Shown in pieces: positions 1 through 64,000 of a stretch of DNA of 64,000 nt. A model generated the notes under the pieces. The model saw only the letters and a program-made list of their open reading frames with translations. It was not told where the DNA came from and made no database searches. Origin of the DNA: a virus; the IMG/VR virus record IMGVR_UViG_3300025093_000009, positions 52,158 to 116,157 of that record; one strand, 5' to 3'. Made by a program: the position numbers and the translations under genes. How positions within the stretch are numbered: the first letter of the stretch is position 1; each line of letters begins with the position of its first letter.

Positions 1-287
1 TATCAAAAGAGTATGGTAAAGTTTTACAAAATAAAAACTGGGAAACAGATGGAAATTTAGGAAAGATATTTTATACAAACTACTCAACTAAATATAGATT
101 TAAAAATAGAGAGTTGTGGAGGTTTGTAGCATGTAGGGATTTTAAAAGAACTGTTGCAAAAAAATATCCTGTTAATTGGACAAAGTACCTAGTTATGAAG
201 AATAAATACAAGGTTGCTCATCTATATGACGAGAATCCTGAAGAAACCAGCAAAGCATTAGATAAATATAATGAATTTGAAAAATAA
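1..287 (+). CDS. C-terminal part of an unrecognised protein, cut by the window start
   Basis: An open frame runs from base 3 to a TAA at 285-287, giving 94 residues with no start in view. The segment is rich in Lys, Asn, Tyr and aromatic residues and ends in an acidic-basic tail (NEFEK). It sits 5 bases upstream of the first tail-ring-like gene on the same strand, so it probably belongs to the same structural operon. I do not recognise the family. It is a real gene end rather than noise because the frame is fully open, has phage-like composition and stops just before the next start. Confidence 0.6.
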   Translation, partial: SKEYGKVLQNKNWETDGNLGKIFYTNYSTKYRFKNRELWRFVACRDFKRTVAKKYPVNWTKYLVMKNKYKVAHLYDENPEETSKALDKYNEFEK

Positions 288-292
288 AAAAC

Positions 293-967
293 ATGGCAAC
301 AATAGCACAAGTAATATCTAGAATAAGAGGTCAAGTAAAAGCTGAAGTTCAAGATGCTTTTGTGACTGATAGATATATCTATAGCTTGATAGAGAAACAT
401 GCCCAGTTTTTAATGAGAAGACAAGACTATGCAAACAAACTATTAAAATTTAATTCAGTATGGAAAACACTTCCTTATGTAGAATTAGTTGAGGTAGATA
501 AAGTTGAAGCTCATTGCGCTGGTATACAAAGTGGTTGTACAATAAAACGTACAAAGTTAAAGTTACCTTCTATGTTTGAAGGATATTGGGGACCACTTAT
601 CCGTACTATTAGTTCAATAGACGGATCTCAAGAATTACAAGCTACACAACCCGGTACTTATACATCTATGACAAAAACTACATCATTTAAATATAATAAG
701 ACATTATATTTTTGGTGGTTAGATGGTTATATATATTGTCCAAATATACAATGGGATGCAATAAAAGTAGAAGGTGTATTTGATTCTGATATTACTAAAT
801 GGGACTGTGATACAGAAAATGATTGTACTCCTAGATATGAACAACAAATGTATATACCTGAAGCATTATTTGCTGAGATTGAAAGTCAAGTTGTTGCAAC
901 AATGATGGGTACATTAAAAATACCATCTGAAGATTCAGATAACAAACGTAACCTAGCAAGAACTTAA
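293..967 (+). CDS. Tail-ring / head-tail connector-like protein of crAss-like phages
   Basis: The 224-aa protein starts with an alpha-helical stretch (ATIAQVISRIRGQVKAE) followed by Tyr/Trp-rich beta segments. No catalytic motif or membrane segment is visible. In crAss-like phages, proteins of this size and style directly precede the muzzle/stabilisation gene and form the rings below the portal (P22 gp4-like tail accessory or tubular proteins). The assignment rests on position and overall character, not on a diagnostic motif. The start ATG follows an A-rich leader with no Shine-Dalgarno sequence. The gene is followed 11 bases later by a second protein of similar role. It could instead be another small structural protein. 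Confidence 0.6.
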   Translation: MATIAQVISRIRGQVKAEVQDAFVTDRYIYSLIEKHAQFLMRRQDYANKLLKFNSVWKTLPYVELVEVDKVEAHCAGIQSGCTIKRTKLKLPSMFEGYWGPLIRTISSIDGSQELQATQPGTYTSMTKTTSFKYNKTLYFWWLDGYIYCPNIQWDAIKVEGVFDSDITKWDCDTENDCTPRYEQQMYIPEALFAEIESQVVATMMGTLKIPSEDSDNKRNLART

Positions 968-978
968 AATAAAAGATA

Positions 979-1944
979 ATGGGAGTATCACAAAAATATA
1001 GAACTTTTAATCAATTAATGGAAGATGTATCTATTGATTTTTCTACGTATGCCCTAGAGGGAATGATAGAACCTGCACAACTTATTAAAGTTGCTCTCAG
1101 AGTTAATTATGATTTGGGTTTACGCATACATAGAACAAAAGAAGTAGTTATAGATATAGAACATGGAAGGGGTCAATTACCTATGGATTTTCAATATCTA
1201 AATTATGCATTTAGATGTGGTGAGTATACTATAAATAATACAATGCCTTCAGGTACACATATAGAAACTTTTAATGATGTACCATATGTTCCTGCACCAG
1301 CAGATGCAGAACCTTGTAAAGATGGAGAAGCATGTAAAGATGTATGTGTTATAAAAACTTGCAATGATAAAAATGAATATCAATTAGTACAAAGAGTTGG
1401 CCCAAGTCAGTTTAGATCTTTTACTACATGGACTGAATTAAGAATAAAAGATGTGAATGATAAAGTTTGCTATTGCCCAAGTTTAGGTGCGCAAGCATTA
1501 GATATAGCAGAAATTAAAGATGGCTTCTTAGTTACAACATTTAGAACAGGAAAAGTATATTTAAGTTATCAAGGAGCAATGGAAAATGCACAGGGAGATT
1601 TGTTAGTATTAGATCACCCATACTGTAATGAATATTATGAATATGCCATAAAACAAAGAATACTTGAAAATATGATTTGGAATGGTGAGAATGTATCACA
1701 ACAATTAAATCTAATAGAAGCAAGGTTAAGAGCTTCAAGAAATAATGCATTAGGTTTTGTGAATACACCAAACTTCCAAGAGATGAGAAAAGTATGGAAC
1801 ATGAACCGAAGAGCACAGTATCATAATTATTATAATATGTTCTTGAGTTATGCACCAGCTAATCCAACTCTTGCAGTTGCACCTCCTATTGCACAATCTC
1901 ATCAAGGATCAACAACAGGCAGTAGTTCATGTCCAACTTGTTAA
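979..1944 (+). CDS. Second tail-ring / tubular-like structural protein
   Basis: The 321-aa protein opens with a helical region (QLMEDVSIDFSTYALEGMIEPAQLIKVALRV, residues about 12-43), then has beta-rich sequence. The middle holds a Cys cluster (C110, C116, C120, C125 region). The tail is low-complexity and Ala/Pro/Ser/Thr-rich, ending CPTC. The helical start and position between another ring-like gene and the muzzle gene match the tail-tubular/ring proteins of crAss-like phages. The family call is inferred from context. No Shine-Dalgarno sequence precedes it, and the next gene begins 13 bases downstream. Confidence 0.6.
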   Translation: MGVSQKYRTFNQLMEDVSIDFSTYALEGMIEPAQLIKVALRVNYDLGLRIHRTKEVVIDIEHGRGQLPMDFQYLNYAFRCGEYTINNTMPSGTHIETFNDVPYVPAPADAEPCKDGEACKDVCVIKTCNDKNEYQLVQRVGPSQFRSFTTWTELRIKDVNDKVCYCPSLGAQALDIAEIKDGFLVTTFRTGKVYLSYQGAMENAQGDLLVLDHPYCNEYYEYAIKQRILENMIWNGENVSQQLNLIEARLRASRNNALGFVNTPNFQEMRKVWNMNRRAQYHNYYNMFLSYAPANPTLAVAPPIAQSHQGSTTGSSSCPTC

Positions 1945-1957
1945 CAAGTAATATATT

Positions 1958-4900
1958 ATGGCAAAAAAGAAGAATACTACACCACAACCAAGGGGACAGG
2001 GGAGTTCATCAGTAAATACTAATTCATTTACTAAAGGGATGAACAAGGATGTAGCACCATCCTTTGAGCAACCAAATGCATGGTGGCATGCAAGAAATGC
2101 TGTAAATAATTCAGAAGATGGAGATGTAGGTTTAATTGGTAATGAACCATCTAATTTATCTTGTGGTGTAATTCCTTACACTGTAATTGGTGCTATACAT
2201 AGATATGGAGATGAATGGGTTGTTTTCTCTACAGATGATATTAACTCTGAGATAGGGCGTTTTGATGATAGTGAGTGTACATATGAAACACTTGTTAATG
2301 ACCCTTGTTTAAATTTTAAAAAGAAATATTTAATTACAGGTGCTGCAAAAGAAAATTTTGATTGTACTTGGGAAGTATACTGGGATGATGCAAACAATCC
2401 ATCCCGTGCTATGAATATAGATGATATTCCTTGGAAAAAGGTTAAAATATCAGGGCCGGATGTTAATGGTGATCCTTGTGTTGAATATCAAATTATTGAA
2501 CCTAAACAATTAGACTGTGAACAAATAAGACTAGCACCACTACTTGATACACCTTGTGTAAAATTAAGTAAGGCAACTGATGGTGGTATGATACGCAATG
2601 GTACATATCAAGCTTTTGTTGCATATGTAGAAAATGAACAACGTGTTACAGATTATATAGGTATATCTAATTTGCAGACAATATTTAGTCATGAAGGTGG
2701 TAATGGTTCTTTAGATATATCTATAACTAATTTAGATCAAGATTACTTTTACTATGAATTAGTTATACTTAGAAGAAACCAAGGTCAAACTTCTGCTAAG
2801 AGAATAGGTTTATATAGTACTGAGCAAAGTGATATTAATATTGATTTTATAGATGAAGCACTAATACCTATTGATTTAAAGCAAATTCCATTACGTAGCC
2901 CAGCATATGAAAAGTCTGAGTCTATGTTTGTAGTTAATGATTGGTTGATAAGACAAGGACCAACTGAGCAATTTGATTTTAATTATCAACCTATAGCAAA
3001 TCAAATACAAACTAATTGGGTAGTAAATCAGCTTAGTGCAAAGTATTATACTTTGGGTGGTAATAAGCTTGGGTTTATGCGTGATGAACAATATGCATTT
3101 TTTATTAGATGGATATACAATACGGGTGAAAGATCATCTTCATATCACATTCCTGGTAGAGCTCCTGAGTCATATACATTACCAAATGGAGTATCATATC
3201 AAGAAAATGAAATTATAAATGGTGCTAATGTAATAAACACAGATGAAGGTGAACCTTTATTTAAAGTTTATAACACTGCTTCATTTACACAAACAAATAT
3301 AAATGAACCTCAAGAAGATAACTCTTTAGTTATTGCAAGAGGAAAGATGGGATATTGGGAGTCTACAGAGTTATACCCAAGTAATAGACCAGATATATGG
3401 GGAGATTTATGTGGTAAACCAATTAGACATCATAAAATGCCAGATGAGTCATTGGGCGGTGCAGATTCTCCATTACATATAAGTACAACAAATGGTGACA
3501 ATATTAATATTGTTGGGGTTGAGTTTACAAATATTGGTAGACCAACCAATAATGATGGTACATTCATTGAGAATATTGTTGGTTATGAAATATTAAGAGG
3601 TTCTAGACAAGGGGCTAGATCTATACTTGCAAAAGGTATGTTTAAAAATATGCGTAAGTATAGAATTCCTGACTCTGAAAATATATTGGGAGAATCACAA
3701 GGTCTATATCCTAACTATCCATACAACTCATTAGAAGATGATATTTTCTTTTTTGACGCAGGTCCAGATCCAAATTCTGAAGATACAAGAACAGGTGGTT
3801 GTGATAACTTTACTCAGTCTTTAGATAAGTATCCTCCTTTAAGTGGTTATACTAAGGATGTATTTACTTTTAGTGCTCCAGACTTAATGTTTACAAAACC
3901 ATTTTTAAATGCTTATGAAACTAAAATATATGGTAGTATAAACGGTAAATCTCAAGGAACGTTTATACCATCTGAGGATCACCCACAATTTAAATTACTA
4001 AGACCAGTAGCGGCTAACTTAGCAGCTATTATAGGTTTGGGATATGCTTTGAATGCAGTACAAGGTACTGAGTCAGTAAACACCAAAGCTTTACAAATTA
4101 ACAACCAAGCATATGCACCATTTATTGGGGTAAGTAGTTCTACAGGTTATCCTACTTTTGCAACTGCTGGTGGTGTTAGTTTATCATTATTTGGTTTAAT
4201 AGAGGGTTTTTTAATAAATAGTTTATTAGATGGTATTACAGATGTAGCTGATTTATATAGTGGTGGTGTAGCATCACAAATTAAAAAAGAAGCTATAAAT
4301 ACATCTAACATGATAAAAGCATCAGCAATTCCTGGTGCTTATGGTGGTGGTAGAGATATGACTTCTACATTTGATAAACCAGAAGGTGCTTTACCTACAG
4401 CATTAAAAGTTATTATAAGTATATCTATGGCGCAGAAAAATATAGCTATAGGTGCTGGTGAAATAATTGATTTATTTTACAATTTAGTTAGTGAGCATGA
4501 TTTTGTTTATAAGTATAACTCTACAGGATTTTATAACTCATTTACTAAAGTAAATCCAAATAATATTTTTAGAACTAAGAATAATGATTCAAATTATATA
4601 GGTTCTTCTTTTCAAACTTTTGATGGGATTAAATATAAAATTAATAATTTATTTAGACCATCTACTATTGCTGTATCAACAGCAAATGAACTTGATGATC
4701 CAGCAGGACCAAAAGATAATTCTAGATTTAGTCTAGGTGGTACAGTAGTTAATGGAGGTACAGTAGACTTTCTTAACTCTTATATGTTAAATCCTAGGTC
4801 TGCAGATAGACTTCAAAGAAATATATCTGCATTGTATGGAGCATTGAAATTTAATTTTGATAATCAATATGGTCAACTAGATGGTGTAAAGCAAATTATG

Positions 4901-7900
4901 ATGAGGGGTTGTGTGGAACTTATTGATCCAGATAAACCAGAAACTTTTAAGTATTCAACTAGCCCAATATTTAGTGGTGATGTTTCTATTAATAGATATA
5001 CTGAAAAGTGTATTATGCCAATCTTTACAAGATTTTTACAAGGTCAACCAAATGGTTATTCTTTTGATTACAGCTTATATGTTAACATACCTTACCCAAG
5101 ATTTTGGCTTAATTCAACTAAGTTTGATATAAGTGGTATTGCACGTGAGATAGCTACATTAGGTTTAGATCCAGGAAGTTATGCACAAGAACTTCCTACT
5201 AATAAATATTATTTAGATAGAGGTTATGATAACTGTCAAGATACAAGTTTATTTGGTAGTTTCTTTGGTGGTGGAAATGATTTAAATCCTGCATGGAATA
5301 TGGAGTATGCTTATATGTATACACATATTAATGGTGTTAATGAGTTTTTTGTAGAATCAGAAATTAATCTGGCATATAGAGATTGGGAAGATATGCCAAG
5401 TAAAAGGTTTTATGATCCTTATGAGTTTAATGACTTAGGTGTATTATTTCATCCTGACCAAATTAAAGATGACAACTTTTATAAGTATGATGATTCATTA
5501 TCTGCTTCTAAGTTCCCAACTCAATTGGGATCATTCGGTCAAGTACAAGCAAGAGACTATGATCCACTAGTTGCAGAGACGTGTTACACTTCATATCCTA
5601 AAAGACTAGTATACTCATTACAAGCACAAGAAGAATCAAAAAGAGATTATTGGAGAGTATTCTTAAACAATAATTATAAAGACTTTAAGAATGAAGTAAG
5701 TGTTATTAAGCCTATTAATAAAAGTGGTGCATTAATATTTTTCCCATACTTATCACCTCAAATGTTCCAAGGTCTAGATACTTTGAAAACACAATTAGAT
5801 ACTAAATTAACTATAGGTGATGGTGGTTTATTTAGTCAACCATTTCAAAATGTAGCAAATGCAGATGTATCTAATGAGTATGGATCTTGTGAAAGTTTAA
5901 GAGGTGTTACAAATACTCCATTTGGTTTATTCTTTATTTCACAACAACAAGGTAAAATATTTAATTATGCTGGTAAGGGATTAACACCAATATCTAATGC
6001 AGGTATGAAATGGTGGTTTAATAAATACTTACCATCTAGATTTATAAAACAATTCCCTGAATCTGAAAACACTCATTGGGTAGATAACCCAGTAGCTGGT
6101 GTAGGTTGTCAAGTAATATGTGATGTAGTTGATGATATAGTCTACTTTATGAAAAAAGACTACCAACTTAAGCCAGAATATGTTGCAGGTGCTGAGTTTA
6201 ATAACTATGATGCAAAGCCTGTAGGAATTGATGTACCATGGCAAAATAAAAAGCTATTAGTAGATATAGGTGATCCATTATACTTTGATGATTGTTCTTG
6301 GACTATTAGTTATGATCCTAAAGCAAAGGCTTGGATATCATTTCATGATTGGCATCCTGAATTAGCTTTACCTAGTATAAATCATTTCTTTACTACTAAG
6401 ACAACAACTACAACTGTTCCTCAGTGTCCACCGGGTTATAACTTTAATCCTACAACTAATATGTGTGAGATAGGTGTTAATGAAAGTTCACCTGCTCAAG
6501 TTATAATAGATAATATAGCAGCTACTGTTAGTGGTGGTCCTGTTGCTTGTTTAGTTGATGTTGTAATTTCAATGGATGTATCAGGTAGTACACTTAATAG
6601 TGGTAGACAAGCGGCTCAACAAACTTGGATGACTGCATTTTTAACAGATCCACAGATAGTCACTTTAATGAACAATAGCCAAATGCAAATTGGATTTGTT
6701 GCTTGGGATGATAATAGTAATATTATGAGTATGCCTGATGGTAGTGGAGGTACTGTTACAATGAGTCATACTGTAACTGAGCCACAAGCTACAACCTTTT
6801 TTACCAATAACTGGTCTGCTGGTGGTACTAACGTAGGAATGGGATTAAATGTAGGTAATTCAGTACTCACTAATCCAGCTAATTCTACATTGGGCGATAG
6901 AACAGCAAATCCTAACTATAGAGCTATTCAAATCCTTGTTACAGATACTACTACAGCACCAGGAAATAATGTAGGTGCTCCTTACACTTCTGTAGGCGCT
7001 GGTACTGCACCTGCGTATCAATTTGTTTATGCAATGTTTTGTGGAGCTAATAGCTCTGCTCCACCAAACCCTAATGTATTAGATGATATATCTATGTCAG
7101 CTGGTCCTGTAAATGTTGATCCATTCCAATATGGTATAAACGCATCAGATCCAACAACGTTCCAAGCTGTAGCAACAGCTATTGCAGGAGCCGTATGTGG
7201 TACAGATTATGAATGTGAATGTCCTGCAGGTTATACATTAGTTTATCCTGATTCTAATGGTCTATTTACTCAATCAAGTGGAACATGTACTGATGTACCA
7301 GGAGAAGCGCCTATTTGTAGAAAAGTAGAATGTGAGTGTCCAACAAGTACAGTTCCTGGCTCAACTACAACAACATCAGGTACATGTCCAGATAGTGCTC
7401 CTGAATTATTTTTAATAGGTGATCCAGCATGGATTGATCCATCACCATTAATATGTAACTATTTTTATTTTGATAGTACTACACCTAATTATCAAGTAGG
7501 TGGTTTTTGGAGACATAATCATAGGTGTGATTCATTTGCTAATTTTTATAATGTAGATTATCCGTGGGAGATTGATTTAATATCTAACACAGGACAAGCT
7601 GTAAACACTATAAGAAGTTTTGAGTATCAACTAGAAACCTATGTATATAAAGGAGATCCTCAATATAATATGTGTGGTGGTGATAAATGGGAAGATCTTA
7701 CATTTAATTTTGATGCTGCTATTATTTATAATAATGATCAAACATCAGGATTACTGGTACTTAATGAGCAACCTGTAAATAGTCCATGGGCTAACTTAGA
7801 CTATCCTATTGTAACACCAAACAATATAGAGATACTTGTATCTAAAGTTGAACATAAGTTTAGGTTTAATCAGTTCTGGGATGTTACAAATGACAGAGGT

Positions 7901-8116
7901 GAATTTACAAATGCAGAACAACCAATATTTAATACGGATTGTAATGGATATGTTAGACCATTAAATACAACTAATCTTAATTACTTCAAACCTCAAACAG
8001 AGCGTAAGAAATTTAGACATTATTCTAATCATGTTTTATTACGTAGAAATAATTCTGGCAATAGAAAAATGATGTTAAGATTAAATAATACTAAACTATT
8101 ACTATCTAAAAGATAA
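1958..8116 (+). CDS. Giant tail muzzle / P22 gp10-like stabilisation protein with inserted vWA domain
   Basis: This 2052-aa protein has the opening typical of crAss-like stabilisation/muzzle proteins (NTNSFTKGMNKDVAPSFEQP, then NAWWHARNAVN). Its final part, from about residue 1815 (FWRHNHRCD, VDYPWEIDLIS, RSFEYQLETYVYK, ERKKFRHYSNHVLLRR), is also typical of the family. In the virion this protein forms the tail nozzle through which DNA and cargo leave. Between about residues 1480 and 1810 there is an extra block bounded by Thr runs (TTTTTVP and TTTTSG). It contains two Cys-rich CPPGY/CPAGY segments and a von Willebrand A domain with a MIDAS motif DVSGS at 1540-1544. Its TAA overlaps the ATG of the next gene (TAATG). 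The muzzle call is strong; the role of the insertion is unknown. Confidence 0.82.
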   Translation: MAKKKNTTPQPRGQGSSSVNTNSFTKGMNKDVAPSFEQPNAWWHARNAVNNSEDGDVGLIGNEPSNLSCGVIPYTVIGAIHRYGDEWVVFSTDDINSEIGRFDDSECTYETLVNDPCLNFKKKYLITGAAKENFDCTWEVYWDDANNPSRAMNIDDIPWKKVKISGPDVNGDPCVEYQIIEPKQLDCEQIRLAPLLDTPCVKLSKATDGGMIRNGTYQAFVAYVENEQRVTDYIGISNLQTIFSHEGGNGSLDISITNLDQDYFYYELVILRRNQGQTSAKRIGLYSTEQSDINIDFIDEALIPIDLKQIPLRSPAYEKSESMFVVNDWLIRQGPTEQFDFNYQPIANQIQTNWVVNQLSAKYYTLGGNKLGFMRDEQYAFFIRWIYNTGERSSSYHIPGRAPESYTLPNGVSYQENEIINGANVINTDEGEPLFKVYNTASFTQTNINEPQEDNSLVIARGKMGYWESTELYPSNRPDIWGDLCGKPIRHHKMPDESLGGADSPLHISTTNGDNINIVGVEFTNIGRPTNNDGTFIENIVGYEILRGSRQGARSILAKGMFKNMRKYRIPDSENILGESQGLYPNYPYNSLEDDIFFFDAGPDPNSEDTRTGGCDNFTQSLDKYPPLSGYTKDVFTFSAPDLMFTKPFLNAYETKIYGSINGKSQGTFIPSEDHPQFKLLRPVAANLAAIIGLGYALNAVQGTESVNTKALQINNQAYAPFIGVSSSTGYPTFATAGGVSLSLFGLIEGFLINSLLDGITDVADLYSGGVASQIKKEAINTSNMIKASAIPGAYGGGRDMTSTFDKPEGALPTALKVIISISMAQKNIAIGAGEIIDLFYNLVSEHDFVYKYNSTGFYNSFTKVNPNNIFRTKNNDSNYIGSSFQTFDGIKYKINNLFRPSTIAVSTANELDDPAGPKDNSRFSLGGTVVNGGTVDFLNSYMLNPRSADRLQRNISALYGALKFNFDNQYGQLDGVKQIMMRGCVELIDPDKPETFKYSTSPIFSGDVSINRYTEKCIMPIFTRFLQGQPNGYSFDYSLYVNIPYPRFWLNSTKFDISGIAREIATLGLDPGSYAQELPTNKYYLDRGYDNCQDTSLFGSFFGGGNDLNPAWNMEYAYMYTHINGVNEFFVESEINLAYRDWEDMPSKRFYDPYEFNDLGVLFHPDQIKDDNFYKYDDSLSASKFPTQLGSFGQVQARDYDPLVAETCYTSYPKRLVYSLQAQEESKRDYWRVFLNNNYKDFKNEVSVIKPINKSGALIFFPYLSPQMFQGLDTLKTQLDTKLTIGDGGLFSQPFQNVANADVSNEYGSCESLRGVTNTPFGLFFISQQQGKIFNYAGKGLTPISNAGMKWWFNKYLPSRFIKQFPESENTHWVDNPVAGVGCQVICDVVDDIVYFMKKDYQLKPEYVAGAEFNNYDAKPVGIDVPWQNKKLLVDIGDPLYFDDCSWTISYDPKAKAWISFHDWHPELALPSINHFFTTKTTTTTVPQCPPGYNFNPTTNMCEIGVNESSPAQVIIDNIAATVSGGPVACLVDVVISMDVSGSTLNSGRQAAQQTWMTAFLTDPQIVTLMNNSQMQIGFVAWDDNSNIMSMPDGSGGTVTMSHTVTEPQATTFFTNNWSAGGTNVGMGLNVGNSVLTNPANSTLGDRTANPNYRAIQILVTDTTTAPGNNVGAPYTSVGAGTAPAYQFVYAMFCGANSSAPPNPNVLDDISMSAGPVNVDPFQYGINASDPTTFQAVATAIAGAVCGTDYECECPAGYTLVYPDSNGLFTQSSGTCTDVPGEAPICRKVECECPTSTVPGSTTTTSGTCPDSAPELFLIGDPAWIDPSPLICNYFYFDSTTPNYQVGGFWRHNHRCDSFANFYNVDYPWEIDLISNTGQAVNTIRSFEYQLETYVYKGDPQYNMCGGDKWEDLTFNFDAAIIYNNDQTSGLLVLNEQPVNSPWANLDYPIVTPNNIEILVSKVEHKFRFNQFWDVTNDRGEFTNAEQPIFNTDCNGYVRPLNTTNLNYFKPQTERKKFRHYSNHVLLRRNNSGNRKMMLRLNNTKLLLSKR

Positions 8117-11100
8117 TGAAGAAGAAATTTACACATACAGAGAGAAGAGGATTACCTGGAGGACCTAATGAATACATTACTCATGTTAGTGGTTTATTCA
8201 GTGTTGAAGGTTATAAATCAGATAGCCCTGATAAAAACAATCCGTTTAATCTTATTGACTCAGGAAATATCACAATGGAAGGTGTTGAATTTCCAGTTAT
8301 GGGTATAGATAATCTTGGTAATGCAGAAATGATGCTGCCTCAAAACAATTATGAATTTCCTGGTGATATGGTTTTAGAAATACCTATGGCACAGGATGGT
8401 GATGAAACTCCAATGGCAACTCAAATGTTAGATGAGGTTGTAGTTACAGCACCTAAGAAAAAACAAAGTTTATTTAGTAAAGTGGGTCACGGTGTTTTAG
8501 ATGGGCTTGGTTTAATTCCTGGACTTGGTGAAATAGCAGATGGCGCTAATGCACTTTGGTATCTTGCTGAAGGTGATAAGATGAATGCGGGCTTATCTGC
8601 CGCTGCAATGATTCCATTTATAGGCTGGGGTGCAACAGCTGGTAAACTTGGTTTAAAAGGAAAGAAAGCTTTAGATGCTGCTAATACAGCAAGACAATTA
8701 TCAAAGGCAGATTTAAATTATGCTAAAAGTTTAGGTTTAGATGTAAAAGATTATAATAACCTTGTTGATCAATATAATGCTTCTAATAAAACATATAGAT
8801 CAGTGAGTCCTCAAGCTGATGTATTAAATGATATAAATTTTAGAAAGGCTGCAGAAAAAGCTGGTATTGATTTTAGCAAAACTGCAACAGATAATACAGA
8901 TCTTCTTAAATATATGAGTACATCCATACCATATAAGAAATTAGGTAATGTATATACAGATGCTGCAGTTAAAGGTACTAATGATGCAAGATCATTTTTA
9001 TTTACTTCACCCAATAAACAATTTACATCTTTTTATGCACCTGATGGGTACATGGCTAAGATGCCTTTATTTACTGATGATATAAATAAATTAAGCATAC
9101 CAGAAATAACAAACAGAATTAAGTTTGGATCTAGAGCAAGTGAGTATCCATTTGATGCATTGTTGGATAATCCATATATGCAGAATACTCTTAAATCAGG
9201 AACAAGAGTTTCTATGCCTCCAGCAAGTAAATTGGGTGTGCAAGAAAATACTGTTCAATTTATAGGTGATAGAGGACAAAGGCTTTTTGATCCTAACACG
9301 GTTGAAATATTACCAGTTGGAGAAGCACTTAAAAATCCAAATTTCCAAAAAGGTAAAGAGGTTCCACCAGAAAAATGGCAGGATACAATTAATTATATTG
9401 ATGAAAATAAATTAAAAAGAGCAATTGCTGAAGCAGAAAGTTTAAATGGGCAGTTAATGAAAAACCCATACTCTACGGCATCTGGATTATACGGTCAACG
9501 TTTTTCAGAACTAGAGAAAGGAAAATTATATGATGGTACAAGAGATCAGTTTATAAAAGATTTAGATGCACAAAATAGAATATTTGATATGAGATTAAAT
9601 GAAGGTGTTAAAGTAAATAAAACAACACCTTTACTAAAGGATGCATATGATCTTATGAATGAATACAAACCTCAAATAAAAGATTTTGATTTTGATTACT
9701 ATGATATAATCTCATTATCAAACTTTTTAGGTAGACAAGGTACCAGAGAATTTTTTGGAAATGTAATCAGGGATGGTAAAGATTTATCAGAGGTATTTCC
9801 TAATTTATATGGACCTAATGTTAAACAACCAAACAAAACACCTCAAGAATATTTAGGTATTACAAGAAAGTATTACAGACAATATGCTGGTGAAATTCCT
9901 GTTATTGCTCAAGATAACACAAGAGTTAATATGCCAACAATACCTATCATTGATAAAAAGCCTGCACCTACCTCACGTTATTCTGATTTACTATTTACAG
10001 AAAATGATTTTGATATTATAGGTGATGATAAGGATGAATTCAATCCTTTTGATACTATACCAATTGATACATTAGAAATACAAAGAGATAACACAAATGT
10101 TGTTGACACAAATATATTACCAGAGTATTTGCAAAAATATGAAAAGATAAAAGGACCTAATTTTTCAGATGAAGAATTTAAAAATATACTATTTGATGTT
10201 TCACAAGAGTCTGAGTTTAATGAATATCAAGATCCAGTACTAATAGCTGATTTTATTAAAAAGTCTAATTTTTATGCAGAAGGGTGGAAAGATATGACTA
10301 GTGCTGCTCCTAATGAGGTAAAGGATTTACAAGATGTATTAGTTAGAAAAGGTTATGACATAGGCCCAACAGGTGTAGATGGAAAATATGGTCCAAAAAC
10401 ATATGCTGCACATAGAGCAATGGTTGATGATATTAATTTAAATCCAAATGCTATATCAAGATATTATAAAAAATATGGTGCAAACAATTCATCTGAAGTA
10501 AGAGGTATTCAAGAGAAATTAGTTAAGCTTGGTTATATGTCTGAAACATTACCTAATAAAAATACTACTAGTATTGATGGTAAGTTTGGTGATCAGACTA
10601 GAGAAGCACTAGAAAGATATAACACAGAAAATGCAAAAGATGATCCTAAAGCTACAGTCTTTAATGATATACCAAATCTATTAGAAGAAGATAGATGTGC
10701 TGCAGGTATGTGTGTAATACTTGAGAGAAATAATGTTCTTACAGAAGCTATAGGTGTTAAGTACAAAGATGCATGGGATTTATATGAATCTATGGAAAAC
10801 GCAGATAATAGTGAAATGGTCTATAATATATATGATGATCCAAGATTTAACAGAATCAATGAAGAAACAGATATAAATGATCTAAGAAAGATTACTAAAA
10901 ATGTAAAAAAAGAATCACAAACAAAAGCTAGTGATTATGCTATAGGAGATATTGTAGGTTTATTTTGGGATGGTTCATCACATCATGCAGAAACATTAAA
11001 ATCAAAAACTTATAATACACACAGTGGATTTGTTTCTGATATAGTAGATGGTGTTCCTATTATAACACATAATGTAAATGGTAGAGTATTACAACAACCA

Positions 11101-12192
11101 TATGATCAACTTACTACTGCTTGGATTAGAAGACCAAATGAAGATGTAGAAGTAAGATCTAAATATAATGAAACTGCTGTAACAGAAGCAGATGGTGAAG
11201 TACCTAATTATAATGCTATTAATAATCTTCAATTAAGATATAATACTCAGTTTGAGGGAGAACGTTTAAATGAAGTTGAAACTATATTTAAGAGAGCAAA
11301 ATATAATTCTCATAAGATACCAGAAATTTTAAATTCTGATGTTGATCAAGACTGGCTTGAGTCAGCAACAGTTGCTATAACAGGTGTTGAGTCAGGTATA
11401 GGTTTAAATGCACCAAGAACTGTAGAAGAAGCTAGAGATGATTATTTTGGTTTGAAAGGTGTTGCATATGATATTAAAGATAAAACAGAAGCAGATATAT
11501 CATTAGGTGTAGGAAAAACTAAATTTGCTTCTTTAGATAAATTTGCTAGAGAATATTTTGATATAAATAGTCCAAAAGATTTAGCTAATGATACAAAAGC
11601 AGTTGATGCTATAAGCTATACTCTTACTAAAAATTATGAGTTATTTAAAGATTATGCAGAACAGTATCCAACTTTAGGTTTAACTGAAGAAGATATTAGA
11701 AACATGGCTGTATTAGCATATAACCAAGGAACAAATAAACTTATTAATACAGGAAGAGTTGATGATACAAGAACACCTGAAGAAGAAGTAGAAGAACTTA
11801 GAAAACTATATAATGCTACCCTAGCGGATAGAAGTTCTACTAACTATAGATTTTTACCTGAAATTGTATATGATGTTGCTTTAGCTACTGGTATAGAAGA
11901 AAAGTCACCAAGTTATATTAATAAGGTTAATACATATATAAATGATTTATATCCTTCACAAGTAGCTGATGCTGGTGCTAATTTAAATAATCAAACTCCT
12001 AGAATTTTAGCAAAAGGTGGAGAGTACGGTATATATAAAAATTACATTGAAGGGTTATATGATGATACTGACAAAATACAATTTGCAGAACATATATATG
12101 ATAAACTAAATAGGAGACACTATAAACAAGCAAAAAATGCAGCAATGGCTGCTCCAAACTTTATAATGACAAACATAATTAGGAATTCTTAA
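8116..12192 (+). CDS. Virion lysin-type cargo protein: peptidoglycan binding, NlpC/P60-like and transglycosylase-like domains
   Basis: The 1358-aa protein has several recognisable parts. Residues 105-112 read LDEVVVTA, like a TonB box. Residues about 118-190 are a hydrophobic glycine-rich block (IPGLGEIADGANALWY, NAGLSAAAMIPFIGWG) like the pre-toxin region of polymorphic toxins. Two peptidoglycan-binding repeats lie at about 734-770 (DLQDVLVRKGYDIGP, VDGKYGPKT) and 794-835 (GIQEKLVKLGYM, IDGKFGDQT). A papain-like NlpC/P60 or amidase-type region follows, with C861/C866, H969 and N986. A lytic-transglycosylase-like region has E1092 in GVESGIG and the late motif LAYNQG. It would cut the cell wall during DNA entry. 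It is translationally coupled to the muzzle gene. The cysteine-peptidase call is the least certain part. Confidence 0.7.
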   Translation: MKKKFTHTERRGLPGGPNEYITHVSGLFSVEGYKSDSPDKNNPFNLIDSGNITMEGVEFPVMGIDNLGNAEMMLPQNNYEFPGDMVLEIPMAQDGDETPMATQMLDEVVVTAPKKKQSLFSKVGHGVLDGLGLIPGLGEIADGANALWYLAEGDKMNAGLSAAAMIPFIGWGATAGKLGLKGKKALDAANTARQLSKADLNYAKSLGLDVKDYNNLVDQYNASNKTYRSVSPQADVLNDINFRKAAEKAGIDFSKTATDNTDLLKYMSTSIPYKKLGNVYTDAAVKGTNDARSFLFTSPNKQFTSFYAPDGYMAKMPLFTDDINKLSIPEITNRIKFGSRASEYPFDALLDNPYMQNTLKSGTRVSMPPASKLGVQENTVQFIGDRGQRLFDPNTVEILPVGEALKNPNFQKGKEVPPEKWQDTINYIDENKLKRAIAEAESLNGQLMKNPYSTASGLYGQRFSELEKGKLYDGTRDQFIKDLDAQNRIFDMRLNEGVKVNKTTPLLKDAYDLMNEYKPQIKDFDFDYYDIISLSNFLGRQGTREFFGNVIRDGKDLSEVFPNLYGPNVKQPNKTPQEYLGITRKYYRQYAGEIPVIAQDNTRVNMPTIPIIDKKPAPTSRYSDLLFTENDFDIIGDDKDEFNPFDTIPIDTLEIQRDNTNVVDTNILPEYLQKYEKIKGPNFSDEEFKNILFDVSQESEFNEYQDPVLIADFIKKSNFYAEGWKDMTSAAPNEVKDLQDVLVRKGYDIGPTGVDGKYGPKTYAAHRAMVDDINLNPNAISRYYKKYGANNSSEVRGIQEKLVKLGYMSETLPNKNTTSIDGKFGDQTREALERYNTENAKDDPKATVFNDIPNLLEEDRCAAGMCVILERNNVLTEAIGVKYKDAWDLYESMENADNSEMVYNIYDDPRFNRINEETDINDLRKITKNVKKESQTKASDYAIGDIVGLFWDGSSHHAETLKSKTYNTHSGFVSDIVDGVPIITHNVNGRVLQQPYDQLTTAWIRRPNEDVEVRSKYNETAVTEADGEVPNYNAINNLQLRYNTQFEGERLNEVETIFKRAKYNSHKIPEILNSDVDQDWLESATVAITGVESGIGLNAPRTVEEARDDYFGLKGVAYDIKDKTEADISLGVGKTKFASLDKFAREYFDINSPKDLANDTKAVDAISYTLTKNYELFKDYAEQYPTLGLTEEDIRNMAVLAYNQGTNKLINTGRVDDTRTPEEEVEELRKLYNATLADRSSTNYRFLPEIVYDVALATGIEEKSPSYINKVNTYINDLYPSQVADAGANLNNQTPRILAKGGEYGIYKNYIEGLYDDTDKIQFAEHIYDKLNRRHYKQAKNAAMAAPNFIMTNIIRNS

Positions 12193-12199
12193 ACCATAA

Positions 12200-12213
12200 A
12201 GATTAGCGAATCT
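12200..12213 (+). terminator. Small hairpin after the lysin gene
   Basis: AGATT (12200-12204) and AATCT (12209-12213) form a perfect 5-bp stem with an AGCG loop, 8 bases after the TAA of the lysin gene. There is no long T run behind it, so it could be a weak terminator or an mRNA processing or stability element. Confidence 0.25.
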
Positions 12214-12222
12214 CCTTAATTA

Positions 12223-12233
12223 TTTGTATATTA
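12223..12233 (+). promoter_or_regulatory. Promoter-like box TTTGTATATTA upstream of the first cargo gene
   Basis: TTTGTATATTA lies 10 bases before the ATG at 12244. The same core occurs in front of the plus-strand gene at 47426 and, shortened, on the minus strand in front of nrdB. Bacteroidota -7 boxes end in TTTG, so this may be a host-type or phage promoter. In such AT-rich DNA the call is tentative. Confidence 0.35.
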
Positions 12234-12243
12234 ATAATATAAT

Positions 12244-14967
12244 ATGATGAACGTGGATTTAAACAAAAAAAGTGTAAAACAGCAGGGTGGTCAGCAAATG
12301 ATTCCTAATGAACCTGGTATGCAACAGCAACCGCAGGTTGATCCACAGGTTATGCAAATAGCTGAAATGTTCAACCAATCAATAGAATCTGGCCAAAAAC
12401 CAGAAGAAGTTGTTGTTATGCTTATGGAACAAGGGGCTGATCAAAATATTATAGGTCAAGCACTTATGCAAGTAGGTATGGCTCAAGAAGATGTGGTTGT
12501 TATTTTTGAAAACGTACAAAAAATGCAACAACCTAAAGCACCTACAGCTGAACAAATTACAAATAATCCACAACAACTGGCTAGAGAAGAAGAGATACAA
12601 GAGGATGCACCTAATATGGATATACCTATTGATCCTATAGAGATGGCTAAATCAGGTATTGAAATTAAGCCTGAGAATAAAGGTAAGTTTACTAGATGGG
12701 CTAAAGCACGTGGTATGTCAGTTGCTCAAGCATATAAAAAAGTATTAGCTAATAAAGAAAAGTATCCTCCTTCTGTAGTTAAGATGGCAAACTTTGCACG
12801 TAATGCAGCTGGTTGGAAAAAAGGACAAGAAGGTGTTGAAATGCCAAGTGAAGGTTTACCTGTACAAGATCCATCTGTTTTGCAAAGAATGCAAATTAAA
12901 CTTCGTGACTTAATAAAAAGTAATGAAGTAAGCCAGGCTCCATATGATATACAAGGTATGATTCCTCCAGGTTACGTACCAAATCCAATGCAAACATTTG
13001 AATTTAGAGATGCAAATCAAAATGGTATTGAAGATAGGGATGAAGGTATTTATAAACAAAGAGATTTAATACGTGAAGAAGATTTACCTAAAGGAAAGGC
13101 AATAGGAAGAACTTTTTGGGGAAAAAGCAGTGGTGTACCTTGGCCTACTATGGATATTCCGGGCAAATATGCTCAACCTAAATTACAAGGTGGGGGTGAT
13201 AATTATGATGCTGTAAAAGCTGCAATGCTTCAGGGAGACAAAGTAGGAACAGACATGCAAAATCAATTGGCATCTTTTATGAACCAAGTTAATTTTGTTG
13301 ATACAAGTAAACCTAAAGAAAAAGACAATAGAAACTTTATTGACAAAGGACAAGATGAAGGCGTATTAAATCCAGGACCATTATATGTAAATCCAGCTAT
13401 ATATAATAATAACAAATTTAATCTAGGTAAAGCAGCAAATGTTTTATTAGAGGGTTATGAAAATATGTTTAGCGGTAAGGATAAAGATGGTGATGGTGTC
13501 AAAGATGGAAGCTTTAGAGATTGGAGAGGTAAGGCTATAAAGAATAAGTTGGATAAATATAGAAATGCAACTTATACTATAAACTATGATGGTAGTGCGG
13601 AGAACATTCAAGCTATGAAAGATTTCCAAACTCAATTTATGAAAGAAAATCAAGATTCAACACCAGAAGAATTAATTGAAAATACAGCAAAATATACAGA
13701 ACAAGGTTTTCTTGATGGTATAGAGAATTTAAATTTAGATCCTAAAATAAAAACTTTTTTAACTAAAAGTACAGAGGGAATGTCTGATGCTGCAATACAG
13801 GCATATCAAGATCTTAGAGCTAAGATATTAAAAGACCGTGGTATAGAAATAGAAGAAGATACTTCAGTAGAAGTAGAAGATACTACAGTAGAAGATACTA
13901 AAGTAAATGAAACTGATCCTAATTTTATAGGACCACCAGAAGCTCCTACTGATGAAGATATAGATGAAGATATAGTAATTAAATATGGTGCTGAAGTATT
14001 ACCTAAAGCATTATTTGGTTTTGGTAAAAGAGCAAGACAAGCTAAACAAAAGATAAAAGAAGATCCAATATCATTTGCAAGACTAATGGCAGGAGATGTA
14101 ACAGCTGCAACTGCATTTATGCAAACAGGTGGTGCGCCATTTGCAGATCAAACACTTACTTTTCAAGAATGGTTTATGCAAGATCCTATAACTAGAAGTG
14201 GACCAAACGCTCAGCAAGAATATGAAGCCTATGTTCAACAACAAGAAGGTCCACAATTAGGTCCTGTACAAACAGATACACCTTCATTAGAGGATGCAAA
14301 TACTGGTACTTATTCACCAATGGTAGATAAAGATAAAGATGGTATTCCTGATTATATAGATATTGATGGTGGTGATGGATCAGGGAAAGGTGCTCCAGGT
14401 ACTGTAGATCCATCCCCTTCTGCGGAAGAACTCTATGCAAAAATTAAGAAACCTGAAGTAGATGTAAATACAGGAGGTTTAAAAGGATTTTTAGATAGAG
14501 TTAAGAACAGCACTGTTGCTACAGCATTTGGTGATGTTTCTGATTTTGCTGTTAAAGCTGCAGATGTAGCTAATGATTACTTTGCTCAAAAAGAGCAAGA
14601 AGAGGCAATGGATGATTTGAGAGTAAGTTTATCTGCAGATAATATATATGGTACAAAAACAGATGCCTTTAATAAAAGAGGAACGTTTGATGTAAACACA
14701 GGTATAATGGGTAGTGAAGGTGACGCAACTACTGGATTATATCTTACAAAAAAAGGTGGAGAGTTTAAACCACATATGATGTATGATCCTAAAAATGGTA
14801 AAGGGTATATGGCTAATAAGATGGAGGATCATTTAAGAATGAAAGAAATGGGTTACCTACATAAAGAAGAGTTAGGCAAAGCTAAACAAGGTGGAGAAAC
14901 AGTTAGTGTTGATTCAGCAATGTTAGCAAAACTAATTGCAGCGGGAGCTGACATAGAAATGTTATAA
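12244..14967 (+). CDS. Cargo-type virion protein with Ca-binding-like loops
   Basis: The 907-aa protein has a Gln/Met-rich N terminus, then a basic helical block (KFTRWAKARGMSVAQAYKKV, residues about 140-160, followed by NFARNAAGWKKGQEG). Similar blocks are common in virion proteins of Bacteroidota phages. Three Asp-rich loops resemble EF-hand or thrombospondin-3 calcium loops: D256 (DANQNGIED), D413 (DKDGDGVKDG) and D695 (DKDKDGIPDYIDIDG). The C-terminal region has Gly-Gly turns (KKGGEFKPHMM, KAKQGGETVSV). There is no enzyme motif. It lies between the lysin and the polymerase genes, where crAss-like phages encode cargo proteins stored in the tail or capsid. A promoter-like box is directly upstream. 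Confidence 0.6.
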   Translation: MMNVDLNKKSVKQQGGQQMIPNEPGMQQQPQVDPQVMQIAEMFNQSIESGQKPEEVVVMLMEQGADQNIIGQALMQVGMAQEDVVVIFENVQKMQQPKAPTAEQITNNPQQLAREEEIQEDAPNMDIPIDPIEMAKSGIEIKPENKGKFTRWAKARGMSVAQAYKKVLANKEKYPPSVVKMANFARNAAGWKKGQEGVEMPSEGLPVQDPSVLQRMQIKLRDLIKSNEVSQAPYDIQGMIPPGYVPNPMQTFEFRDANQNGIEDRDEGIYKQRDLIREEDLPKGKAIGRTFWGKSSGVPWPTMDIPGKYAQPKLQGGGDNYDAVKAAMLQGDKVGTDMQNQLASFMNQVNFVDTSKPKEKDNRNFIDKGQDEGVLNPGPLYVNPAIYNNNKFNLGKAANVLLEGYENMFSGKDKDGDGVKDGSFRDWRGKAIKNKLDKYRNATYTINYDGSAENIQAMKDFQTQFMKENQDSTPEELIENTAKYTEQGFLDGIENLNLDPKIKTFLTKSTEGMSDAAIQAYQDLRAKILKDRGIEIEEDTSVEVEDTTVEDTKVNETDPNFIGPPEAPTDEDIDEDIVIKYGAEVLPKALFGFGKRARQAKQKIKEDPISFARLMAGDVTAATAFMQTGGAPFADQTLTFQEWFMQDPITRSGPNAQQEYEAYVQQQEGPQLGPVQTDTPSLEDANTGTYSPMVDKDKDGIPDYIDIDGGDGSGKGAPGTVDPSPSAEELYAKIKKPEVDVNTGGLKGFLDRVKNSTVATAFGDVSDFAVKAADVANDYFAQKEQEEAMDDLRVSLSADNIYGTKTDAFNKRGTFDVNTGIMGSEGDATTGLYLTKKGGEFKPHMMYDPKNGKGYMANKMEDHLRMKEMGYLHKEELGKAKQGGETVSVDSAMLAKLIAAGADIEML

Positions 14968-14969
14968 TT

Positions 14970-17903
14970 ATGGCAAAAATTAAAATAAATAAATTACCAA
15001 AAGGATTTAAGTTAGTTGACGGCAAAGTAGTTGAAGACAAACTTATGCAACGTGGTGGTGGGCTTACATCTGGTGATCAAGCTGATTATGGTTTGGTTAC
15101 AACTCCAGAACAATATTATGGTCTTACAAATTTTAATAATACACAAGATGAGACTGTAAGATATTCTTTAGGTGCTGTACCTAGAGATGAAGCTAATTTA
15201 GAAGCTGAGGGTGGAGAAACTGTATTAACAGATTTAAATAATGATGGTATGTTTGGTCTTTACAATATTACAGGACCAAGACATAACAGAGGTGGAGTAC
15301 CAATGTTTTTACCAGAACAGTCTTTTGTTTTTTCTGATACAAGAGCTTTAAGAATGAGCCCTGATGAAATGCAAGAGTTTGGTATAGGTGGTAGTAGAAA
15401 AACGCCAGCTGTACTTTCTAGACGTTTTGGATTACAAGATTATTATGCTGAATTAGACTCACAGTATGCTGATGATATTTCTGCTAGAAGTGCAGAGCTT
15501 ATGTTGCAAAAAAATATGGGAGATTTATCTAAGCTTGCCTTTATACAAGAAGCAAAAAAAGATTTCCAAGACGGTGTACCATTAGCATCATACCCATACT
15601 TAGCATCTATAGGAGAAGACCCTATAGCATTTACAGCTAAGATGGAAGAGATATCAGAACAAAAAGCTCAAGAAAGAGCATTCCAAGCTTTACCACCTGA
15701 GCAACAACAACAGATATTAATGTTGCAAGAGTTTATGGCACAACAGCAAATGTCACAAGAAGGCATGCCTCCACAAGGTATGGAACAACAAATGCAACCA
15801 CAACAACCAACAGCTCAACAACAAGAGTTGGGTATGGCAATAGCTAATAATGATATGCTAATGACTGCTCAGTTTGGTACTGAAATGGGTGATTTCTTAG
15901 GTAAAGCTGGTTTAACTAAATATCAAAAGAAAGGTGAGACAGCTTCTCAATATGCTAAAAGAAAAGGACAAAGTTGGCCAGAAGGTGCAAAAGATCCTAC
16001 ATTTGATGGCAAAGTATGGCAGTTTCCAGATGGAACACCACCATTAGACAAACAAGCTGCAAGAACTTTAGCTATAGCAGTTGCAACTGGTAGTCCAATA
16101 CCACCTCAGTATATGAAAGATACTAATGCTTCTGATAATACTGAATCATCTACACAAGATGAAGAAGTAACTATTAATGAAAATGAAGAACTTAATACTG
16201 AAGATCAAACTGTAGAGGTTAAAGAAACTAAAGTAGTATCTGAAAACCAGGTTGATAAAGTTGAGTCAGGTAACAATCCGTTTAAAGAAGGTTCAGCTAA
16301 TTATAAAAAGCATAATGAATATGTAAATGGTGGATATACACCTACTATCATAACAGAAAATGGTAAGAAAAGAGTTAAATATGTTAGACCTGCAACAGAG
16401 TTTGATTATAGTCAATATGCAGACAGGCTTAAAAATGTAACAAAGACTGAAGTTAAAGGATCAGATGGTAAAACATATTCTGTTTATTCTGATGATGTAA
16501 CTGGTCAGCAGCAAATAACCAATGAGTCTGGTGCTGCCATATTTATACCAGGATTATATTCTGCATCTGATTCACCTGTTACACAATACAGTAATAGATA
16601 CGGATTTGGTTCTGATGAATTTTTTGAAGATAAATCAAAAGAAGATTTTTATTTTAGAAATAAAGCAATCATTGATAAAATTCCTGACTTTCAATTTAAG
16701 ATGGAAAGAGATGCTGATGGGGATAAAAAGACTGATCAAGCATATATTGATAACTGGCTTAAGTTTCAAAACGCATATGAGGATGAGCGTAAGAAATACA
16801 TGGAAGCTCAAGGCCTTACTTACATTCCTTACTTTATTTCTGATGAAGAGTTTAAAGCTCATCCAGAAAAATATGACAAAGATGGAGATGGTAAGATAGA
16901 TGATGACTTTAAGAAAAGAAGACTAGATGGTAAAGCAGGTGTATTTACTATAAATGCTCCTGGTTTTGATATAGGTTATGAACCTGGAGATACACAGTAT
17001 TTAGATGTACCAGATGATCCAAAAACACCACCTATACCAAAAGATACACCACTTCCTCCAAGAGAATGGTGGCAGCAGGACATTAATAATTTATTGACTC
17101 TTAATGCAATAGAGGATGAGTTGTTTTTACCGTGGGCTCCTGAGTTAGAAGATCAAAAGATAGATTATGTATTAGATGACTATACAGGAAGAGTAAATGC
17201 TAATCTAGCAGCTCAGAATGTAATGGCTAATGCATTAGGTGCTTATGGTCCACAAGCTATTGCTAGAAGTGATATACAAGGTAAAACTTTAGATGCAAAT
17301 GCTAAAGCTATAAACCAAGTAAATCAGAATAATGTTAGAACAATGAACCGTGTTGCAGCTTTACAACCTCAGCTTGATATGAAAGTTGATATACAAAATG
17401 CTAAAACACAAAAAGGTTTATATGATGATACTGTAACTGCATTACAACAAGCTCAGAATTTTGATAATTGGAAAACTGCTAAGTATAATGAATTGTATAA
17501 TACAGGATTGACTAATGCAGCTAATACTTACAACCTCAATACTTTATATGATACTTATAATGTAGATCCAAGGTCTGGTGGTTATGTAGAGTTTACTCCT
17601 GATGGTAGAATGTTATATAAAGATAGTTCAGCTGATCAAGAACAAATTAGAATTGAAAGACTACAAAAGCTTCAAGAATTATTTCCAGGTAAAGCTCATG
17701 AAAATTATCCTATAGTATATGGTGATAATGTAAATGCTACAGAAGGTATGACAAATGCTCAAGTTGAGGCACAACGAAGAGGTGGTTTTCCATCTTATAG
17801 TCCAACAGGTAATGTTAATGTAAACCAAGGTAAAAAAGGAACAGAAGTAAAAAAGAAATATAGAAAAGCATTCCCGTTTTCAGTGGGACAGATGGGTTAT
17901 TAA
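14970..17903 (+). CDS. Second cargo-type virion protein with Ca-binding-like loops
   Basis: The 977-aa protein begins 3 bases after the preceding stop. It contains a Gln/Met-rich stretch (residues about 245-290), an acidic Glu/Asn/Thr linker (about 390-425), and Asp-rich loops at D88 (DLNNDGMFG), D581 (DADGDKKTD) and D636 (DKDGDGKIDDD). It contains a GGETVLTD turn like the GGETVSV of its neighbour, and its basic C terminus ends in FPFSVGQMGY. The shared composition and loops suggest it works together with the 907-aa protein, perhaps as a distant paralogue. A cargo or ejection role is inferred from position. No catalytic motif was found. Confidence 0.58.
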   Translation: MAKIKINKLPKGFKLVDGKVVEDKLMQRGGGLTSGDQADYGLVTTPEQYYGLTNFNNTQDETVRYSLGAVPRDEANLEAEGGETVLTDLNNDGMFGLYNITGPRHNRGGVPMFLPEQSFVFSDTRALRMSPDEMQEFGIGGSRKTPAVLSRRFGLQDYYAELDSQYADDISARSAELMLQKNMGDLSKLAFIQEAKKDFQDGVPLASYPYLASIGEDPIAFTAKMEEISEQKAQERAFQALPPEQQQQILMLQEFMAQQQMSQEGMPPQGMEQQMQPQQPTAQQQELGMAIANNDMLMTAQFGTEMGDFLGKAGLTKYQKKGETASQYAKRKGQSWPEGAKDPTFDGKVWQFPDGTPPLDKQAARTLAIAVATGSPIPPQYMKDTNASDNTESSTQDEEVTINENEELNTEDQTVEVKETKVVSENQVDKVESGNNPFKEGSANYKKHNEYVNGGYTPTIITENGKKRVKYVRPATEFDYSQYADRLKNVTKTEVKGSDGKTYSVYSDDVTGQQQITNESGAAIFIPGLYSASDSPVTQYSNRYGFGSDEFFEDKSKEDFYFRNKAIIDKIPDFQFKMERDADGDKKTDQAYIDNWLKFQNAYEDERKKYMEAQGLTYIPYFISDEEFKAHPEKYDKDGDGKIDDDFKKRRLDGKAGVFTINAPGFDIGYEPGDTQYLDVPDDPKTPPIPKDTPLPPREWWQQDINNLLTLNAIEDELFLPWAPELEDQKIDYVLDDYTGRVNANLAAQNVMANALGAYGPQAIARSDIQGKTLDANAKAINQVNQNNVRTMNRVAALQPQLDMKVDIQNAKTQKGLYDDTVTALQQAQNFDNWKTAKYNELYNTGLTNAANTYNLNTLYDTYNVDPRSGGYVEFTPDGRMLYKDSSADQEQIRIERLQKLQELFPGKAHENYPIVYGDNVNATEGMTNAQVEAQRRGGFPSYSPTGNVNVNQGKKGTEVKKKYRKAFPFSVGQMGY

Positions 17904-17937
17904 ACTTAAAGAGTTTACCGTCAATGCTTTGTAAACT
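17901..17937 (+). promoter_or_regulatory. Two mutually exclusive hairpins in the 59-bp gap before the third cargo gene
   Basis: Three complementary segments lie in a row: TAAACT (17901-17906, including the stop codon), AGTTTAC (17912-17918) and GTAAACT (17931-17937). The middle one can pair perfectly with either neighbour, a layout like attenuators or processing sites. No T tract follows, so it is not a classical terminator. Confidence 0.4.
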
Positions 17938-17962
17938 TATTAAATAATATTAATTTTGAATT

Positions 17963-20900
17963 ATGAGTACATACATCAAAGGAGCAGATACTTATTTACC
18001 AGAAATTAAACCGTTTACACCGGATTATAAATTTCTGTCTGCCGTGCTTGATACAAGGCAGGATAAGTATGATACTAATTTTAAAGCAACAAATGATTTA
18101 TATAATAAAGTTGTGTATGCAGATCTATCTAGACAAGATACTAGAGATAGAAGAGATCAGTATGCAGAACAGATAGCACCTCATATTGAAAAGATTTCTG
18201 GAATGGATTTATCTATTGCAGCTAATGTAGAAGCTGCTAAAGGTGTTTTTGCTCCTTTCTATGAAGATGATCTTACTGTAAAAGATGTGATGTTTACAGC
18301 AGCATATAGAGATCAAATGCAACGTGCTGATAATCTTAAGAACTCACCTAATGTAGATGTTGCAGATAAATGGTGGGATGTTGGTGTTAGAGCTATGCAA
18401 TATCAAATGGATGAGTTTATGAATTCATCTGCTGATGATGCGTTAAGACAAGGGTTACCTGAGTATGTACCTGATGCTGATTTATTTAAGATGAGTCAAA
18501 AGATTTTAGAAGAGATGGATCCTCCTCTAAAAATGAAGATGGATAGGTTTGCTTTAGTAGATAACCCAAAGTTTAATCCTAATAAACCAGAAGGTCCTGG
18601 TAATTTAAGAAAGATAAATAATACTGACTGGATTATAACTGAACAAAATGGAACATTAGTTACAGGAGCTGCATTACAACAAATTAGAAATAGGTTGATG
18701 AATCATCCTAATGTACAAAGAGCATATCAAACAAAAGCTTATGTTATGGGTATGGACTTTGCTACAGATGCAGTAAAAAATGGAGCTGCTTCAAGTTTAA
18801 AAGCAGGTCAAGAGATGTGGGCTAATGAAACTATTAGAAGAATTACCGCTATAAATGATAAGAGATTACCACAAGCATTACAAGATTTAGCAGCTGCAGA
18901 ACGTGCTGCCGTAACTTGGGATAGTTACAAATTAACTAATGGTTTGGTAGAGGGATCTGAAATAGATCAACTTCATAATGAAGAACTTTCTGATATTGAA
19001 GCTTATAAGCGTGATATAGAAAATATGAAAAAGATTCAGGATGAAGGAAACTTGCCTGCGTCAGATAGTTTAGCCGGTACTCTTAACAGAGCTTATAGTA
19101 TGCTTATGCAACATGATATTATGAATGATATGATGGAGTCAGCTCAAGCATTTAGTGCAAGAGACTATGAGTATACAATGCGTGAAAACCAATATGCTGT
19201 AGATGAAAAAAGGCATTTGTATGACATGGCAGAAATTAAAGCTAGAGCTATAAATGCAATGAATCTTGAGAAGTTTAAGCAAGATAGAGAAGACGCTAGA
19301 ATGCGTGAAAAAATTGCAAGAGAAAATGCAGCATTAAATAATCCTTTAAATGCAGCCCTGCAAGGTAATAATGTTACTATTGGTGATGCACAAAGTATTG
19401 ATGTTGCAACTAAAGATGGTGAGGCAACACAAAATGTTGATATGATTCAGCGTAGTAATTCTCAATATATAGAAGCAGATCAAAAACTAGCAACAACACA
19501 GGTTGATGATATTTTGAATATGATGCAGCTAATGAATCCTAAAGGGGATAATAGCTCACAAGATCAAACTTTTGGTATTATGTTACCTGGAGATGAACCA
19601 GGTACTGTTGAAGAGTATAGAGGTACAATAGAAAACATAAAGAGAAAACTTCTTACACGTAATACAACTACAGTTGATGGTAAAGAAGTACCAGGAGATT
19701 TCAAATACCGTAATGTCATTAATGATATCTTTACAGAAAAGAATAACGTTTTTGTAGATACTAGACTGCAAACAAAGAACAACCCTAATTTAACTTTAGG
19801 TCCTGAAGGTCAAACAATGTATGATGACTTATACAATAAAATGAATGGTCCAGGTGGTACTCTTACACAAATGAAAGGTGTTGATGCCTTTATTACAGAT
19901 ACCTATGAGAAGTATGAAAAAGTATATAATGATGAGATAGTACAACTAGTACAAACTGAAGATAGACATGTTAAAAATCTTATGCAAAATGGTAACATGC
20001 CAGGTTTATTTTTAAACGGTGTACCATTTGCAAGCAAAGAAGAATATATTAAGTATGTTGTACAAGGTGTTGAAAAAGGTGAAATATTAAATGTTGATTT
20101 AGATTGGAAGTGGGATACAGGAACAAGTAATACTGATTATAAAATCCCTGCAACTCAAACAAGATATACTGAGTATGGTACACAGTCATTCCCTGTTTAC
20201 AATGAAGACGGCTCCCGTAAGTATGAAATAGATATGAGTGCTGTAGAGTCTGAAGCAGGTATGGTTTATGATGCTTTAAAAACTAAACTAAACGCTAAAT
20301 TAACAGGACAGCTAGGAGACAATTTTGTTGGTGGTGATTTTAATTCTGCTAGATATGGCTTTGGTGGTGCATACAGTGATGTTGTAAGTAGCCCAACATA
20401 TAACTACTCTCTTAATCCTTTAACAAGTAATCCAGGTGCTGAAGCAGAGATGATTAATTTAGTTAATCAGTTGAATTATCTTGAGAAAGATAATAAAGCA
20501 TATGGTCTTGGATATGGTAAATTAAATAAAGAAAAAGAGCTTTTAGAAAAAAATGCATTGGCTGTTAAAGTTTGGAGTTTATATAAAGAAGATCTACAAA
20601 CTTGGTATGGTAATCCTAAAAGATCTAATACTGATGCTATAGCTCCTGTTGCAACATTAAGATACAAACCTGTATTTGATATAGCAAGTAAAGCAGATAA
20701 GACACATGCTGGTTATGAGATTGTGTTTTCTCCTGAGTGGTTAGCATCAAAAGTAAGTGGACCAGCTAGTGATCAGTATGGTGCATTAACATCAAATGAA
20801 GTAAAATTATTGCAGGGTGTTGGTGATGATAATGAAGGTGCAGGTATCTTTATGGTTTATGATCAGAACTTTGATCAAAACATGAAGAGTAATAATACAT

Positions 20901-21250
20901 CTTTTTATTCTCCTACAGAAATAGATATTGTATCAGGTACCAATGGTTATGCTGATTATACAATACCAAATGATAATGGTATTACCCCAACAGTACAATA
21001 TAGAGTTATTAAGAATGGTACTAATGACTATGTATTAAATGCTGATGTAAATATGTATATACCTTATGAAGAAGGTGTTGAACGCCAGGGTGATTACCGT
21101 ACACAATCTATAACTTATAATTTTGATATGAGTCAAGGTTTGCGTGGTTTAGAAGAACAAATGGCAAATCAAAGAGCATATTTTGATCAGGTTAGATTAC
21201 AAAACCAATTGCAACGTAAAAGAGATGAAGCTCAATACGGCAACAAATAA
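17963..21250 (+). CDS. Third large cargo/structural protein
   Basis: The 1095-aa protein is mostly helical and highly charged, with a long helix-rich centre (about 300-460: ALQDLAAAERAAVTWDSYK, EKFKQDREDARMREKIAREN) and a helical C-terminal tail (NQRAYFDQVRLQNQLQRKRD). There is no signal peptide, membrane segment or enzyme motif. The N terminus (YLPEIKPFTPDYKFLSAVLD, TRQDKYDTN) is of a kind I associate with uncharacterised large proteins next to the RNA polymerase gene of crAss-like phages. It lies 59 bases after the previous cargo gene, with a hairpin pair in the gap, and 11 bases before the polymerase gene. Confidence 0.55.
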   Translation: MSTYIKGADTYLPEIKPFTPDYKFLSAVLDTRQDKYDTNFKATNDLYNKVVYADLSRQDTRDRRDQYAEQIAPHIEKISGMDLSIAANVEAAKGVFAPFYEDDLTVKDVMFTAAYRDQMQRADNLKNSPNVDVADKWWDVGVRAMQYQMDEFMNSSADDALRQGLPEYVPDADLFKMSQKILEEMDPPLKMKMDRFALVDNPKFNPNKPEGPGNLRKINNTDWIITEQNGTLVTGAALQQIRNRLMNHPNVQRAYQTKAYVMGMDFATDAVKNGAASSLKAGQEMWANETIRRITAINDKRLPQALQDLAAAERAAVTWDSYKLTNGLVEGSEIDQLHNEELSDIEAYKRDIENMKKIQDEGNLPASDSLAGTLNRAYSMLMQHDIMNDMMESAQAFSARDYEYTMRENQYAVDEKRHLYDMAEIKARAINAMNLEKFKQDREDARMREKIARENAALNNPLNAALQGNNVTIGDAQSIDVATKDGEATQNVDMIQRSNSQYIEADQKLATTQVDDILNMMQLMNPKGDNSSQDQTFGIMLPGDEPGTVEEYRGTIENIKRKLLTRNTTTVDGKEVPGDFKYRNVINDIFTEKNNVFVDTRLQTKNNPNLTLGPEGQTMYDDLYNKMNGPGGTLTQMKGVDAFITDTYEKYEKVYNDEIVQLVQTEDRHVKNLMQNGNMPGLFLNGVPFASKEEYIKYVVQGVEKGEILNVDLDWKWDTGTSNTDYKIPATQTRYTEYGTQSFPVYNEDGSRKYEIDMSAVESEAGMVYDALKTKLNAKLTGQLGDNFVGGDFNSARYGFGGAYSDVVSSPTYNYSLNPLTSNPGAEAEMINLVNQLNYLEKDNKAYGLGYGKLNKEKELLEKNALAVKVWSLYKEDLQTWYGNPKRSNTDAIAPVATLRYKPVFDIASKADKTHAGYEIVFSPEWLASKVSGPASDQYGALTSNEVKLLQGVGDDNEGAGIFMVYDQNFDQNMKSNNTSFYSPTEIDIVSGTNGYADYTIPNDNGITPTVQYRVIKNGTNDYVLNADVNMYIPYEEGVERQGDYRTQSITYNFDMSQGLRGLEEQMANQRAYFDQVRLQNQLQRKRDEAQYGNK

Positions 21251-21261
21251 ATAAGAGACAG

Positions 21262-24200
21262 ATGGAGAATCAATCTAAAACGCCATTAAATAGCGCTATT
21301 GAACAATCTCAGAGACCTGCCCCACAGAGTATTATACCTGAAGGGCAGTTCAAGTTTACCCCTATTGAGGAAATGTTTGAAACCCCAGAGGAGATAAACA
21401 CTAAGAATGTTCTAGCAGATCCAGACTTTTATGCTGGTTTAAATGCTGCTAAGCCAATGATTGATAAGTATGGCATTAATGCTATGGCTAGTTTAGGTGT
21501 TGCTCCAAGCTATTCTTCAGATACATTTAATCCAACAGACCAAGAGAAACCATTAGATATTTATGATGTTGCAGGAAACATGAAAGCTGCAATGACTTTA
21601 ACTCCAAAGTCTCAGGCTGAAGTTCCTGTTTCTCCTACCTTTTCTGGTGCAAGGCAAACTCAATTTATGAGATACTATGAGCATCCAGAGTTTGATGATT
21701 TAGGATATTCTCCTACTTCAAGTATGGAAAACTACTATAACGCAAACTCAACTATTTGGGATGACTTTACTAGAATGCGTAGTCAATGGTGGAGTGTTGC
21801 AGCAGGTGGTTTTGCAAGTGTATATAACTCATATGGTAGCTTATTTAGTGGAAATTATTTAGAGCCAGATTTAGATGGTGCTAGTGATTACGCTGATGCT
21901 ATGGGTATTATGTCTAGTTCAAGAGATGGGGCATTAGCATTTACAAATAATTTATTTGCTAACTCTGCATACACTATGGGTATTATTGGATCTGTAGCAT
22001 TTGAAGAACTTTTATTAGCAGGAGCCACATATCTTTCTGGTGGTTCTGCTGCACCTGTAGCTGTTGCTAGAACAGGTTTTAATATTGCAAAATTAGGTAA
22101 AGCAATATATAGAATAAAAGATATAGGTAAATATTCAAGAACTATTTTACAACAAGCAAGAAATCTAGATACTGCAAGAGATTTTTGGACTGCTGCTAAA
22201 AGTGGTGGTAAAGTAGTAGCTAATGGATTAGGTAATGCATTTACTCCAAATAGTGTAGCAGCAATTAAATCTTTAAAGACAGCAAAGAATACAGGTCAAA
22301 ACTTATCTAATATGGCCAAAGCATCTGTTGCTTTTGGTGGATTTTATAGAGATATCCAAATGGTAAACCTTGCAATGGCAGAAGCTAAGCTAGAGTCAGG
22401 TATGGTATACAATGATGTAATGGCTCAAGGTATGAATGACTTGAGTGCACAAAAAGGTGGTAAAGCATTAACTGAAGAAGAAGTAGCAAGAATACAACGT
22501 AGTGCAGATAAGGCACAATTTTACACCTTAATGGCAAATGCCCCATTAATTTATGCAAGTAACTGGTTTGTGTTAGGTACTGCATTTCGTGGATTCAAAG
22601 GTGCCATTGCTAAATCATTAGGTAACACTTTTGCCAGTGGTGTACAAAAAGGTATAGTTAATACTGCTGGTAAAAAAGCAGTAGATAGTGCTGGTAAAAA
22701 GATTTTAAGTCCTTTTAAAAATGCTGGCCGAGGTTGGAAAGGTTTTACAGCAAAAGTAAAAGCAGGTGGTTGGAGAGGTTTAGTTGGCTCAGGTGCATTA
22801 GCAAGTTTAGATTATTTTGCTGCGAATATTGCAGAAGGTGTTCAAGAGGTTGGTCAAGAAGCTATAGCAGCAGCAACTAAAGGTTATTATGGAGAAGTAA
22901 TAAAAGATCCTACTGCAGGTGGTGAGGCACTACAAAAAGAAATGATGTTGTCTGCAATGGGTAGTCAATTTTCAGAAGAAGGTTTAGAAGTATTTATGTC
23001 TGGTTTTCTAATGGGTGGGTTAGTTAGTCTGCCCCAGAAAGCATTTTTCCAGGGTGTACCTTCAATTTATAACTATGGTTTATTTGGTATGGGTACCAAA
23101 GCACAAAAAGAAGCCTATGCTGAGCATAAAGCCAATAGAGAAGAATTTATAAATAACCTTGTTGAAGTATACAATAAAGCATGGGATAATCAAGCAATTG
23201 ATCCAACAGAGATGCTTGATCCAAATAAAATGAACTTTAATATACAAAAACAAGTTGCTGAAAACATGAAGCAAAATGTATATTCTAAAGATTTATTTGG
23301 TTTTATTGATCAAAAAGATTTTGCTAAGTTTCAACAATACTATACAATATTTGCGGGTGGTAAGGCTAGTGCGTTTAGAAATCAAATAGAAGCATTCCAA
23401 AAATTATCTGATGAAGAATTATCAGAAGCATTTCCTGAGTTAACCAAGGATGAAATCAAAAGTGGTAAAGCACGTGAGCGTATGCAAGACACTCTTGACC
23501 GTATGGATAAAGCAGAGAAAATGTTTTTTGAGGTTGAAGAAAAGTTTCCTAATCCTTTTGATAAAAAGAAGTTCAATAGAAAAACTCAACCACGTGAGTA
23601 TGAACAAGAAGCATATAGACAGGCTGCTTATGAGCATGCTAAGTATTTATATATGTTTACTAATAGCACGTTTGTTAGAGCAACAGAAAGAGCAAATGAT
23701 TTATTTAGTAGACTAGAAAGTGAGCCTTTGTTTGATGGAATGGCTGCTAAAGATTTAACTGTGCTATTAGATGTTGACTCTATTGATAGAGAAATAACAT
23801 TGTTAACAGCAGAGATTGCTGCTACAAAAGGGGCTGATCAAGGTATTGGAGAAACAAATAAAGTAAAAGCTGAAAAAATTAAAAGACTTCAAGCTTTTAA
23901 AAAGTTTGTTAGTGATCCTAAGTTTACAAAGAAAGATGGTTCTTTTGATAGAAGAAGAATGAATGCTTTGAGAAGAGAGTTTAGAAACTATGTTAGATAC
24001 ATGGCTTCTACTTCTGGTGCTTTTGTAAGTGAAGATGCTATGAATGAAGCTCTTGATATGATAGTAGATTATGGTGCCTTAAAAGGTAGACAGAAGACCT
24101 ATTATAAAGCATTGGAGTATTTGGGTAACCCAGAAAGAATAGCAGAAATATCTGATAGACAATATCAAGTAAACAAAGAGTTAGGTGATAGACGTGCTGA

Positions 24201-27200
24201 GTTAGTTAGAGAAGCAGCAGAACAATATACAGATATTATTGAGGCAAATGAATTAGTAAACCAACTTGGAAAACTTGGTATATATCCTGATTTAGTACAG
24301 GTAAGTGCATTTCTTAAAACTGGAAATGCAGATTACTTAACAGACTTTTATGATGATTATGGTTATGTAGATCCAAAAAATAATAAAGCAAGGTATGATC
24401 AAATAGAAAGACTTTTAAATGCTTACAAAGAAACAAGAAGAGAAAAACAAACAGAACAAGCAGAAAAAACTGAAGAGGATATTGCGTCAGAAGCAGCGGA
24501 AGAAACGAGAACAGCTTTAGATCAAATTCTTGATGATGCTGGTTTACCTCCTATAGATATTGATAGTAGTAGGATAACACCTATGTTAGATGAGATCCTA
24601 AGAAATCAGTATAGAAAATATGCAGCTCAACAGGCATTGCTAGATGGTGAACCTCTTAGTCCAGAAGAATGGAATAACAGTAAGCAAGCTAAAAATATTA
24701 AAGCAACATTTATTGCAATGAAAAAAGTTTGGGCAGCTGGACCAATGACAGCTGATCCAAATGGCAATGTTATGTATAATAAGCCTGTAGAAAAACAGTT
24801 CTTAGAAACTGATGAGGGTTTTGCAGAGTTTTTATCTTCTCCTGATAGATTGGCACAAACACCAATTTTAACAACTGTATTAAATCAATCTGACTTAACG
24901 TTAAATGATTTTGTAGAACTAGAGGATATAGATGTTACAGAAGGTGAGGCTTTCCAGGGTAATCAAGCACAAACTGTATATAAAGAAGGACAAACTGCTA
25001 ATGTTATTGAGTATACTATCATAGATCCTCAAACAGATGCAGTAACTAAACAATACCGTATACTAGATAAAAAAGGTAATGAACTATCTAAGGAACAAAT
25101 AGAATTCTTAGATAGTAATTATGGATCTGTATTTGGAACATTCTTAGATGCGTCAAGAGCAAAAGAAGCATTAGTAATGGGCTTAGATGCAAATGTACCT
25201 GATTCAGCACCATTTGCTTTTGATGGTGTTACTGACTTACATCAAGGTATGCAGGTGATGAAAGATGGTATTAAATATATTATCTTAAGTACTCCAAAGC
25301 AAGCAGCAAAAGGTGTATTAAGAATTATTGATGTAACCAAGAAAAACGGAACTAAAAAAGAAAAAGATAAAGCTACTGTAAAAGTATATCCTGGACAGTT
25401 TAATGGATCATACATACCTATTGTTGCTGATTTTAGTTTATTATCAGACAACGTTAGTAGAATCAAAAGTCAAGATTTATTTACTATGTATCCTCACGTC
25501 ACTTATGGTGGGGTAACTGATTTGGATGAGCGTAGAGCTATTTTAGCACAAGCTAAAGAAAGCTTTAATTATATTATGACACAACTATCTCCAAAACAAA
25601 TGGAAAGTTTAGAGTTAGTTGTTATGCTAGATCCAAAAGGCGGTACATTAACACAAGATCAATTAGCTGTTGAAGACATTGCTGGTAATAAATACGGTGA
25701 ATCAAATCCTTTAATTAAAAGATATAGAAGTAAATATTACATAGGAATTAGATTGGGTAGTGAAGATCTAAGACAAGAGCTTCTTAACAATTGGCCTGAA
25801 GATATAACACCAAGTATTAGCTCTGATGGTATCTTTGGTTATATAAATACAGATGCATACTCAATATTTGATCAAGAAACAAGACAAGAAATTGATCCTA
25901 GAAACATGAATTCTAGACAAGCTTCTAATACTGTTTTACCTATTAAATCTAATGAGTTAACTAAAGATGAAAAGCTAGAGGCTGTTAGAAAAGCCTTTAC
26001 ATTAAATGCTTTAATTAGTCAGACATTTGACTCATATGATTTTACTGATGGCCCATTATATTTTCAAAACGGTACACTACCATTTACAATTTCACTAGAT
26101 GTAAAAGGTGGAAGAGTTGTTTTTGATAAAAAAGATAAAAAGCTAGATGCACTTGCTTATAACACAGCAGATGATGCAGGTAATATTTTTGTTTTTAACT
26201 TAAGAGCTAATCCTGAAGTAGCTGGTACTAGAACTTTAGATTATAATACAACAGCACAAGGAGATGAAAGGGTAAAATTATTTGATGATATTATAGCTGG
26301 TTTAGATCTGCAAAATCAAGCAAATATATTAAGCGGACCTGATAGATATGTTGCTATTGTAAAATTACCAAATGGTAAGTATGCTAAAGTAAATCTTAAA
26401 CCTACTAGTTTAACAGAGGAGGAAAGAAATGCTTTATTTGTTAAAGTTGTAGATAAAGCAATAACAGTAGGTAAGATTACTGATGAAGCTAAAGCAACAG
26501 AAGAAGCATATGATTTTAATAATAAAATAGATCTTGAAGATCTGTTTATTAGTTCTGTACCAGGAAATCACATTGAGTTAAAAGTTGGAAAAGATGGTAG
26601 TATATTTTTCTCATTAGACAATAAACAACTTGAAGAGACTATAAACATAGGTCTTACACCTGAAGAAGTAAATTCAACTGATACACAGCAAGAAAAGTTA
26701 GAAACTCTTATTAGTAAATTTAATGAGGATGCCCGTGTTAAAGCTGCAAAAGCGGTCCTTAAACCAAAGAACTTTAGAAGAACATTTAGCAATGAAGCTA
26801 AGGTTGAAACTATAGTAGAAAACTCTACAACACAAGTTGATCCAAAAGTTATAACAGGACAAACTATTATTGTTGGTGCTAGCTCAGAAGCATTACAAAG
26901 TGCTGGTAATGTACCTTTTATTCCTAGATCTAAAAGACAGAAGGTAGAAAGTCAAGAGGAAGTAGAAAATAGTAAGAGACCAGAAACTGCAGAAGAAGCA
27001 GAAGAAAGTGTATTAGATCAATCTGATGCAGAGTTTAATGACAACTTATCAAATGATTTTGCAGATAATCAAGAAAGTATTGATCATTTAATAAATAAAA
27101 TTTTAAGAGGTGAAGAACTTTCTCCACGTGAAGAAGAGATGATGAACAACTCTGTTATTGCAAACAGTGTTAATTTTAAAGTTGCAACATTGGGTGGTCC

Positions 27201-30200
27201 TGGTTCTATGAGTACTTCAACTGAAACTCCAAAGAAAGAAACAAAATTAGATGAAGTAAAAAGAGATATAGAAAACTTAGAAAGAGAACTTACAGAAGGT
27301 TTATCTGGAAAAGAAAAGTATAAAGCTTTAGATGAAAGTAAAGAATATCAAAGACTTCTTAAACTACGTAAGTCACTAGAGAGTGGTGCTAATAAACTTG
27401 TTGGTGCTACTACAGAAGTGCAAAGAGTAGAAGATTACAATGAATTCTTAGATTGGGCAAGTGCAAACTTACCTGATAACTTCTCTATAGAAGATCTTAC
27501 TACTATAGCGGATAATGGTGTAAACGCAGGTTACCAAAGAGTTGGTGCTTTTGTTTTAAATCTTAACCGTATAGCAGGAGGGATTACAGTGGATGGTGTA
27601 ATCTACACTAGTGCAACAAGTCCATTTAAATATCATGAGGCTTTTCATGGTGTATTTAGAATGTTACTATCACAAGAAGACATAAATAAATACAGAAGGA
27701 TTGCTAAAAGAGAAGTAAAAGCTAAATACGGCAATAAATACAAAGAGACTCTAGAAAGATTTAGAAACAGCGCTGAGAAGTATCAGGGTATGACTCAAGA
27801 ACAATTAGAAAATGAGTTTGCTGAAGAGTACATGGCAGATGAGTTTGAAAAGTTCAAGATGAATCCTAAGTCTAGTAAGACAGATGCAGATGTAAAGAAT
27901 CTATTTACTAGAATTATTGAGTTTATAAAAGCAGTATTCTCTAGATATACTACTAATGAATTACAAACACTATTTGAAAATATAGATTCAGGTAAGTATA
28001 GAGATGCTAATCCACAGACAAATGAGTTTACAACGTTAGATGATAGTCTAAGTGGTAATATGAGTATTGCCAATGCATTAATTAGATATGATTCTAAACA
28101 AGAGACTAGAACCGGTAATGATGTAGGATATTTATATTTAGATACAGATATAGCAGATACTATTGTCAGATCTATGGCAGCTATGTTTGTAAAGCAAGTA
28201 CAAGATTTAAAATTATTAGGAGAAGACCAATTTAGTCCACAATCAATGATGGATGATCTTTTACTAGAATTCAGATTATTATATGATACATCTAGTATAC
28301 ACAATGCTGGTATACAAGGACCAAAAAGAGAAGTACTCCAAACAATTGAAGATGCTTTCAAAACATATCCAGAAGACATTAAAAAAGAAGTATTAGCATT
28401 AGTTAACATTATTGCAGACATGCCTGCAAATAAAGAACTAAGAATAGATGAAACTGAAGACACATTAGGATTAAGATCTGTTAGTGAGTTTGATAAAGAG
28501 GCTTCTATGATAGGTGGGTTTAACTCTTTAAGTTTTAAACTGCGTTCATATATTGCTACTACAACTATGGCTGAGACAGACTACTTTGGTAATAAGACAT
28601 TAGCAAATGGTCAAGAGTTAATTGTTCCAGTTAAATTTAATGAAGTCTATAATGGTTTACTAAAAGCTGTAAAAAATACAGAGAGCCATGTAGATATGTT
28701 GAAAAGAGCATATTCTTTTTCTAGATTAAATCCTCAGATGAAGGCTGTTGTTGACAGACTTCTAAATGATGTTGGTGTAACACCAGAAGAATTGAGTTCT
28801 GATGCTCCATTAGCTAATGTAAAAGACGGTGCTTTATTGCAGTCAATATTAAAAGGTTTCCAAAATAGTAGACTAGATTACATATTTGTTGAAAGAGACA
28901 GCAGTGGTGGTATACTTATTTATAAAGCTACAGATAGAGATAATGTTAATTCTCAATTAGACCAGTGGTCTCAAGCTTATATTAATAGAAGGAAGTTATA
29001 TACTAGTGATCCAAATAGAAAGATACGTTTAGTTGATCTTGTAAAATCCATACAAGAAGATATGGACTCTGACACAGGAAGCTTTGTGGATATGCAAGCA
29101 AAATCTAAAAACTATACAGAAAGACTTTTTGACTTAACAGGTTTAAGAATTAGTCCTCTATATATGTTATACACTTTAGGTCAGACTATACCAGCAGCAA
29201 ATAGAGATCCTCAAACACAAATTCTTATTGATGGTTTTTCTGAACAGTCACCAATGTCATATACATTACTGACTGAATTAAATCAGGCTTTCCAACAAAA
29301 TAGAAATATATTTTCTAAAAGCCAAGCGGGTTTATCTTCTAGACTTGCAACACTAGCTGTTCAAAACGCAGCATTTGATGAGTCAGTTGGTGCCACATCT
29401 TTTGTTAATCCAAACAATGATTTGGTTTTTGCTCATCAACTACCAACGTTGCATACTAGAGCAATACAAAGTTTGAATAATGAGGAAACAATAAAGAATC
29501 TAGAGGCTGATGACTTCTTAAAAAACAATTACTTATTAAATAATGAAGCATTTAGAAATCTTTCTAAAGAACAAAAGCTTCAAGTAATAAGACTTGCAGG
29601 TAGTAAAATTAAAGATAAGATTTTAGAAGATGGTTCTGAAACAAATGAGGATCTGTTAAATTCATCTTTAAAACCTAATAAAGCTACACAGGCTTTTGGT
29701 GAGTTCACTCCACAAGAGTTTGCTTTAGAGTTAATCAATTTATATACTGCTGAATTTAATACTAGAAGTGGTGTTGTATCTTCTGTAGAAGGTTTGGGTA
29801 AAACTCAAGTTGGTTTGTCTCCTACTTTTATTAGAGTTATGGAGGCTTCAAACACTGGTGATTTGGTAACACTACCTATAATTAAGGCTGTTACAATGAA
29901 AGGTGACAAGGTAGAACTTACTCCTCAACTTATCAATGTGTTTTATTCTAGTATAGAAAATGAATACTTAAGAATAGCAAGAGAAGCAAGAAGGTTATCA
30001 GTATTTGAAAATACAGGAGTTGATCCCGAAGGATTATCAAACATCCAAGGTTATAATGACAGTAGAGAAGGTAGAGCGTTTAGTTTCTTTAACAATGGTA
30101 ATGTATTTGATGGGGCAACTCAAGATGCTTTAGTTGAAGAAGCTTTTAGATCTGTTGAGTCAGATAACCCAGCTTTAACTCTTAATCAAGCACTTAAGGG

Positions 30201-33200
30201 GGCTGGTAAAACACCAGCTTCTGTAAGAGCAGATATTAAAAGAAATTTAAAACAAGCATTCAAAGATTTTGATGCTATGCTTAATGAAATGCAAATTAAA
30301 GATTTGTTATCTGAGCAAGTAAAATCTGGTTTAACAATAGCACAAGGAGTTCAAAGATCTGAAGTAACTATTTCAGAAGCAAGATTAAATCTGAATAGTA
30401 ATATGAATCATAACTTGCAACAGATATTTTTTAATAACTGGGTAAACTCAAGATCTATCAATGAATTAATACTAGGTGATCAGGCTGTTTCTTTAAAGGG
30501 TATGGTTGATAAAGTTAAAAGAGCAAAGCTTAATAATGCTGCATACTATAGTGCTTACTCAGAAGTTACAGATAACAATCTAGGTATATTCCATCCAAGC
30601 AAATCATTTAATATGTTTGCTTTTTCTGAGCCACAAGCATCATCAACTATTACAGGAAACTCAATTGATAGAGCAGATGCACAAGCTTATATTACGGCTA
30701 AAGGATCAAGATATACTATGTTTGGTTTTGGTAGGTTAAGTCCTGCTATGGCAGAAATGTATGATACAATAGATGTTGGTAATGAAGTTACAGGTGATAG
30801 AATATTTGGTCAAAACACTGAATCATATAGTTTGGCTAAGAATCAAGACTTAATTAACTCTAAGAAGTATGTATATATGGATGGTCAGACAGCAGTTAAA
30901 ATGTCTGTTACTGTATTAACAAAAGAATATACTTCAACGCAACAAGATGGTGTTTGGGTTCCTAAACCTAATATGGAAGAGTTACATTACTTGAGAGAGC
31001 AAATGGAACAAGCTGAGGCTGATAGTGAAACTTTTAGCATGGCAGCTCCTGAGTCCGCTTTAAAAATGATGAAGCAAAATGTAAATACTCTAACACCAGA
31101 AAGTACATTTGATACAAATAGTGATTTAGAGTATACTACTTTAAATACTCAATTCTTAGGATTACAAGTTATTAATCCAAGTAACAAGTTAGTAATTACT
31201 GATCCTTCACAGATTAAATCATTAATTACATCAGAGCATTTGCTTAAAGATGAAAATGGTAAAGATATTAAGGTTACCATATTTGGTCAAAGCTTACCAA
31301 TATCTAAAGTTATTGATGCTTATAATACAGCTGTCTCAGAAAGGGTAATGTTGAATTATAAGAACAAAAGAAATTTAGTCTTTACTTTTGATGCTGCTCA
31401 AGATGAGTTTAGTTTATCAAAAGCCAAAGGTTCAATAACACCAAACTTAGCAGCATTTTTAGATTATGCAGTTGCAGGTTTAAAGGCTAGTGGTGCTAGC
31501 TCAAACCTATTAGAGTTTTTCTCAACTGAGGATGGTCAGCAAAAGTATAATCTTAATAATCCAATTACTGCTGCAAAGTTTCAGCAATTGTTTTTAACAT
31601 ACTTTAGTAGAGGTGTATTTAAAGAATCATCTCCTGGTTTGTCATTATCCCTTGTTTCTGACTTTGGACATAAGATATATAGAAGAGTATATGAAGTAGA
31701 AATAGTAGATGGTGTAACTATACCAGTAAGATCTGAAGTAATTAGAGAAAGAAATTGGAAAGGAACAAAAGATGACTTGACAGATTTACAAGAGCTTACA
31801 TCAAACAATATACCTAGTGAGGGTATAGTTGTACTAGATGATCTTAGAGTAGGTGTTATGGAATACACTGATCCTAAAGACCCAAGTACTGCAACAGGTC
31901 AGAGATATTCTGAATCAATTACATCACCACATAACTCTGAAGTATTAGAATTAATTGCTAATAGTGATAGAGCTATTCCAGATGTTGTTGCAAAAATGTT
32001 TGCTGTACGTATTCCTTCACAAGATAAGCACTCAGCAATGGCAACAAGGATTGTAGACTTTTTACCTGCATACTATGGATCCTCTGCAATGTTCCCTAAA
32101 GAATTAGTAGAAATATCTGGTGCTGACTTTGATATAGATAAAGTATATACTGTAACAAAAGAGTATTATGTCAAAGATGGTGAGTTTATTGAGTACACTG
32201 ACAGTTATGAAGATTATGTTAGATATGTAAACAATAAGGTTAATGAAACTGGTACTACTCTTTCTGAAGCTGCAAGACTATATAAAGATGATGTCTTAGC
32301 TGCAAAATTAGATAATAGTATTACTGAAACAGAGCTTAACATTGTAACAGATAAAGAAGCAGGAGATAAAAGAATTAGTGAAGATGGTTGGAAAGCAATG
32401 TTAACTTTAGGCTTACCAATAACAGAAGCACAATACAATGATTATGTAAAAAATAATGGAGTTCCTTTTGAAGCTCCGTTAAATAATAGAGTTGTTGATA
32501 CTAGATATGCTTTAGTGTCTCATCCTGGTATGACTGAATTAGTTAAAGACAAGAATGCTAACGATAAAAGAAATACACCAATTGCTTATCAAGCAGCTGA
32601 TTTAGAAGTTCTTGAAACTGCATTATCTGAATTAGTTGAGATGGAAGGTGTTCAGCTATTTAAAGATAGAGTAAATGAGGGACAGCAAGATGTAGATAAT
32701 TTTACAGGAATGGTTAGGTCTTTTGAAGCTAACAAAGGTGCTGCAATTGGTCCTATTGTAAAGATTAATCAAAATTTAAATCTACTTACAGAATATAAAA
32801 TATCTCTTAATAGACCTATATCTATAGATGGAAAACCATATCAAAGTTATAGTGTAGATTATATTGGTAATGATAGAAAACAAGATATAGTTTCTGCATT
32901 AATTACTGCTATGACAGATAATGCAAAAGAAAGATTAGCAAGAAAGCTTGGTTTAAATCCAAGTAGTATTGGTGCTGTAGGTAATATGATTGCACTTGGT
33001 ATCCCTCTTGAAACTTCTTTAATGCTTATTAACCAAGCAGAAATAAGAGATATATATACTCAAGCTTTTAACAAAAAAGATAAGTTTGAACCAGGTGTAA
33101 AGAAACTTTTAAATATAAAGATTGCAAAATTATTAAATAGCTTAGAAGAATCTGAAAAGAAAAAGCCTGTAAGATTAACAAGAGAATTGTTTGCAAAAGG

Positions 33201-34965
33201 TATTGACTCAGTAGATAACCAAACAGATAGAGAAAAATTACAAGTACTATCTTTATTCAAAAGAATAAATGATATAAGTTCATTTACAAATAATCTTACA
33301 AAGGTTACTTCTTTAACTCAAGGAATGCCTAATTCAGTTCCAGATTTAAGACAGTCAAGAGTACAGTTACAAGATCTATTTAGTCCAAATGCACCTATGG
33401 ATCTTACACCTTTATTGAAAAAAGGAAATAGTTTCTTTAAAACATATTTACAGATATACACACAAATATCAGATGATTTATTACCTGCTACTTTATTAAC
33501 GGTTAGCCCAGGTTTTAATAGTATAATCAATAATGTATACGAGCAGTTAGACACAGATCAAGCTAGTTTTGATTTTGAAACAATGTCTAATGTAGAGATG
33601 GACGTGTTATCTTATTTAACTATAAAAGCATATCAGAAGTATCATACTGAAAGTTCTTCTTTAGCAGCGCCTTTGACAAATGATTTAATTTATCCAGGTC
33701 CTGCAGATCAATCTGATTTATCAATTGTAAAAATCATTAATGATTTAAGAAATCAAGTACAAGAAGAAAACTTCTTCCTTGATTCTTTTGTAGGTGTTCA
33801 ATCAGCTTTTGAAGAAGGAAATAATACTAAGTTAAACTTAGCTTTAGCAGATACATGGAGAAGATTAAATGCTTCATCTAAGATAGACTTACAAACGTCT
33901 TTTGCTAAGCTTTATGGTAATTTAGATACTAGAGCGGGTGCACTATCTATTATACACTACATGATGGTAAAAGATGGTTTACAACTTAAATATGCTTCTT
34001 TACTACAAGCGGTGTCTCCTTTTGTAATAAACAGATATCTAAATGTTATAAATAATGTAGAAGATACACTTAGAAAAGACTCAGGTTTTGAGACCACATT
34101 TGGTATGACTAAAGATGAGTTAATTGATGAATTGGTAGAGGGTTATTCTACATCTAATGTTAATGGTCCTAAGCTTAATACATTTGAAATAGATGCTGGT
34201 TTACCAGAAGGAATGAAATATAGTAGAATAAATAAAGAAGTAACTATAGATCCTGAAATACTAGACATTGAACAAGACTATATCAGAATAGGTGAAACAC
34301 AAGGTACTAGAAAGTTCTATAGAATATTTAAGAAAGGTGAGGATAATGTCTATAGTGAGGTTCCAAGTATGGGTGCAAACCAACAGTATGGTGGTGGATT
34401 TGCTTTTGGTCCTCGTTTGGAATATGAGCAACTAAGAAATCTAAAAATGACTGCTGATGAAGTAGCAGATCAACCAGTTCCTAATCAAACACCAGAGCAA
34501 ACAAATATGACAGAGGCTATGAGATCTCCTGGTGCTATAATTACAGCTACTGAAAAGTCAGTTGAAGTTCAAAATAATATTGAAGACTCCCCTGTTCCAA
34601 TAGGTGATACAGAAAAGATGCTAGCTGACTTGTCTGCTAATCAGATTAGTATTAAATTTGATGAGACAGAGAATGCTGTTATGGAAGACGTTGATATGGC
34701 TATGCCAGAGCAAACAGAAGAACAGCAAATTGAATCTGATAATCTTAAGAAAGATTTAGATGAGTCTCAAACTATAGCTGAGACACCTGAATTAGATGTA
34801 TGGTGGGATGCTAATGTAGAGAATAACTCAGAAGCAAAAGCTAAGCTAGCCAAAGAAGGAATTAGAAGTTTAGATGATGCTAGAAACTTTTTAGAAACTG
34901 ATTTATTTAGTGGTACTCAAGAAGGAGAAAGAAATTTAATTGAAAGACTTAAGTGTCTCATATAA
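21262..34965 (+). CDS. Giant virion RNA polymerase polyprotein (4567 aa) with HExxH metalloprotease-like domain
   Basis: The RNA polymerase signature is DFDID at residues 3622-3626, preceded by RIPSQDKHSAMATRIVDF and SGA. This parallels the beta-prime context (R-x-P ... NADFDGD) of the double-psi beta-barrel. Crassvirales polymerases, such as the one from phi14:2, use this form and are ejected into the cell to transcribe early genes. Upstream, HEAFH at 2125-2129 plus E2185/E2188/E2189 (EFAEEYMAD) fits a gluzincin metalloprotease. The first 650 residues contain hydrophobic, possibly membrane-active stretches (about 237-270, 420-445, 570-595). Acidic linkers lie near 1885-1960 and 4430-4520. 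At 4567 aa it is about twice the length I recall for the phi14:2 polymerase, so it looks like a fusion of pieces that are separate elsewhere and may be matured by cleavage. Confidence 0.85.
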   Translation: MENQSKTPLNSAIEQSQRPAPQSIIPEGQFKFTPIEEMFETPEEINTKNVLADPDFYAGLNAAKPMIDKYGINAMASLGVAPSYSSDTFNPTDQEKPLDIYDVAGNMKAAMTLTPKSQAEVPVSPTFSGARQTQFMRYYEHPEFDDLGYSPTSSMENYYNANSTIWDDFTRMRSQWWSVAAGGFASVYNSYGSLFSGNYLEPDLDGASDYADAMGIMSSSRDGALAFTNNLFANSAYTMGIIGSVAFEELLLAGATYLSGGSAAPVAVARTGFNIAKLGKAIYRIKDIGKYSRTILQQARNLDTARDFWTAAKSGGKVVANGLGNAFTPNSVAAIKSLKTAKNTGQNLSNMAKASVAFGGFYRDIQMVNLAMAEAKLESGMVYNDVMAQGMNDLSAQKGGKALTEEEVARIQRSADKAQFYTLMANAPLIYASNWFVLGTAFRGFKGAIAKSLGNTFASGVQKGIVNTAGKKAVDSAGKKILSPFKNAGRGWKGFTAKVKAGGWRGLVGSGALASLDYFAANIAEGVQEVGQEAIAAATKGYYGEVIKDPTAGGEALQKEMMLSAMGSQFSEEGLEVFMSGFLMGGLVSLPQKAFFQGVPSIYNYGLFGMGTKAQKEAYAEHKANREEFINNLVEVYNKAWDNQAIDPTEMLDPNKMNFNIQKQVAENMKQNVYSKDLFGFIDQKDFAKFQQYYTIFAGGKASAFRNQIEAFQKLSDEELSEAFPELTKDEIKSGKARERMQDTLDRMDKAEKMFFEVEEKFPNPFDKKKFNRKTQPREYEQEAYRQAAYEHAKYLYMFTNSTFVRATERANDLFSRLESEPLFDGMAAKDLTVLLDVDSIDREITLLTAEIAATKGADQGIGETNKVKAEKIKRLQAFKKFVSDPKFTKKDGSFDRRRMNALRREFRNYVRYMASTSGAFVSEDAMNEALDMIVDYGALKGRQKTYYKALEYLGNPERIAEISDRQYQVNKELGDRRAELVREAAEQYTDIIEANELVNQLGKLGIYPDLVQVSAFLKTGNADYLTDFYDDYGYVDPKNNKARYDQIERLLNAYKETRREKQTEQAEKTEEDIASEAAEETRTALDQILDDAGLPPIDIDSSRITPMLDEILRNQYRKYAAQQALLDGEPLSPEEWNNSKQAKNIKATFIAMKKVWAAGPMTADPNGNVMYNKPVEKQFLETDEGFAEFLSSPDRLAQTPILTTVLNQSDLTLNDFVELEDIDVTEGEAFQGNQAQTVYKEGQTANVIEYTIIDPQTDAVTKQYRILDKKGNELSKEQIEFLDSNYGSVFGTFLDASRAKEALVMGLDANVPDSAPFAFDGVTDLHQGMQVMKDGIKYIILSTPKQAAKGVLRIIDVTKKNGTKKEKDKATVKVYPGQFNGSYIPIVADFSLLSDNVSRIKSQDLFTMYPHVTYGGVTDLDERRAILAQAKESFNYIMTQLSPKQMESLELVVMLDPKGGTLTQDQLAVEDIAGNKYGESNPLIKRYRSKYYIGIRLGSEDLRQELLNNWPEDITPSISSDGIFGYINTDAYSIFDQETRQEIDPRNMNSRQASNTVLPIKSNELTKDEKLEAVRKAFTLNALISQTFDSYDFTDGPLYFQNGTLPFTISLDVKGGRVVFDKKDKKLDALAYNTADDAGNIFVFNLRANPEVAGTRTLDYNTTAQGDERVKLFDDIIAGLDLQNQANILSGPDRYVAIVKLPNGKYAKVNLKPTSLTEEERNALFVKVVDKAITVGKITDEAKATEEAYDFNNKIDLEDLFISSVPGNHIELKVGKDGSIFFSLDNKQLEETINIGLTPEEVNSTDTQQEKLETLISKFNEDARVKAAKAVLKPKNFRRTFSNEAKVETIVENSTTQVDPKVITGQTIIVGASSEALQSAGNVPFIPRSKRQKVESQEEVENSKRPETAEEAEESVLDQSDAEFNDNLSNDFADNQESIDHLINKILRGEELSPREEEMMNNSVIANSVNFKVATLGGPGSMSTSTETPKKETKLDEVKRDIENLERELTEGLSGKEKYKALDESKEYQRLLKLRKSLESGANKLVGATTEVQRVEDYNEFLDWASANLPDNFSIEDLTTIADNGVNAGYQRVGAFVLNLNRIAGGITVDGVIYTSATSPFKYHEAFHGVFRMLLSQEDINKYRRIAKREVKAKYGNKYKETLERFRNSAEKYQGMTQEQLENEFAEEYMADEFEKFKMNPKSSKTDADVKNLFTRIIEFIKAVFSRYTTNELQTLFENIDSGKYRDANPQTNEFTTLDDSLSGNMSIANALIRYDSKQETRTGNDVGYLYLDTDIADTIVRSMAAMFVKQVQDLKLLGEDQFSPQSMMDDLLLEFRLLYDTSSIHNAGIQGPKREVLQTIEDAFKTYPEDIKKEVLALVNIIADMPANKELRIDETEDTLGLRSVSEFDKEASMIGGFNSLSFKLRSYIATTTMAETDYFGNKTLANGQELIVPVKFNEVYNGLLKAVKNTESHVDMLKRAYSFSRLNPQMKAVVDRLLNDVGVTPEELSSDAPLANVKDGALLQSILKGFQNSRLDYIFVERDSSGGILIYKATDRDNVNSQLDQWSQAYINRRKLYTSDPNRKIRLVDLVKSIQEDMDSDTGSFVDMQAKSKNYTERLFDLTGLRISPLYMLYTLGQTIPAANRDPQTQILIDGFSEQSPMSYTLLTELNQAFQQNRNIFSKSQAGLSSRLATLAVQNAAFDESVGATSFVNPNNDLVFAHQLPTLHTRAIQSLNNEETIKNLEADDFLKNNYLLNNEAFRNLSKEQKLQVIRLAGSKIKDKILEDGSETNEDLLNSSLKPNKATQAFGEFTPQEFALELINLYTAEFNTRSGVVSSVEGLGKTQVGLSPTFIRVMEASNTGDLVTLPIIKAVTMKGDKVELTPQLINVFYSSIENEYLRIAREARRLSVFENTGVDPEGLSNIQGYNDSREGRAFSFFNNGNVFDGATQDALVEEAFRSVESDNPALTLNQALKGAGKTPASVRADIKRNLKQAFKDFDAMLNEMQIKDLLSEQVKSGLTIAQGVQRSEVTISEARLNLNSNMNHNLQQIFFNNWVNSRSINELILGDQAVSLKGMVDKVKRAKLNNAAYYSAYSEVTDNNLGIFHPSKSFNMFAFSEPQASSTITGNSIDRADAQAYITAKGSRYTMFGFGRLSPAMAEMYDTIDVGNEVTGDRIFGQNTESYSLAKNQDLINSKKYVYMDGQTAVKMSVTVLTKEYTSTQQDGVWVPKPNMEELHYLREQMEQAEADSETFSMAAPESALKMMKQNVNTLTPESTFDTNSDLEYTTLNTQFLGLQVINPSNKLVITDPSQIKSLITSEHLLKDENGKDIKVTIFGQSLPISKVIDAYNTAVSERVMLNYKNKRNLVFTFDAAQDEFSLSKAKGSITPNLAAFLDYAVAGLKASGASSNLLEFFSTEDGQQKYNLNNPITAAKFQQLFLTYFSRGVFKESSPGLSLSLVSDFGHKIYRRVYEVEIVDGVTIPVRSEVIRERNWKGTKDDLTDLQELTSNNIPSEGIVVLDDLRVGVMEYTDPKDPSTATGQRYSESITSPHNSEVLELIANSDRAIPDVVAKMFAVRIPSQDKHSAMATRIVDFLPAYYGSSAMFPKELVEISGADFDIDKVYTVTKEYYVKDGEFIEYTDSYEDYVRYVNNKVNETGTTLSEAARLYKDDVLAAKLDNSITETELNIVTDKEAGDKRISEDGWKAMLTLGLPITEAQYNDYVKNNGVPFEAPLNNRVVDTRYALVSHPGMTELVKDKNANDKRNTPIAYQAADLEVLETALSELVEMEGVQLFKDRVNEGQQDVDNFTGMVRSFEANKGAAIGPIVKINQNLNLLTEYKISLNRPISIDGKPYQSYSVDYIGNDRKQDIVSALITAMTDNAKERLARKLGLNPSSIGAVGNMIALGIPLETSLMLINQAEIRDIYTQAFNKKDKFEPGVKKLLNIKIAKLLNSLEESEKKKPVRLTRELFAKGIDSVDNQTDREKLQVLSLFKRINDISSFTNNLTKVTSLTQGMPNSVPDLRQSRVQLQDLFSPNAPMDLTPLLKKGNSFFKTYLQIYTQISDDLLPATLLTVSPGFNSIINNVYEQLDTDQASFDFETMSNVEMDVLSYLTIKAYQKYHTESSSLAAPLTNDLIYPGPADQSDLSIVKIINDLRNQVQEENFFLDSFVGVQSAFEEGNNTKLNLALADTWRRLNASSKIDLQTSFAKLYGNLDTRAGALSIIHYMMVKDGLQLKYASLLQAVSPFVINRYLNVINNVEDTLRKDSGFETTFGMTKDELIDELVEGYSTSNVNGPKLNTFEIDAGLPEGMKYSRINKEVTIDPEILDIEQDYIRIGETQGTRKFYRIFKKGEDNVYSEVPSMGANQQYGGGFAFGPRLEYEQLRNLKMTADEVADQPVPNQTPEQTNMTEAMRSPGAIITATEKSVEVQNNIEDSPVPIGDTEKMLADLSANQISIKFDETENAVMEDVDMAMPEQTEEQQIESDNLKKDLDESQTIAETPELDVWWDANVENNSEAKAKLAKEGIRSLDDARNFLETDLFSGTQEGERNLIERLKCLI

Positions 34966-34976
34966 AAGAATAAAAT

Positions 34977-37900
34977 ATGGCAACTTGTTATAACGTAAAT
35001 GATCCAGCATATATAGCACTAAAAGAGTTTTATGGTACAGACCTTAAGACTTCTGTTGTTATAGATAGATGGCAGCGTGCAAATAATTCAGATGCTTTTC
35101 CTAGTCTTGTCTCAGCAAAAGAAATGACTAGACAAGAAGAGATTAGATTTAATTTAAAGCAAAAAGAATTTGGTGAGGCAACGTTAGATAACATTAGAGA
35201 CAAAAGAATAGGTAGCCGTATTGGTGGTCAGTTTTATATTAATAACTCTAACCCACAAACCATGGCTTATCAGGAAAGCTTTTTAGAGAATAATTTAAAA
35301 AGATTTTACAGGTACCTAGAGATAAATAATATACCACAAGATGCATTTACTGTAACAAGAACACCAAAGTCATACAGGGTGGATGTTAACCCAGGTATGT
35401 TTACAGCAACAGATATTATAGAAAAATCTAGATCATGGGATATGCCTAGATCCAGACAGGTTGTTATGCACCTTAAAAGGTTATTTCCACAGATTAATGT
35501 GAAGCTACTATCTGTAACAGAAGCACGTGCTCTTTATGCACAAATACCAAACTGGAGAAAGACTGATGTACCTTTTACTGAGGTGAATTCTTTTTACTAT
35601 AATGGTGTTGCCTATCTTATAAAAGGTAGAGTTACAGATGAAATTGCTATTGAAGAAATGTTGCATCCGTTTATTGATGCAATAAAAGTAGAAAACGAAG
35701 AGCTGTTTAATAATTTATTAGATGAAGCAAAAAAGAATTTTCCTGAGTTAACTCAGCAAATTGAGCAAGCATATAATAAAAAGAGAAGCTTTAGTGAAAC
35801 TGCAAGGGATCTTGAAATTGTAACACAAGCATTAACAAGACACTTCAAAAAAGAGTATGAAACACAACCAACCAAATCATTTTTAGATGTCATTAAAAAG
35901 GCACTTGAATGGTTTATGGGTATTATAGATAACTTTAATAAATATCTTACAGGAAGACCATTAGAGGTTAGTGACATCAAAGCGGATACAAACTTCTCTG
36001 ACATAGCTAAATTACTAAACACAGAGGGTATTCAATTTAAATTAAATAAAAGAGTTGACGGTGCCGTTAGATATAACCTTACACCAAAGAAAGCAAAACA
36101 AGTTAAAGATGCAATAGCAAGAGCACCAAAGGGTTCAAAGCAAAGAGCCACTATAGAATCTATGTTTAATGTTGCACAAGAAACAACAGATGAAGTAGAT
36201 TCATTATCTGCAAGTGCTAAAGAAGGTGGTAGTATTGTTGTGTTAGATGAGAAGACACACACTTATCAAAATATCACTGATAAAAAAACATATGCGTCTG
36301 TTACTACTGTAATCAAAGGGACAATGAGCCCTGAAAGACAAAAAGAAGTAGCAATAAATTTAGAGATAGGTAATGCAGTTGATCAATTATTAGATAGTGA
36401 AATTGCAGGTTTAACATTTGAAGAAGCTTATGAAGCACTTGACACAGACCTTATAAGCAAAGAGGTTGCTGAAAAAGTGTATAATGATCTTTCTAGTACA
36501 ATGGAGAACATGAGAAGAAAGGATAGTATTATTCTTTCTCAGGTAGTTTTATTTGATGAGAAATCTGGTATTGCAGGTACTGCAGATATTGTAATTGTTG
36601 ACCGCCATGGTGTGATTAAAATTATGGATCTTAAGACTACTAAGAACTCTTTAAGTAAAATGGTAAAGAGTCAAGATGGTAGAGGTCTAGTTAGACAATA
36701 TGATGTAGCATATCCACTTGCAGATGACAGCGTTTTAAAACAAAAAGGTTTAAGAACAGAGCTTTCTACAGCAGGACAACATAATCTACAGGTCAACCTT
36801 TATAGAAGGATGGCAGAAAATATGGGTTATGAAGTAGACTACTATGATGAATGGGGTGCTGCCACAATACACTATAATGTTGGAATAGAAGGAAAAGGTG
36901 TTGATCAAACTTTCAATGGAGAAATTGCTTTTGATAGATTTGTACCACATCCACCCAGCATGTTTCAGGATATTATAGATGAACTTATTCCACCTAATAG
37001 AAATTCTGCAAATAGAAGAAGATTAGATGAGGAGTCTAAAGATGATCCTAATGCTGTTTGGAATGGTAAAGATTATCAAGACACTACAACTGAATCTGAT
37101 AAAGAAGACGCTAAAGATTATACAGAATATAATATAGCTGCGGGTATGCTTAATGATTATCAGAGAGCATTAATTAGTAGAAGAGAAGCAATTGAAACTC
37201 TTAAGAAGCCTGTGTTTTCTTTATTAAGTAAGGATAAAGAAATAGAGCAAATATCTAAAACAATAGCATATATAAGTATTGCTATGAGTCAAGGGCCACA
37301 AGGTCAAAGTGTAGCTTTAGCAGAATTGTTACAGGATGCACTTAAACAAATAAGGCAGTTTAAAGAATATATAGAAGATCCTAAAAATGTTGATGATCCT
37401 AACTATATAACATATTTGTTAGGTTTTGATAGGTTTAAAACAACGTTTGAAGGATTGCATAGTCTTAAATCTTTTGAAGGATTAAACAGTACACAAGTAA
37501 GTTTAATTGCTACTATTCAAGCTAACTTAAATCAACTTGGTGGTACAAAAAGTTCACCAGGTATAGTAGATCAGCAGATTGATTACTTTGTAATGGAAAT
37601 GATTAAAAAGTATTCTAAAAATGATTTTGGTGGAGAAGGTAGTTATTTTACTGAGCAAGATCTAAAAGACATTATGAAAAGGGTGCCTGATATTTCTGAT
37701 ACAGAATATCAAACAAAAGATATGGCAACGTCTCCAGATCTTTTACTTGCAACAATGGATAAGATACGTAAATATCAAAAGCAGGTTTTATTAGATAAGA
37801 TTGCTGATAGAGAAAGAATGATTAGAACAACAGCTCAAAGGCTGTTAAAACTTGATCCTGGTACAAAAAAGGAAGATCTATTTAATTTTATGTTGACTTT

Positions 37901-40754
37901 TGATGAAGACGGTCAATTTTCAGGCAACTATGTTAAGAAGATAGGTAAACAATATTGGGATAAGCAATTTGAATTACGTGCTGTATTGTATGATAATGAA
38001 GGAAACCCTTATGAATATAGAGAAGTATTTGATGAAGCAACTGCATCTGCAGAAGACTTAGCTTATAATCAAGATCTTGCAAATAAAAGAAGAGCATATA
38101 GCAACTTCTTTAGAGCTGAGACAAAGGATGAAAACGGTAAACTTGTTGATGGTGAATATCATAGGTATACTGAAGATTTTAAAAGAGCTAGGGAAAAGTT
38201 TGAATTTTGGTCACCAGGCTCTGAAGCAAATGAGCATGGTTATTGGCAAGTAAAACCAGGAGTTTCACCTGCTGCTTATGCTGCTTATGAAGCTAAATAT
38301 TATGACCGCATAAATTATACTAAAGCTATAAGAGTTGGTGGTCAACCAACAGGTGCAATTGAAAAAGATTCAAACTTTATGGCTGTGAAGCCTGAATATA
38401 GACAGACTAGAGAGATGTCATCTAAAGGAGAAGACATGACAAGCGAACAGTATAGAGCTATAATGAATGATACATCTGCTTTAGGTGTAGCAAGAAAAGA
38501 CTTCTATGAAATGTTTGTTGACATGTATGAGAATGACCTACTCAAGAAACTACCTATTGGCGTTTCAGCACAAATGACAGGTAGAGTTCCATTAGTTAGA
38601 GCTAAATTCTTAAATGAGCTACAAAAGAAAGATGGTGTTTGGAATAAACTATATGGTAGTATAGCTAGTAGTAGGGCTATGAATACATTTAAGAAAACAT
38701 CTACAGTAAAGAATGTTCTATTAGATGAACAAGGATACATTGTTGACCAAATGCCTGTGTTCTATACAGGGTCTCCAAGAGCAGATGGTCAGATGGCCGA
38801 ACTACAAAAAGAAATAGATTATGTAAAGTCTCAATGGAAGAAAGGTGCAATTAAAACAAAAGAGGAGTATGACACAAAGATAAAAGATCTAAACGGAAGA
38901 ATGCTACGTTTAGAGTCATCACCTACAAGAGGAGAGATTAGTAAAGATATGGCTAGTAGTCTTCTTAAGTTTAGTGCTATGGCAGAAAACTATGAGACAA
39001 TGGGTGCTGTAGATGATACATTGGAAGCCTTTGTTAAAGTTATAGAAAATAGAACATATGATCCACCGGTAGGTACAGGTTTAAGTCTTATGGGTAAGAT
39101 CAAAGATGGAGTTAGACGAAAGGTTGGTAGAAAAGGAAACAAATCTACTCAAGATGCTAATGTTGTAAGAAGAGCTAAAAAGTTTATGTCTATGATTCAT
39201 TATGATAATGAACTAGTGACTAAAGGAGCTATGGATAAAATAGCAGATGGTCTTATACAATTGTCTTCTTTATCATATGTAGCATTTAACCCATTTGGTA
39301 ACTTTAATAACTACTTGATTGGTAGACTTAATAATAATATTGAAGCTATTGGTGGTAGATTTTATACGCAAAAGAGTTTCAGAAGAGCTACATGGGAGTT
39401 TAATAAAAGAGCAATACCTTCTTTAGTAGAGAGAACATCTTATGGAGGAGCAGAAGACTTACTTGATGTTGCAACCTTTGGTGTAATCCCTGGTCTAGGT
39501 AAATCTGATTATGATCCTAAAAAACCTAATAACAAATATGAAGCTTTTGTAGATGGTTTAAGAATGATGGACCCAATGACTGACATCCGTGAACAATCAT
39601 CAGCTACTTCTGATGGTAAAAGTTGGTTTGCTAGAGCATCTGAATGGGGTTATGTTATGCAGGATGCTGCGGAATACAACTCACAAACTAAAGTTGGTAC
39701 GGCCATTTTAATAGATACTATGATTATTAATGAAGAGACTGGTGAAACAATATCTTACTATGATGCATTTCAATATGATGCTGCTACTCATTCAAATAAA
39801 TTAAGACCAGACTTTAGTCAAGAAACATATGGTGATAAGATTAAGATTAAGTATTTCAGAGGTAGAACAGAAACTTATTCAAGAAAAGCTGATTATGAGT
39901 TAAGACAAACAATCCGTGAAGTCAACAAACAAATTCATGGTAACTATGCTAAAGAAGATAGAGTTGTATTACAGAGTCATACTCTTGGTAATCTAGCAAT
40001 ACAATTTAAGAAGTGGGTTGCTCCAGCAATTAGAGCAAGATATCAAAGAGAATACTTTGACCAAAACCTTGGTTGGATGGAAGGTAGATATAGATCTGCC
40101 CTAAGCTTTTTGAACTATGCCAAAAGAGAATTGATGAGAGGTAACATGGCGTTTAGAGAGTACGGTAAAGGATTCTTAGATGCTCAAGTTAATGCCTATA
40201 GTATGGAGAAGTTTGGTACATCAAGAAGTTTTGGAGAAGGAGGTAATATGGATCAACGAGCAGAAAATAAACTGTTTGGTTTCTATAGAACCATGGGAGA
40301 CTTAACTATTATGTTTAGTACATTGTTTACTACAATGCTATTTGATATGATTATTACTGATGATGATGATGATAGTGACTTTGAGAAGAGAATGAAAAAC
40401 TTTACAAGATATACTGCTCAGAGAGCTTATAAAGAAATTGTAGTATTCATGCCTTCACCTGAAGGGTTTAATCAAGTTGATCAAATGTTAAACTCTCCAA
40501 TTGCAGCAATGAGATCTGTAACTGAAATGGCAGAGTTCTTAGAAATGTTTATTATAGGTAATTTAAGATATACATATTCTAAGGTAAGTGGTAATGAAGA
40601 AAAATTCTTAGCAAACTCAGATTATGTTTATCAAAGAGGTGATAAAAAAGGTGAGTTTAAAGTTTGGAAGAACTTCAAAGATGTATTCCCTATAGTTTAT
40701 TCAATTCAAAAGTGGAATTCTTACTTAGAAAATGATGACTTCTATATTAAATAA
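34977..40754 (+). CDS. Giant cargo protein with PD-(D/E)XK nuclease and degenerate zincin motif (1925 aa)
   Basis: A RecB/Cas4-like nuclease core runs from about residue 428 (THTYQNITDKKTYASVTTV) through D537 (AGTADIVIV), D551-L-K553 (MDLKTTK) and Q605VNLY609, which supply the D, DxK and QxxxY elements. Earlier, EEMLH at 226-230 (IAIEEMLHPFIDAI) aligns with the HExxH site of the preceding protein but lacks the first His. The C terminus has one strongly hydrophobic stretch (TIMFSTLFTTMLFDMIIT) followed by DDDDD. The gene starts 11 bases after the polymerase gene and ends the cargo run. In crAss-like phages a similar nuclease-bearing giant gene follows the polymerase. The protein could process host or phage DNA at entry; this is inference. 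Confidence 0.75.
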   Translation: MATCYNVNDPAYIALKEFYGTDLKTSVVIDRWQRANNSDAFPSLVSAKEMTRQEEIRFNLKQKEFGEATLDNIRDKRIGSRIGGQFYINNSNPQTMAYQESFLENNLKRFYRYLEINNIPQDAFTVTRTPKSYRVDVNPGMFTATDIIEKSRSWDMPRSRQVVMHLKRLFPQINVKLLSVTEARALYAQIPNWRKTDVPFTEVNSFYYNGVAYLIKGRVTDEIAIEEMLHPFIDAIKVENEELFNNLLDEAKKNFPELTQQIEQAYNKKRSFSETARDLEIVTQALTRHFKKEYETQPTKSFLDVIKKALEWFMGIIDNFNKYLTGRPLEVSDIKADTNFSDIAKLLNTEGIQFKLNKRVDGAVRYNLTPKKAKQVKDAIARAPKGSKQRATIESMFNVAQETTDEVDSLSASAKEGGSIVVLDEKTHTYQNITDKKTYASVTTVIKGTMSPERQKEVAINLEIGNAVDQLLDSEIAGLTFEEAYEALDTDLISKEVAEKVYNDLSSTMENMRRKDSIILSQVVLFDEKSGIAGTADIVIVDRHGVIKIMDLKTTKNSLSKMVKSQDGRGLVRQYDVAYPLADDSVLKQKGLRTELSTAGQHNLQVNLYRRMAENMGYEVDYYDEWGAATIHYNVGIEGKGVDQTFNGEIAFDRFVPHPPSMFQDIIDELIPPNRNSANRRRLDEESKDDPNAVWNGKDYQDTTTESDKEDAKDYTEYNIAAGMLNDYQRALISRREAIETLKKPVFSLLSKDKEIEQISKTIAYISIAMSQGPQGQSVALAELLQDALKQIRQFKEYIEDPKNVDDPNYITYLLGFDRFKTTFEGLHSLKSFEGLNSTQVSLIATIQANLNQLGGTKSSPGIVDQQIDYFVMEMIKKYSKNDFGGEGSYFTEQDLKDIMKRVPDISDTEYQTKDMATSPDLLLATMDKIRKYQKQVLLDKIADRERMIRTTAQRLLKLDPGTKKEDLFNFMLTFDEDGQFSGNYVKKIGKQYWDKQFELRAVLYDNEGNPYEYREVFDEATASAEDLAYNQDLANKRRAYSNFFRAETKDENGKLVDGEYHRYTEDFKRAREKFEFWSPGSEANEHGYWQVKPGVSPAAYAAYEAKYYDRINYTKAIRVGGQPTGAIEKDSNFMAVKPEYRQTREMSSKGEDMTSEQYRAIMNDTSALGVARKDFYEMFVDMYENDLLKKLPIGVSAQMTGRVPLVRAKFLNELQKKDGVWNKLYGSIASSRAMNTFKKTSTVKNVLLDEQGYIVDQMPVFYTGSPRADGQMAELQKEIDYVKSQWKKGAIKTKEEYDTKIKDLNGRMLRLESSPTRGEISKDMASSLLKFSAMAENYETMGAVDDTLEAFVKVIENRTYDPPVGTGLSLMGKIKDGVRRKVGRKGNKSTQDANVVRRAKKFMSMIHYDNELVTKGAMDKIADGLIQLSSLSYVAFNPFGNFNNYLIGRLNNNIEAIGGRFYTQKSFRRATWEFNKRAIPSLVERTSYGGAEDLLDVATFGVIPGLGKSDYDPKKPNNKYEAFVDGLRMMDPMTDIREQSSATSDGKSWFARASEWGYVMQDAAEYNSQTKVGTAILIDTMIINEETGETISYYDAFQYDAATHSNKLRPDFSQETYGDKIKIKYFRGRTETYSRKADYELRQTIREVNKQIHGNYAKEDRVVLQSHTLGNLAIQFKKWVAPAIRARYQREYFDQNLGWMEGRYRSALSFLNYAKRELMRGNMAFREYGKGFLDAQVNAYSMEKFGTSRSFGEGGNMDQRAENKLFGFYRTMGDLTIMFSTLFTTMLFDMIITDDDDDSDFEKRMKNFTRYTAQRAYKEIVVFMPSPEGFNQVDQMLNSPIAAMRSVTEMAEFLEMFIIGNLRYTYSKVSGNEEKFLANSDYVYQRGDKKGEFKVWKNFKDVFPIVYSIQKWNSYLENDDFYIK

Positions 40755-40849
40755 GACAAATTTACAGGTGTAATTCTTTTCTGTTTAAATAAGAATAGTT
40801 ATATTATAGTATAAACCAACAGTAATAGACTATAACTTAAAATTTAAAT

Positions 40850-42031
40850 ATGAAAAGATATTTAATTCTGTTGGTTCTTTTCCTGTCATCATATGCTGTA
40901 AATGCCCAAGGTTTCTTTGACTCTCTTTACAAAGATTTCTTAAAATTTGGGACTGTATATGGTGCTGGTGATATTAGTAACTCAATAGAAGCATCTGAGC
41001 CAACTTATTTTGTTAGAACCAATCCCAATGGTAGTATATATGATATACCCGTTGTAGAAGATAATACACCTCAATACCCATTTGATTATAGATTAGGCTT
41101 TGGTATACGTAAACTAGCTAGGTTTAATTATGAAAGAAAACCTAGAAACTTTTATGATGGTACTGAGACACAACTTGCTTTTACAGCACCAACTTCAGCA
41201 TTTCAAGGATTAGAATATCAACTACACTATGAGAAAGAAAGGTGGAGAGGGGAGCACTTTGATAATAATAGATACTTTGTAAAACACACAGGTAAGTATC
41301 ATATAGTTAAAGCTGAGTCAAGAGAAGTAGGTAAGATCAACTTAAAGTATCAATCAGCAGAAGCAAGACTAAGGTTGCCTATAGGTAAGAAGTTTAGTAT
41401 ATCTGGCGGTGCAATCTACCGTACTCATGACCGTGCTTATGGATATAATCCAATTGAGATCTGGTTAAATGAAACTGATGAGGATGGGTTTGCAGTAAAC
41501 CCTTGGTACACTTTAGGTTTTATATATGGGTATGATGATATATTCTATACTGAAGAAGATGAAAATGGTAATGAAGTAAATGATTGGTATTGGATAGATC
41601 CAGATGGAAACAGAGTTGCAGATACAGATTTAGAATTTAGAGAAACAATCTTTAGAGATTTAATGAATAGATATAATAGAGAAGCATGGTCAACTCTAGA
41701 TAGATTTGGTGAGATTGCTCCTATAGTAGGATTTGATTATTATCATTATAAAAACAATTTCTGGTTGCATGCCTATGCTAACTGGATTCTTCCTTATCAT
41801 AAGTATATACAGGGGGATGAGCAGTGTTCTTATTTAAATAGAAACAATTGGGGTAAAGGAGGTTTAATTGAAGACTCACAATTTGAACAGTGGTCTGATT
41901 ATTCTTTTGGTGCAAACTTGGGATGGAAGGTAGGAAAACACCTTGGTGTGTTTATAGAGGGAGAATATGCAAAGATGTGGGATAGTGAACTATTCAATAC
42001 ATCTTTTGGACTTAATTATACATTTAGATAA
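40850..42031 (+). CDS. Phage-encoded outer-membrane beta-barrel-like protein
   Basis: The 393-aa protein starts with a clear signal peptide (MKRYLILLVLFLSSYAVNAQ, likely cut after NAQ). The mature part alternates aromatic and polar residues in amphipathic strands (AFTAPTSAFQGLEYQLHY, FSISGGAIYRTHDRAYGY, FWLHAYANWILPYH, YSFGANLGWKVGKHLGVFIE). It ends in a barrel-type last strand (TSFGLNYTFR). This is the architecture of small Bacteroidota outer-membrane proteins. It is the first gene after the virion cargo block, with a 95-bp gap, so it may have its own promoter. Its job could be surface change, receptor masking or help in lysis. I cannot name a specific family. Confidence 0.7.
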   Translation: MKRYLILLVLFLSSYAVNAQGFFDSLYKDFLKFGTVYGAGDISNSIEASEPTYFVRTNPNGSIYDIPVVEDNTPQYPFDYRLGFGIRKLARFNYERKPRNFYDGTETQLAFTAPTSAFQGLEYQLHYEKERWRGEHFDNNRYFVKHTGKYHIVKAESREVGKINLKYQSAEARLRLPIGKKFSISGGAIYRTHDRAYGYNPIEIWLNETDEDGFAVNPWYTLGFIYGYDDIFYTEEDENGNEVNDWYWIDPDGNRVADTDLEFRETIFRDLMNRYNREAWSTLDRFGEIAPIVGFDYYHYKNNFWLHAYANWILPYHKYIQGDEQCSYLNRNNWGKGGLIEDSQFEQWSDYSFGANLGWKVGKHLGVFIEGEYAKMWDSELFNTSFGLNYTFR

Positions 42032-42032
42032 A

Positions 42033-42437
42033 ATGAAACAGAAAACAAACGAAGAGATATTAGCTAAAATAGAAATAGATAAAATTGAGGCTAAGAGCAC
42101 AGCAAAAGAAATAGCATCAAAGCATTTAGGCAAGCATGCTATAAATTATATAACAGTATTAGTTGTAATAGGTGTAATAAGTTCTACAGCTTTAGAAGGT
42201 GGGGCACTAACAGCAGTTATTGGTTTAGTATCTACAGCAGCAATGGCACTGATAGGTATATTACAACATATAGTAGGTGCAAAAGAAAAAGAAGAAAAGC
42301 CTGAATTAGAAATAATTAAAAGCTTAATTAGAGAGTTATCTGATAAAGAAGATGATCCAATGCAGGTAGAAGTAACTGACTCAGATGTAACAGTTACAAA
42401 AGGTGAAAGCAAAGTAACAGCAAGTAAAAAGAAATAA
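42033..42437 (+). CDS. Holin-like small membrane protein
   Basis: I chose the ATG at 42033, 1 base after the previous stop, giving 134 aa. Earlier in-frame codons would overlap the barrel gene. After a charged helical N terminus there are two hydrophobic segments (YITVLVVIGVISSTALEG and LTAVIGLVSTAAMALIGIL, residues about 40-80) and a charged C-terminal tail ending in ESKVTASKKK. Size, two membrane passes and charged ends fit a holin. It sits beside other envelope genes, and a better-supported 3TM-type holin occurs at 49325, so this one could have another membrane role. Confidence 0.5.
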   Translation: MKQKTNEEILAKIEIDKIEAKSTAKEIASKHLGKHAINYITVLVVIGVISSTALEGGALTAVIGLVSTAAMALIGILQHIVGAKEKEEKPELEIIKSLIRELSDKEDDPMQVEVTDSDVTVTKGESKVTASKKK

Positions 42438-42438
42438 G

Positions 42439-42729
42439 ATGGCACAGACACCCCCACAGATAGGAGAGCAAACAAAAGTAACTTTAGATCTAAAAACTAT
42501 AGGTATGATTGTGGGCTTTGTAATTTCATTATCAACTATGTGGTTTACACTTAAAGCTGATATTGCATTAGCTATGGAGAGACCAGAACCTGTTATTGAA
42601 AGAGTAGAATATGATTTAAAAGACGAATTAGTAAGAGAAACAATAATGACCACCCAACAAGATGTTGAAGAGATTAAAGCAACGCTAGCCAAAATGGAGG
42701 AGCGTTTATATGAACTTAGCAAAAAGTAG
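42439..42729 (+). CDS. Small single-pass membrane protein with coiled coil
   Basis: The 96-aa protein has one membrane segment (IGMIVGFVISLSTMWFTL, residues about 21-38) followed by a charged heptad-rich helix (QDVEEIKATLAKMEERLYEL). This is an inner-membrane anchor with a periplasmic or cytoplasmic coil, as in i-spanins or holin partners. It follows the holin-like gene by 1 base and ends in TAG, showing that TAG is a real stop here. It could be a lysis accessory protein; no family was recognised. Confidence 0.5.
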   Translation: MAQTPPQIGEQTKVTLDLKTIGMIVGFVISLSTMWFTLKADIALAMERPEPVIERVEYDLKDELVRETIMTTQQDVEEIKATLAKMEERLYELSKK

Positions 42730-42731
42730 TC

Positions 42732-43133
42732 ATGAAAACATTCCTACTCACACTGATAACTCTACTAGTAACAACGGCTTTACATGGTCAATCTTGGGTT
42801 ACAGATGAGACAATAAATGATGCAATTTCTAGTCATTCTGGTTTTGATGATCATGATGAAATTGTAATTATAGAGTTCTATGCAGAATTCAATAAAGATA
42901 ACGCATTTAAAGACAGAGAAAAACTATCCGGTGTAACATATTATATGTGTGATGTAGCACAGGCACCACAATCTAAAAAACAATATAAAATAAGAATGGC
43001 ACCAACCATTCTTGTATTTTTAGACGGGTCTGTTGTATTGCAATACAAAGCAGGACTAGACTTACAGTGTCCAGTTACTTTAGCTGAGCTAGAAAAAAGC
43101 ATTGCTGAGGTACAAAAAGAATCTCAATTCTAA
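42732..43133 (+). CDS. Exported thioredoxin-fold protein lacking the CxxC site
   Basis: The 133-aa protein has a signal peptide (MKTFLLTLITLLVTTALHGQ). It then shows the thioredoxin pattern IVIIEFYAEF (residues 44-53) and, later, YKIRMAPTILVFLDGS with the conserved cis-proline P91. Where thioredoxin has W-C-G-P-C, this protein has F-N-K-D-N: both redox cysteines are replaced by N54 and N57. Only C73 and C108 remain. It therefore cannot be a classical disulphide exchanger and may be a periplasmic binding or chaperone-like protein. It lies in the envelope operon 2 bases after the preceding gene. Confidence 0.65.
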   Translation: MKTFLLTLITLLVTTALHGQSWVTDETINDAISSHSGFDDHDEIVIIEFYAEFNKDNAFKDREKLSGVTYYMCDVAQAPQSKKQYKIRMAPTILVFLDGSVVLQYKAGLDLQCPVTLAELEKSIAEVQKESQF

Positions 43134-43149
43134 AAACAATCAATAATAA

Positions 43150-43776
43150 ATGCAAAACATACTTTTCACCCTGGCATTCCTGCTTCCGGTATGCCTCTCC
43201 TCTTCACAAATATCAACTTGTGATGTAGAACTTCTCAACCTTGATTGGGATGCAAAACAAATAACCTTAACTCTTAATGATAATAATTGTATAAGTACTC
43301 CTGACTGGGTGCCTACAAATGATTCAGTTTATGCAATACAAATGTTCTTTTCATTTGATGGTTATAACTGTAGTATAGCATCTAACAACAATAATTTTTT
43401 ACCAAACCTTGGTCTAAATGATACCACCACCTATTCTATATCAGAGTGGGCTGATGCATTTAATTGTTTTGACTCAGCATTTGAACACTATATTGAAACG
43501 TGTGAAGCTGTAGTTGGTGTAACTGGTGCAAATAATACAATCAACATAGACGCAAATGGCAGTAATAACTACATAGGTTATAATCCTATATGGGATAACT
43601 GCTATGAAACTGTGTCTGTAGTTGAGGTAAATAAGAAAACCCTGCATACCATATATGATAGACAGGGTAATCTTATACTAGAAACTTATGATATTCCTTG
43701 GTCAGAGATGCAAGGTTTATACTTGATCAAGCAAGATAATATCATTTCTAAACACTTTGTTTCTGAAAGAAATTAA
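43150..43776 (+). CDS. Secreted Cys-containing protein with T9SS-type C-terminal sorting domain
   Basis: The 208-aa protein has a signal peptide (MQNILFTLAFLLPVCLSSSQ), a body with several cysteines (C24, C47, C73, C106, C118, C151), and an Asn/Gly segment (ANNTINIDANGSNNYIG). The last 50 residues read VVEVNKKTLHTIYDRQGNLI, then SEMQGLYLIKQDN and KHFVSE. They follow the type A sorting domain of the type 9 secretion system (beta strand, D-x-x-G, then GxYxI, then K-x-F-V). Proteins with this tail cross the outer membrane of Bacteroidota. It would be presented on or released from the cell surface during infection. The stop overlaps the 3' end of the minus-strand lipoprotein gene by 4 bases. Confidence 0.6.
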   Translation: MQNILFTLAFLLPVCLSSSQISTCDVELLNLDWDAKQITLTLNDNNCISTPDWVPTNDSVYAIQMFFSFDGYNCSIASNNNNFLPNLGLNDTTTYSISEWADAFNCFDSAFEHYIETCEAVVGVTGANNTINIDANGSNNYIGYNPIWDNCYETVSVVEVNKKTLHTIYDRQGNLILETYDIPWSEMQGLYLIKQDNIISKHFVSERN

Positions 43777-43976
43777 TTCCCCTCTGGATTTTTATTTCTT
43801 GAAGCTACAAGCTCCTGATAGTGGTCCTTGGAAATAGTAGTTCTTGTTACAATTACTACTTTGTCTTCATAAATGACAGCTTCCCTTGTTGTTTTGGGTG
43901 TCTCTGATATCAACTCTTGTGTAGGACCACAAGACGCAAAAGTTAATAACATCACCATTATTACTAGATTCTTCAT
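43773..43976 (-). CDS. Small lipoprotein (possible o-spanin)
   Basis: The 67-aa protein has a short hydrophobic leader ending in a lipobox (MVMLLTFASC, Cys at 16). A short polar domain rich in Thr, Val and charged residues follows (SETPKTTREAVIYEDKVVIV). Small lipoproteins of this size occur as outer-membrane spanin subunits in phages, but no partner is proven. It converges with the T9SS-tailed gene. It is separated by 54 bases from the zinc-ribbon gene upstream and could be its last operon member. Confidence 0.5.
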   Translation of the reverse strand: MKNLVIMVMLLTFASCGPTQELISETPKTTREAVIYEDKVVIVTRTTISKDHYQELVASRNKNPEGN

Positions 43977-44030
43977 AATGTTAAATTAATGTTACTATAC
44001 TATAAAGATACGGTAAAATAATAAGATTTC

Positions 44031-44369
44031 CTAACTTGTGAAGAAATGAATTGTCCAAGCTATTAGTCCATTTAACTGTAATGCAACAAGATTCCATTGT
44101 CTTCTAGTGCTTACTTGTATTAGTACAAGGATAAATCCTACCATAAAAAATATAGGTTCAACAGACCATTGACCAGCAATAAGAAAACCTGTCCCCATAT
44201 ATCCAGCACGACTTGCTAGTCTTTCTACAGGTGTTAGTCTTCTATCACGAACCATCATTCTAAGAACGTCACGCCACCAGTTGTATTCACATTTACGGCA
44301 TGTCTTTTTACTTGCAGTCTTAAAAAACCAATCAGGTCTTTTTTTCTGACAAACGTTACAGGTCTTCAT
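44031..44369 (-). CDS. Zinc-ribbon membrane protein
   Basis: I chose the Met at 44369, 14 bases inside the end of the upstream lipoprotein gene, giving 112 aa. The longer frame would add an unlikely N terminus overlapping that gene. The protein begins MKTCNVCQKKRPDWFFKTAS, followed by CRKCEY: two CxxC pairs that would bind zinc. Two hydrophobic segments follow (GYMGTGFLIAGQWSVEPIF and FFMVGFILVLIQV), plus a final hydrophobic stretch. The function is unknown. It is coupled to the lipoprotein and the ribonucleotide reductase genes upstream. Confidence 0.5.
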   Translation of the reverse strand: MKTCNVCQKKRPDWFFKTASKKTCRKCEYNWWRDVLRMMVRDRRLTPVERLASRAGYMGTGFLIAGQWSVEPIFFMVGFILVLIQVSTRRQWNLVALQLNGLIAWTIHFFTS

Positions 44370-44556
44370 CTGCATAATAAATTGAGTCTTTGTATCTCCA
44401 TCTTTCTCTTTCATCATTAATAGAATCTTGAATAGTATATATATGCATACTATCATCAATTATCTCCCAATGTAAAACATTAGGATCATTATCCGGGTGA
44501 TACTTAGCTTTACAACCTAGGCAAAGCAAAAGTAAAAATAAAAATTTAACCTTCAC
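44356..44556 (-). CDS. Small lipoprotein-like protein
   Basis: The 66-aa protein has a leader MKVKFLFLLLLCLGC with a weak lipobox, the Cys being at residue 15. The mature part is short and very polar (HPDNDPNVLHWEIIDDSM, NDERERWRYKDSIYYADEDL). The start overlaps the end of nrdA by 11 bases and the end overlaps the zinc-ribbon gene, so the three are probably translated in sequence. An envelope or spanin-like role is possible; no family was recognised. Confidence 0.45.
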   Translation of the reverse strand: MKVKFLFLLLLCLGCKAKYHPDNDPNVLHWEIIDDSMHIYTIQDSINDERERWRYKDSIYYADEDL

Positions 44557-46171
44557 AACTTGAACATTCTAATATATTTCTAGCAAAGTCTTGAGCACTA
44601 CTCTTACTAAATTGATAGTACAAAGTTTTCACGCCCTCTTCCCATGCATACAAATATAATTGATTAATATGCTTAGCAGATACAGATGGATCAATCATTA
44701 AGTTAAGTGACTGTGACTGATCAATATACTTTTGTCTCTGTGCTGCTTGTAATACAATCTCTTTTGGAGAGATCTCAACAAAAGATTTAAATACAGCTTT
44801 AGTAGGAAAGTCTAAATGTTGAACACTACCATCTTTACTTAGAATAGACTTCCAAGTTTTATCCGTATTTAATCCGTACTTCTCAAGTTCTGCTTCTAAG
44901 AATGGATTCTTATAAACTGTTTTAGACTTAGCAAGATCCTTGATAAAGTAATTTGACTTAATAGGTTCAATACCCATAGATACTGCACCATGGATAAATG
45001 AACTAGACTTGGTAGGAGCAATAGCCATTAGTGTAGTATTAGCATAACCCTCTCTTAAGCATGTATAGCCCCAATCATTATGAAGCTTTCTAGAAGCAAT
45101 CTCACTTCTATCTTTAAGAGTTCTAAATATTTCACTGTTTAATCCTTTAGCTTGTAGTGAGTCAAACTCAATAAGCTTTGATTGAAATAATGAATGATAT
45201 CCAAGAACACCTAATCCAATTGCTCTATGTTTTTCAGCAAAGTTATATGCTCTTTTCATACCAGGCATGGTTTCAGCTTTAATAATAAACTCATCCATTA
45301 CAGCATTTAAGAAATAAACATATGTTTCAATTGCATCTGTTTCTTTAATTTCATCCCAGTGTAATAAATTGATAGAACCAAGACAGCAGACAAAAGAGTT
45401 ATAGCTATCTGTAGGTAATTGTATTTCTGAGCAAAGATTAGATGCCGTGATCTCCATACCAAGCTCTTTATAAGGAGAGTTGTTATTTGTATTATCCTTA
45501 AACATTATATAAGGAAATCCAAACTCTGATCTACGCTGTATAATCTTAGCCCATATTTTACGCTTCTTTCTATCACCAGCTTTCATCTCTTCCATCCATG
45601 CATCAGTAACTGTAACACCATACTGTAAATTTTGTATTGGGTTTCCCTCAGTACCAATATCTAAGAACTCATCAATATCAGAGTGCTCAACTGGTAAGTA
45701 TACTGCACATGCACCACGTCTAGCTTCAGATTGTTTACATACATCTACTACAGTGTCATACATTCTAGCATAGTGTATGGGTCCATCTGCATGACCACCT
45801 GTTGATATTACACTACCTCTAGGTCTAATGTTACCTAGGTAAGCACTTGTTCCTCCACCATACTTAGACATCATACCTATCTCACGTCCTGCATTAAGTA
45901 TACTATCTAAATTATCATCTATGTTTGATCCATAGCAACTAATAGGTAAACCTTTTTGCTTACCAAAGTTAATCCAAACAGGAGTAGACAAAGAGTAAAA
46001 CCCTCTTGCCATATAATCCTCAAACTTTTCTGCAAATCCTTTTATATTCAAATACTTTTCTGCTTTTATAGCAATGTCTTTGATTCTTTGTTCTGGGGTT
46101 TCTGATATATATCCCCTTGATAAAAATGTGCGGCTGTCTTCATTCAGCCAATAGTATTTATTATATTCCAT
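44546..46171 (-). CDS. nrdA: Ribonucleotide reductase, class I large subunit
   Basis: The enzyme reduces ribonucleotides to deoxyribonucleotides for phage DNA synthesis. The 541-aa chain has the key residues: C79 in LPISCYGS and C262 in VCCLGSINL (the redox pair), N245-L-C247-S-E249 (active-site NxCxE), YLPVEHSDI, the radical-transfer pair TLYYQ, and a C-terminal shuttle C536SSC539EG. It lacks the N-terminal ATP-cone and is much shorter than the approximately 750 residues of the E. coli form, so dATP feedback is probably absent. That is common in phages. nrdB lies 11 bases upstream on the same strand. Its 5' end resembles a short copy in the nrdB leader. Confidence 0.95.
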   Translation of the reverse strand: MEYNKYYWLNEDSRTFLSRGYISETPEQRIKDIAIKAEKYLNIKGFAEKFEDYMARGFYSLSTPVWINFGKQKGLPISCYGSNIDDNLDSILNAGREIGMMSKYGGGTSAYLGNIRPRGSVISTGGHADGPIHYARMYDTVVDVCKQSEARRGACAVYLPVEHSDIDEFLDIGTEGNPIQNLQYGVTVTDAWMEEMKAGDRKKRKIWAKIIQRRSEFGFPYIMFKDNTNNNSPYKELGMEITASNLCSEIQLPTDSYNSFVCCLGSINLLHWDEIKETDAIETYVYFLNAVMDEFIIKAETMPGMKRAYNFAEKHRAIGLGVLGYHSLFQSKLIEFDSLQAKGLNSEIFRTLKDRSEIASRKLHNDWGYTCLREGYANTTLMAIAPTKSSSFIHGAVSMGIEPIKSNYFIKDLAKSKTVYKNPFLEAELEKYGLNTDKTWKSILSKDGSVQHLDFPTKAVFKSFVEISPKEIVLQAAQRQKYIDQSQSLNLMIDPSVSAKHINQLYLYAWEEGVKTLYYQFSKSSAQDFARNILECSSCEG

Positions 46172-46182
46172 TGGTTTAGTTT

Positions 46183-47163
46183 TTAAAATAGATCATCAAC
46201 TGTGATGCTCTTACTTTTCTTATTATAGTCTATGCTTTTCTTGTAGAAGAAATCACCTTCTTTGGTACCAGTGATCTCAATATCAAACCACTCAACAGAC
46301 TGTAGCTTTTCTTTATCAACTTCAAAAATAGGATTCATACCTATTTTCTCTAGAGAGTTGTTAAATCTGTTTTTTATAAAGTTATAGATTGTCAGCTTAG
46401 GTAAAAAGTCAAGTTCACCTTGTTCAAAAATCCAATCTAATATACCACATTCAGCTCTATATGCTTTTCTACAAGCAGAATAAATCAACTCTTCAAACTC
46501 TGCATCAAACCACTCTGGGTTTTCTTTTTTAATAATATTAATAATCTCAGCACCAAAGTTACCATGTATTTCTTCTTCTTTGCTTGTAGCTTCAACAACA
46601 TTAGATATACCTTTAAGTACATTTTTATCTTTGTTAAAGCTCATCATGATTAAGAACTGACTGAATAAACTTACGTGCTCTATAAAGAGAGAAAATAGTA
46701 ATACTGATTTAGTATACATTTTATCATCTCTAGAGCGGGTACCATCTAAGTACTTCTTTAAGTACTTAATTCTGTTAGCAATTGCTGGTACCTCAACAAC
46801 ATTTTGAAACTCTTCTTCTAATCCTAAGATTCTTAATAGTCTAGCATACGCATCTTTATGTCTAACTTCAGACTCAGCAAATGTAAATCCTACATCTCCA
46901 ATCTCTGTAATTGGCATACGCTTATACAGGTCACCCCAAAAAGTTTTAACGTTTACTTCAATCTGTGCAATTGCTAGCATGGTCTTTTTAATGACATCAC
47001 GCTCTTGATCTGTTATAGTGACTTTGAAGTCTTGAATATCTTCTGTAAAATTAAATTCTGTATCTATCCAGTAAGAATGTCTGATAGCATCTTTGTATTC
47101 TAAAAGTTGAGGATATTCATAAGGTAAAATATTTGTTCTGGGTTTGAAGATGTTTTTGTTCAT
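46183..47163 (-). CDS. nrdB: Ribonucleotide reductase, class I small (radical) subunit
   Basis: The 326-aa protein forms the dimetal-tyrosyl radical that drives NrdA. The ligands E99 and H102 and the radical Tyr Y106 are seen in ESEVRHKDAY. The second half has E162 (FIEHVS) and E197/H200 (KEEEIHGNFG). The first metal ligand appears to be E69 (IAQIEVNVKTFW) where the E. coli enzyme has Asp. It is the first gene of the minus-strand operon nrdB-nrdA-lipoprotein-zinc ribbon and is transcribed from the divergent region 47164-47425. Confidence 0.95.
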   Translation of the reverse strand: MNKNIFKPRTNILPYEYPQLLEYKDAIRHSYWIDTEFNFTEDIQDFKVTITDQERDVIKKTMLAIAQIEVNVKTFWGDLYKRMPITEIGDVGFTFAESEVRHKDAYARLLRILGLEEEFQNVVEVPAIANRIKYLKKYLDGTRSRDDKMYTKSVLLFSLFIEHVSLFSQFLIMMSFNKDKNVLKGISNVVEATSKEEEIHGNFGAEIINIIKKENPEWFDAEFEELIYSACRKAYRAECGILDWIFEQGELDFLPKLTIYNFIKNRFNNSLEKIGMNPIFEVDKEKLQSVEWFDIEITGTKEGDFFYKKSIDYNKKSKSITVDDLF

Positions 47164-47198
47164 AATGATTGTGTATTAAGGATTAAAAAGCCCCATTC

Positions 47199-47221
47199 CT
47201 CCTTAGAAAAATGCGGCTGTC
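47199..47221 (-). repeat. Degenerate copy of the nrdA 5' coding segment in the nrdB leader
   Basis: On the minus strand GACAGCCGCA (47221-47212) is followed by TTTTTCTAAGGAGGA. In nrdA the same GACAGCCGCA (46138-46129) is followed by CATTTTTATCAAGGGGA. Read in frame the leader gives DSRIFLRR against DSRTFLSR in nrdA, and then stops. The shared GC-rich 10-mer stands out in this AT-rich DNA. It looks like a remnant of a second nrdA start or a duplication scar. Confidence 0.4.
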
Positions 47222-47252
47222 AGATATATATAATTTAAGAAATGCTAATGAC

Positions 47253-47259
47253 ATACAAA
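47253..47259 (-). promoter_or_regulatory. Promoter-like TTTGTAT box for the nrdB operon
   Basis: On the minus strand TTAACTTTTGTATG lies about 90 bases before the nrdB ATG. It matches the TTTGTAT core seen at 12223, 47312 and 47387 and the Bacteroidota -7 pattern (TA, spacer, TTTG). The long leader that would result contains the nrdA-like copy. Confidence 0.3.
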
Positions 47260-47311
47260 AGTTAATTGACCCTTTTTATTCTCACTTATGTAAACTTTAA
47301 CTAAGTTAAAT

Positions 47312-47321
47312 TTTGTATATT
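47312..47321 (+). promoter_or_regulatory. Promoter-like TTTGTATATT box 1 upstream of the small-protein operon
   Basis: TTAAATTTTGTATATT lies 105 bases before the ATG at 47426. It is the first of two tandem copies of the same box in this 262-bp divergent region, which otherwise holds no gene that I can see. Confidence 0.35.
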
Positions 47322-47386
47322 GAAATGAGTAGGCTTAGCAAAGATAACATTTATATATGTTAATCACTTTGTTAAGTCTCACAAAA

Positions 47387-47397
47387 TTTGTATATTA
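47387..47397 (+). promoter_or_regulatory. Promoter-like TTTGTATATTA box 2 upstream of the small-protein operon
   Basis: TTTGTATATTATTAATATAG lies 29 bases before the ATG at 47426. It is almost identical to the box at 12223 (TTTGTATATTAATAATATA). Position and repetition support a promoter role. Confidence 0.4.
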
Positions 47398-47425
47398 TTA
47401 ATATAGTAGTTTAAAATACATTATT

Positions 47426-47677
47426 ATGTTTAAAAGAATCATCAGAGTACTATGGACATTTGGCCCAAAAGATTATTGGGACGGATTATGGTCACGTACA
47501 ACTATTGACGAGAAAGCTGAGGCTACTCTTGTTGAGATAGTTAAAAGATATAAGCTTACAGCAGACGAATTAGCTGATGTAGGTAAAGCAATAAAAGAGG
47601 TAGGTAACCAGTTAGGTCACGTACCAAAAGCTGTTGCAGGCAAGACAAGAAAACGAGTTAGTAAAAAAGCAAAGTAA
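47426..47677 (+). CDS. Small helical protein with basic tail
   Basis: The 83-aa protein has an aromatic N terminus (MFKRIIRVLWTFGPKDYWDG), a predicted amphipathic helix (ATLVEIVKRYKLTADELADV) and a very basic end (GKTRKRVSKKAK). It begins a run of tightly overlapping small genes: its TAA shares bases with the ATG of the next. The basic tail suggests contact with nucleic acid or packaging inside the virion. No family was recognised. Confidence 0.6.
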   Translation: MFKRIIRVLWTFGPKDYWDGLWSRTTIDEKAEATLVEIVKRYKLTADELADVGKAIKEVGNQLGHVPKAVAGKTRKRVSKKAK

Positions 47678-47811
47678 TGGCACGCCTACAAGTAGCTGTA
47701 TATGAGAAACCCTCAAAGAAAAAAAGACCGGGGGTTCATGCAAAAAGTAAAAGTTCTAGTTTGAAGTCAAGCAAGAACTATAAAAAGAAATATAACGGAC
47801 AAGGACGATGA
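47677..47811 (+). CDS. Tiny basic protein (44 aa)
   Basis: The ATG at 47677 overlaps the previous stop (TAATG). The frame ends with TGA at 47809-47811. The peptide is extremely Lys/Ser-rich (EKPSKKKRPGVHAKSKSSS, NYKKKYNGQGR). Similar short basic peptides are common in structural clusters of Bacteroidota phages, and the coupled overlaps on both sides argue that it is translated. Function unknown; nucleic-acid binding is likely from charge alone. Confidence 0.65.
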   Translation: MARLQVAVYEKPSKKKRPGVHAKSKSSSLKSSKNYKKKYNGQGR

Positions 47812-47909
47812 GACAAGTATGTTTATTTATTCAATGGATATCACGTGGTAAAATCTGTATGGGTTATTGCCGTCAAGGTCTTTGTAAAAAAACCAAGAGT
47901 AAGATATAA
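47808..47909 (+). CDS. Tiny Cys-containing protein (33 aa)
   Basis: The ATG overlaps the preceding TGA (ATGA) and the stop TAA at 47907-47909 overlaps the next ATG. The peptide MRQVCLFIQWISRGKICMGY has further cysteines (C21, C26), giving four in 33 residues: C5, C17, C21, C26. That spacing could bind a metal ion. It is supported by the tight overlaps and the absence of any other frame in this interval. No family was recognised. Confidence 0.45.
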   Translation: MRQVCLFIQWISRGKICMGYCRQGLCKKTKSKI

Positions 47910-48052
47910 TGAATTGGAGTTTGGAAATAGCTTTCCATTGGCCACATGATAGATTTGCATTAGGTTGGGAATTTATGGCACCAGATGAAAAGCATGATTA
48001 TACTACAGTAAAAGTTTATTTATTAATTGTAACTTTTACTTTGGACATTTAA
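47909..48052 (+). CDS. Small aromatic protein (47 aa)
   Basis: It starts at the overlapping ATG (TAATG) and stops with TAA at 48050-48052. The sequence MNWSLEIAFHWPHDRFALGW with a C-terminal hydrophobic beta pattern (VKVYLLIVTFTLDI) resembles a widespread group of short phage proteins of unknown function that end in alternating hydrophobic strands. The position in an overlapping gene run supports translation. Confidence 0.6.
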   Translation: MNWSLEIAFHWPHDRFALGWEFMAPDEKHDYTTVKVYLLIVTFTLDI

Positions 48053-48062
48053 TTTTTTAAAG

Positions 48063-48287
48063 ATGGGTAAGAAAAAACATCAGGGTTTAAAACCTCAAAA
48101 AATGACAAGACAACAAAGTAAACTGCTTATGAGAATAGGTGGTGAACTTGCTGAAGAAGATATTATGCTTGGATCTATTACTCAAAAAATGAGAAAAGGT
48201 GGCGGTGCAGAAAGAATTGTAAAAGATTCAAAAGGCAGAGAAAAAAAACAGCAATATAAAATGGGAGGTTGGACCCACTCAGAATAA
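48063..48287 (+). CDS. Small basic protein (74 aa)
   Basis: It is highly charged and basic at both ends (MGKKKHQGLKPQKMTRQQSK, KDSKGREKKQQYKMGG), with a short helical centre (LLMRIGGELAEEDIML). There is no Cys or membrane segment. It lies between the small-protein run and the short fibre gene. Nucleic-acid binding or virion packaging is possible but unproven. Confidence 0.55.
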   Translation: MGKKKHQGLKPQKMTRQQSKLLMRIGGELAEEDIMLGSITQKMRKGGGAERIVKDSKGREKKQQYKMGGWTHSE

Positions 48288-48290
48288 GAT

Positions 48291-49322
48291 ATGAATATTT
48301 TAACTGACATACTAAGCTTAATACGCCAAGGCAAGTTTTCTAAAGAAGCTGAAAAGAATGATGTTCTTGTATTGGGTAAGTGGAATGAACAACCTGAAAT
48401 GACAGGTGTAGCATCACCAATCCCATATAAGTCTGTAAAGCTTATTAAGGTAAGTGACTTTAAAGTTACAGCTTCTGGTTGTGAGTATGAAAATGTTCCT
48501 GTAGATCCTAGAGGAGATACAGCTACAGTTTTTCAGAAGTCAGAAACAGATGCAGATGATAAATGTAAAGTTTATTTTAGAACGTTAAAGTCTATGAGCT
48601 CTAATCTTAAACTTGAGTTATCTGCAGATGATGACTATGTTGAGATTACAACAGAGGGTGAGCCAAATTTAGCAGCAAATGTTGGTAGTGGTAAAGGTGT
48701 ATGGAAAGATAAAGTAGGTGAGACACTTAACTTTAAATCTTTAATAGCAGGTTCAAACATTACTATTGCTGAATCTCTTGATGAAATAACAATATCATCA
48801 TCAGGTGGAGGAGGTGTGGTTACTAGTTTAACTACCAATGGTACCACGGGTGCAGCCACTCTTATAGGAGGAGTATTGAATATCCCTGACTATGATACAT
48901 CAGGGGGTGGTGTAGTAGATAGTATTACAACTAATGGAACTGCGGGTCCTGCAACATTGAATTCAGGAGTATTAAATATACCAGACTATTCATTCTCTTT
49001 ACCTTATACAACAAGGGTGTCTATGTTACAACAAAATACAGCTAATGCACCAACAGAAGTTGTACTAAACGATGATACAGGATTAACAATAGCTTGGTCT
49101 AGATCTTCTGCTGGTCAATATAGTGCAACATTTAGCTCATCTGTAGATGATAGTAAAACAGTAATAACTGTAAGTCAAACGTTTAAAAGCGGCCCAAAAT
49201 ATGCAAATGTTGTTAATGCAAATCCTAATGGTTTTGAATTAATGACAGGAGATGAAGGGACGGGTAATTTATCTGATGATATTTTATTTAACACACCGCT
49301 TGAAATTAGAATATATCCGTAA
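48291..49322 (+). CDS. Short tail-fibre-like protein
   Basis: In the 343-aa protein the N terminus (MNILTDILSLIRQGKFSKEA) resembles those of the two long fibre proteins at 50646 and 53366, suggesting a common virion attachment helix. The middle has SGGGGVVTSL, then two copies of a fibre repeat (TTNGTTGAATLIGGVLNIPDY and TTNGTAGPATLNSGVLNIPD). A beta-rich C-terminal head follows (about 235-343). The gene starts 3 bases after the preceding stop. It may build a short side fibre or tip. Confidence 0.65.
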   Translation: MNILTDILSLIRQGKFSKEAEKNDVLVLGKWNEQPEMTGVASPIPYKSVKLIKVSDFKVTASGCEYENVPVDPRGDTATVFQKSETDADDKCKVYFRTLKSMSSNLKLELSADDDYVEITTEGEPNLAANVGSGKGVWKDKVGETLNFKSLIAGSNITIAESLDEITISSSGGGGVVTSLTTNGTTGAATLIGGVLNIPDYDTSGGGVVDSITTNGTAGPATLNSGVLNIPDYSFSLPYTTRVSMLQQNTANAPTEVVLNDDTGLTIAWSRSSAGQYSATFSSSVDDSKTVITVSQTFKSGPKYANVVNANPNGFELMTGDEGTGNLSDDILFNTPLEIRIYP

Positions 49323-49324
49323 TT

Positions 49325-49786
49325 ATGAGTGATAAGAAACCCAGAAAGAAGTTCAAAGATACCAAAGTAGGAAAGTTCCTAGTTGGTAATGGTTCTGCTA
49401 TTGTAGGTACAGTAGGGGATTTATTACCAGACTCTGGTGTTCTTGGCATAGTAAAGAATCTTATAGATAAAGATGATGCTATGTCACCAGAAGACAAAGA
49501 GAAAGCTATGAAGCTTCTTGAGTTAGATATGATTGAGATGGCTGAGATATCCAAACGTTGGGACTCAGATATGAAATCAGATTCTTGGCTCAGTAAGAAT
49601 ACAAGACCTATGACACTAATTTATTTAACTGTTATTACGTCCTTGTACATTATCCTTGACTCTCTAGATATAGCATTTGATATAGATGAGAGTTGGGTGG
49701 AATTATTAAAGACCTTATTAGTTACAATTTATGTAGCTTATTTTGGGTCACGTGGATTTGAAAAATATACAACAATTAAAAAATAA
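49325..49786 (+). CDS. Holin of the 3TM / gene-transfer-agent type
   Basis: The 153-aa protein matches the pattern of GTA-type three-membrane-segment holins: an amphipathic N-terminal region (GKFLVGNGSAIVGTVGDLL), then SDSWLSKNTRPMTLIYL with a membrane segment at about 95-112, and a second segment at about 122-142 (ELLKTLLVTIYVAYFG) before the basic end GFEKYTTIKK. A holin would form holes in the inner membrane at lysis. It lies among fibre and small basic genes, separate from the other possible holin at 42033. Confidence 0.7.
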   Translation: MSDKKPRKKFKDTKVGKFLVGNGSAIVGTVGDLLPDSGVLGIVKNLIDKDDAMSPEDKEKAMKLLELDMIEMAEISKRWDSDMKSDSWLSKNTRPMTLIYLTVITSLYIILDSLDIAFDIDESWVELLKTLLVTIYVAYFGSRGFEKYTTIKK

Positions 49787-49791
49787 AAGTT

Positions 49792-50052
49792 ATGGGCATG
49801 CATAAAAAATATAGTAAAGGCGGATCAAAAGGAGCAAAAGCTCTAATGGCTGCTCTAAAAGCAAAAGGTTATAAACGTGGTGGTTCATTTGGTGATGGTC
49901 TAACTCATGAGTATTCAAGAGACATGAATATGAAGAGAATGGCAGCTGGTGGAGGCTTGAAAGGTTTTATGGCCGGTGGTAGCACATATGACGGTATGGA
50001 ATATGGTGATGCTAAATTTGGGAAATCAATGAAAAAGAAAAAAAGAAAGTAA
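49792..50052 (+). CDS. Small Gly/Lys-rich protein (86 aa)
   Basis: It has many Lys, Gly and Met residues (KYSKGGSKGAKALMAALKAK, GGGLKGFMAGGS) and a final KKKKRK. The composition resembles small virion-associated DNA-contact proteins. There is no catalytic motif. It starts 5 bases after the holin and ends 2 bases before the next small gene. Confidence 0.55.
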   Translation: MGMHKKYSKGGSKGAKALMAALKAKGYKRGGSFGDGLTHEYSRDMNMKRMAAGGGLKGFMAGGSTYDGMEYGDAKFGKSMKKKKRK

Positions 50053-50054
50053 TC

Positions 50055-50276
50055 ATGGCAAAAAAGATATCATTCCCTATGGGGACAGGAGAAGTTAAAA
50101 ATGGATACTATGATCCTACATCAGTATACCAAAAGACTTTACAAAAAAGAAACGCTAAGAAAGTTGCTAAAAGACAAAGAATAGCTAAGGCGGGTATTAA
50201 ATGTGATATGGACTCCACAAGAGCTCCAGAACCTGTACAGTCAGCAGCTTTTAAAAGTGGTTATAGAAGAAAATAA
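50055..50276 (+). CDS. Small basic protein (73 aa)
   Basis: It is basic throughout with a helical core (VYQKTLQKRNAKKVAKRQRI) and a single Cys (IKCDMDSTR). It forms a pair with the upstream Gly/Lys-rich protein. Function unknown; charge suggests a role in packing or contacting nucleic acid. Confidence 0.55.
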   Translation: MAKKISFPMGTGEVKNGYYDPTSVYQKTLQKRNAKKVAKRQRIAKAGIKCDMDSTRAPEPVQSAAFKSGYRRK

Positions 50277-50289
50277 ATAATAATTTATC

Positions 50290-50634
50290 ATGGCAACATT
50301 AACAGCTCAACAAATAGTACAAAGCGGATTAGTTCCAACAACGGTTACACCAGATGCTTCTGGTGATAAGCTGGCAAATACAGGAAAAGAGTTCTTTCAT
50401 ATTACAAATGATAGTGGCTCAGCATTAACAGCAACTGTAGTACCAGTTGTAACAACAGTTATTGATCCTGATTTAGGAAAGTTGGTAAAAGAAGATGCTG
50501 TACTAAGTTTAGCGGCAGGAGAAGATGGCTTCTTAGGTCCGTTTGAAGTTGATGCTTTTAATGATACTGATGGTAATATAACAATAACCTGTTCAGTGCA
50601 GTCTAACATAAAACTATCTGCACTGTATACTTAA
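50290..50634 (+). CDS. Head decoration-like beta protein
   Basis: The 114-aa protein begins MATLTAQQIVQSGLVPTTVT and continues NTGKEFFHITNDSGSALTAT. This pattern (TAQxIV, NxGxxFxHxxNxSGS) is found in small phage head decoration or structural beta-sandwich proteins. The rest is short beta strands with a final ITCSVQSNIKLSALYT. The exact role is inferred. Confidence 0.55.
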   Translation: MATLTAQQIVQSGLVPTTVTPDASGDKLANTGKEFFHITNDSGSALTATVVPVVTTVIDPDLGKLVKEDAVLSLAAGEDGFLGPFEVDAFNDTDGNITITCSVQSNIKLSALYT

Positions 50635-50645
50635 AATATTAAACA

Positions 50646-53348
50646 ATGGGCTCATTACTACAAGATGTATTAGGATTATTCCAAAAAAAGAAATACAAAG
50701 AACCACTTCCTTACGTACCAAGTAAGGATGATTATTTTGTACTATCAACTAAGGCTGATAGTAGTCTTAATGTAATGGCCTATCTACCCAAGGTAGAACA
50801 AACATTAATCTCGGCCAAGCAATTTGCTGATGCAATTTCTGCAGGTAGTAATACAACTTACGATTTAACAGTTGGTGATGATGGTGTTAATGCAGATATA
50901 CTTTTAACAGGATCAGATGGTTCTCTAGACACAGTAAAGATTAAACCAGGTACTAATGTTACAGTATCACATGATGTTATTGAAGGTAGTATAACAATAT
51001 CATCTACAGATCAATATGTAGGAACTGTAACTAGCGTTAATGCAACTACAAATGCGGCAGGACTTGCTGCAATTGAAGTCTCAGGAGGCCCAATTACAAC
51101 TAGTGGGACTCTTACATTTAATTTTACAGGCACAATTGCTCAGTATGTTGATGGTGCAGGAGGTTTACAAAACTTCCCTACTATCCCAACAGGTATGATG
51201 TATCAGTTTGATGTATCAGCTGATACTGGTACTCCACAAACTATTAAAGATGCTGATAACTTAATCTTTGGTGGAGGTCAAAAGATTGTAACTGAAGTAC
51301 AAGCGCCTGATACTATAAAGATTACTCATGATAATACAACCAGAACAGATACAACTAGCTCTGTGTCACCCGGTTTTGGAGATGTTATTACGGTTATTGA
51401 TAGTATAACACAAGATTCATCAGGTCACCCTACAGCTGTAAATGTAAAATCTATTACATTACCAACACCTGGTGCAGATGTAAATACTACATATGATTTA
51501 ACTGGTGCAGTAAGTAATGTTGATGACTATGCAATAGCTCTAGATGGTTCGGATGGTACATTAGATAAAGTGACACTAGAGGCAGGTAATAATGTTACAC
51601 TAACAGATCAAGGAACTAATACAGTAAAGATTGATGTTACTATTCCTCCTGGTGGCGGTGTAACTTCTTTAGAAAATTTAACTGGTGCACTAAATCTAGC
51701 AGCAGGAGCAAACATTACAATATTTGATAATGGTAGTGATACAATTACAATCTCTGCAGCTGGAGGATCTGGCTCTGTAACTAGTGTTGGTTTATCAGCA
51801 CCTTCTGCATTTACTGTTAGCGGTTCACCTGTATCAACTTCAGGAACTTTAGCATTTACAGGAGCAGGTACTGCACAACAATATATAGATGGTACTGGAT
51901 CTTTACAGACATTCCCTACTGTTGGTAGTGGTACAGTTACAAGTGTAGCTGCAACTATTAATGGAGATGCCATAAGTATATCTGGATCTCCTATAACTAC
52001 ATCAGGAACAATAGCTCTTACTTTTGGAGGTAGCAGCACAGAATATATTAATGGAGATGGAGATTTAGTAACATTCCCAAGCTTCCAAGCTCCTTTAACT
52101 TTAACAACTACAGGCACAAGTGGAGCAGCAACTCTTGTTGGTAATACCTTAAATATCCCACAATATTCAACAGCCACTGGTTCAGATGAGAAATTTAAAG
52201 TTGATTCATCAGATACAGTAGCAGGATATTGGACTGATAAAATTACCATTGGTTCAGGTTTAACTCAGACTATATCAACTGAACCTAACGGAGAGAAGCT
52301 AATTCAAATCCACGCAGTCTCCTATAACATGGTTAACAGCATTAAGGTTGGTAATCAAACTCAATCAGGATTGTTTGAGTTTGTTGGTCCAGGACTTACA
52401 ATGGATAGTAATGTTAATCCTATAGAAATAGAATTTGCTGGTGTATTAACTTTAGCAGCTACAACAGCAGGAGATGCTTTAGATGTAGCTGTAACAAATA
52501 ATAGTAGTACAACTGGTATTAGTACTGCAGCCTTTACATGGGCTGGAGCTAGTTCTCAGTATGTAGATGGTCAAGGTAACTTACAAGCATTCCCAACTAT
52601 ACCTTCTGCCTTTACGTTTGATATTGATGGTGACACTGGTGCAACATATACAGTTCCATCTGGGGGTACTATAGAAATTGCAGGTGGTATAGGAATAGCA
52701 ACAAGCAATACCGGTGGAGTTGTAGATGTAAACTTAGAAAATACAGGAGTAACTGCCGGTCAATATACTAATGCAACTATAACAGTAAATGCTCAAGGAC
52801 AAATTACCTTAGCATCTAGTGGTTCAGCAAGCAGCTATCAAGCAGGTAAAGGTATAGCATTTGATACAACCACTAATCCTGATACTATAGAAGTAGATTA
52901 TGGTGATCCAAACAATAATGTTATTCAGGCAGCTCCTTTAATGAGTAATGCTTCGGAGCCTGATCTTGAAGAAGACCATTTGATATATCAAGATGTAAAA
53001 ACATATGATGTATATAAAATAGTTATAGGTGATATATTTGATAGATGGAAAAGTGCAAATGCTATAGCAGAACAGTATTTCTCAGTTGATCAAAACGGAT
53101 TTGTTAATATTGGTAGAGGTACAAGAAATAACTTAACAGCAGTTGCAACTGGTGTTGGAGCATATACTATATCATGGACAAATGCTTTTCCTAATACAGA
53201 TTACTTAGTAAATATGACAACGGAACTGGCTACAGGGCAGTATGTTACATTTGTAAGAGAAAAAACAACAACAGGTTTTATTGTAACTGTAACTGACTTA
53301 TCCGGAACTGCTGTTGACACAATGGTTAATGTAGTATTATACGAATAA
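50646..53348 (+). CDS. Long tail fibre with repeated modules (900 aa)
   Basis: The N terminus (MGSLLQDVLGLFQKKKYKEP) is like those of the genes at 48291 and 53366. The body has repeated beta modules of the form VTSV...ISGSPITTSGTL...QYVDG.G.LQ.FPT at residues about 128-183, 378-430, 431-480 and 600-655. It also has one GTSGAATLVGNTLNIPQY unit shared with the short fibre. The C-terminal part (about 800-900) has a compact beta head (FVNIGRGTRNNLTAVATG, TGFIVTVTDLSGTAVDTM). Such repeat fibres contact the host surface. Confidence 0.75.
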   Translation: MGSLLQDVLGLFQKKKYKEPLPYVPSKDDYFVLSTKADSSLNVMAYLPKVEQTLISAKQFADAISAGSNTTYDLTVGDDGVNADILLTGSDGSLDTVKIKPGTNVTVSHDVIEGSITISSTDQYVGTVTSVNATTNAAGLAAIEVSGGPITTSGTLTFNFTGTIAQYVDGAGGLQNFPTIPTGMMYQFDVSADTGTPQTIKDADNLIFGGGQKIVTEVQAPDTIKITHDNTTRTDTTSSVSPGFGDVITVIDSITQDSSGHPTAVNVKSITLPTPGADVNTTYDLTGAVSNVDDYAIALDGSDGTLDKVTLEAGNNVTLTDQGTNTVKIDVTIPPGGGVTSLENLTGALNLAAGANITIFDNGSDTITISAAGGSGSVTSVGLSAPSAFTVSGSPVSTSGTLAFTGAGTAQQYIDGTGSLQTFPTVGSGTVTSVAATINGDAISISGSPITTSGTIALTFGGSSTEYINGDGDLVTFPSFQAPLTLTTTGTSGAATLVGNTLNIPQYSTATGSDEKFKVDSSDTVAGYWTDKITIGSGLTQTISTEPNGEKLIQIHAVSYNMVNSIKVGNQTQSGLFEFVGPGLTMDSNVNPIEIEFAGVLTLAATTAGDALDVAVTNNSSTTGISTAAFTWAGASSQYVDGQGNLQAFPTIPSAFTFDIDGDTGATYTVPSGGTIEIAGGIGIATSNTGGVVDVNLENTGVTAGQYTNATITVNAQGQITLASSGSASSYQAGKGIAFDTTTNPDTIEVDYGDPNNNVIQAAPLMSNASEPDLEEDHLIYQDVKTYDVYKIVIGDIFDRWKSANAIAEQYFSVDQNGFVNIGRGTRNNLTAVATGVGAYTISWTNAFPNTDYLVNMTTELATGQYVTFVREKTTTGFIVTVTDLSGTAVDTMVNVVLYE
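51027..52610 (+). repeat. Four degenerate fibre modules of about 50-55 codons
   Basis: Copies begin at 51027, 51777, 51936 and about 52444. Each has VTSV- or LTLA-type opening, a Ser/Thr-Gly centre (SGSPITTSGT), then QY(V/I)DG-G-LQ-FPT. Two are tandem and two are separated by other sequence. They are coding repeats inside the 900-aa fibre. Confidence 0.6.
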
Positions 53349-53365
53349 AATTAAAATAAAGAACA

Positions 53366-56300
53366 ATGAGTGTTTATATACAAGAGGTCTTAGGCCTACT
53401 GAAAAGAAATAAAAAGAAGAGAAAACTAGACAAAGTTAAAGATCACTTTGAATTTGGTAAACTCTACCGTACTAGTGCTTTAAACACAGGTGCGGCTTAT
53501 AACCCTAAGATGGAACCATTTGTGGTTAACTTTGGTGATCTTGTATGTGAAATAACTGAAGACTTAACTAGAACTCAACCTGGCTCAGGAGGTTTAGGAT
53601 TTATTCCTGTATATACTACACCTGAAGGCAGTTGTGCTTGGGACACATTAAAAGATTCTATTATAACTCAGAATGCCATTGGTGATACTATTACTATTAA
53701 TAATGGTAATTTAATTGTTGAAGGAGACTTACAAGTAGATCAAAATGCAAATGTTGACTTACAACTAACAGCTGGTTCAGCAAATATATTAGACTTAACT
53801 GAAGACCGTATAGTTATAGTAGGTCCAAACGGGGAGTTAGAAGATGATGCTAACTTTACAATGGATGGTACAACTTTTACAGCTAATGTAAATGTTATTC
53901 ATGGTACTGATGTACCAGCGGGTGTACCAACACATACTACAACTATAAACTCTAATCTTAAACTAGAAGGACCTGTCTATGATTCACTTGGTAATTTAGG
54001 TGGACTAAATAAAGTTCTTGTTGGTTTAGCAGATGGTAGAGTAAAGTGGCAAGATGATGATGTTGTAGAAGCACTTACATATGGTGCACTATGGCAAGGA
54101 GATCCTACCAACTATAAAGTAGAATTACTTATTGGTACTGCAGATCAAATACTTATTTCTGACGGTACTACTTTTGCATGGCAAGATAACCCAGCAGCAA
54201 TTGTTGGTGAAGTTTGTGATGTATATAGAATTCCATTATGGACTCCTGATGCTCAAACATTAGGTTGTTCATTACTTATTCAAGATGGAAACTCTGGTAC
54301 TCCTGCTACTAAAATTACTAATGATGGTAAACTACAACAAACAAAAGAATTATACTTAGACACTGTAGCTCAAGATGATACTCTTACAGAAGTATTAGTT
54401 AGAGATACAGGTTCTAGTAATGAAGTTAAATTTAGAGATGTAAGTACTATTGTACCTCCTACCGGCTTTGATACTCTTACTATGAGTGAAACAGCAGGAT
54501 GGCAATCTACTGAAGGATATATGAATGCTTATATTGGTCTTGATGATACAGCTGTTGCAGGTGAATCATATATGGTAATTAAAGATATGAGCTGGTTAAC
54601 TGATGGAGACCGTGTTCTTGTTATTGCTAAAAACGCTAAGACAGGTACATTATTACCAGAAAATGTTATTAGATTTCCTAACTGGAGCTTAGGTGGAGAT
54701 ACAGTAAAAAATTATGCCTCTTGGATAGGTGGACCTGATTTAGGATACCCAACTGCTTCTCTTCTATATGGTGAGAGTTTAAAGTTCAAAGCAGAGCTTT
54801 ATGATATTCCCGGAGGTACAGACAAAGAATTACATTGGGATGCATGTTGTAAGATTTATTCTTCAAATGTTTGTCCAGTAGCTGCAAGTGCTAACTATGT
54901 TCTAGATGAAGATACTAGTTATAGTGGTAGTGTTAGTGCATCTGATGATGGTTATGGTGGATATGGTTTAACATATACTATAGTAACTAACCCTGGTAAT
55001 GGAAGTATAGTATTACAACCAGATGGTTCTTTCTTATATACACCTACAACAAACTTTAATGGAACAGATAGCTTCCAGTATAAAGTAAATGATGGTTATT
55101 GTGATAGTAATGTGGGAACAATTTCATTCCAAGTTGCAGCTGTAGCTGATCCACCAATATGGACATCTACTGATCCTGTAACTGCTAATACATATCCAAA
55201 CTTAACAGGTGGTGATACATGGACATATAACTGGACAACAAATGATCCAGATCATCCATGTTCCGCTTTAGTATATACAACACCAAGTTTACCTTCATGG
55301 TTAACATTTACAGATAATGGTGATTGTACTGGTACTTTAACTGGAACCTTCCCAACCAATGGTGGAAACTTCCCGGTAACTTTAACTGTTACAGATCCTG
55401 ATGGTAATGCAGATACACAAACCTTTACAATTGGAGGTTTAGGCGTGACTAAAGATACATACTTTGTATTCTGGAGTGATACTTCTGGATCAATGAATTC
55501 AACAATTACACAAACATCTCAAATGGTTAGTGTTCCAGAGGTAAAAGTTCAAGCTACTACTCAAGGAGCTCAACCAAATATTTTATCTGTAACTTCTGGT
55601 GCTACTCCAGGAAAAGTTGATATGAGTAATGGTGATGCTAATGCTTCATACTTATGTATTACTGTTGGTATGCAAGTAAGTGGACCAGGAATTGGAAGTG
55701 GTACTACTGTAGTAGCTGCAGGTGGTTTGAGTATACAATTAAGTAATAACCATTCAGCTCAAGCTGGAGATGTTATAACATTTACAACAACTCAATCTCA
55801 GAAAGATACAGATTATGCTGACACAAATAATTTAAGAAACTTATTGCAAGATTTCTATGCAACAGGGGGTACTAAAGCAAGCGGTAATGCTGATCCTGCA
55901 ACAAATGGTCAAGATATGTATGACTCTCATATATATTGGAATCATATGGGTCCTGAAAGACAAGTTCAATACTTTGCAAACGGTGGTGTTGGTGATACTA
56001 TAGGTACAGGAGGATATTTCCCTAGTGCATCAAATATATTTATTTTAGGTTTTGCAGATGAATCAAGTAATTATCCTCAATGGGGTAGTAGAAATAGCGC
56101 AACAGATCAAAATCTTTTAGATGATGTTGCTTTGGTTAAAAGTTTTGTAACTACACTAGAAACAGCTGCAGGAAACAATCAAATTTTACGTGGTACATTT
56201 ATGAGTGTAAATGGAGGTGCAGGTTCTGGTACAGATATACATCAGTTCTTAGGACCAGATGGTTTCTGTGCTACAGGTGGACGTACTCTTAATGGATTTA

Positions 56301-56476
56301 ACTATCCACCAGAGGCTACAGCTTATAATCAAACAACACAAACGTTATTCCCTGAATCTACAGGTTCTCCAACAAGATTTAGATATAGAGGAAATGTTAC
56401 TGATGGTGGTGGTTCAACATACTACTATAATGAGATTAGACAAGCTCTATTAGATCACGGAGTTACAGGAATATAA
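53366..56476 (+). CDS. Fibre/adhesin with cadherin-like, Ig-like and vWA domains (1036 aa)
   Basis: It begins with the shared attachment helix (MSVYIQEVLGLLKRNKKKRK). Residues about 510-590 form a cadherin/VCBS-type domain (LDEDTSYSGSVSASDDG, PDGSFLYTPTTNFNGTDSF). About 596-690 is a putative Ig domain (WTYNWTTNDPDHPCSALVY, LTVTDPDGNADTQTFTIGG). From about 700 to the end is a vWA domain with MIDAS DTSGS at 705-709 and an insertion (QMVSVPEVKVQATTQGAQPN). Together they make a long adhesin that could bind host glycans or proteins in a metal-dependent way. A bidirectional terminator follows. Confidence 0.75.
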   Translation: MSVYIQEVLGLLKRNKKKRKLDKVKDHFEFGKLYRTSALNTGAAYNPKMEPFVVNFGDLVCEITEDLTRTQPGSGGLGFIPVYTTPEGSCAWDTLKDSIITQNAIGDTITINNGNLIVEGDLQVDQNANVDLQLTAGSANILDLTEDRIVIVGPNGELEDDANFTMDGTTFTANVNVIHGTDVPAGVPTHTTTINSNLKLEGPVYDSLGNLGGLNKVLVGLADGRVKWQDDDVVEALTYGALWQGDPTNYKVELLIGTADQILISDGTTFAWQDNPAAIVGEVCDVYRIPLWTPDAQTLGCSLLIQDGNSGTPATKITNDGKLQQTKELYLDTVAQDDTLTEVLVRDTGSSNEVKFRDVSTIVPPTGFDTLTMSETAGWQSTEGYMNAYIGLDDTAVAGESYMVIKDMSWLTDGDRVLVIAKNAKTGTLLPENVIRFPNWSLGGDTVKNYASWIGGPDLGYPTASLLYGESLKFKAELYDIPGGTDKELHWDACCKIYSSNVCPVAASANYVLDEDTSYSGSVSASDDGYGGYGLTYTIVTNPGNGSIVLQPDGSFLYTPTTNFNGTDSFQYKVNDGYCDSNVGTISFQVAAVADPPIWTSTDPVTANTYPNLTGGDTWTYNWTTNDPDHPCSALVYTTPSLPSWLTFTDNGDCTGTLTGTFPTNGGNFPVTLTVTDPDGNADTQTFTIGGLGVTKDTYFVFWSDTSGSMNSTITQTSQMVSVPEVKVQATTQGAQPNILSVTSGATPGKVDMSNGDANASYLCITVGMQVSGPGIGSGTTVVAAGGLSIQLSNNHSAQAGDVITFTTTQSQKDTDYADTNNLRNLLQDFYATGGTKASGNADPATNGQDMYDSHIYWNHMGPERQVQYFANGGVGDTIGTGGYFPSASNIFILGFADESSNYPQWGSRNSATDQNLLDDVALVKSFVTTLETAAGNNQILRGTFMSVNGGAGSGTDIHQFLGPDGFCATGGRTLNGFNYPPEATAYNQTTQTLFPESTGSPTRFRYRGNVTDGGGSTYYYNEIRQALLDHGVTGI

Positions 56477-56494
56477 ACTCTATACCAAAAAAAT

Positions 56495-56522
56495 AAGAGC
56501 CTTCCAAATCCGGAGGGCTCTT
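56495..56522. terminator. Bidirectional Rho-independent terminator between converging operons
   Basis: AAGAGCCTTCC (56495-56505) pairs with GGAGGGCTCTT (56512-56522), an 11-bp stem with one G-T pair. The plus side continues in TTACTTTAAC. The minus side continues into a T-rich run (complement of ACCAAAAAAAT at 56484-56494). It closes the fibre operon and the minus-strand replication operon. Confidence 0.85.
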
Positions 56523-56551
56523 ACTTTAACTTGGCCATATAACAACTAACA

Positions 56552-56947
56552 CTATTTCCCTTTGTTAGTTAAATAAGCTGACTCAGTTCCGCTTATAATA
56601 TCATCATGATTTATCTGATCTTTTACAGCACGATTCCTATTATATTGTTCTACGAACTGATCTCTTTCTTCAGATTCTAATTCTTTTTCTAAACATGCGA
56701 GTGCACGCCATGCCACTTTTGCGGTGTGACGAATTCCATCATCATCAATTGTACCTGCATCAATTAGGTGTCTAGCAAGAGCATCATAGTCATCAGTAGA
56801 TTTATTACGATCCCAATGTAGAGGTTTATCTGGATGATGTTGTTTGTTCCCTTGTAACGATACACGAGCTATCTCCATTATAGCTTTGGGAAAATATTTT
56901 ATTACTCCTGTGAATACAGGTCTTTCTTTACGCTGTTTGGCATCCAT
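56552..56947 (-). CDS. dATP/dGTP diphosphohydrolase-like protein (DUF5664 / MazZ-type)
   Basis: The 131-aa protein has the family pattern RPVFTGVIKYFPKAIMEIAR, then GNKQHHPDKPLHWDRNKSTD, ARHLIDAG, DDDGIRHTAKVAWRALACLE. This family includes the phage enzyme that removes pyrophosphate from dATP and dGTP in viruses that replace adenine by 2-aminoadenine. It is also found in phages with ordinary DNA as a nucleotide-pool enzyme. It is the last gene of the minus-strand operon, next to the terminator, and overlaps the preceding gene by 46 bases. Confidence 0.65.
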   Translation of the reverse strand: MDAKQRKERPVFTGVIKYFPKAIMEIARVSLQGNKQHHPDKPLHWDRNKSTDDYDALARHLIDAGTIDDDGIRHTAKVAWRALACLEKELESEERDQFVEQYNRNRAVKDQINHDDIISGTESAYLTNKGK

Positions 56948-57114
56948 GTTTTATTCTTCTTTAAAAGGTTAAATTCAATTAGTACTTGTTTCCAATATTC
57001 TGTAAGTGCACCATCATGTACTATAAAATACAGAAGTTGGTTTATATGCTTGTCTCCATCTACGGGACCAAGCTTTATATATATTTCTTTGGCTCTGTGT
57101 TGTTGTTCTGTCAT
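56902..57114 (-). CDS. Unrecognised small protein (70 aa)
   Basis: I chose the Met at 57114 (MTEQQHRAKEIYIKLG). A longer frame to 57159 adds 15 residues with no clear support. The protein is helical (HINQLLYFIVHDGALTEYW, EFNLLKKNKTWMPNSVKKDL) with no catalytic motif. Its end overlaps the start of the diphosphohydrolase-like gene by 46 bases, suggesting coupled translation. I do not recognise the family. Confidence 0.5.
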   Translation of the reverse strand: MTEQQHRAKEIYIKLGPVDGDKHINQLLYFIVHDGALTEYWKQVLIEFNLLKKNKTWMPNSVKKDLYSQE

Positions 57115-57180
57115 TATAAAAGAGGGAGCCAGTGCCAGAGAATGCAAAAACTCTGACACCGGTTGGTTTATTCTCCCATA

Positions 57181-57255
57181 TTAATCATTAAGATTATTGT
57201 GTTCTGAAATGTAAAAAAAGAGAATAGCAAAAAATAATACTAAGAGTATCTTCAC
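57181..57255 (-). CDS. Possible 24-aa membrane peptide
   Basis: A GTG at 57255 overlaps the TGA of the DUF932-like gene (GTGA). It opens a short frame that stops at TAA (57183-57181). The peptide would be MKILLVLFFAILFFYISEHN plus NLND, a single membrane segment with a polar tail. The overlap and strong hydrophobicity make it plausible; the short length and GTG start keep confidence low. Confidence 0.35.
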   Translation of the reverse strand: MKILLVLFFAILFFYISEHNNLND

Positions 57256-58169
57256 AATTCTTCAGTAAATACATTTTCAATCAACTGCGTATCTAGTGAT
57301 ACTTCTTCATGAGGAATCTCCTCAATAACATCTACCTCAATAAATGTTGGCTCAACTGTTTTAGTTTCAACAGTCTCTGCAGGCTCCTCAACGGTTTGTT
57401 GAGTTTCTACAGAAGAAGCGCTACTATTAGATAAACAATCTGACACAATAAAGTCATGAAAGTTTTGACTATCCTGTAACCAATTCTTTGGATGCGCTTT
57501 CTTCAATGCATGCGTAACATGATTGTAAAAGGCCCAACAGTTATCTTGATCTACACCATAATAATAAGATGGTTTATTAAGCTCTGCTTTCACCATAGTC
57601 ATTTGTTGTGTATCAAGAACTTCTTCTTCAATAAAAAGTCTACCCGCCAGCTCAGCTTGTTGTTTTTGTGTTAACTCACAAGCTTTCATAGCATCACGGT
57701 CTTTTATAATGCGTGCATAGTATTTCTCTGCATTCTTAATTTGATCAGCAATGTGTAGAGAAACTTCTACATTTGCAGCTCCTGTATGCTTACGCTTCCA
57801 GTTCATCATGTCACCGGCAACCATACCGTTATGACATACTCTTACATATGCACCAATAGCACATTGAAAACGTGTGCTCTTGTCATATGAATTTGTCCAT
57901 GCAAACATCATCCCTAACTCATGTTCTTTAGTAATCATATCATTTTTAGTTCTACTTGGGTAGATGTGATAGATACCTTGGGCAACATTTGCATTCATAC
58001 TAGCTCTATAGATTTCTCTTTGAATTGTAAATCCACTCTTCTTCAATAAAGCTAAAGTGTTGTCAATCACTGTTTTATGTGTGACAACTGTATAACTTTT
58101 ACCATGATTTGGTAAAGGTGCTTGTTCTAAATAGGACCTTGTGGTCTCTTTTGGTTTTGAATATCCCAT
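57252..58169 (-). CDS. DUF932-like phage protein
   Basis: The 305-aa protein resembles the DUF932 (phage/plasmid-like) family: FAWTNSYDKSTRFQCAIGAY, then VRVCHNGMV and a long helical part. This family is common beside replication genes of phages and plasmids, and its biochemical role is not settled. The last 60 residues are an acidic, Thr/Val/Glu-rich tail (EEPAETVETKTVEP) ending FTEEL, probably disordered. It is transcribed with the replication genes. Confidence 0.6.
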   Translation of the reverse strand: MGYSKPKETTRSYLEQAPLPNHGKSYTVVTHKTVIDNTLALLKKSGFTIQREIYRASMNANVAQGIYHIYPSRTKNDMITKEHELGMMFAWTNSYDKSTRFQCAIGAYVRVCHNGMVAGDMMNWKRKHTGAANVEVSLHIADQIKNAEKYYARIIKDRDAMKACELTQKQQAELAGRLFIEEEVLDTQQMTMVKAELNKPSYYYGVDQDNCWAFYNHVTHALKKAHPKNWLQDSQNFHDFIVSDCLSNSSASSVETQQTVEEPAETVETKTVEPTFIEVDVIEEIPHEEVSLDTQLIENVFTEEL

Positions 58170-58219
58170 ATGCTAAACTTTTAAAGTGTAAATATAGTAA
58201 ATTAATCTGACTCAGCAAA

Positions 58220-59053
58220 TTAAAATATATATCTTATTGTATTTAACGGGAAATATTTCTTATATATTCCCTTGAATTCATTCAGTAGTCTACTTTTGTG
58301 CTCTAGAGGATATCTCATAACACCTGATTGGTTCTTAACTTCATAAGAACGTCTCATCAACTCCTGGGCTTCTGGTGAAGCTTTAGCCATTTGATTTTTA
58401 TGATTTGTTAAGGCTATAACCTCACATTTTATGTCTTCATGTAAGGCTTTAACCTGACTAAACAAGTCATCATACTCTTCTTTCCATCCTGGATAGAATA
58501 CTAATGGACTATAATTAAGGTGCACTTCCCATCCCAACTCTTTGAGCCGATTAATATCAGCTATACGGCTCACTATCTTCTGCATCTTTGGTTCTAATAT
58601 ATTAGAATACTTCTGAGGCATAAGACTTACACGTACCCGTGGTGGTTTATTAAAGTGATTTACATCTAACTTCAACAATCCCGGATACTTGGTGGCCATA
58701 GTTGTATTAAGTTGAGGGTGATCATCATACCGTTTAAGATATTTAATCAAAGGCTCTGGCATATGCTTTTGCATCAGAACTAAATCTGAGTTACATGCAA
58801 TATCTACCATAGTATATATAGGGTCCTGCTGATCAGGTTCCTTATAATAGGTTTTTTCCCAATCAACTACAGACTGAAAGATCTGATCAACGTTTTCATT
58901 TACAAAAACTCTTTTACCATTATACCTAGACATATAACAATAGGTATCTACACAGCCACCAAAGCAACCATAGATTAAATTAGGAGCTATGCAGTTAGCG
59001 CTATTATTATTTGGTTTAGTAACAAGAGTTTTAGTCTTCTGAATCTTAATCAT
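58220..59053 (-). CDS. Radical-SAM / spore-photoproduct-lyase-like protein
   Basis: The 277-aa protein has a Cys-rich motif near the N terminus: C30-FGG-C34-VDTY-C39-YMSRYNGKRVF. Spore photoproduct lyase has C-x3-C-x2-C followed by Tyr; here the second gap is four residues. The later pattern (RVRVSLMPQKY, SRIADINRLKELGWEVHLNY, SPLVFYPGWKEEY) follows the barrel strands of that family. It could repair UV lesions or modify another substrate using S-adenosylmethionine. The start overlaps the end of the MazG-like gene by 8 bases. Confidence 0.6.
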   Translation of the reverse strand: MIKIQKTKTLVTKPNNNSANCIAPNLIYGCFGGCVDTYCYMSRYNGKRVFVNENVDQIFQSVVDWEKTYYKEPDQQDPIYTMVDIACNSDLVLMQKHMPEPLIKYLKRYDDHPQLNTTMATKYPGLLKLDVNHFNKPPRVRVSLMPQKYSNILEPKMQKIVSRIADINRLKELGWEVHLNYSPLVFYPGWKEEYDDLFSQVKALHEDIKCEVIALTNHKNQMAKASPEAQELMRRSYEVKNQSGVMRYPLEHKSRLLNEFKGIYKKYFPLNTIRYIF

Positions 59054-59348
59054 CCTTTACGAACTGACCATTAACCATCTTACCTGTACGTTTTGCTATA
59101 ACATTATAAGCTGACTCAAGACAATCTTCTAGTTTGAGGCCTTGCATCTTAGCTTGAATGATCAGGGTAACCATAATATCACCCATAGCATCAATAATCT
59201 CTGCACGGTCATCACTATTGATAGCCGTGCAAAGTTCTGTTGTTTCTTCTAAAGTCTTCAGTGCCTGGGCCATAGGTGTGGCTTTAGCAAGAATACCCTT
59301 TTCTTCTGCCCAATGTTCAACTGCGCATTCTAATTCAAAATAATCCAT
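59046..59348 (-). CDS. MazG-like nucleotide pyrophosphohydrolase
   Basis: The 100-aa protein has the MazG helical metal site: EETTE (residues 34-38) and EIIDAMGD (50-57), with TLIIQAKMQGLKLEDCL following. The enzyme hydrolyses NTPs or dNTPs to monophosphates. In phages it is thought to adjust nucleotide pools or lower host stress signals. It lies 4 bases after the polymerase gene. Confidence 0.8.
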   Translation of the reverse strand: MDYFELECAVEHWAEEKGILAKATPMAQALKTLEETTELCTAINSDDRAEIIDAMGDIMVTLIIQAKMQGLKLEDCLESAYNVIAKRTGKMVNGQFVKDD

Positions 59349-59352
59349 ATGT

Positions 59353-61344
59353 TTAAAATAATTTTAATTGATTTGTCTTTACATCTAGTATACTATTGAT
59401 TTCTGATTCAATAGCCTGCAGATAATAGCGCTTATCTATATTATAGTTTTCCCACTTTGGTGATAACTCCATCTTGTTAAAAACGGTTTGTAACCACCTG
59501 CCGGATTCTAATTGTATTTCACGCCCATCTGTTTTGTGTACTTTAATAATCTTTACACCATCTTTAGATATATAATATCTATTGATTTTCTGCAGTTTCT
59601 CTTCTGTAAAGGAACCATCTTTCATAAAACGTGCAACCTGTTGCCAATCACCTTTGGATTTACCACCTATACAATAGTCAAGAATATTTTTATTCTCTTC
59701 TAGATAGTCTTCTGGTAACTTATCATGTACAAAATACTGATATATAGCCTTTGGGATCACCAACTTAGACTTATTTTTATGCAACTGTAGGTTATGAAAA
59801 TCAAATCTACCTTTTAACTTAACTGGAGCATAACTAAACTTATCATTATCTACTTTAAATAGGTAATGAGGCTGAGCCTGCTTAATTTCTCTCCATTTAG
59901 TAATGTCTACATTAGTGAAATTGTTTACACCAATATAATTATTGACATCTGCTAAAACTAACTTTTGATATTCATCATGTTCAAGGTTTAAACTTGTAGC
60001 ATCTTCCCACTCTTTACATATCTGCATATATAAATCATAGTGCTCTCTAGGAATAATAGTTTCTACACCATCTGTATTCTGTAAAAGCGCTATAGCACCA
60101 GGAATTCTTTCCATGATTTGTTCATATAACATCATAAGAGTCAATTGACCATTAATTGTAATACGTAAACACAGCTCAGGATCATAAAAGAAGCTATTAG
60201 CATCATTGCTAAGACCAAAAGTAGAATTAAGTATAATCTTATATACATAGTTCATTGGATTGCTCTTAGGGATCTTCTTACGCTCTGTAAAGAACCACTC
60301 ATATTGATCACAAAACTCATCAACAGGGAAATGACCCGGTGACCATCTGTTCTTAATAGCAAGATTAGGATAGAAACTGGTAACATCTGAAGACATAATG
60401 ATCATATCATCATTAGATTCATAAACACCTTTCTCTGCAGCGCCATGTGCACCACCTAAACCAAAATGTGTTTTAACTCCCTTATAGTTTACACTATACT
60501 TAAATGCACCTTTTAAGTTTGTTGCATCTACCTCAAGTGATTTAAACCTTGCAAGTAAAGTTTGAAAGTCTGGAGATGTAAAAGAGATGTAAGGTAATAT
60601 TATATCAGAAACTTTTATTACAGAACGGTTTGTTCTCATAGTTCTAAGATCTCTCTTATGTATATTAAGTTTCTGACTTAAATAATAACCAAATAGTTCC
60701 TTACTTATTCTTGGTTCAGATGCATTAAATAAATTAATATTATATGTAGCTGTCAACTCCTTACGTAATTTTATCTGTGACTTAGATCTATTAAATATTT
60801 CTTTAGTAGATTTTACATCATTGATATTATACTCAAGAATTGTATCTATCTCTTCTAGTGTTGTTATCTCTGTGTCATGATTAATAGGCATATCAAGTAT
60901 GTTTTCCCAATCCATACTGTACTGAATCCATTTAAGACTAGATCTCTTAGCCGGATTGTCCCAGTGATGTAATTTAAAAACATCTATTTGGCCTATTTTC
61001 ATTTTCCATAATGCATAATCATGGAATTCTTTTGCATTAGATTTATTTATACAGCGTTGGGCATAAAGATAAATCTTGTTAGCAACCTCACAACCAGTCA
61101 ACTCTGACCAGTCCTGATGGTTATCTATTATATAATGAGTAACCTGTGCGTCAAACGCCATACCATTATATGATATGTGCCACTCTCTATTATTAAAGTT
61201 ATCTTCAAGGAAGGTAATGAAACTATCCAAATCATTTCTCAGATCATGAATCACAAAGACTTTAGTTTCTGTAGTCTTATAGTGTTCAAATACTCCTGTG
61301 AAACAATTCTTCAACGTTTCATAATCCATTACCCAATGTTTCAT
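59353..61344 (-). CDS. DNA polymerase, family B, with 3'-5' exonuclease
   Basis: The 663-aa protein has an N-terminal exonuclease domain: D7-Y-E9 (exo I), N60...F64-D65 (exo II, SYNGMAFDAQV) and Y172...D176 (exo III, YNINDVKS). The polymerase domain has motif A D320VTSFYPN, motif B K369...N373STFG377 and motif C with N423-T-D425-G instead of D-T-D-S. D320 and D425 are the metal-binding aspartates. It is short for family B (663 aa against about 800 or more in many) but complete. It replicates the phage DNA. Its ATG overlaps the stop of the Fis-like HTH gene (ATGA). Confidence 0.92.
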   Translation of the reverse strand: MKHWVMDYETLKNCFTGVFEHYKTTETKVFVIHDLRNDLDSFITFLEDNFNNREWHISYNGMAFDAQVTHYIIDNHQDWSELTGCEVANKIYLYAQRCINKSNAKEFHDYALWKMKIGQIDVFKLHHWDNPAKRSSLKWIQYSMDWENILDMPINHDTEITTLEEIDTILEYNINDVKSTKEIFNRSKSQIKLRKELTATYNINLFNASEPRISKELFGYYLSQKLNIHKRDLRTMRTNRSVIKVSDIILPYISFTSPDFQTLLARFKSLEVDATNLKGAFKYSVNYKGVKTHFGLGGAHGAAEKGVYESNDDMIIMSSDVTSFYPNLAIKNRWSPGHFPVDEFCDQYEWFFTERKKIPKSNPMNYVYKIILNSTFGLSNDANSFFYDPELCLRITINGQLTLMMLYEQIMERIPGAIALLQNTDGVETIIPREHYDLYMQICKEWEDATSLNLEHDEYQKLVLADVNNYIGVNNFTNVDITKWREIKQAQPHYLFKVDNDKFSYAPVKLKGRFDFHNLQLHKNKSKLVIPKAIYQYFVHDKLPEDYLEENKNILDYCIGGKSKGDWQQVARFMKDGSFTEEKLQKINRYYISKDGVKIIKVHKTDGREIQLESGRWLQTVFNKMELSPKWENYNIDKRYYLQAIESEINSILDVKTNQLKLF

Positions 61345-61496
61345 TTCTCTTTGGTGTTAAAGGTTTCTCTTTTGTTCTTTAGATATGTATATAAAGTTCT
61401 ACTAGTAATACCCAGGGCCTTAGCTGCTTCCTCCATTGTATCAAATCTTTTTAAAGCAATATTAATATGCTTTTCTCTCATTTCTTGTAACGTCAT
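61341..61496 (-). CDS. Small Fis-type helix-turn-helix protein (51 aa)
   Basis: The start is the ATG at 61496 and the stop is TGA at 61343-61341, overlapping the polymerase ATG. Residues 21-40 (MEEAAKALGITSRTLYTYLK) form a Fis/NtrC-type helix-turn-helix. The protein would bind DNA, perhaps regulating the replication operon. A terminator hairpin lies just upstream, so it may also have its own promoter. No gene of this length was otherwise visible here. Confidence 0.6.
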   Translation of the reverse strand: MTLQEMREKHINIALKRFDTMEEAAKALGITSRTLYTYLKNKRETFNTKEK

Positions 61497-61514
61497 ATAT
61501 TTTTTATTAGAGCC

Positions 61515-61538
61515 AAAAAAAGCCCAAATTAATGAGCT
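61515..61538 (-). terminator. Rho-independent terminator-like hairpin on the minus strand
   Basis: Read on the minus strand, AGCTCA, loop TTAATT, TGGGCT and then seven T form a 6-bp stem (one G-U pair) followed by a T tract. It lies after the TAG of the gene at 61578 and before the HTH gene, so it may partly separate the two halves of the operon. Confidence 0.5.
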
Positions 61539-61577
61539 CTCTTTGTCCAGGTTAGGCCGGATAGCTTAAGGGAAAAC

Positions 61578-61988
61578 CTATTGACCTGGCATAATGATAT
61601 TAGATACCTTTGTTTCTTTAACATCTACAAAGAATGAATCATAATCAAATGTGTCTGCATTTACAGCAAACATATGAATAAAAGTTTTGATATCATCCTT
61701 ATCACTCAAATAAAACTCAGAGAAAGTGTCAACTAGTCTTCTTTCTTCTTTAACAGTTTTACCCGTCTGTGGATTAGGTGTTTTAAGTCTCATTGGCTGA
61801 CCATTGTCATCCAACTTTGGTATCATGTGATACGATTGTTTCATCACTTTACTGATGACTGCTAAAATGCCTGACGAAGGGTCAAACATAGCTTCTACAT
61901 ATGGTGAGTCAATGCTCACTGGAATTAATGTAAATGATTTGGCGTTCCTAAAGCTAGAGTTAACTAGCATCATATTTTGTCCTATCAT
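61578..61988 (-). CDS. Conserved-looking unknown protein (136 aa)
   Basis: It has a beta-rich start (MMLVNSSFRNAKSFTLIPVS), a central segment SSGILAVISKVMKQSYHMIP, a charged linker (LKTPNPQTGKTVKEERR) and a C-terminal DTFDYDSFFVDVKETKVSN. There is no catalytic motif or membrane segment. It ends in TAG and sits in the replication operon between the polymerase group and the nuclease group. I do not recognise it; a replication accessory (for example single-strand DNA binding) is possible but unsupported. Confidence 0.5.
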   Translation of the reverse strand: MIGQNMMLVNSSFRNAKSFTLIPVSIDSPYVEAMFDPSSGILAVISKVMKQSYHMIPKLDDNGQPMRLKTPNPQTGKTVKEERRLVDTFSEFYLSDKDDIKTFIHMFAVNADTFDYDSFFVDVKETKVSNIIMPGQ

Positions 61989-61994
61989 AATTTG

Positions 61995-62573
61995 TTATTT
62001 ATTATGCAAAGATATAGAAGTATTTTTTAATAACTGGTCTAAAACATAATTATTATCAATTAATGTTTCTTTATCAAGATCAGGGGGTGTACAGACCTCA
62101 TATATCTTTTCAATATCACTTAAACTTACACCTAATTTTTCAGCATAATCATCATGGACTTCTTCTGGTTGTAAAAAGCCTTGAACATATGATGCTATTT
62201 TCTCTGTATTACCAAAGAAATCTAATATGTTGATTTTTGTATCTAAACTTAACTGACTATACTTTCCTTGTAAGAATTTTGTATAGTCATGTTTAAATTT
62301 AGAAAAATCATAAATAAATAGTTGTGCGTCTTCATTAAGTTGGATAGATTCTTCATATAAAGGATGACTAATTAAATTCTGCATAGCAAACTTGGTAAAC
62401 TTCTCAGTCTTTTTAGTTTGATATTTACAAAAGAATTTATAGTCACTGATAGAATAGACATTATCCCATGCAACATACGTTTGTATAGGTACATGGGTAA
62501 TGCCTTTCTTTATTTGTAGTAATGGATAAAGAAATACTTTACTTTTTTGAAAATATTCTGTATATACTCCCAT
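61995..62573 (-). CDS. Unrecognised replication-operon protein (192 aa)
   Basis: It begins MGVYTEYFQKSKVFLYPLLQ and contains TYVAWDNVYSISDYKFFCKY, then a helical part (SFSKFKHDYTKF type) and a Glu/Asp-rich C-terminal region. No motif known to me is present. It follows the PD-(D/E)XK nuclease gene by 1 base, which suggests a functional link with it. Confidence 0.5.
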   Translation of the reverse strand: MGVYTEYFQKSKVFLYPLLQIKKGITHVPIQTYVAWDNVYSISDYKFFCKYQTKKTEKFTKFAMQNLISHPLYEESIQLNEDAQLFIYDFSKFKHDYTKFLQGKYSQLSLDTKINILDFFGNTEKIASYVQGFLQPEEVHDDYAEKLGVSLSDIEKIYEVCTPPDLDKETLIDNNYVLDQLLKNTSISLHNK

Positions 62574-62574
62574 A

Positions 62575-63564
62575 CTATAATTTAACCTTATTTACTAAGA
62601 ATTCATAGGGTAATGTATAGTTATTTTCTGTATAATGATAATTAGCAGTTTTTAGTGTACCACTTAAACCATTGGCCCACTGGACCATAGATTCATTAGA
62701 TACAGGAAAAACATATACCTGATTATACTTATCTATAACTATAAATTTAAACTCAATAGTATAGTCATCTCTATCATCTCCTAAAGAATCATATACAAGT
62801 TTACTATAAATAGCAGCTTGTAACCAATAGTTATAAAAGTCAACACTTTCTCTAAATACATCTATAGTTTTACCAGAAGTTTTAAGATCACATATAGTTA
62901 CTGTCTTTGACTCAGAGTCAACACTATAATAATCTACATAGCCATGTAATTTAAATGGATAACCATCTAAATCAGAGACTAGATATTTTTCTGCAAAGTT
63001 TTGTATTGGATCTAGATCAAAGTCTGTTTGCTCATTTGCAAATAAACTCATGACTTCCATATTGTTCTTGATCACATTTACTTTTTCTACACAATCTCTG
63101 TATGTATCTTGATCAATAACATCCTTGGCATCATTAGATAAGAATTCCCAGTAAGGTTCATTGTCTTCTGTTCTAATCTTAGCTATACGTGCCTCATCCT
63201 GTTTAAGGGATTGGTATAGATTCATTTCCTTAAGTGAATCTAGGATCACAAAGTCTTCTACTTCAACTAACGTTTTAGCATCTGTATGTAAAGACATATT
63301 TTTTAGGACCTTTCTTACACTATCTGATGGTGTCTTACCGGGTACAATGTTAAACTTCTTAAGTAAGTTCTCAGGTTCAAACACTAAACAGTGTATCAGC
63401 TTACCTGATACAAGATGTTTATCTGTTTGAATCTCACGTTCTTTTAGAATATAGTCCTTATAAAATAAGGATGGTGAAAATAAAAGCTTATTAAGAGAGG
63501 AGTAGCTAAATGCAAAATCATTGTTTGCATAAAACTCTTCCTCTCTTTGGAGATCATGTTGCAT
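62575..63564 (-). CDS. PD-(D/E)XK nuclease, RecB/Cas4-like
   Basis: The 329-aa protein has the full set of family elements: G54KLIH58 (GxxxH), HGYVDYY with D211, D226-L-K228 (CDLKTS) and Q249AAIY253 (QxxxY). The N terminus (SYSSLNKLLFSPSLFYKDYI) is typical of this exonuclease group. Such enzymes degrade or process DNA ends in replication and recombination. The gene abuts the next upstream one (stop at 63565). Confidence 0.82.
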   Translation of the reverse strand: MQHDLQREEEFYANNDFAFSYSSLNKLLFSPSLFYKDYILKEREIQTDKHLVSGKLIHCLVFEPENLLKKFNIVPGKTPSDSVRKVLKNMSLHTDAKTLVEVEDFVILDSLKEMNLYQSLKQDEARIAKIRTEDNEPYWEFLSNDAKDVIDQDTYRDCVEKVNVIKNNMEVMSLFANEQTDFDLDPIQNFAEKYLVSDLDGYPFKLHGYVDYYSVDSESKTVTICDLKTSGKTIDVFRESVDFYNYWLQAAIYSKLVYDSLGDDRDDYTIEFKFIVIDKYNQVYVFPVSNESMVQWANGLSGTLKTANYHYTENNYTLPYEFLVNKVKL

Positions 63565-64000
63565 CTATATTATATTTTCTGTTAATTCTTCGTCCAAGAG
63601 TAAAGAATCTAGATCTATCTTAAATACCTTGGAACTGCTACCCACTAGATCTTTTAGTAATGTGTTATACAACTTATTACGTGTATGATCTACTGCAAAC
63701 TTAGTTAATTTTCTGTCTTCAGCCAACTTTTTAATGAAGTTATTAAAAGAATAGATGTTGGTTGTGCAGCGCCCACCTTCATAATTCTTCATTCTCTTCC
63801 TGAAAGCTTTGACATTAACGCTATTCCAGTTATTAGTATTCTTGAACCAATCAAAGTTCCAATAGTATACACCGGATACAACATCAAATGATTTATTAAT
63901 ATTACAGTTTGCTAGCATCTCTACAGCTAATGATCTATTATCTATATCATCACTTTGTATCATACTCTCAATACGATCATACTCATCATTTGAAATGATA
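63565..64000 (-). CDS. Unrecognised protein, probably cut by the window end
   Basis: An internal ATG at 63963 would give 132 aa, but the frame stays open to the window edge (IISNDEYDRIES then MIQSDDIDNRSLAVEM) with matching composition. The true start is therefore probably outside. Visible features are a Trp-rich segment (YYWNFDWFKNTNNWNSVNVK), KAFRKRMKNYEG and a helical end (LLLDEELTENII). No enzyme motif was found. It is in the replication operon. Confidence 0.55.
   Translation of the reverse strand, partial: IISNDEYDRIESMIQSDDIDNRSLAVEMLANCNINKSFDVVSGVYYWNFDWFKNTNNWNSVNVKAFRKRMKNYEGGRCTTNIYSFNNFIKKLAEDRKLTKFAVDHTRNKLYNTLLKDLVGSSSKVFKIDLDSLLLDEELTENII

What the first reader, a model, noticed from the sequence alone, without database searches (positions are those of the whole stretch)
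43150..43776. Phage protein carrying a type 9 secretion sorting tail
The last about 50 residues follow the Bacteroidota T9SS type A sorting domain (LHTIYDRQGNL, QGLYLIK, KHFVSE) and there is a signal peptide in front. This would mean the phage uses the host's own T9SS to place a small Cys-containing protein on or outside the cell, a route I do not know as described for phages. Possible jobs are superinfection exclusion or surface change.
Basis: partly seen in the sequence, partly recalled or inferred. Interest (0 to 1): 0.75.

Follow-up and report, generated by a model that had tools for sequence, protein, structure and literature searches.

The report
Phage cargo for host secretion system
A phage of marine flavobacteria carries a small exported protein whose tail is a divergent copy of the tag that its hosts use to send proteins through their own type 9 secretion machine; such phage cargo has been reported before, but this protein family is new and standard searches miss it.

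Summary
ORF 43150-43776 (208 aa) has a Bacteroidota-type signal peptide (invariant Gln20), a six-cysteine domain, and a C-terminal tail homologous to the T9SS type A sorting domain. Curated models (TIGR04183, PF18962) do not detect the tail, which explains why annotation would miss it. Profile-profile comparison with 28 bona fide sorting domains does detect it: it beats 200/200 column shuffles and the C-termini of 55 other phage families. A blind search of 395 bacterial genomes with the phage tail profile returns almost only T9SS sorting domains at protein C-termini; the reversed profile returns noise. Only the last four strands of the seven-strand sandwich are predicted with confidence, and the PNP motif is degenerate. 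Relatives (8 contigs) occur only in uncultured viruses, in T4/Immutovirus-like myoviruses, while the window phage is crAss/Cellulophaga-phage-like, so the gene moved between lineages. It sits in a hypervariable slot beside conserved exported proteins. Export through the host T9SS is likely (about 0.75); superinfection exclusion is only a guess.

The parts
43150..43776 (+). 208-aa exported phage protein with divergent T9SS type A sorting tail
   Evidence: ORF; 8 viral relatives at 50-66% identity; dN/dS well below 1
43150..43206 (+). Sec signal peptide, residues 1-19, with Q-rule Gln20 next
   Evidence: sequence by eye; Q20 invariant in 9 sequences; Q-rule PMC5837995
43207..43569 (+). cargo domain, residues 20-140, five of the six invariant cysteines; fold unknown
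   Evidence: low-confidence model
43570..43773 (+). divergent T9SS type A C-terminal sorting domain, residues 141-208
43582..43593 (+). NPIW (residues 145-148), aligned with the YPNP motif of type A CTDs; weak
43639..43761 (+). four confidently predicted strands, residues 164-204, second half of the sandwich
43714..43731 (+). GLYLIK, motif D equivalent (Gly189 invariant)
   Evidence: motif role from PMC10202324
43750..43758 (+). KHF, motif E equivalent (Lys201 invariant)
   Evidence: motif role from PMC10202324
42732..43133 (+). upstream exported thioredoxin-like protein without CxxC, conserved in the phage clade; 16 bases before the gene
40850..42031 (+). conserved exported protein resembling an outer-membrane beta-barrel (ends YTFR), same gene block
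   Evidence: (143 candidate stretches confirmed)

Best explanation
The gene encodes a small accessory T9SS cargo protein. During infection it is made in the host, crosses the inner membrane by Sec (signal peptide cut before Gln20), folds in the periplasm with disulfides among six invariant cysteines, and is recognised through its C-terminal sorting domain by the host's own T9SS (SprA translocon, PorV shuttle), which puts it on the cell surface or in the medium. Shown here: exported-type protein, homology of the tail to type A sorting domains, purifying selection, mobility between phage lineages. Inferred: that the tail works, that the host has a T9SS, and that the cargo changes the surface of the infected cell, for example by masking or altering a receptor.
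For: Tail homology by profile-profile comparison with shuffle, reversed and decoy-family controls. Blind search of 395 genomes of the class of a marine Flavobacteriales genome with the tail profile: matches in 40 genomes, best E 6.8e-6; of the 30 loci read, 23 overlap a type A CTD by an independent CTD profile (i-E < 0.01), 4 more look like the type B/gliding C-terminal domain, 1 is unrelated; reversed profile: 4 genomes, best E 0.0019, no CTD. A bridging bacterial family (L249, L251, L254, L255) matches both the phage tail and TIGR04183, L254 over the cut-off. Last four strands modelled at pLDDT 83-89; RgpB CTD (7pq4, rmsd 2.3) and the T9SS substrate chains 8glk_D and 8gl8_D are in the weak fold-match list. 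Invariant Gly189 and Lys201 sit in motifs D and E; the last 22 residues with D and E suffice for secretion of a GFP fusion in HBP35 (PMC10202324). Nearest isolated phages infect Cellulophaga and Flavobacterium.
Against: No member passes TIGR04183, PF18962 or NF033708. The first half of the sandwich is not predicted with confidence and no fold match reaches E 0.001. The host is unknown, so presence of a T9SS is inferred. No secretion data. The tail evolves faster than the cargo domain, as expected for a tolerant signal but also for a relaxed one.
Confidence: 0.75

Rival explanations
1. The tail is a decoy: it binds PorV or the SprA translocon and slows or jams T9SS, lowering display of host surface adhesins that other phages use, rather than delivering a working cargo.
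For: Small, probably disulfide-locked cargo with a CTD-like end. Surface adhesins of flavobacteria depend on T9SS (PMC10202324).
Against: The cargo domain is under stronger purifying selection than the tail, which points to a job for the cargo. No jammer of T9SS is known to me.
Confidence: 0.08
2. The protein is exported by Sec only and acts in the periplasm or outer membrane, for instance in lysis; the tail is a leftover CTD or Ig-like domain without sorting function.
For: The gene block also holds holin-like, lipoprotein and other exported proteins. TIGR04183 and PF18962 cut-offs are not reached.
Against: Motif D and E residues stay invariant in nine sequences of two phage lineages. The tail keeps the extreme C-terminal position and length of sorting domains.
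Confidence: 0.12
3. It is a virion component (decoration or adhesin) whose resemblance to a CTD is a shared Ig-like fold.
For: In the myovirus contigs the gene lies a few genes upstream of baseplate genes; Ig-like folds are common in virions.
Against: Conserved signal peptide with Q-rule Gln. The blind search finds sorting domains, not virion proteins.
Confidence: 0.04
4. Chance resemblance picked by eye.
For: Curated models are silent.
Against: Shuffle, decoy and reversed-profile controls.
Confidence: 0.01

Closest known systems
T9SS type A C-terminal sorting domain (TIGR04183 / PF18962, Por_Secre_tail)
   Same: C-terminal position, about 68-70 aa, hxIYDxxGxxh ... GxYhI ... K end, last four strands, signal peptide in front; found by profile comparison and blind search
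   Different: Below all curated cut-offs; PNP motif degenerate (YNP followed by DNCY); first three strands not confidently predicted
Phage-encoded T9SS cargo of Cryophage (PMC7468147) and of BACON-domain gut phages (PMC6949934)
   Same: Phage genes with T9SS sorting domains, proposed to use the host machine; variable between phages
   Different: Those were recognised by annotation and include enzymes (endoglucanase, GH39, PA14) and BACON proteins; this is a small cysteine-rich family without recognisable domain, with a tail that annotation misses
Small secreted CTD proteins of 635-642 kb phages LR745206 and LR756502
   Same: About 190-200 aa, signal peptide, C-terminal sorting domain
   Different: Full TIGR04183 matches (39 and 46 bits); unrelated cargo part
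Q-rule exported proteins of Porphyromonas gingivalis phages (PMC10367356)
   Same: Phage proteins of unknown function with Bacteroidetes Q-rule signal peptides
   Different: No T9SS tail mentioned in that paper's text

Membership tests
T9SS type A cargo (TIGR04183/PF18962) | Score above the curated cut-off of TIGR04183 or PF18962 | tested here: not met
   No match for any of nine members; no match in six-frame search of the phage and relatives; so it is not filed as a curated member, only as a divergent homologue
T9SS type A cargo (TIGR04183/PF18962) | Detectable homology to type A CTDs in the right register | tested here: met
   blind search with reversed control 112; bridging family
T9SS type A cargo (TIGR04183/PF18962) | N-terminal Sec signal peptide | tested here: met
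   By inspection of nine aligned sequences, invariant Gln20; no predictor run
T9SS type A cargo (TIGR04183/PF18962) | Domain at the extreme C-terminus | tested here: met
   Residues 141-208 of 208; a few extra residues after motif E are tolerated in known cargoes (PMC11285876)
T9SS type A cargo (TIGR04183/PF18962) | Motifs D and E (Gly-x-Tyr region, terminal Lys) | tested here: met
   Gly189 and Lys201 invariant
T9SS type A cargo (TIGR04183/PF18962) | PNP-type N-terminal motif | tested here: inconclusive
   Invariant Asn145-Pro146 aligns with it but at low confidence
T9SS type A cargo (TIGR04183/PF18962) | Seven-strand 3+4 Ig-like sandwich | tested here: inconclusive
   Four C-terminal strands at pLDDT 83-89, first half below 50; RgpB CTD only a weak fold match
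T9SS type A cargo (TIGR04183/PF18962) | T9SS-dependent secretion | not testable with these tools
   Needs an experiment; host not known
T9SS type C sorting signal (NF033708) | Score above curated cut-off | tested here: not met

The most novel reading that the evidence does not exclude
A dedicated family of phage cargo proteins, traded between crAss-like and T4-like phages of marine flavobacteria, that the host T9SS displays on the infected cell to exclude competing phages, carried by a sorting tail too divergent for current models; many phage T9SS cargoes may have been missed for the same reason.
Probability: 0.2. Interest if true: 0.75.

Novelty: new member of a known kind. Interest (0 to 1): 0.5.

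Why it matters
If the tail works, phages of one of the commonest marine bacterial groups can place their own proteins on the host surface through a rotary-motor-coupled secretion system that only Bacteroidota-type hosts have. It gives a small, clonable test case (70-residue tail, F. johnsoniae as a laboratory host) for phage use of T9SS, and it shows that curated sorting models miss divergent phage cargo.

Tried and rejected
Single-sequence searches of NCBIfam, Pfam, PHROGs, PDB sequences, INPHARED and PLSDB: only chance-level hits such as PhoQ_Sensor and PRK00118. Full-length family in 84,980 GTDB species genomes: none. Further viral scans with other members as queries found no new relatives. 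AlphaFold of the full protein is poor (mean pLDDT 45) and its fold matches are not usable. The idea that the tail is only the second half of a CTD was replaced by a full-length but degenerate CTD after the blind search alignments. The idea that the tail belongs to the PNP-less 'LLGRE...FYIYDDGTVEKK' tails of marine Flavobacteriales was tested and not supported (phage tail versus these: at shuffle level). Lipoprotein: Cys15 is not in a lipobox and is not conserved. CARDB-like Ig domain for the N part: thought of from the strand pattern, not confirmed by Pfam.

Full report
What is there. The window is bases 52158-116157 of a 116,157-base uncultured virus record. ORF 43150-43776 (+, 208 aa) starts 16 bases after an exported thioredoxin-like gene and ends against a convergent small gene. 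Its parts are a Sec signal peptide (residues 1-19) followed by Gln20, a domain with conserved cysteines, and a tail. Gln20 is invariant in all nine family members, the signature of the Bacteroidetes Q-rule (PMC5837995).

The tail. Curated models do not see it: TIGR04183, PF18962 and NF033708 are silent for the protein, its relatives and the six-frame genome. The same searches find real sorting domains in two huge phages at 39-51 bits, so the method works. I collected 28 bona fide type A domains from TIGR04183 matches and compared profiles. The phage tail aligns in register (IYDxxGxLI ... GxYxIK) with score 23.8 and P 1.1e-4. None of 200 column shuffles exceeds 18.7, and among 56 phage protein families it ranks first, with the next at 13.1.

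Blind test. The full-length family profile was run over 395 genomes of the class of a marine Flavobacteriales genome. Five weak hits came back; four hit on the tail region, of which three are C-terminal tails of secreted proteins (two are full type A domains) and one is an out-of-frame hit over a CTD-like stretch. With the tail alone (A6) 40 genomes gave matches. Of the 30 loci read, 23 overlap a type A domain by an independent profile, four look by eye like the type B/gliding domain, two end in short tails with weaker support and one is unrelated. The reversed profile gave four genomes, best E 0.0019, none a sorting domain. A bacterial family of about 270 aa bridges the two: it matches the phage tail and TIGR04183, one member over the cut-off. 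The alignments extend the homology N-ward, so that phage NNYIxYNPIWDNC meets the YPNP motif; this half is weak.

Structure. AlphaFold models only the last four strands well (pLDDT 83-89), not the first three. Fold search of the tail gives no significant hit; the NMR structure of the RgpB CTD (7pq4, rmsd 2.3) and two T9SS substrate chains are in the weak list. The seven-strand sandwich is therefore not shown.

Family and spread. Eight other IMG/VR contigs carry the gene at 50-66% identity. No member is in 84,980 species genomes, INPHARED or PLSDB. These contigs have T4-like baseplate genes and a phosphohydrolase 46% identical to that of the Flavobacterium myovirus immuto, and the gene sits at one fixed place among them. 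The window phage is of another lineage, with a structural protein distantly related to those of crAss-like csAssE-Sib, Cellulophaga phi17:2 and Flavobacterium Fpv1. In 72 relatives of the window phage the slot after the thioredoxin-like gene holds ever different genes; in L004 that gene overlaps nrdA, an empty slot. None of the 42 relatives searched whole, nor the loci of the others, has the gene. So this is a mobile accessory gene. dN/dS is 0.11-0.14 in the cargo domain and 0.16-0.5 in the tail.

How it probably works. Sec export, oxidative folding, recognition of the sorting domain by the host T9SS, release at the surface. Motifs D and E, the part that suffices for secretion of a GFP fusion in HBP35 and whose lysines are needed (PMC10202324), are the best-kept part here (Gly189, Lys201). 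What the cargo does is not known. Surface change or superinfection exclusion fits an accessory gene next to conserved outer-membrane-like and exported proteins, but this is inference.

What is known. Phage-encoded T9SS cargo was described for Cryophage, with superinfection exclusion suggested (PMC7468147), and T9SS sorting domains were noted in BACON-domain gut phages (PMC6949934). P. gingivalis phages have Q-rule exported proteins (PMC10367356). The finding is a new family of a known kind, interesting because the tail is invisible to standard models and because the gene is shared by two unrelated phage groups.

Noticed in passing
L147-L226 (bacterial), L135-L146 (viral): A short tail without PNP motif (K-L--ITDLLGRETK...LLFYIYDDGTVEKKIIIE) ends dozens of different signal-peptide proteins in uncultured marine Flavobacteriales, several per genome, and 600-870 aa exported proteins in 12 phage contigs. 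The four phage proteins tested match neither TIGR04183 nor PF18962, and its profile match to type A CTDs is only at shuffle level. Five of six such genomes checked have SprA. It looks like an undescribed class of sorting tail.
   Followed up: partly
window 42732-43133: Exported thioredoxin-fold protein found in 72 related loci; none has CxxC in the active-site region, and nearly all have a Q-rule signal peptide. A conserved redox-dead phage thioredoxin-like protein of unknown role.
   Followed up: partly
window 40850-42031: Exported 393-aa protein, conserved in over 140 viral stretches, ending YTFR/YTFK like an outer-membrane beta-barrel; no Pfam or PHROGs match.
   Followed up: partly
L007:7739-8167: In a relative the same variable slot holds a 142-aa protein that looks like a small outer-membrane beta-barrel, so the slot may be a place for envelope-directed accessory genes.
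   Followed up: no
L111:1147-1707, L112:1105-1704: Two 635-642 kb uncultured phages (LR756502, LR745206) encode small signal-peptide proteins with full TIGR04183 sorting domains.
   Followed up: partly
L136:511-3117: An 868-aa exported phage protein with a MAM domain (PF00629, E 4.7e-21), a cysteine-rich part and the PNP-less short tail.
   Followed up: no
window 43773-43976 and 44356-44556: Two small lipoprotein-like ORFs on the minus strand next to the gene, one with a weak Rz-like spanin match.
   Followed up: no
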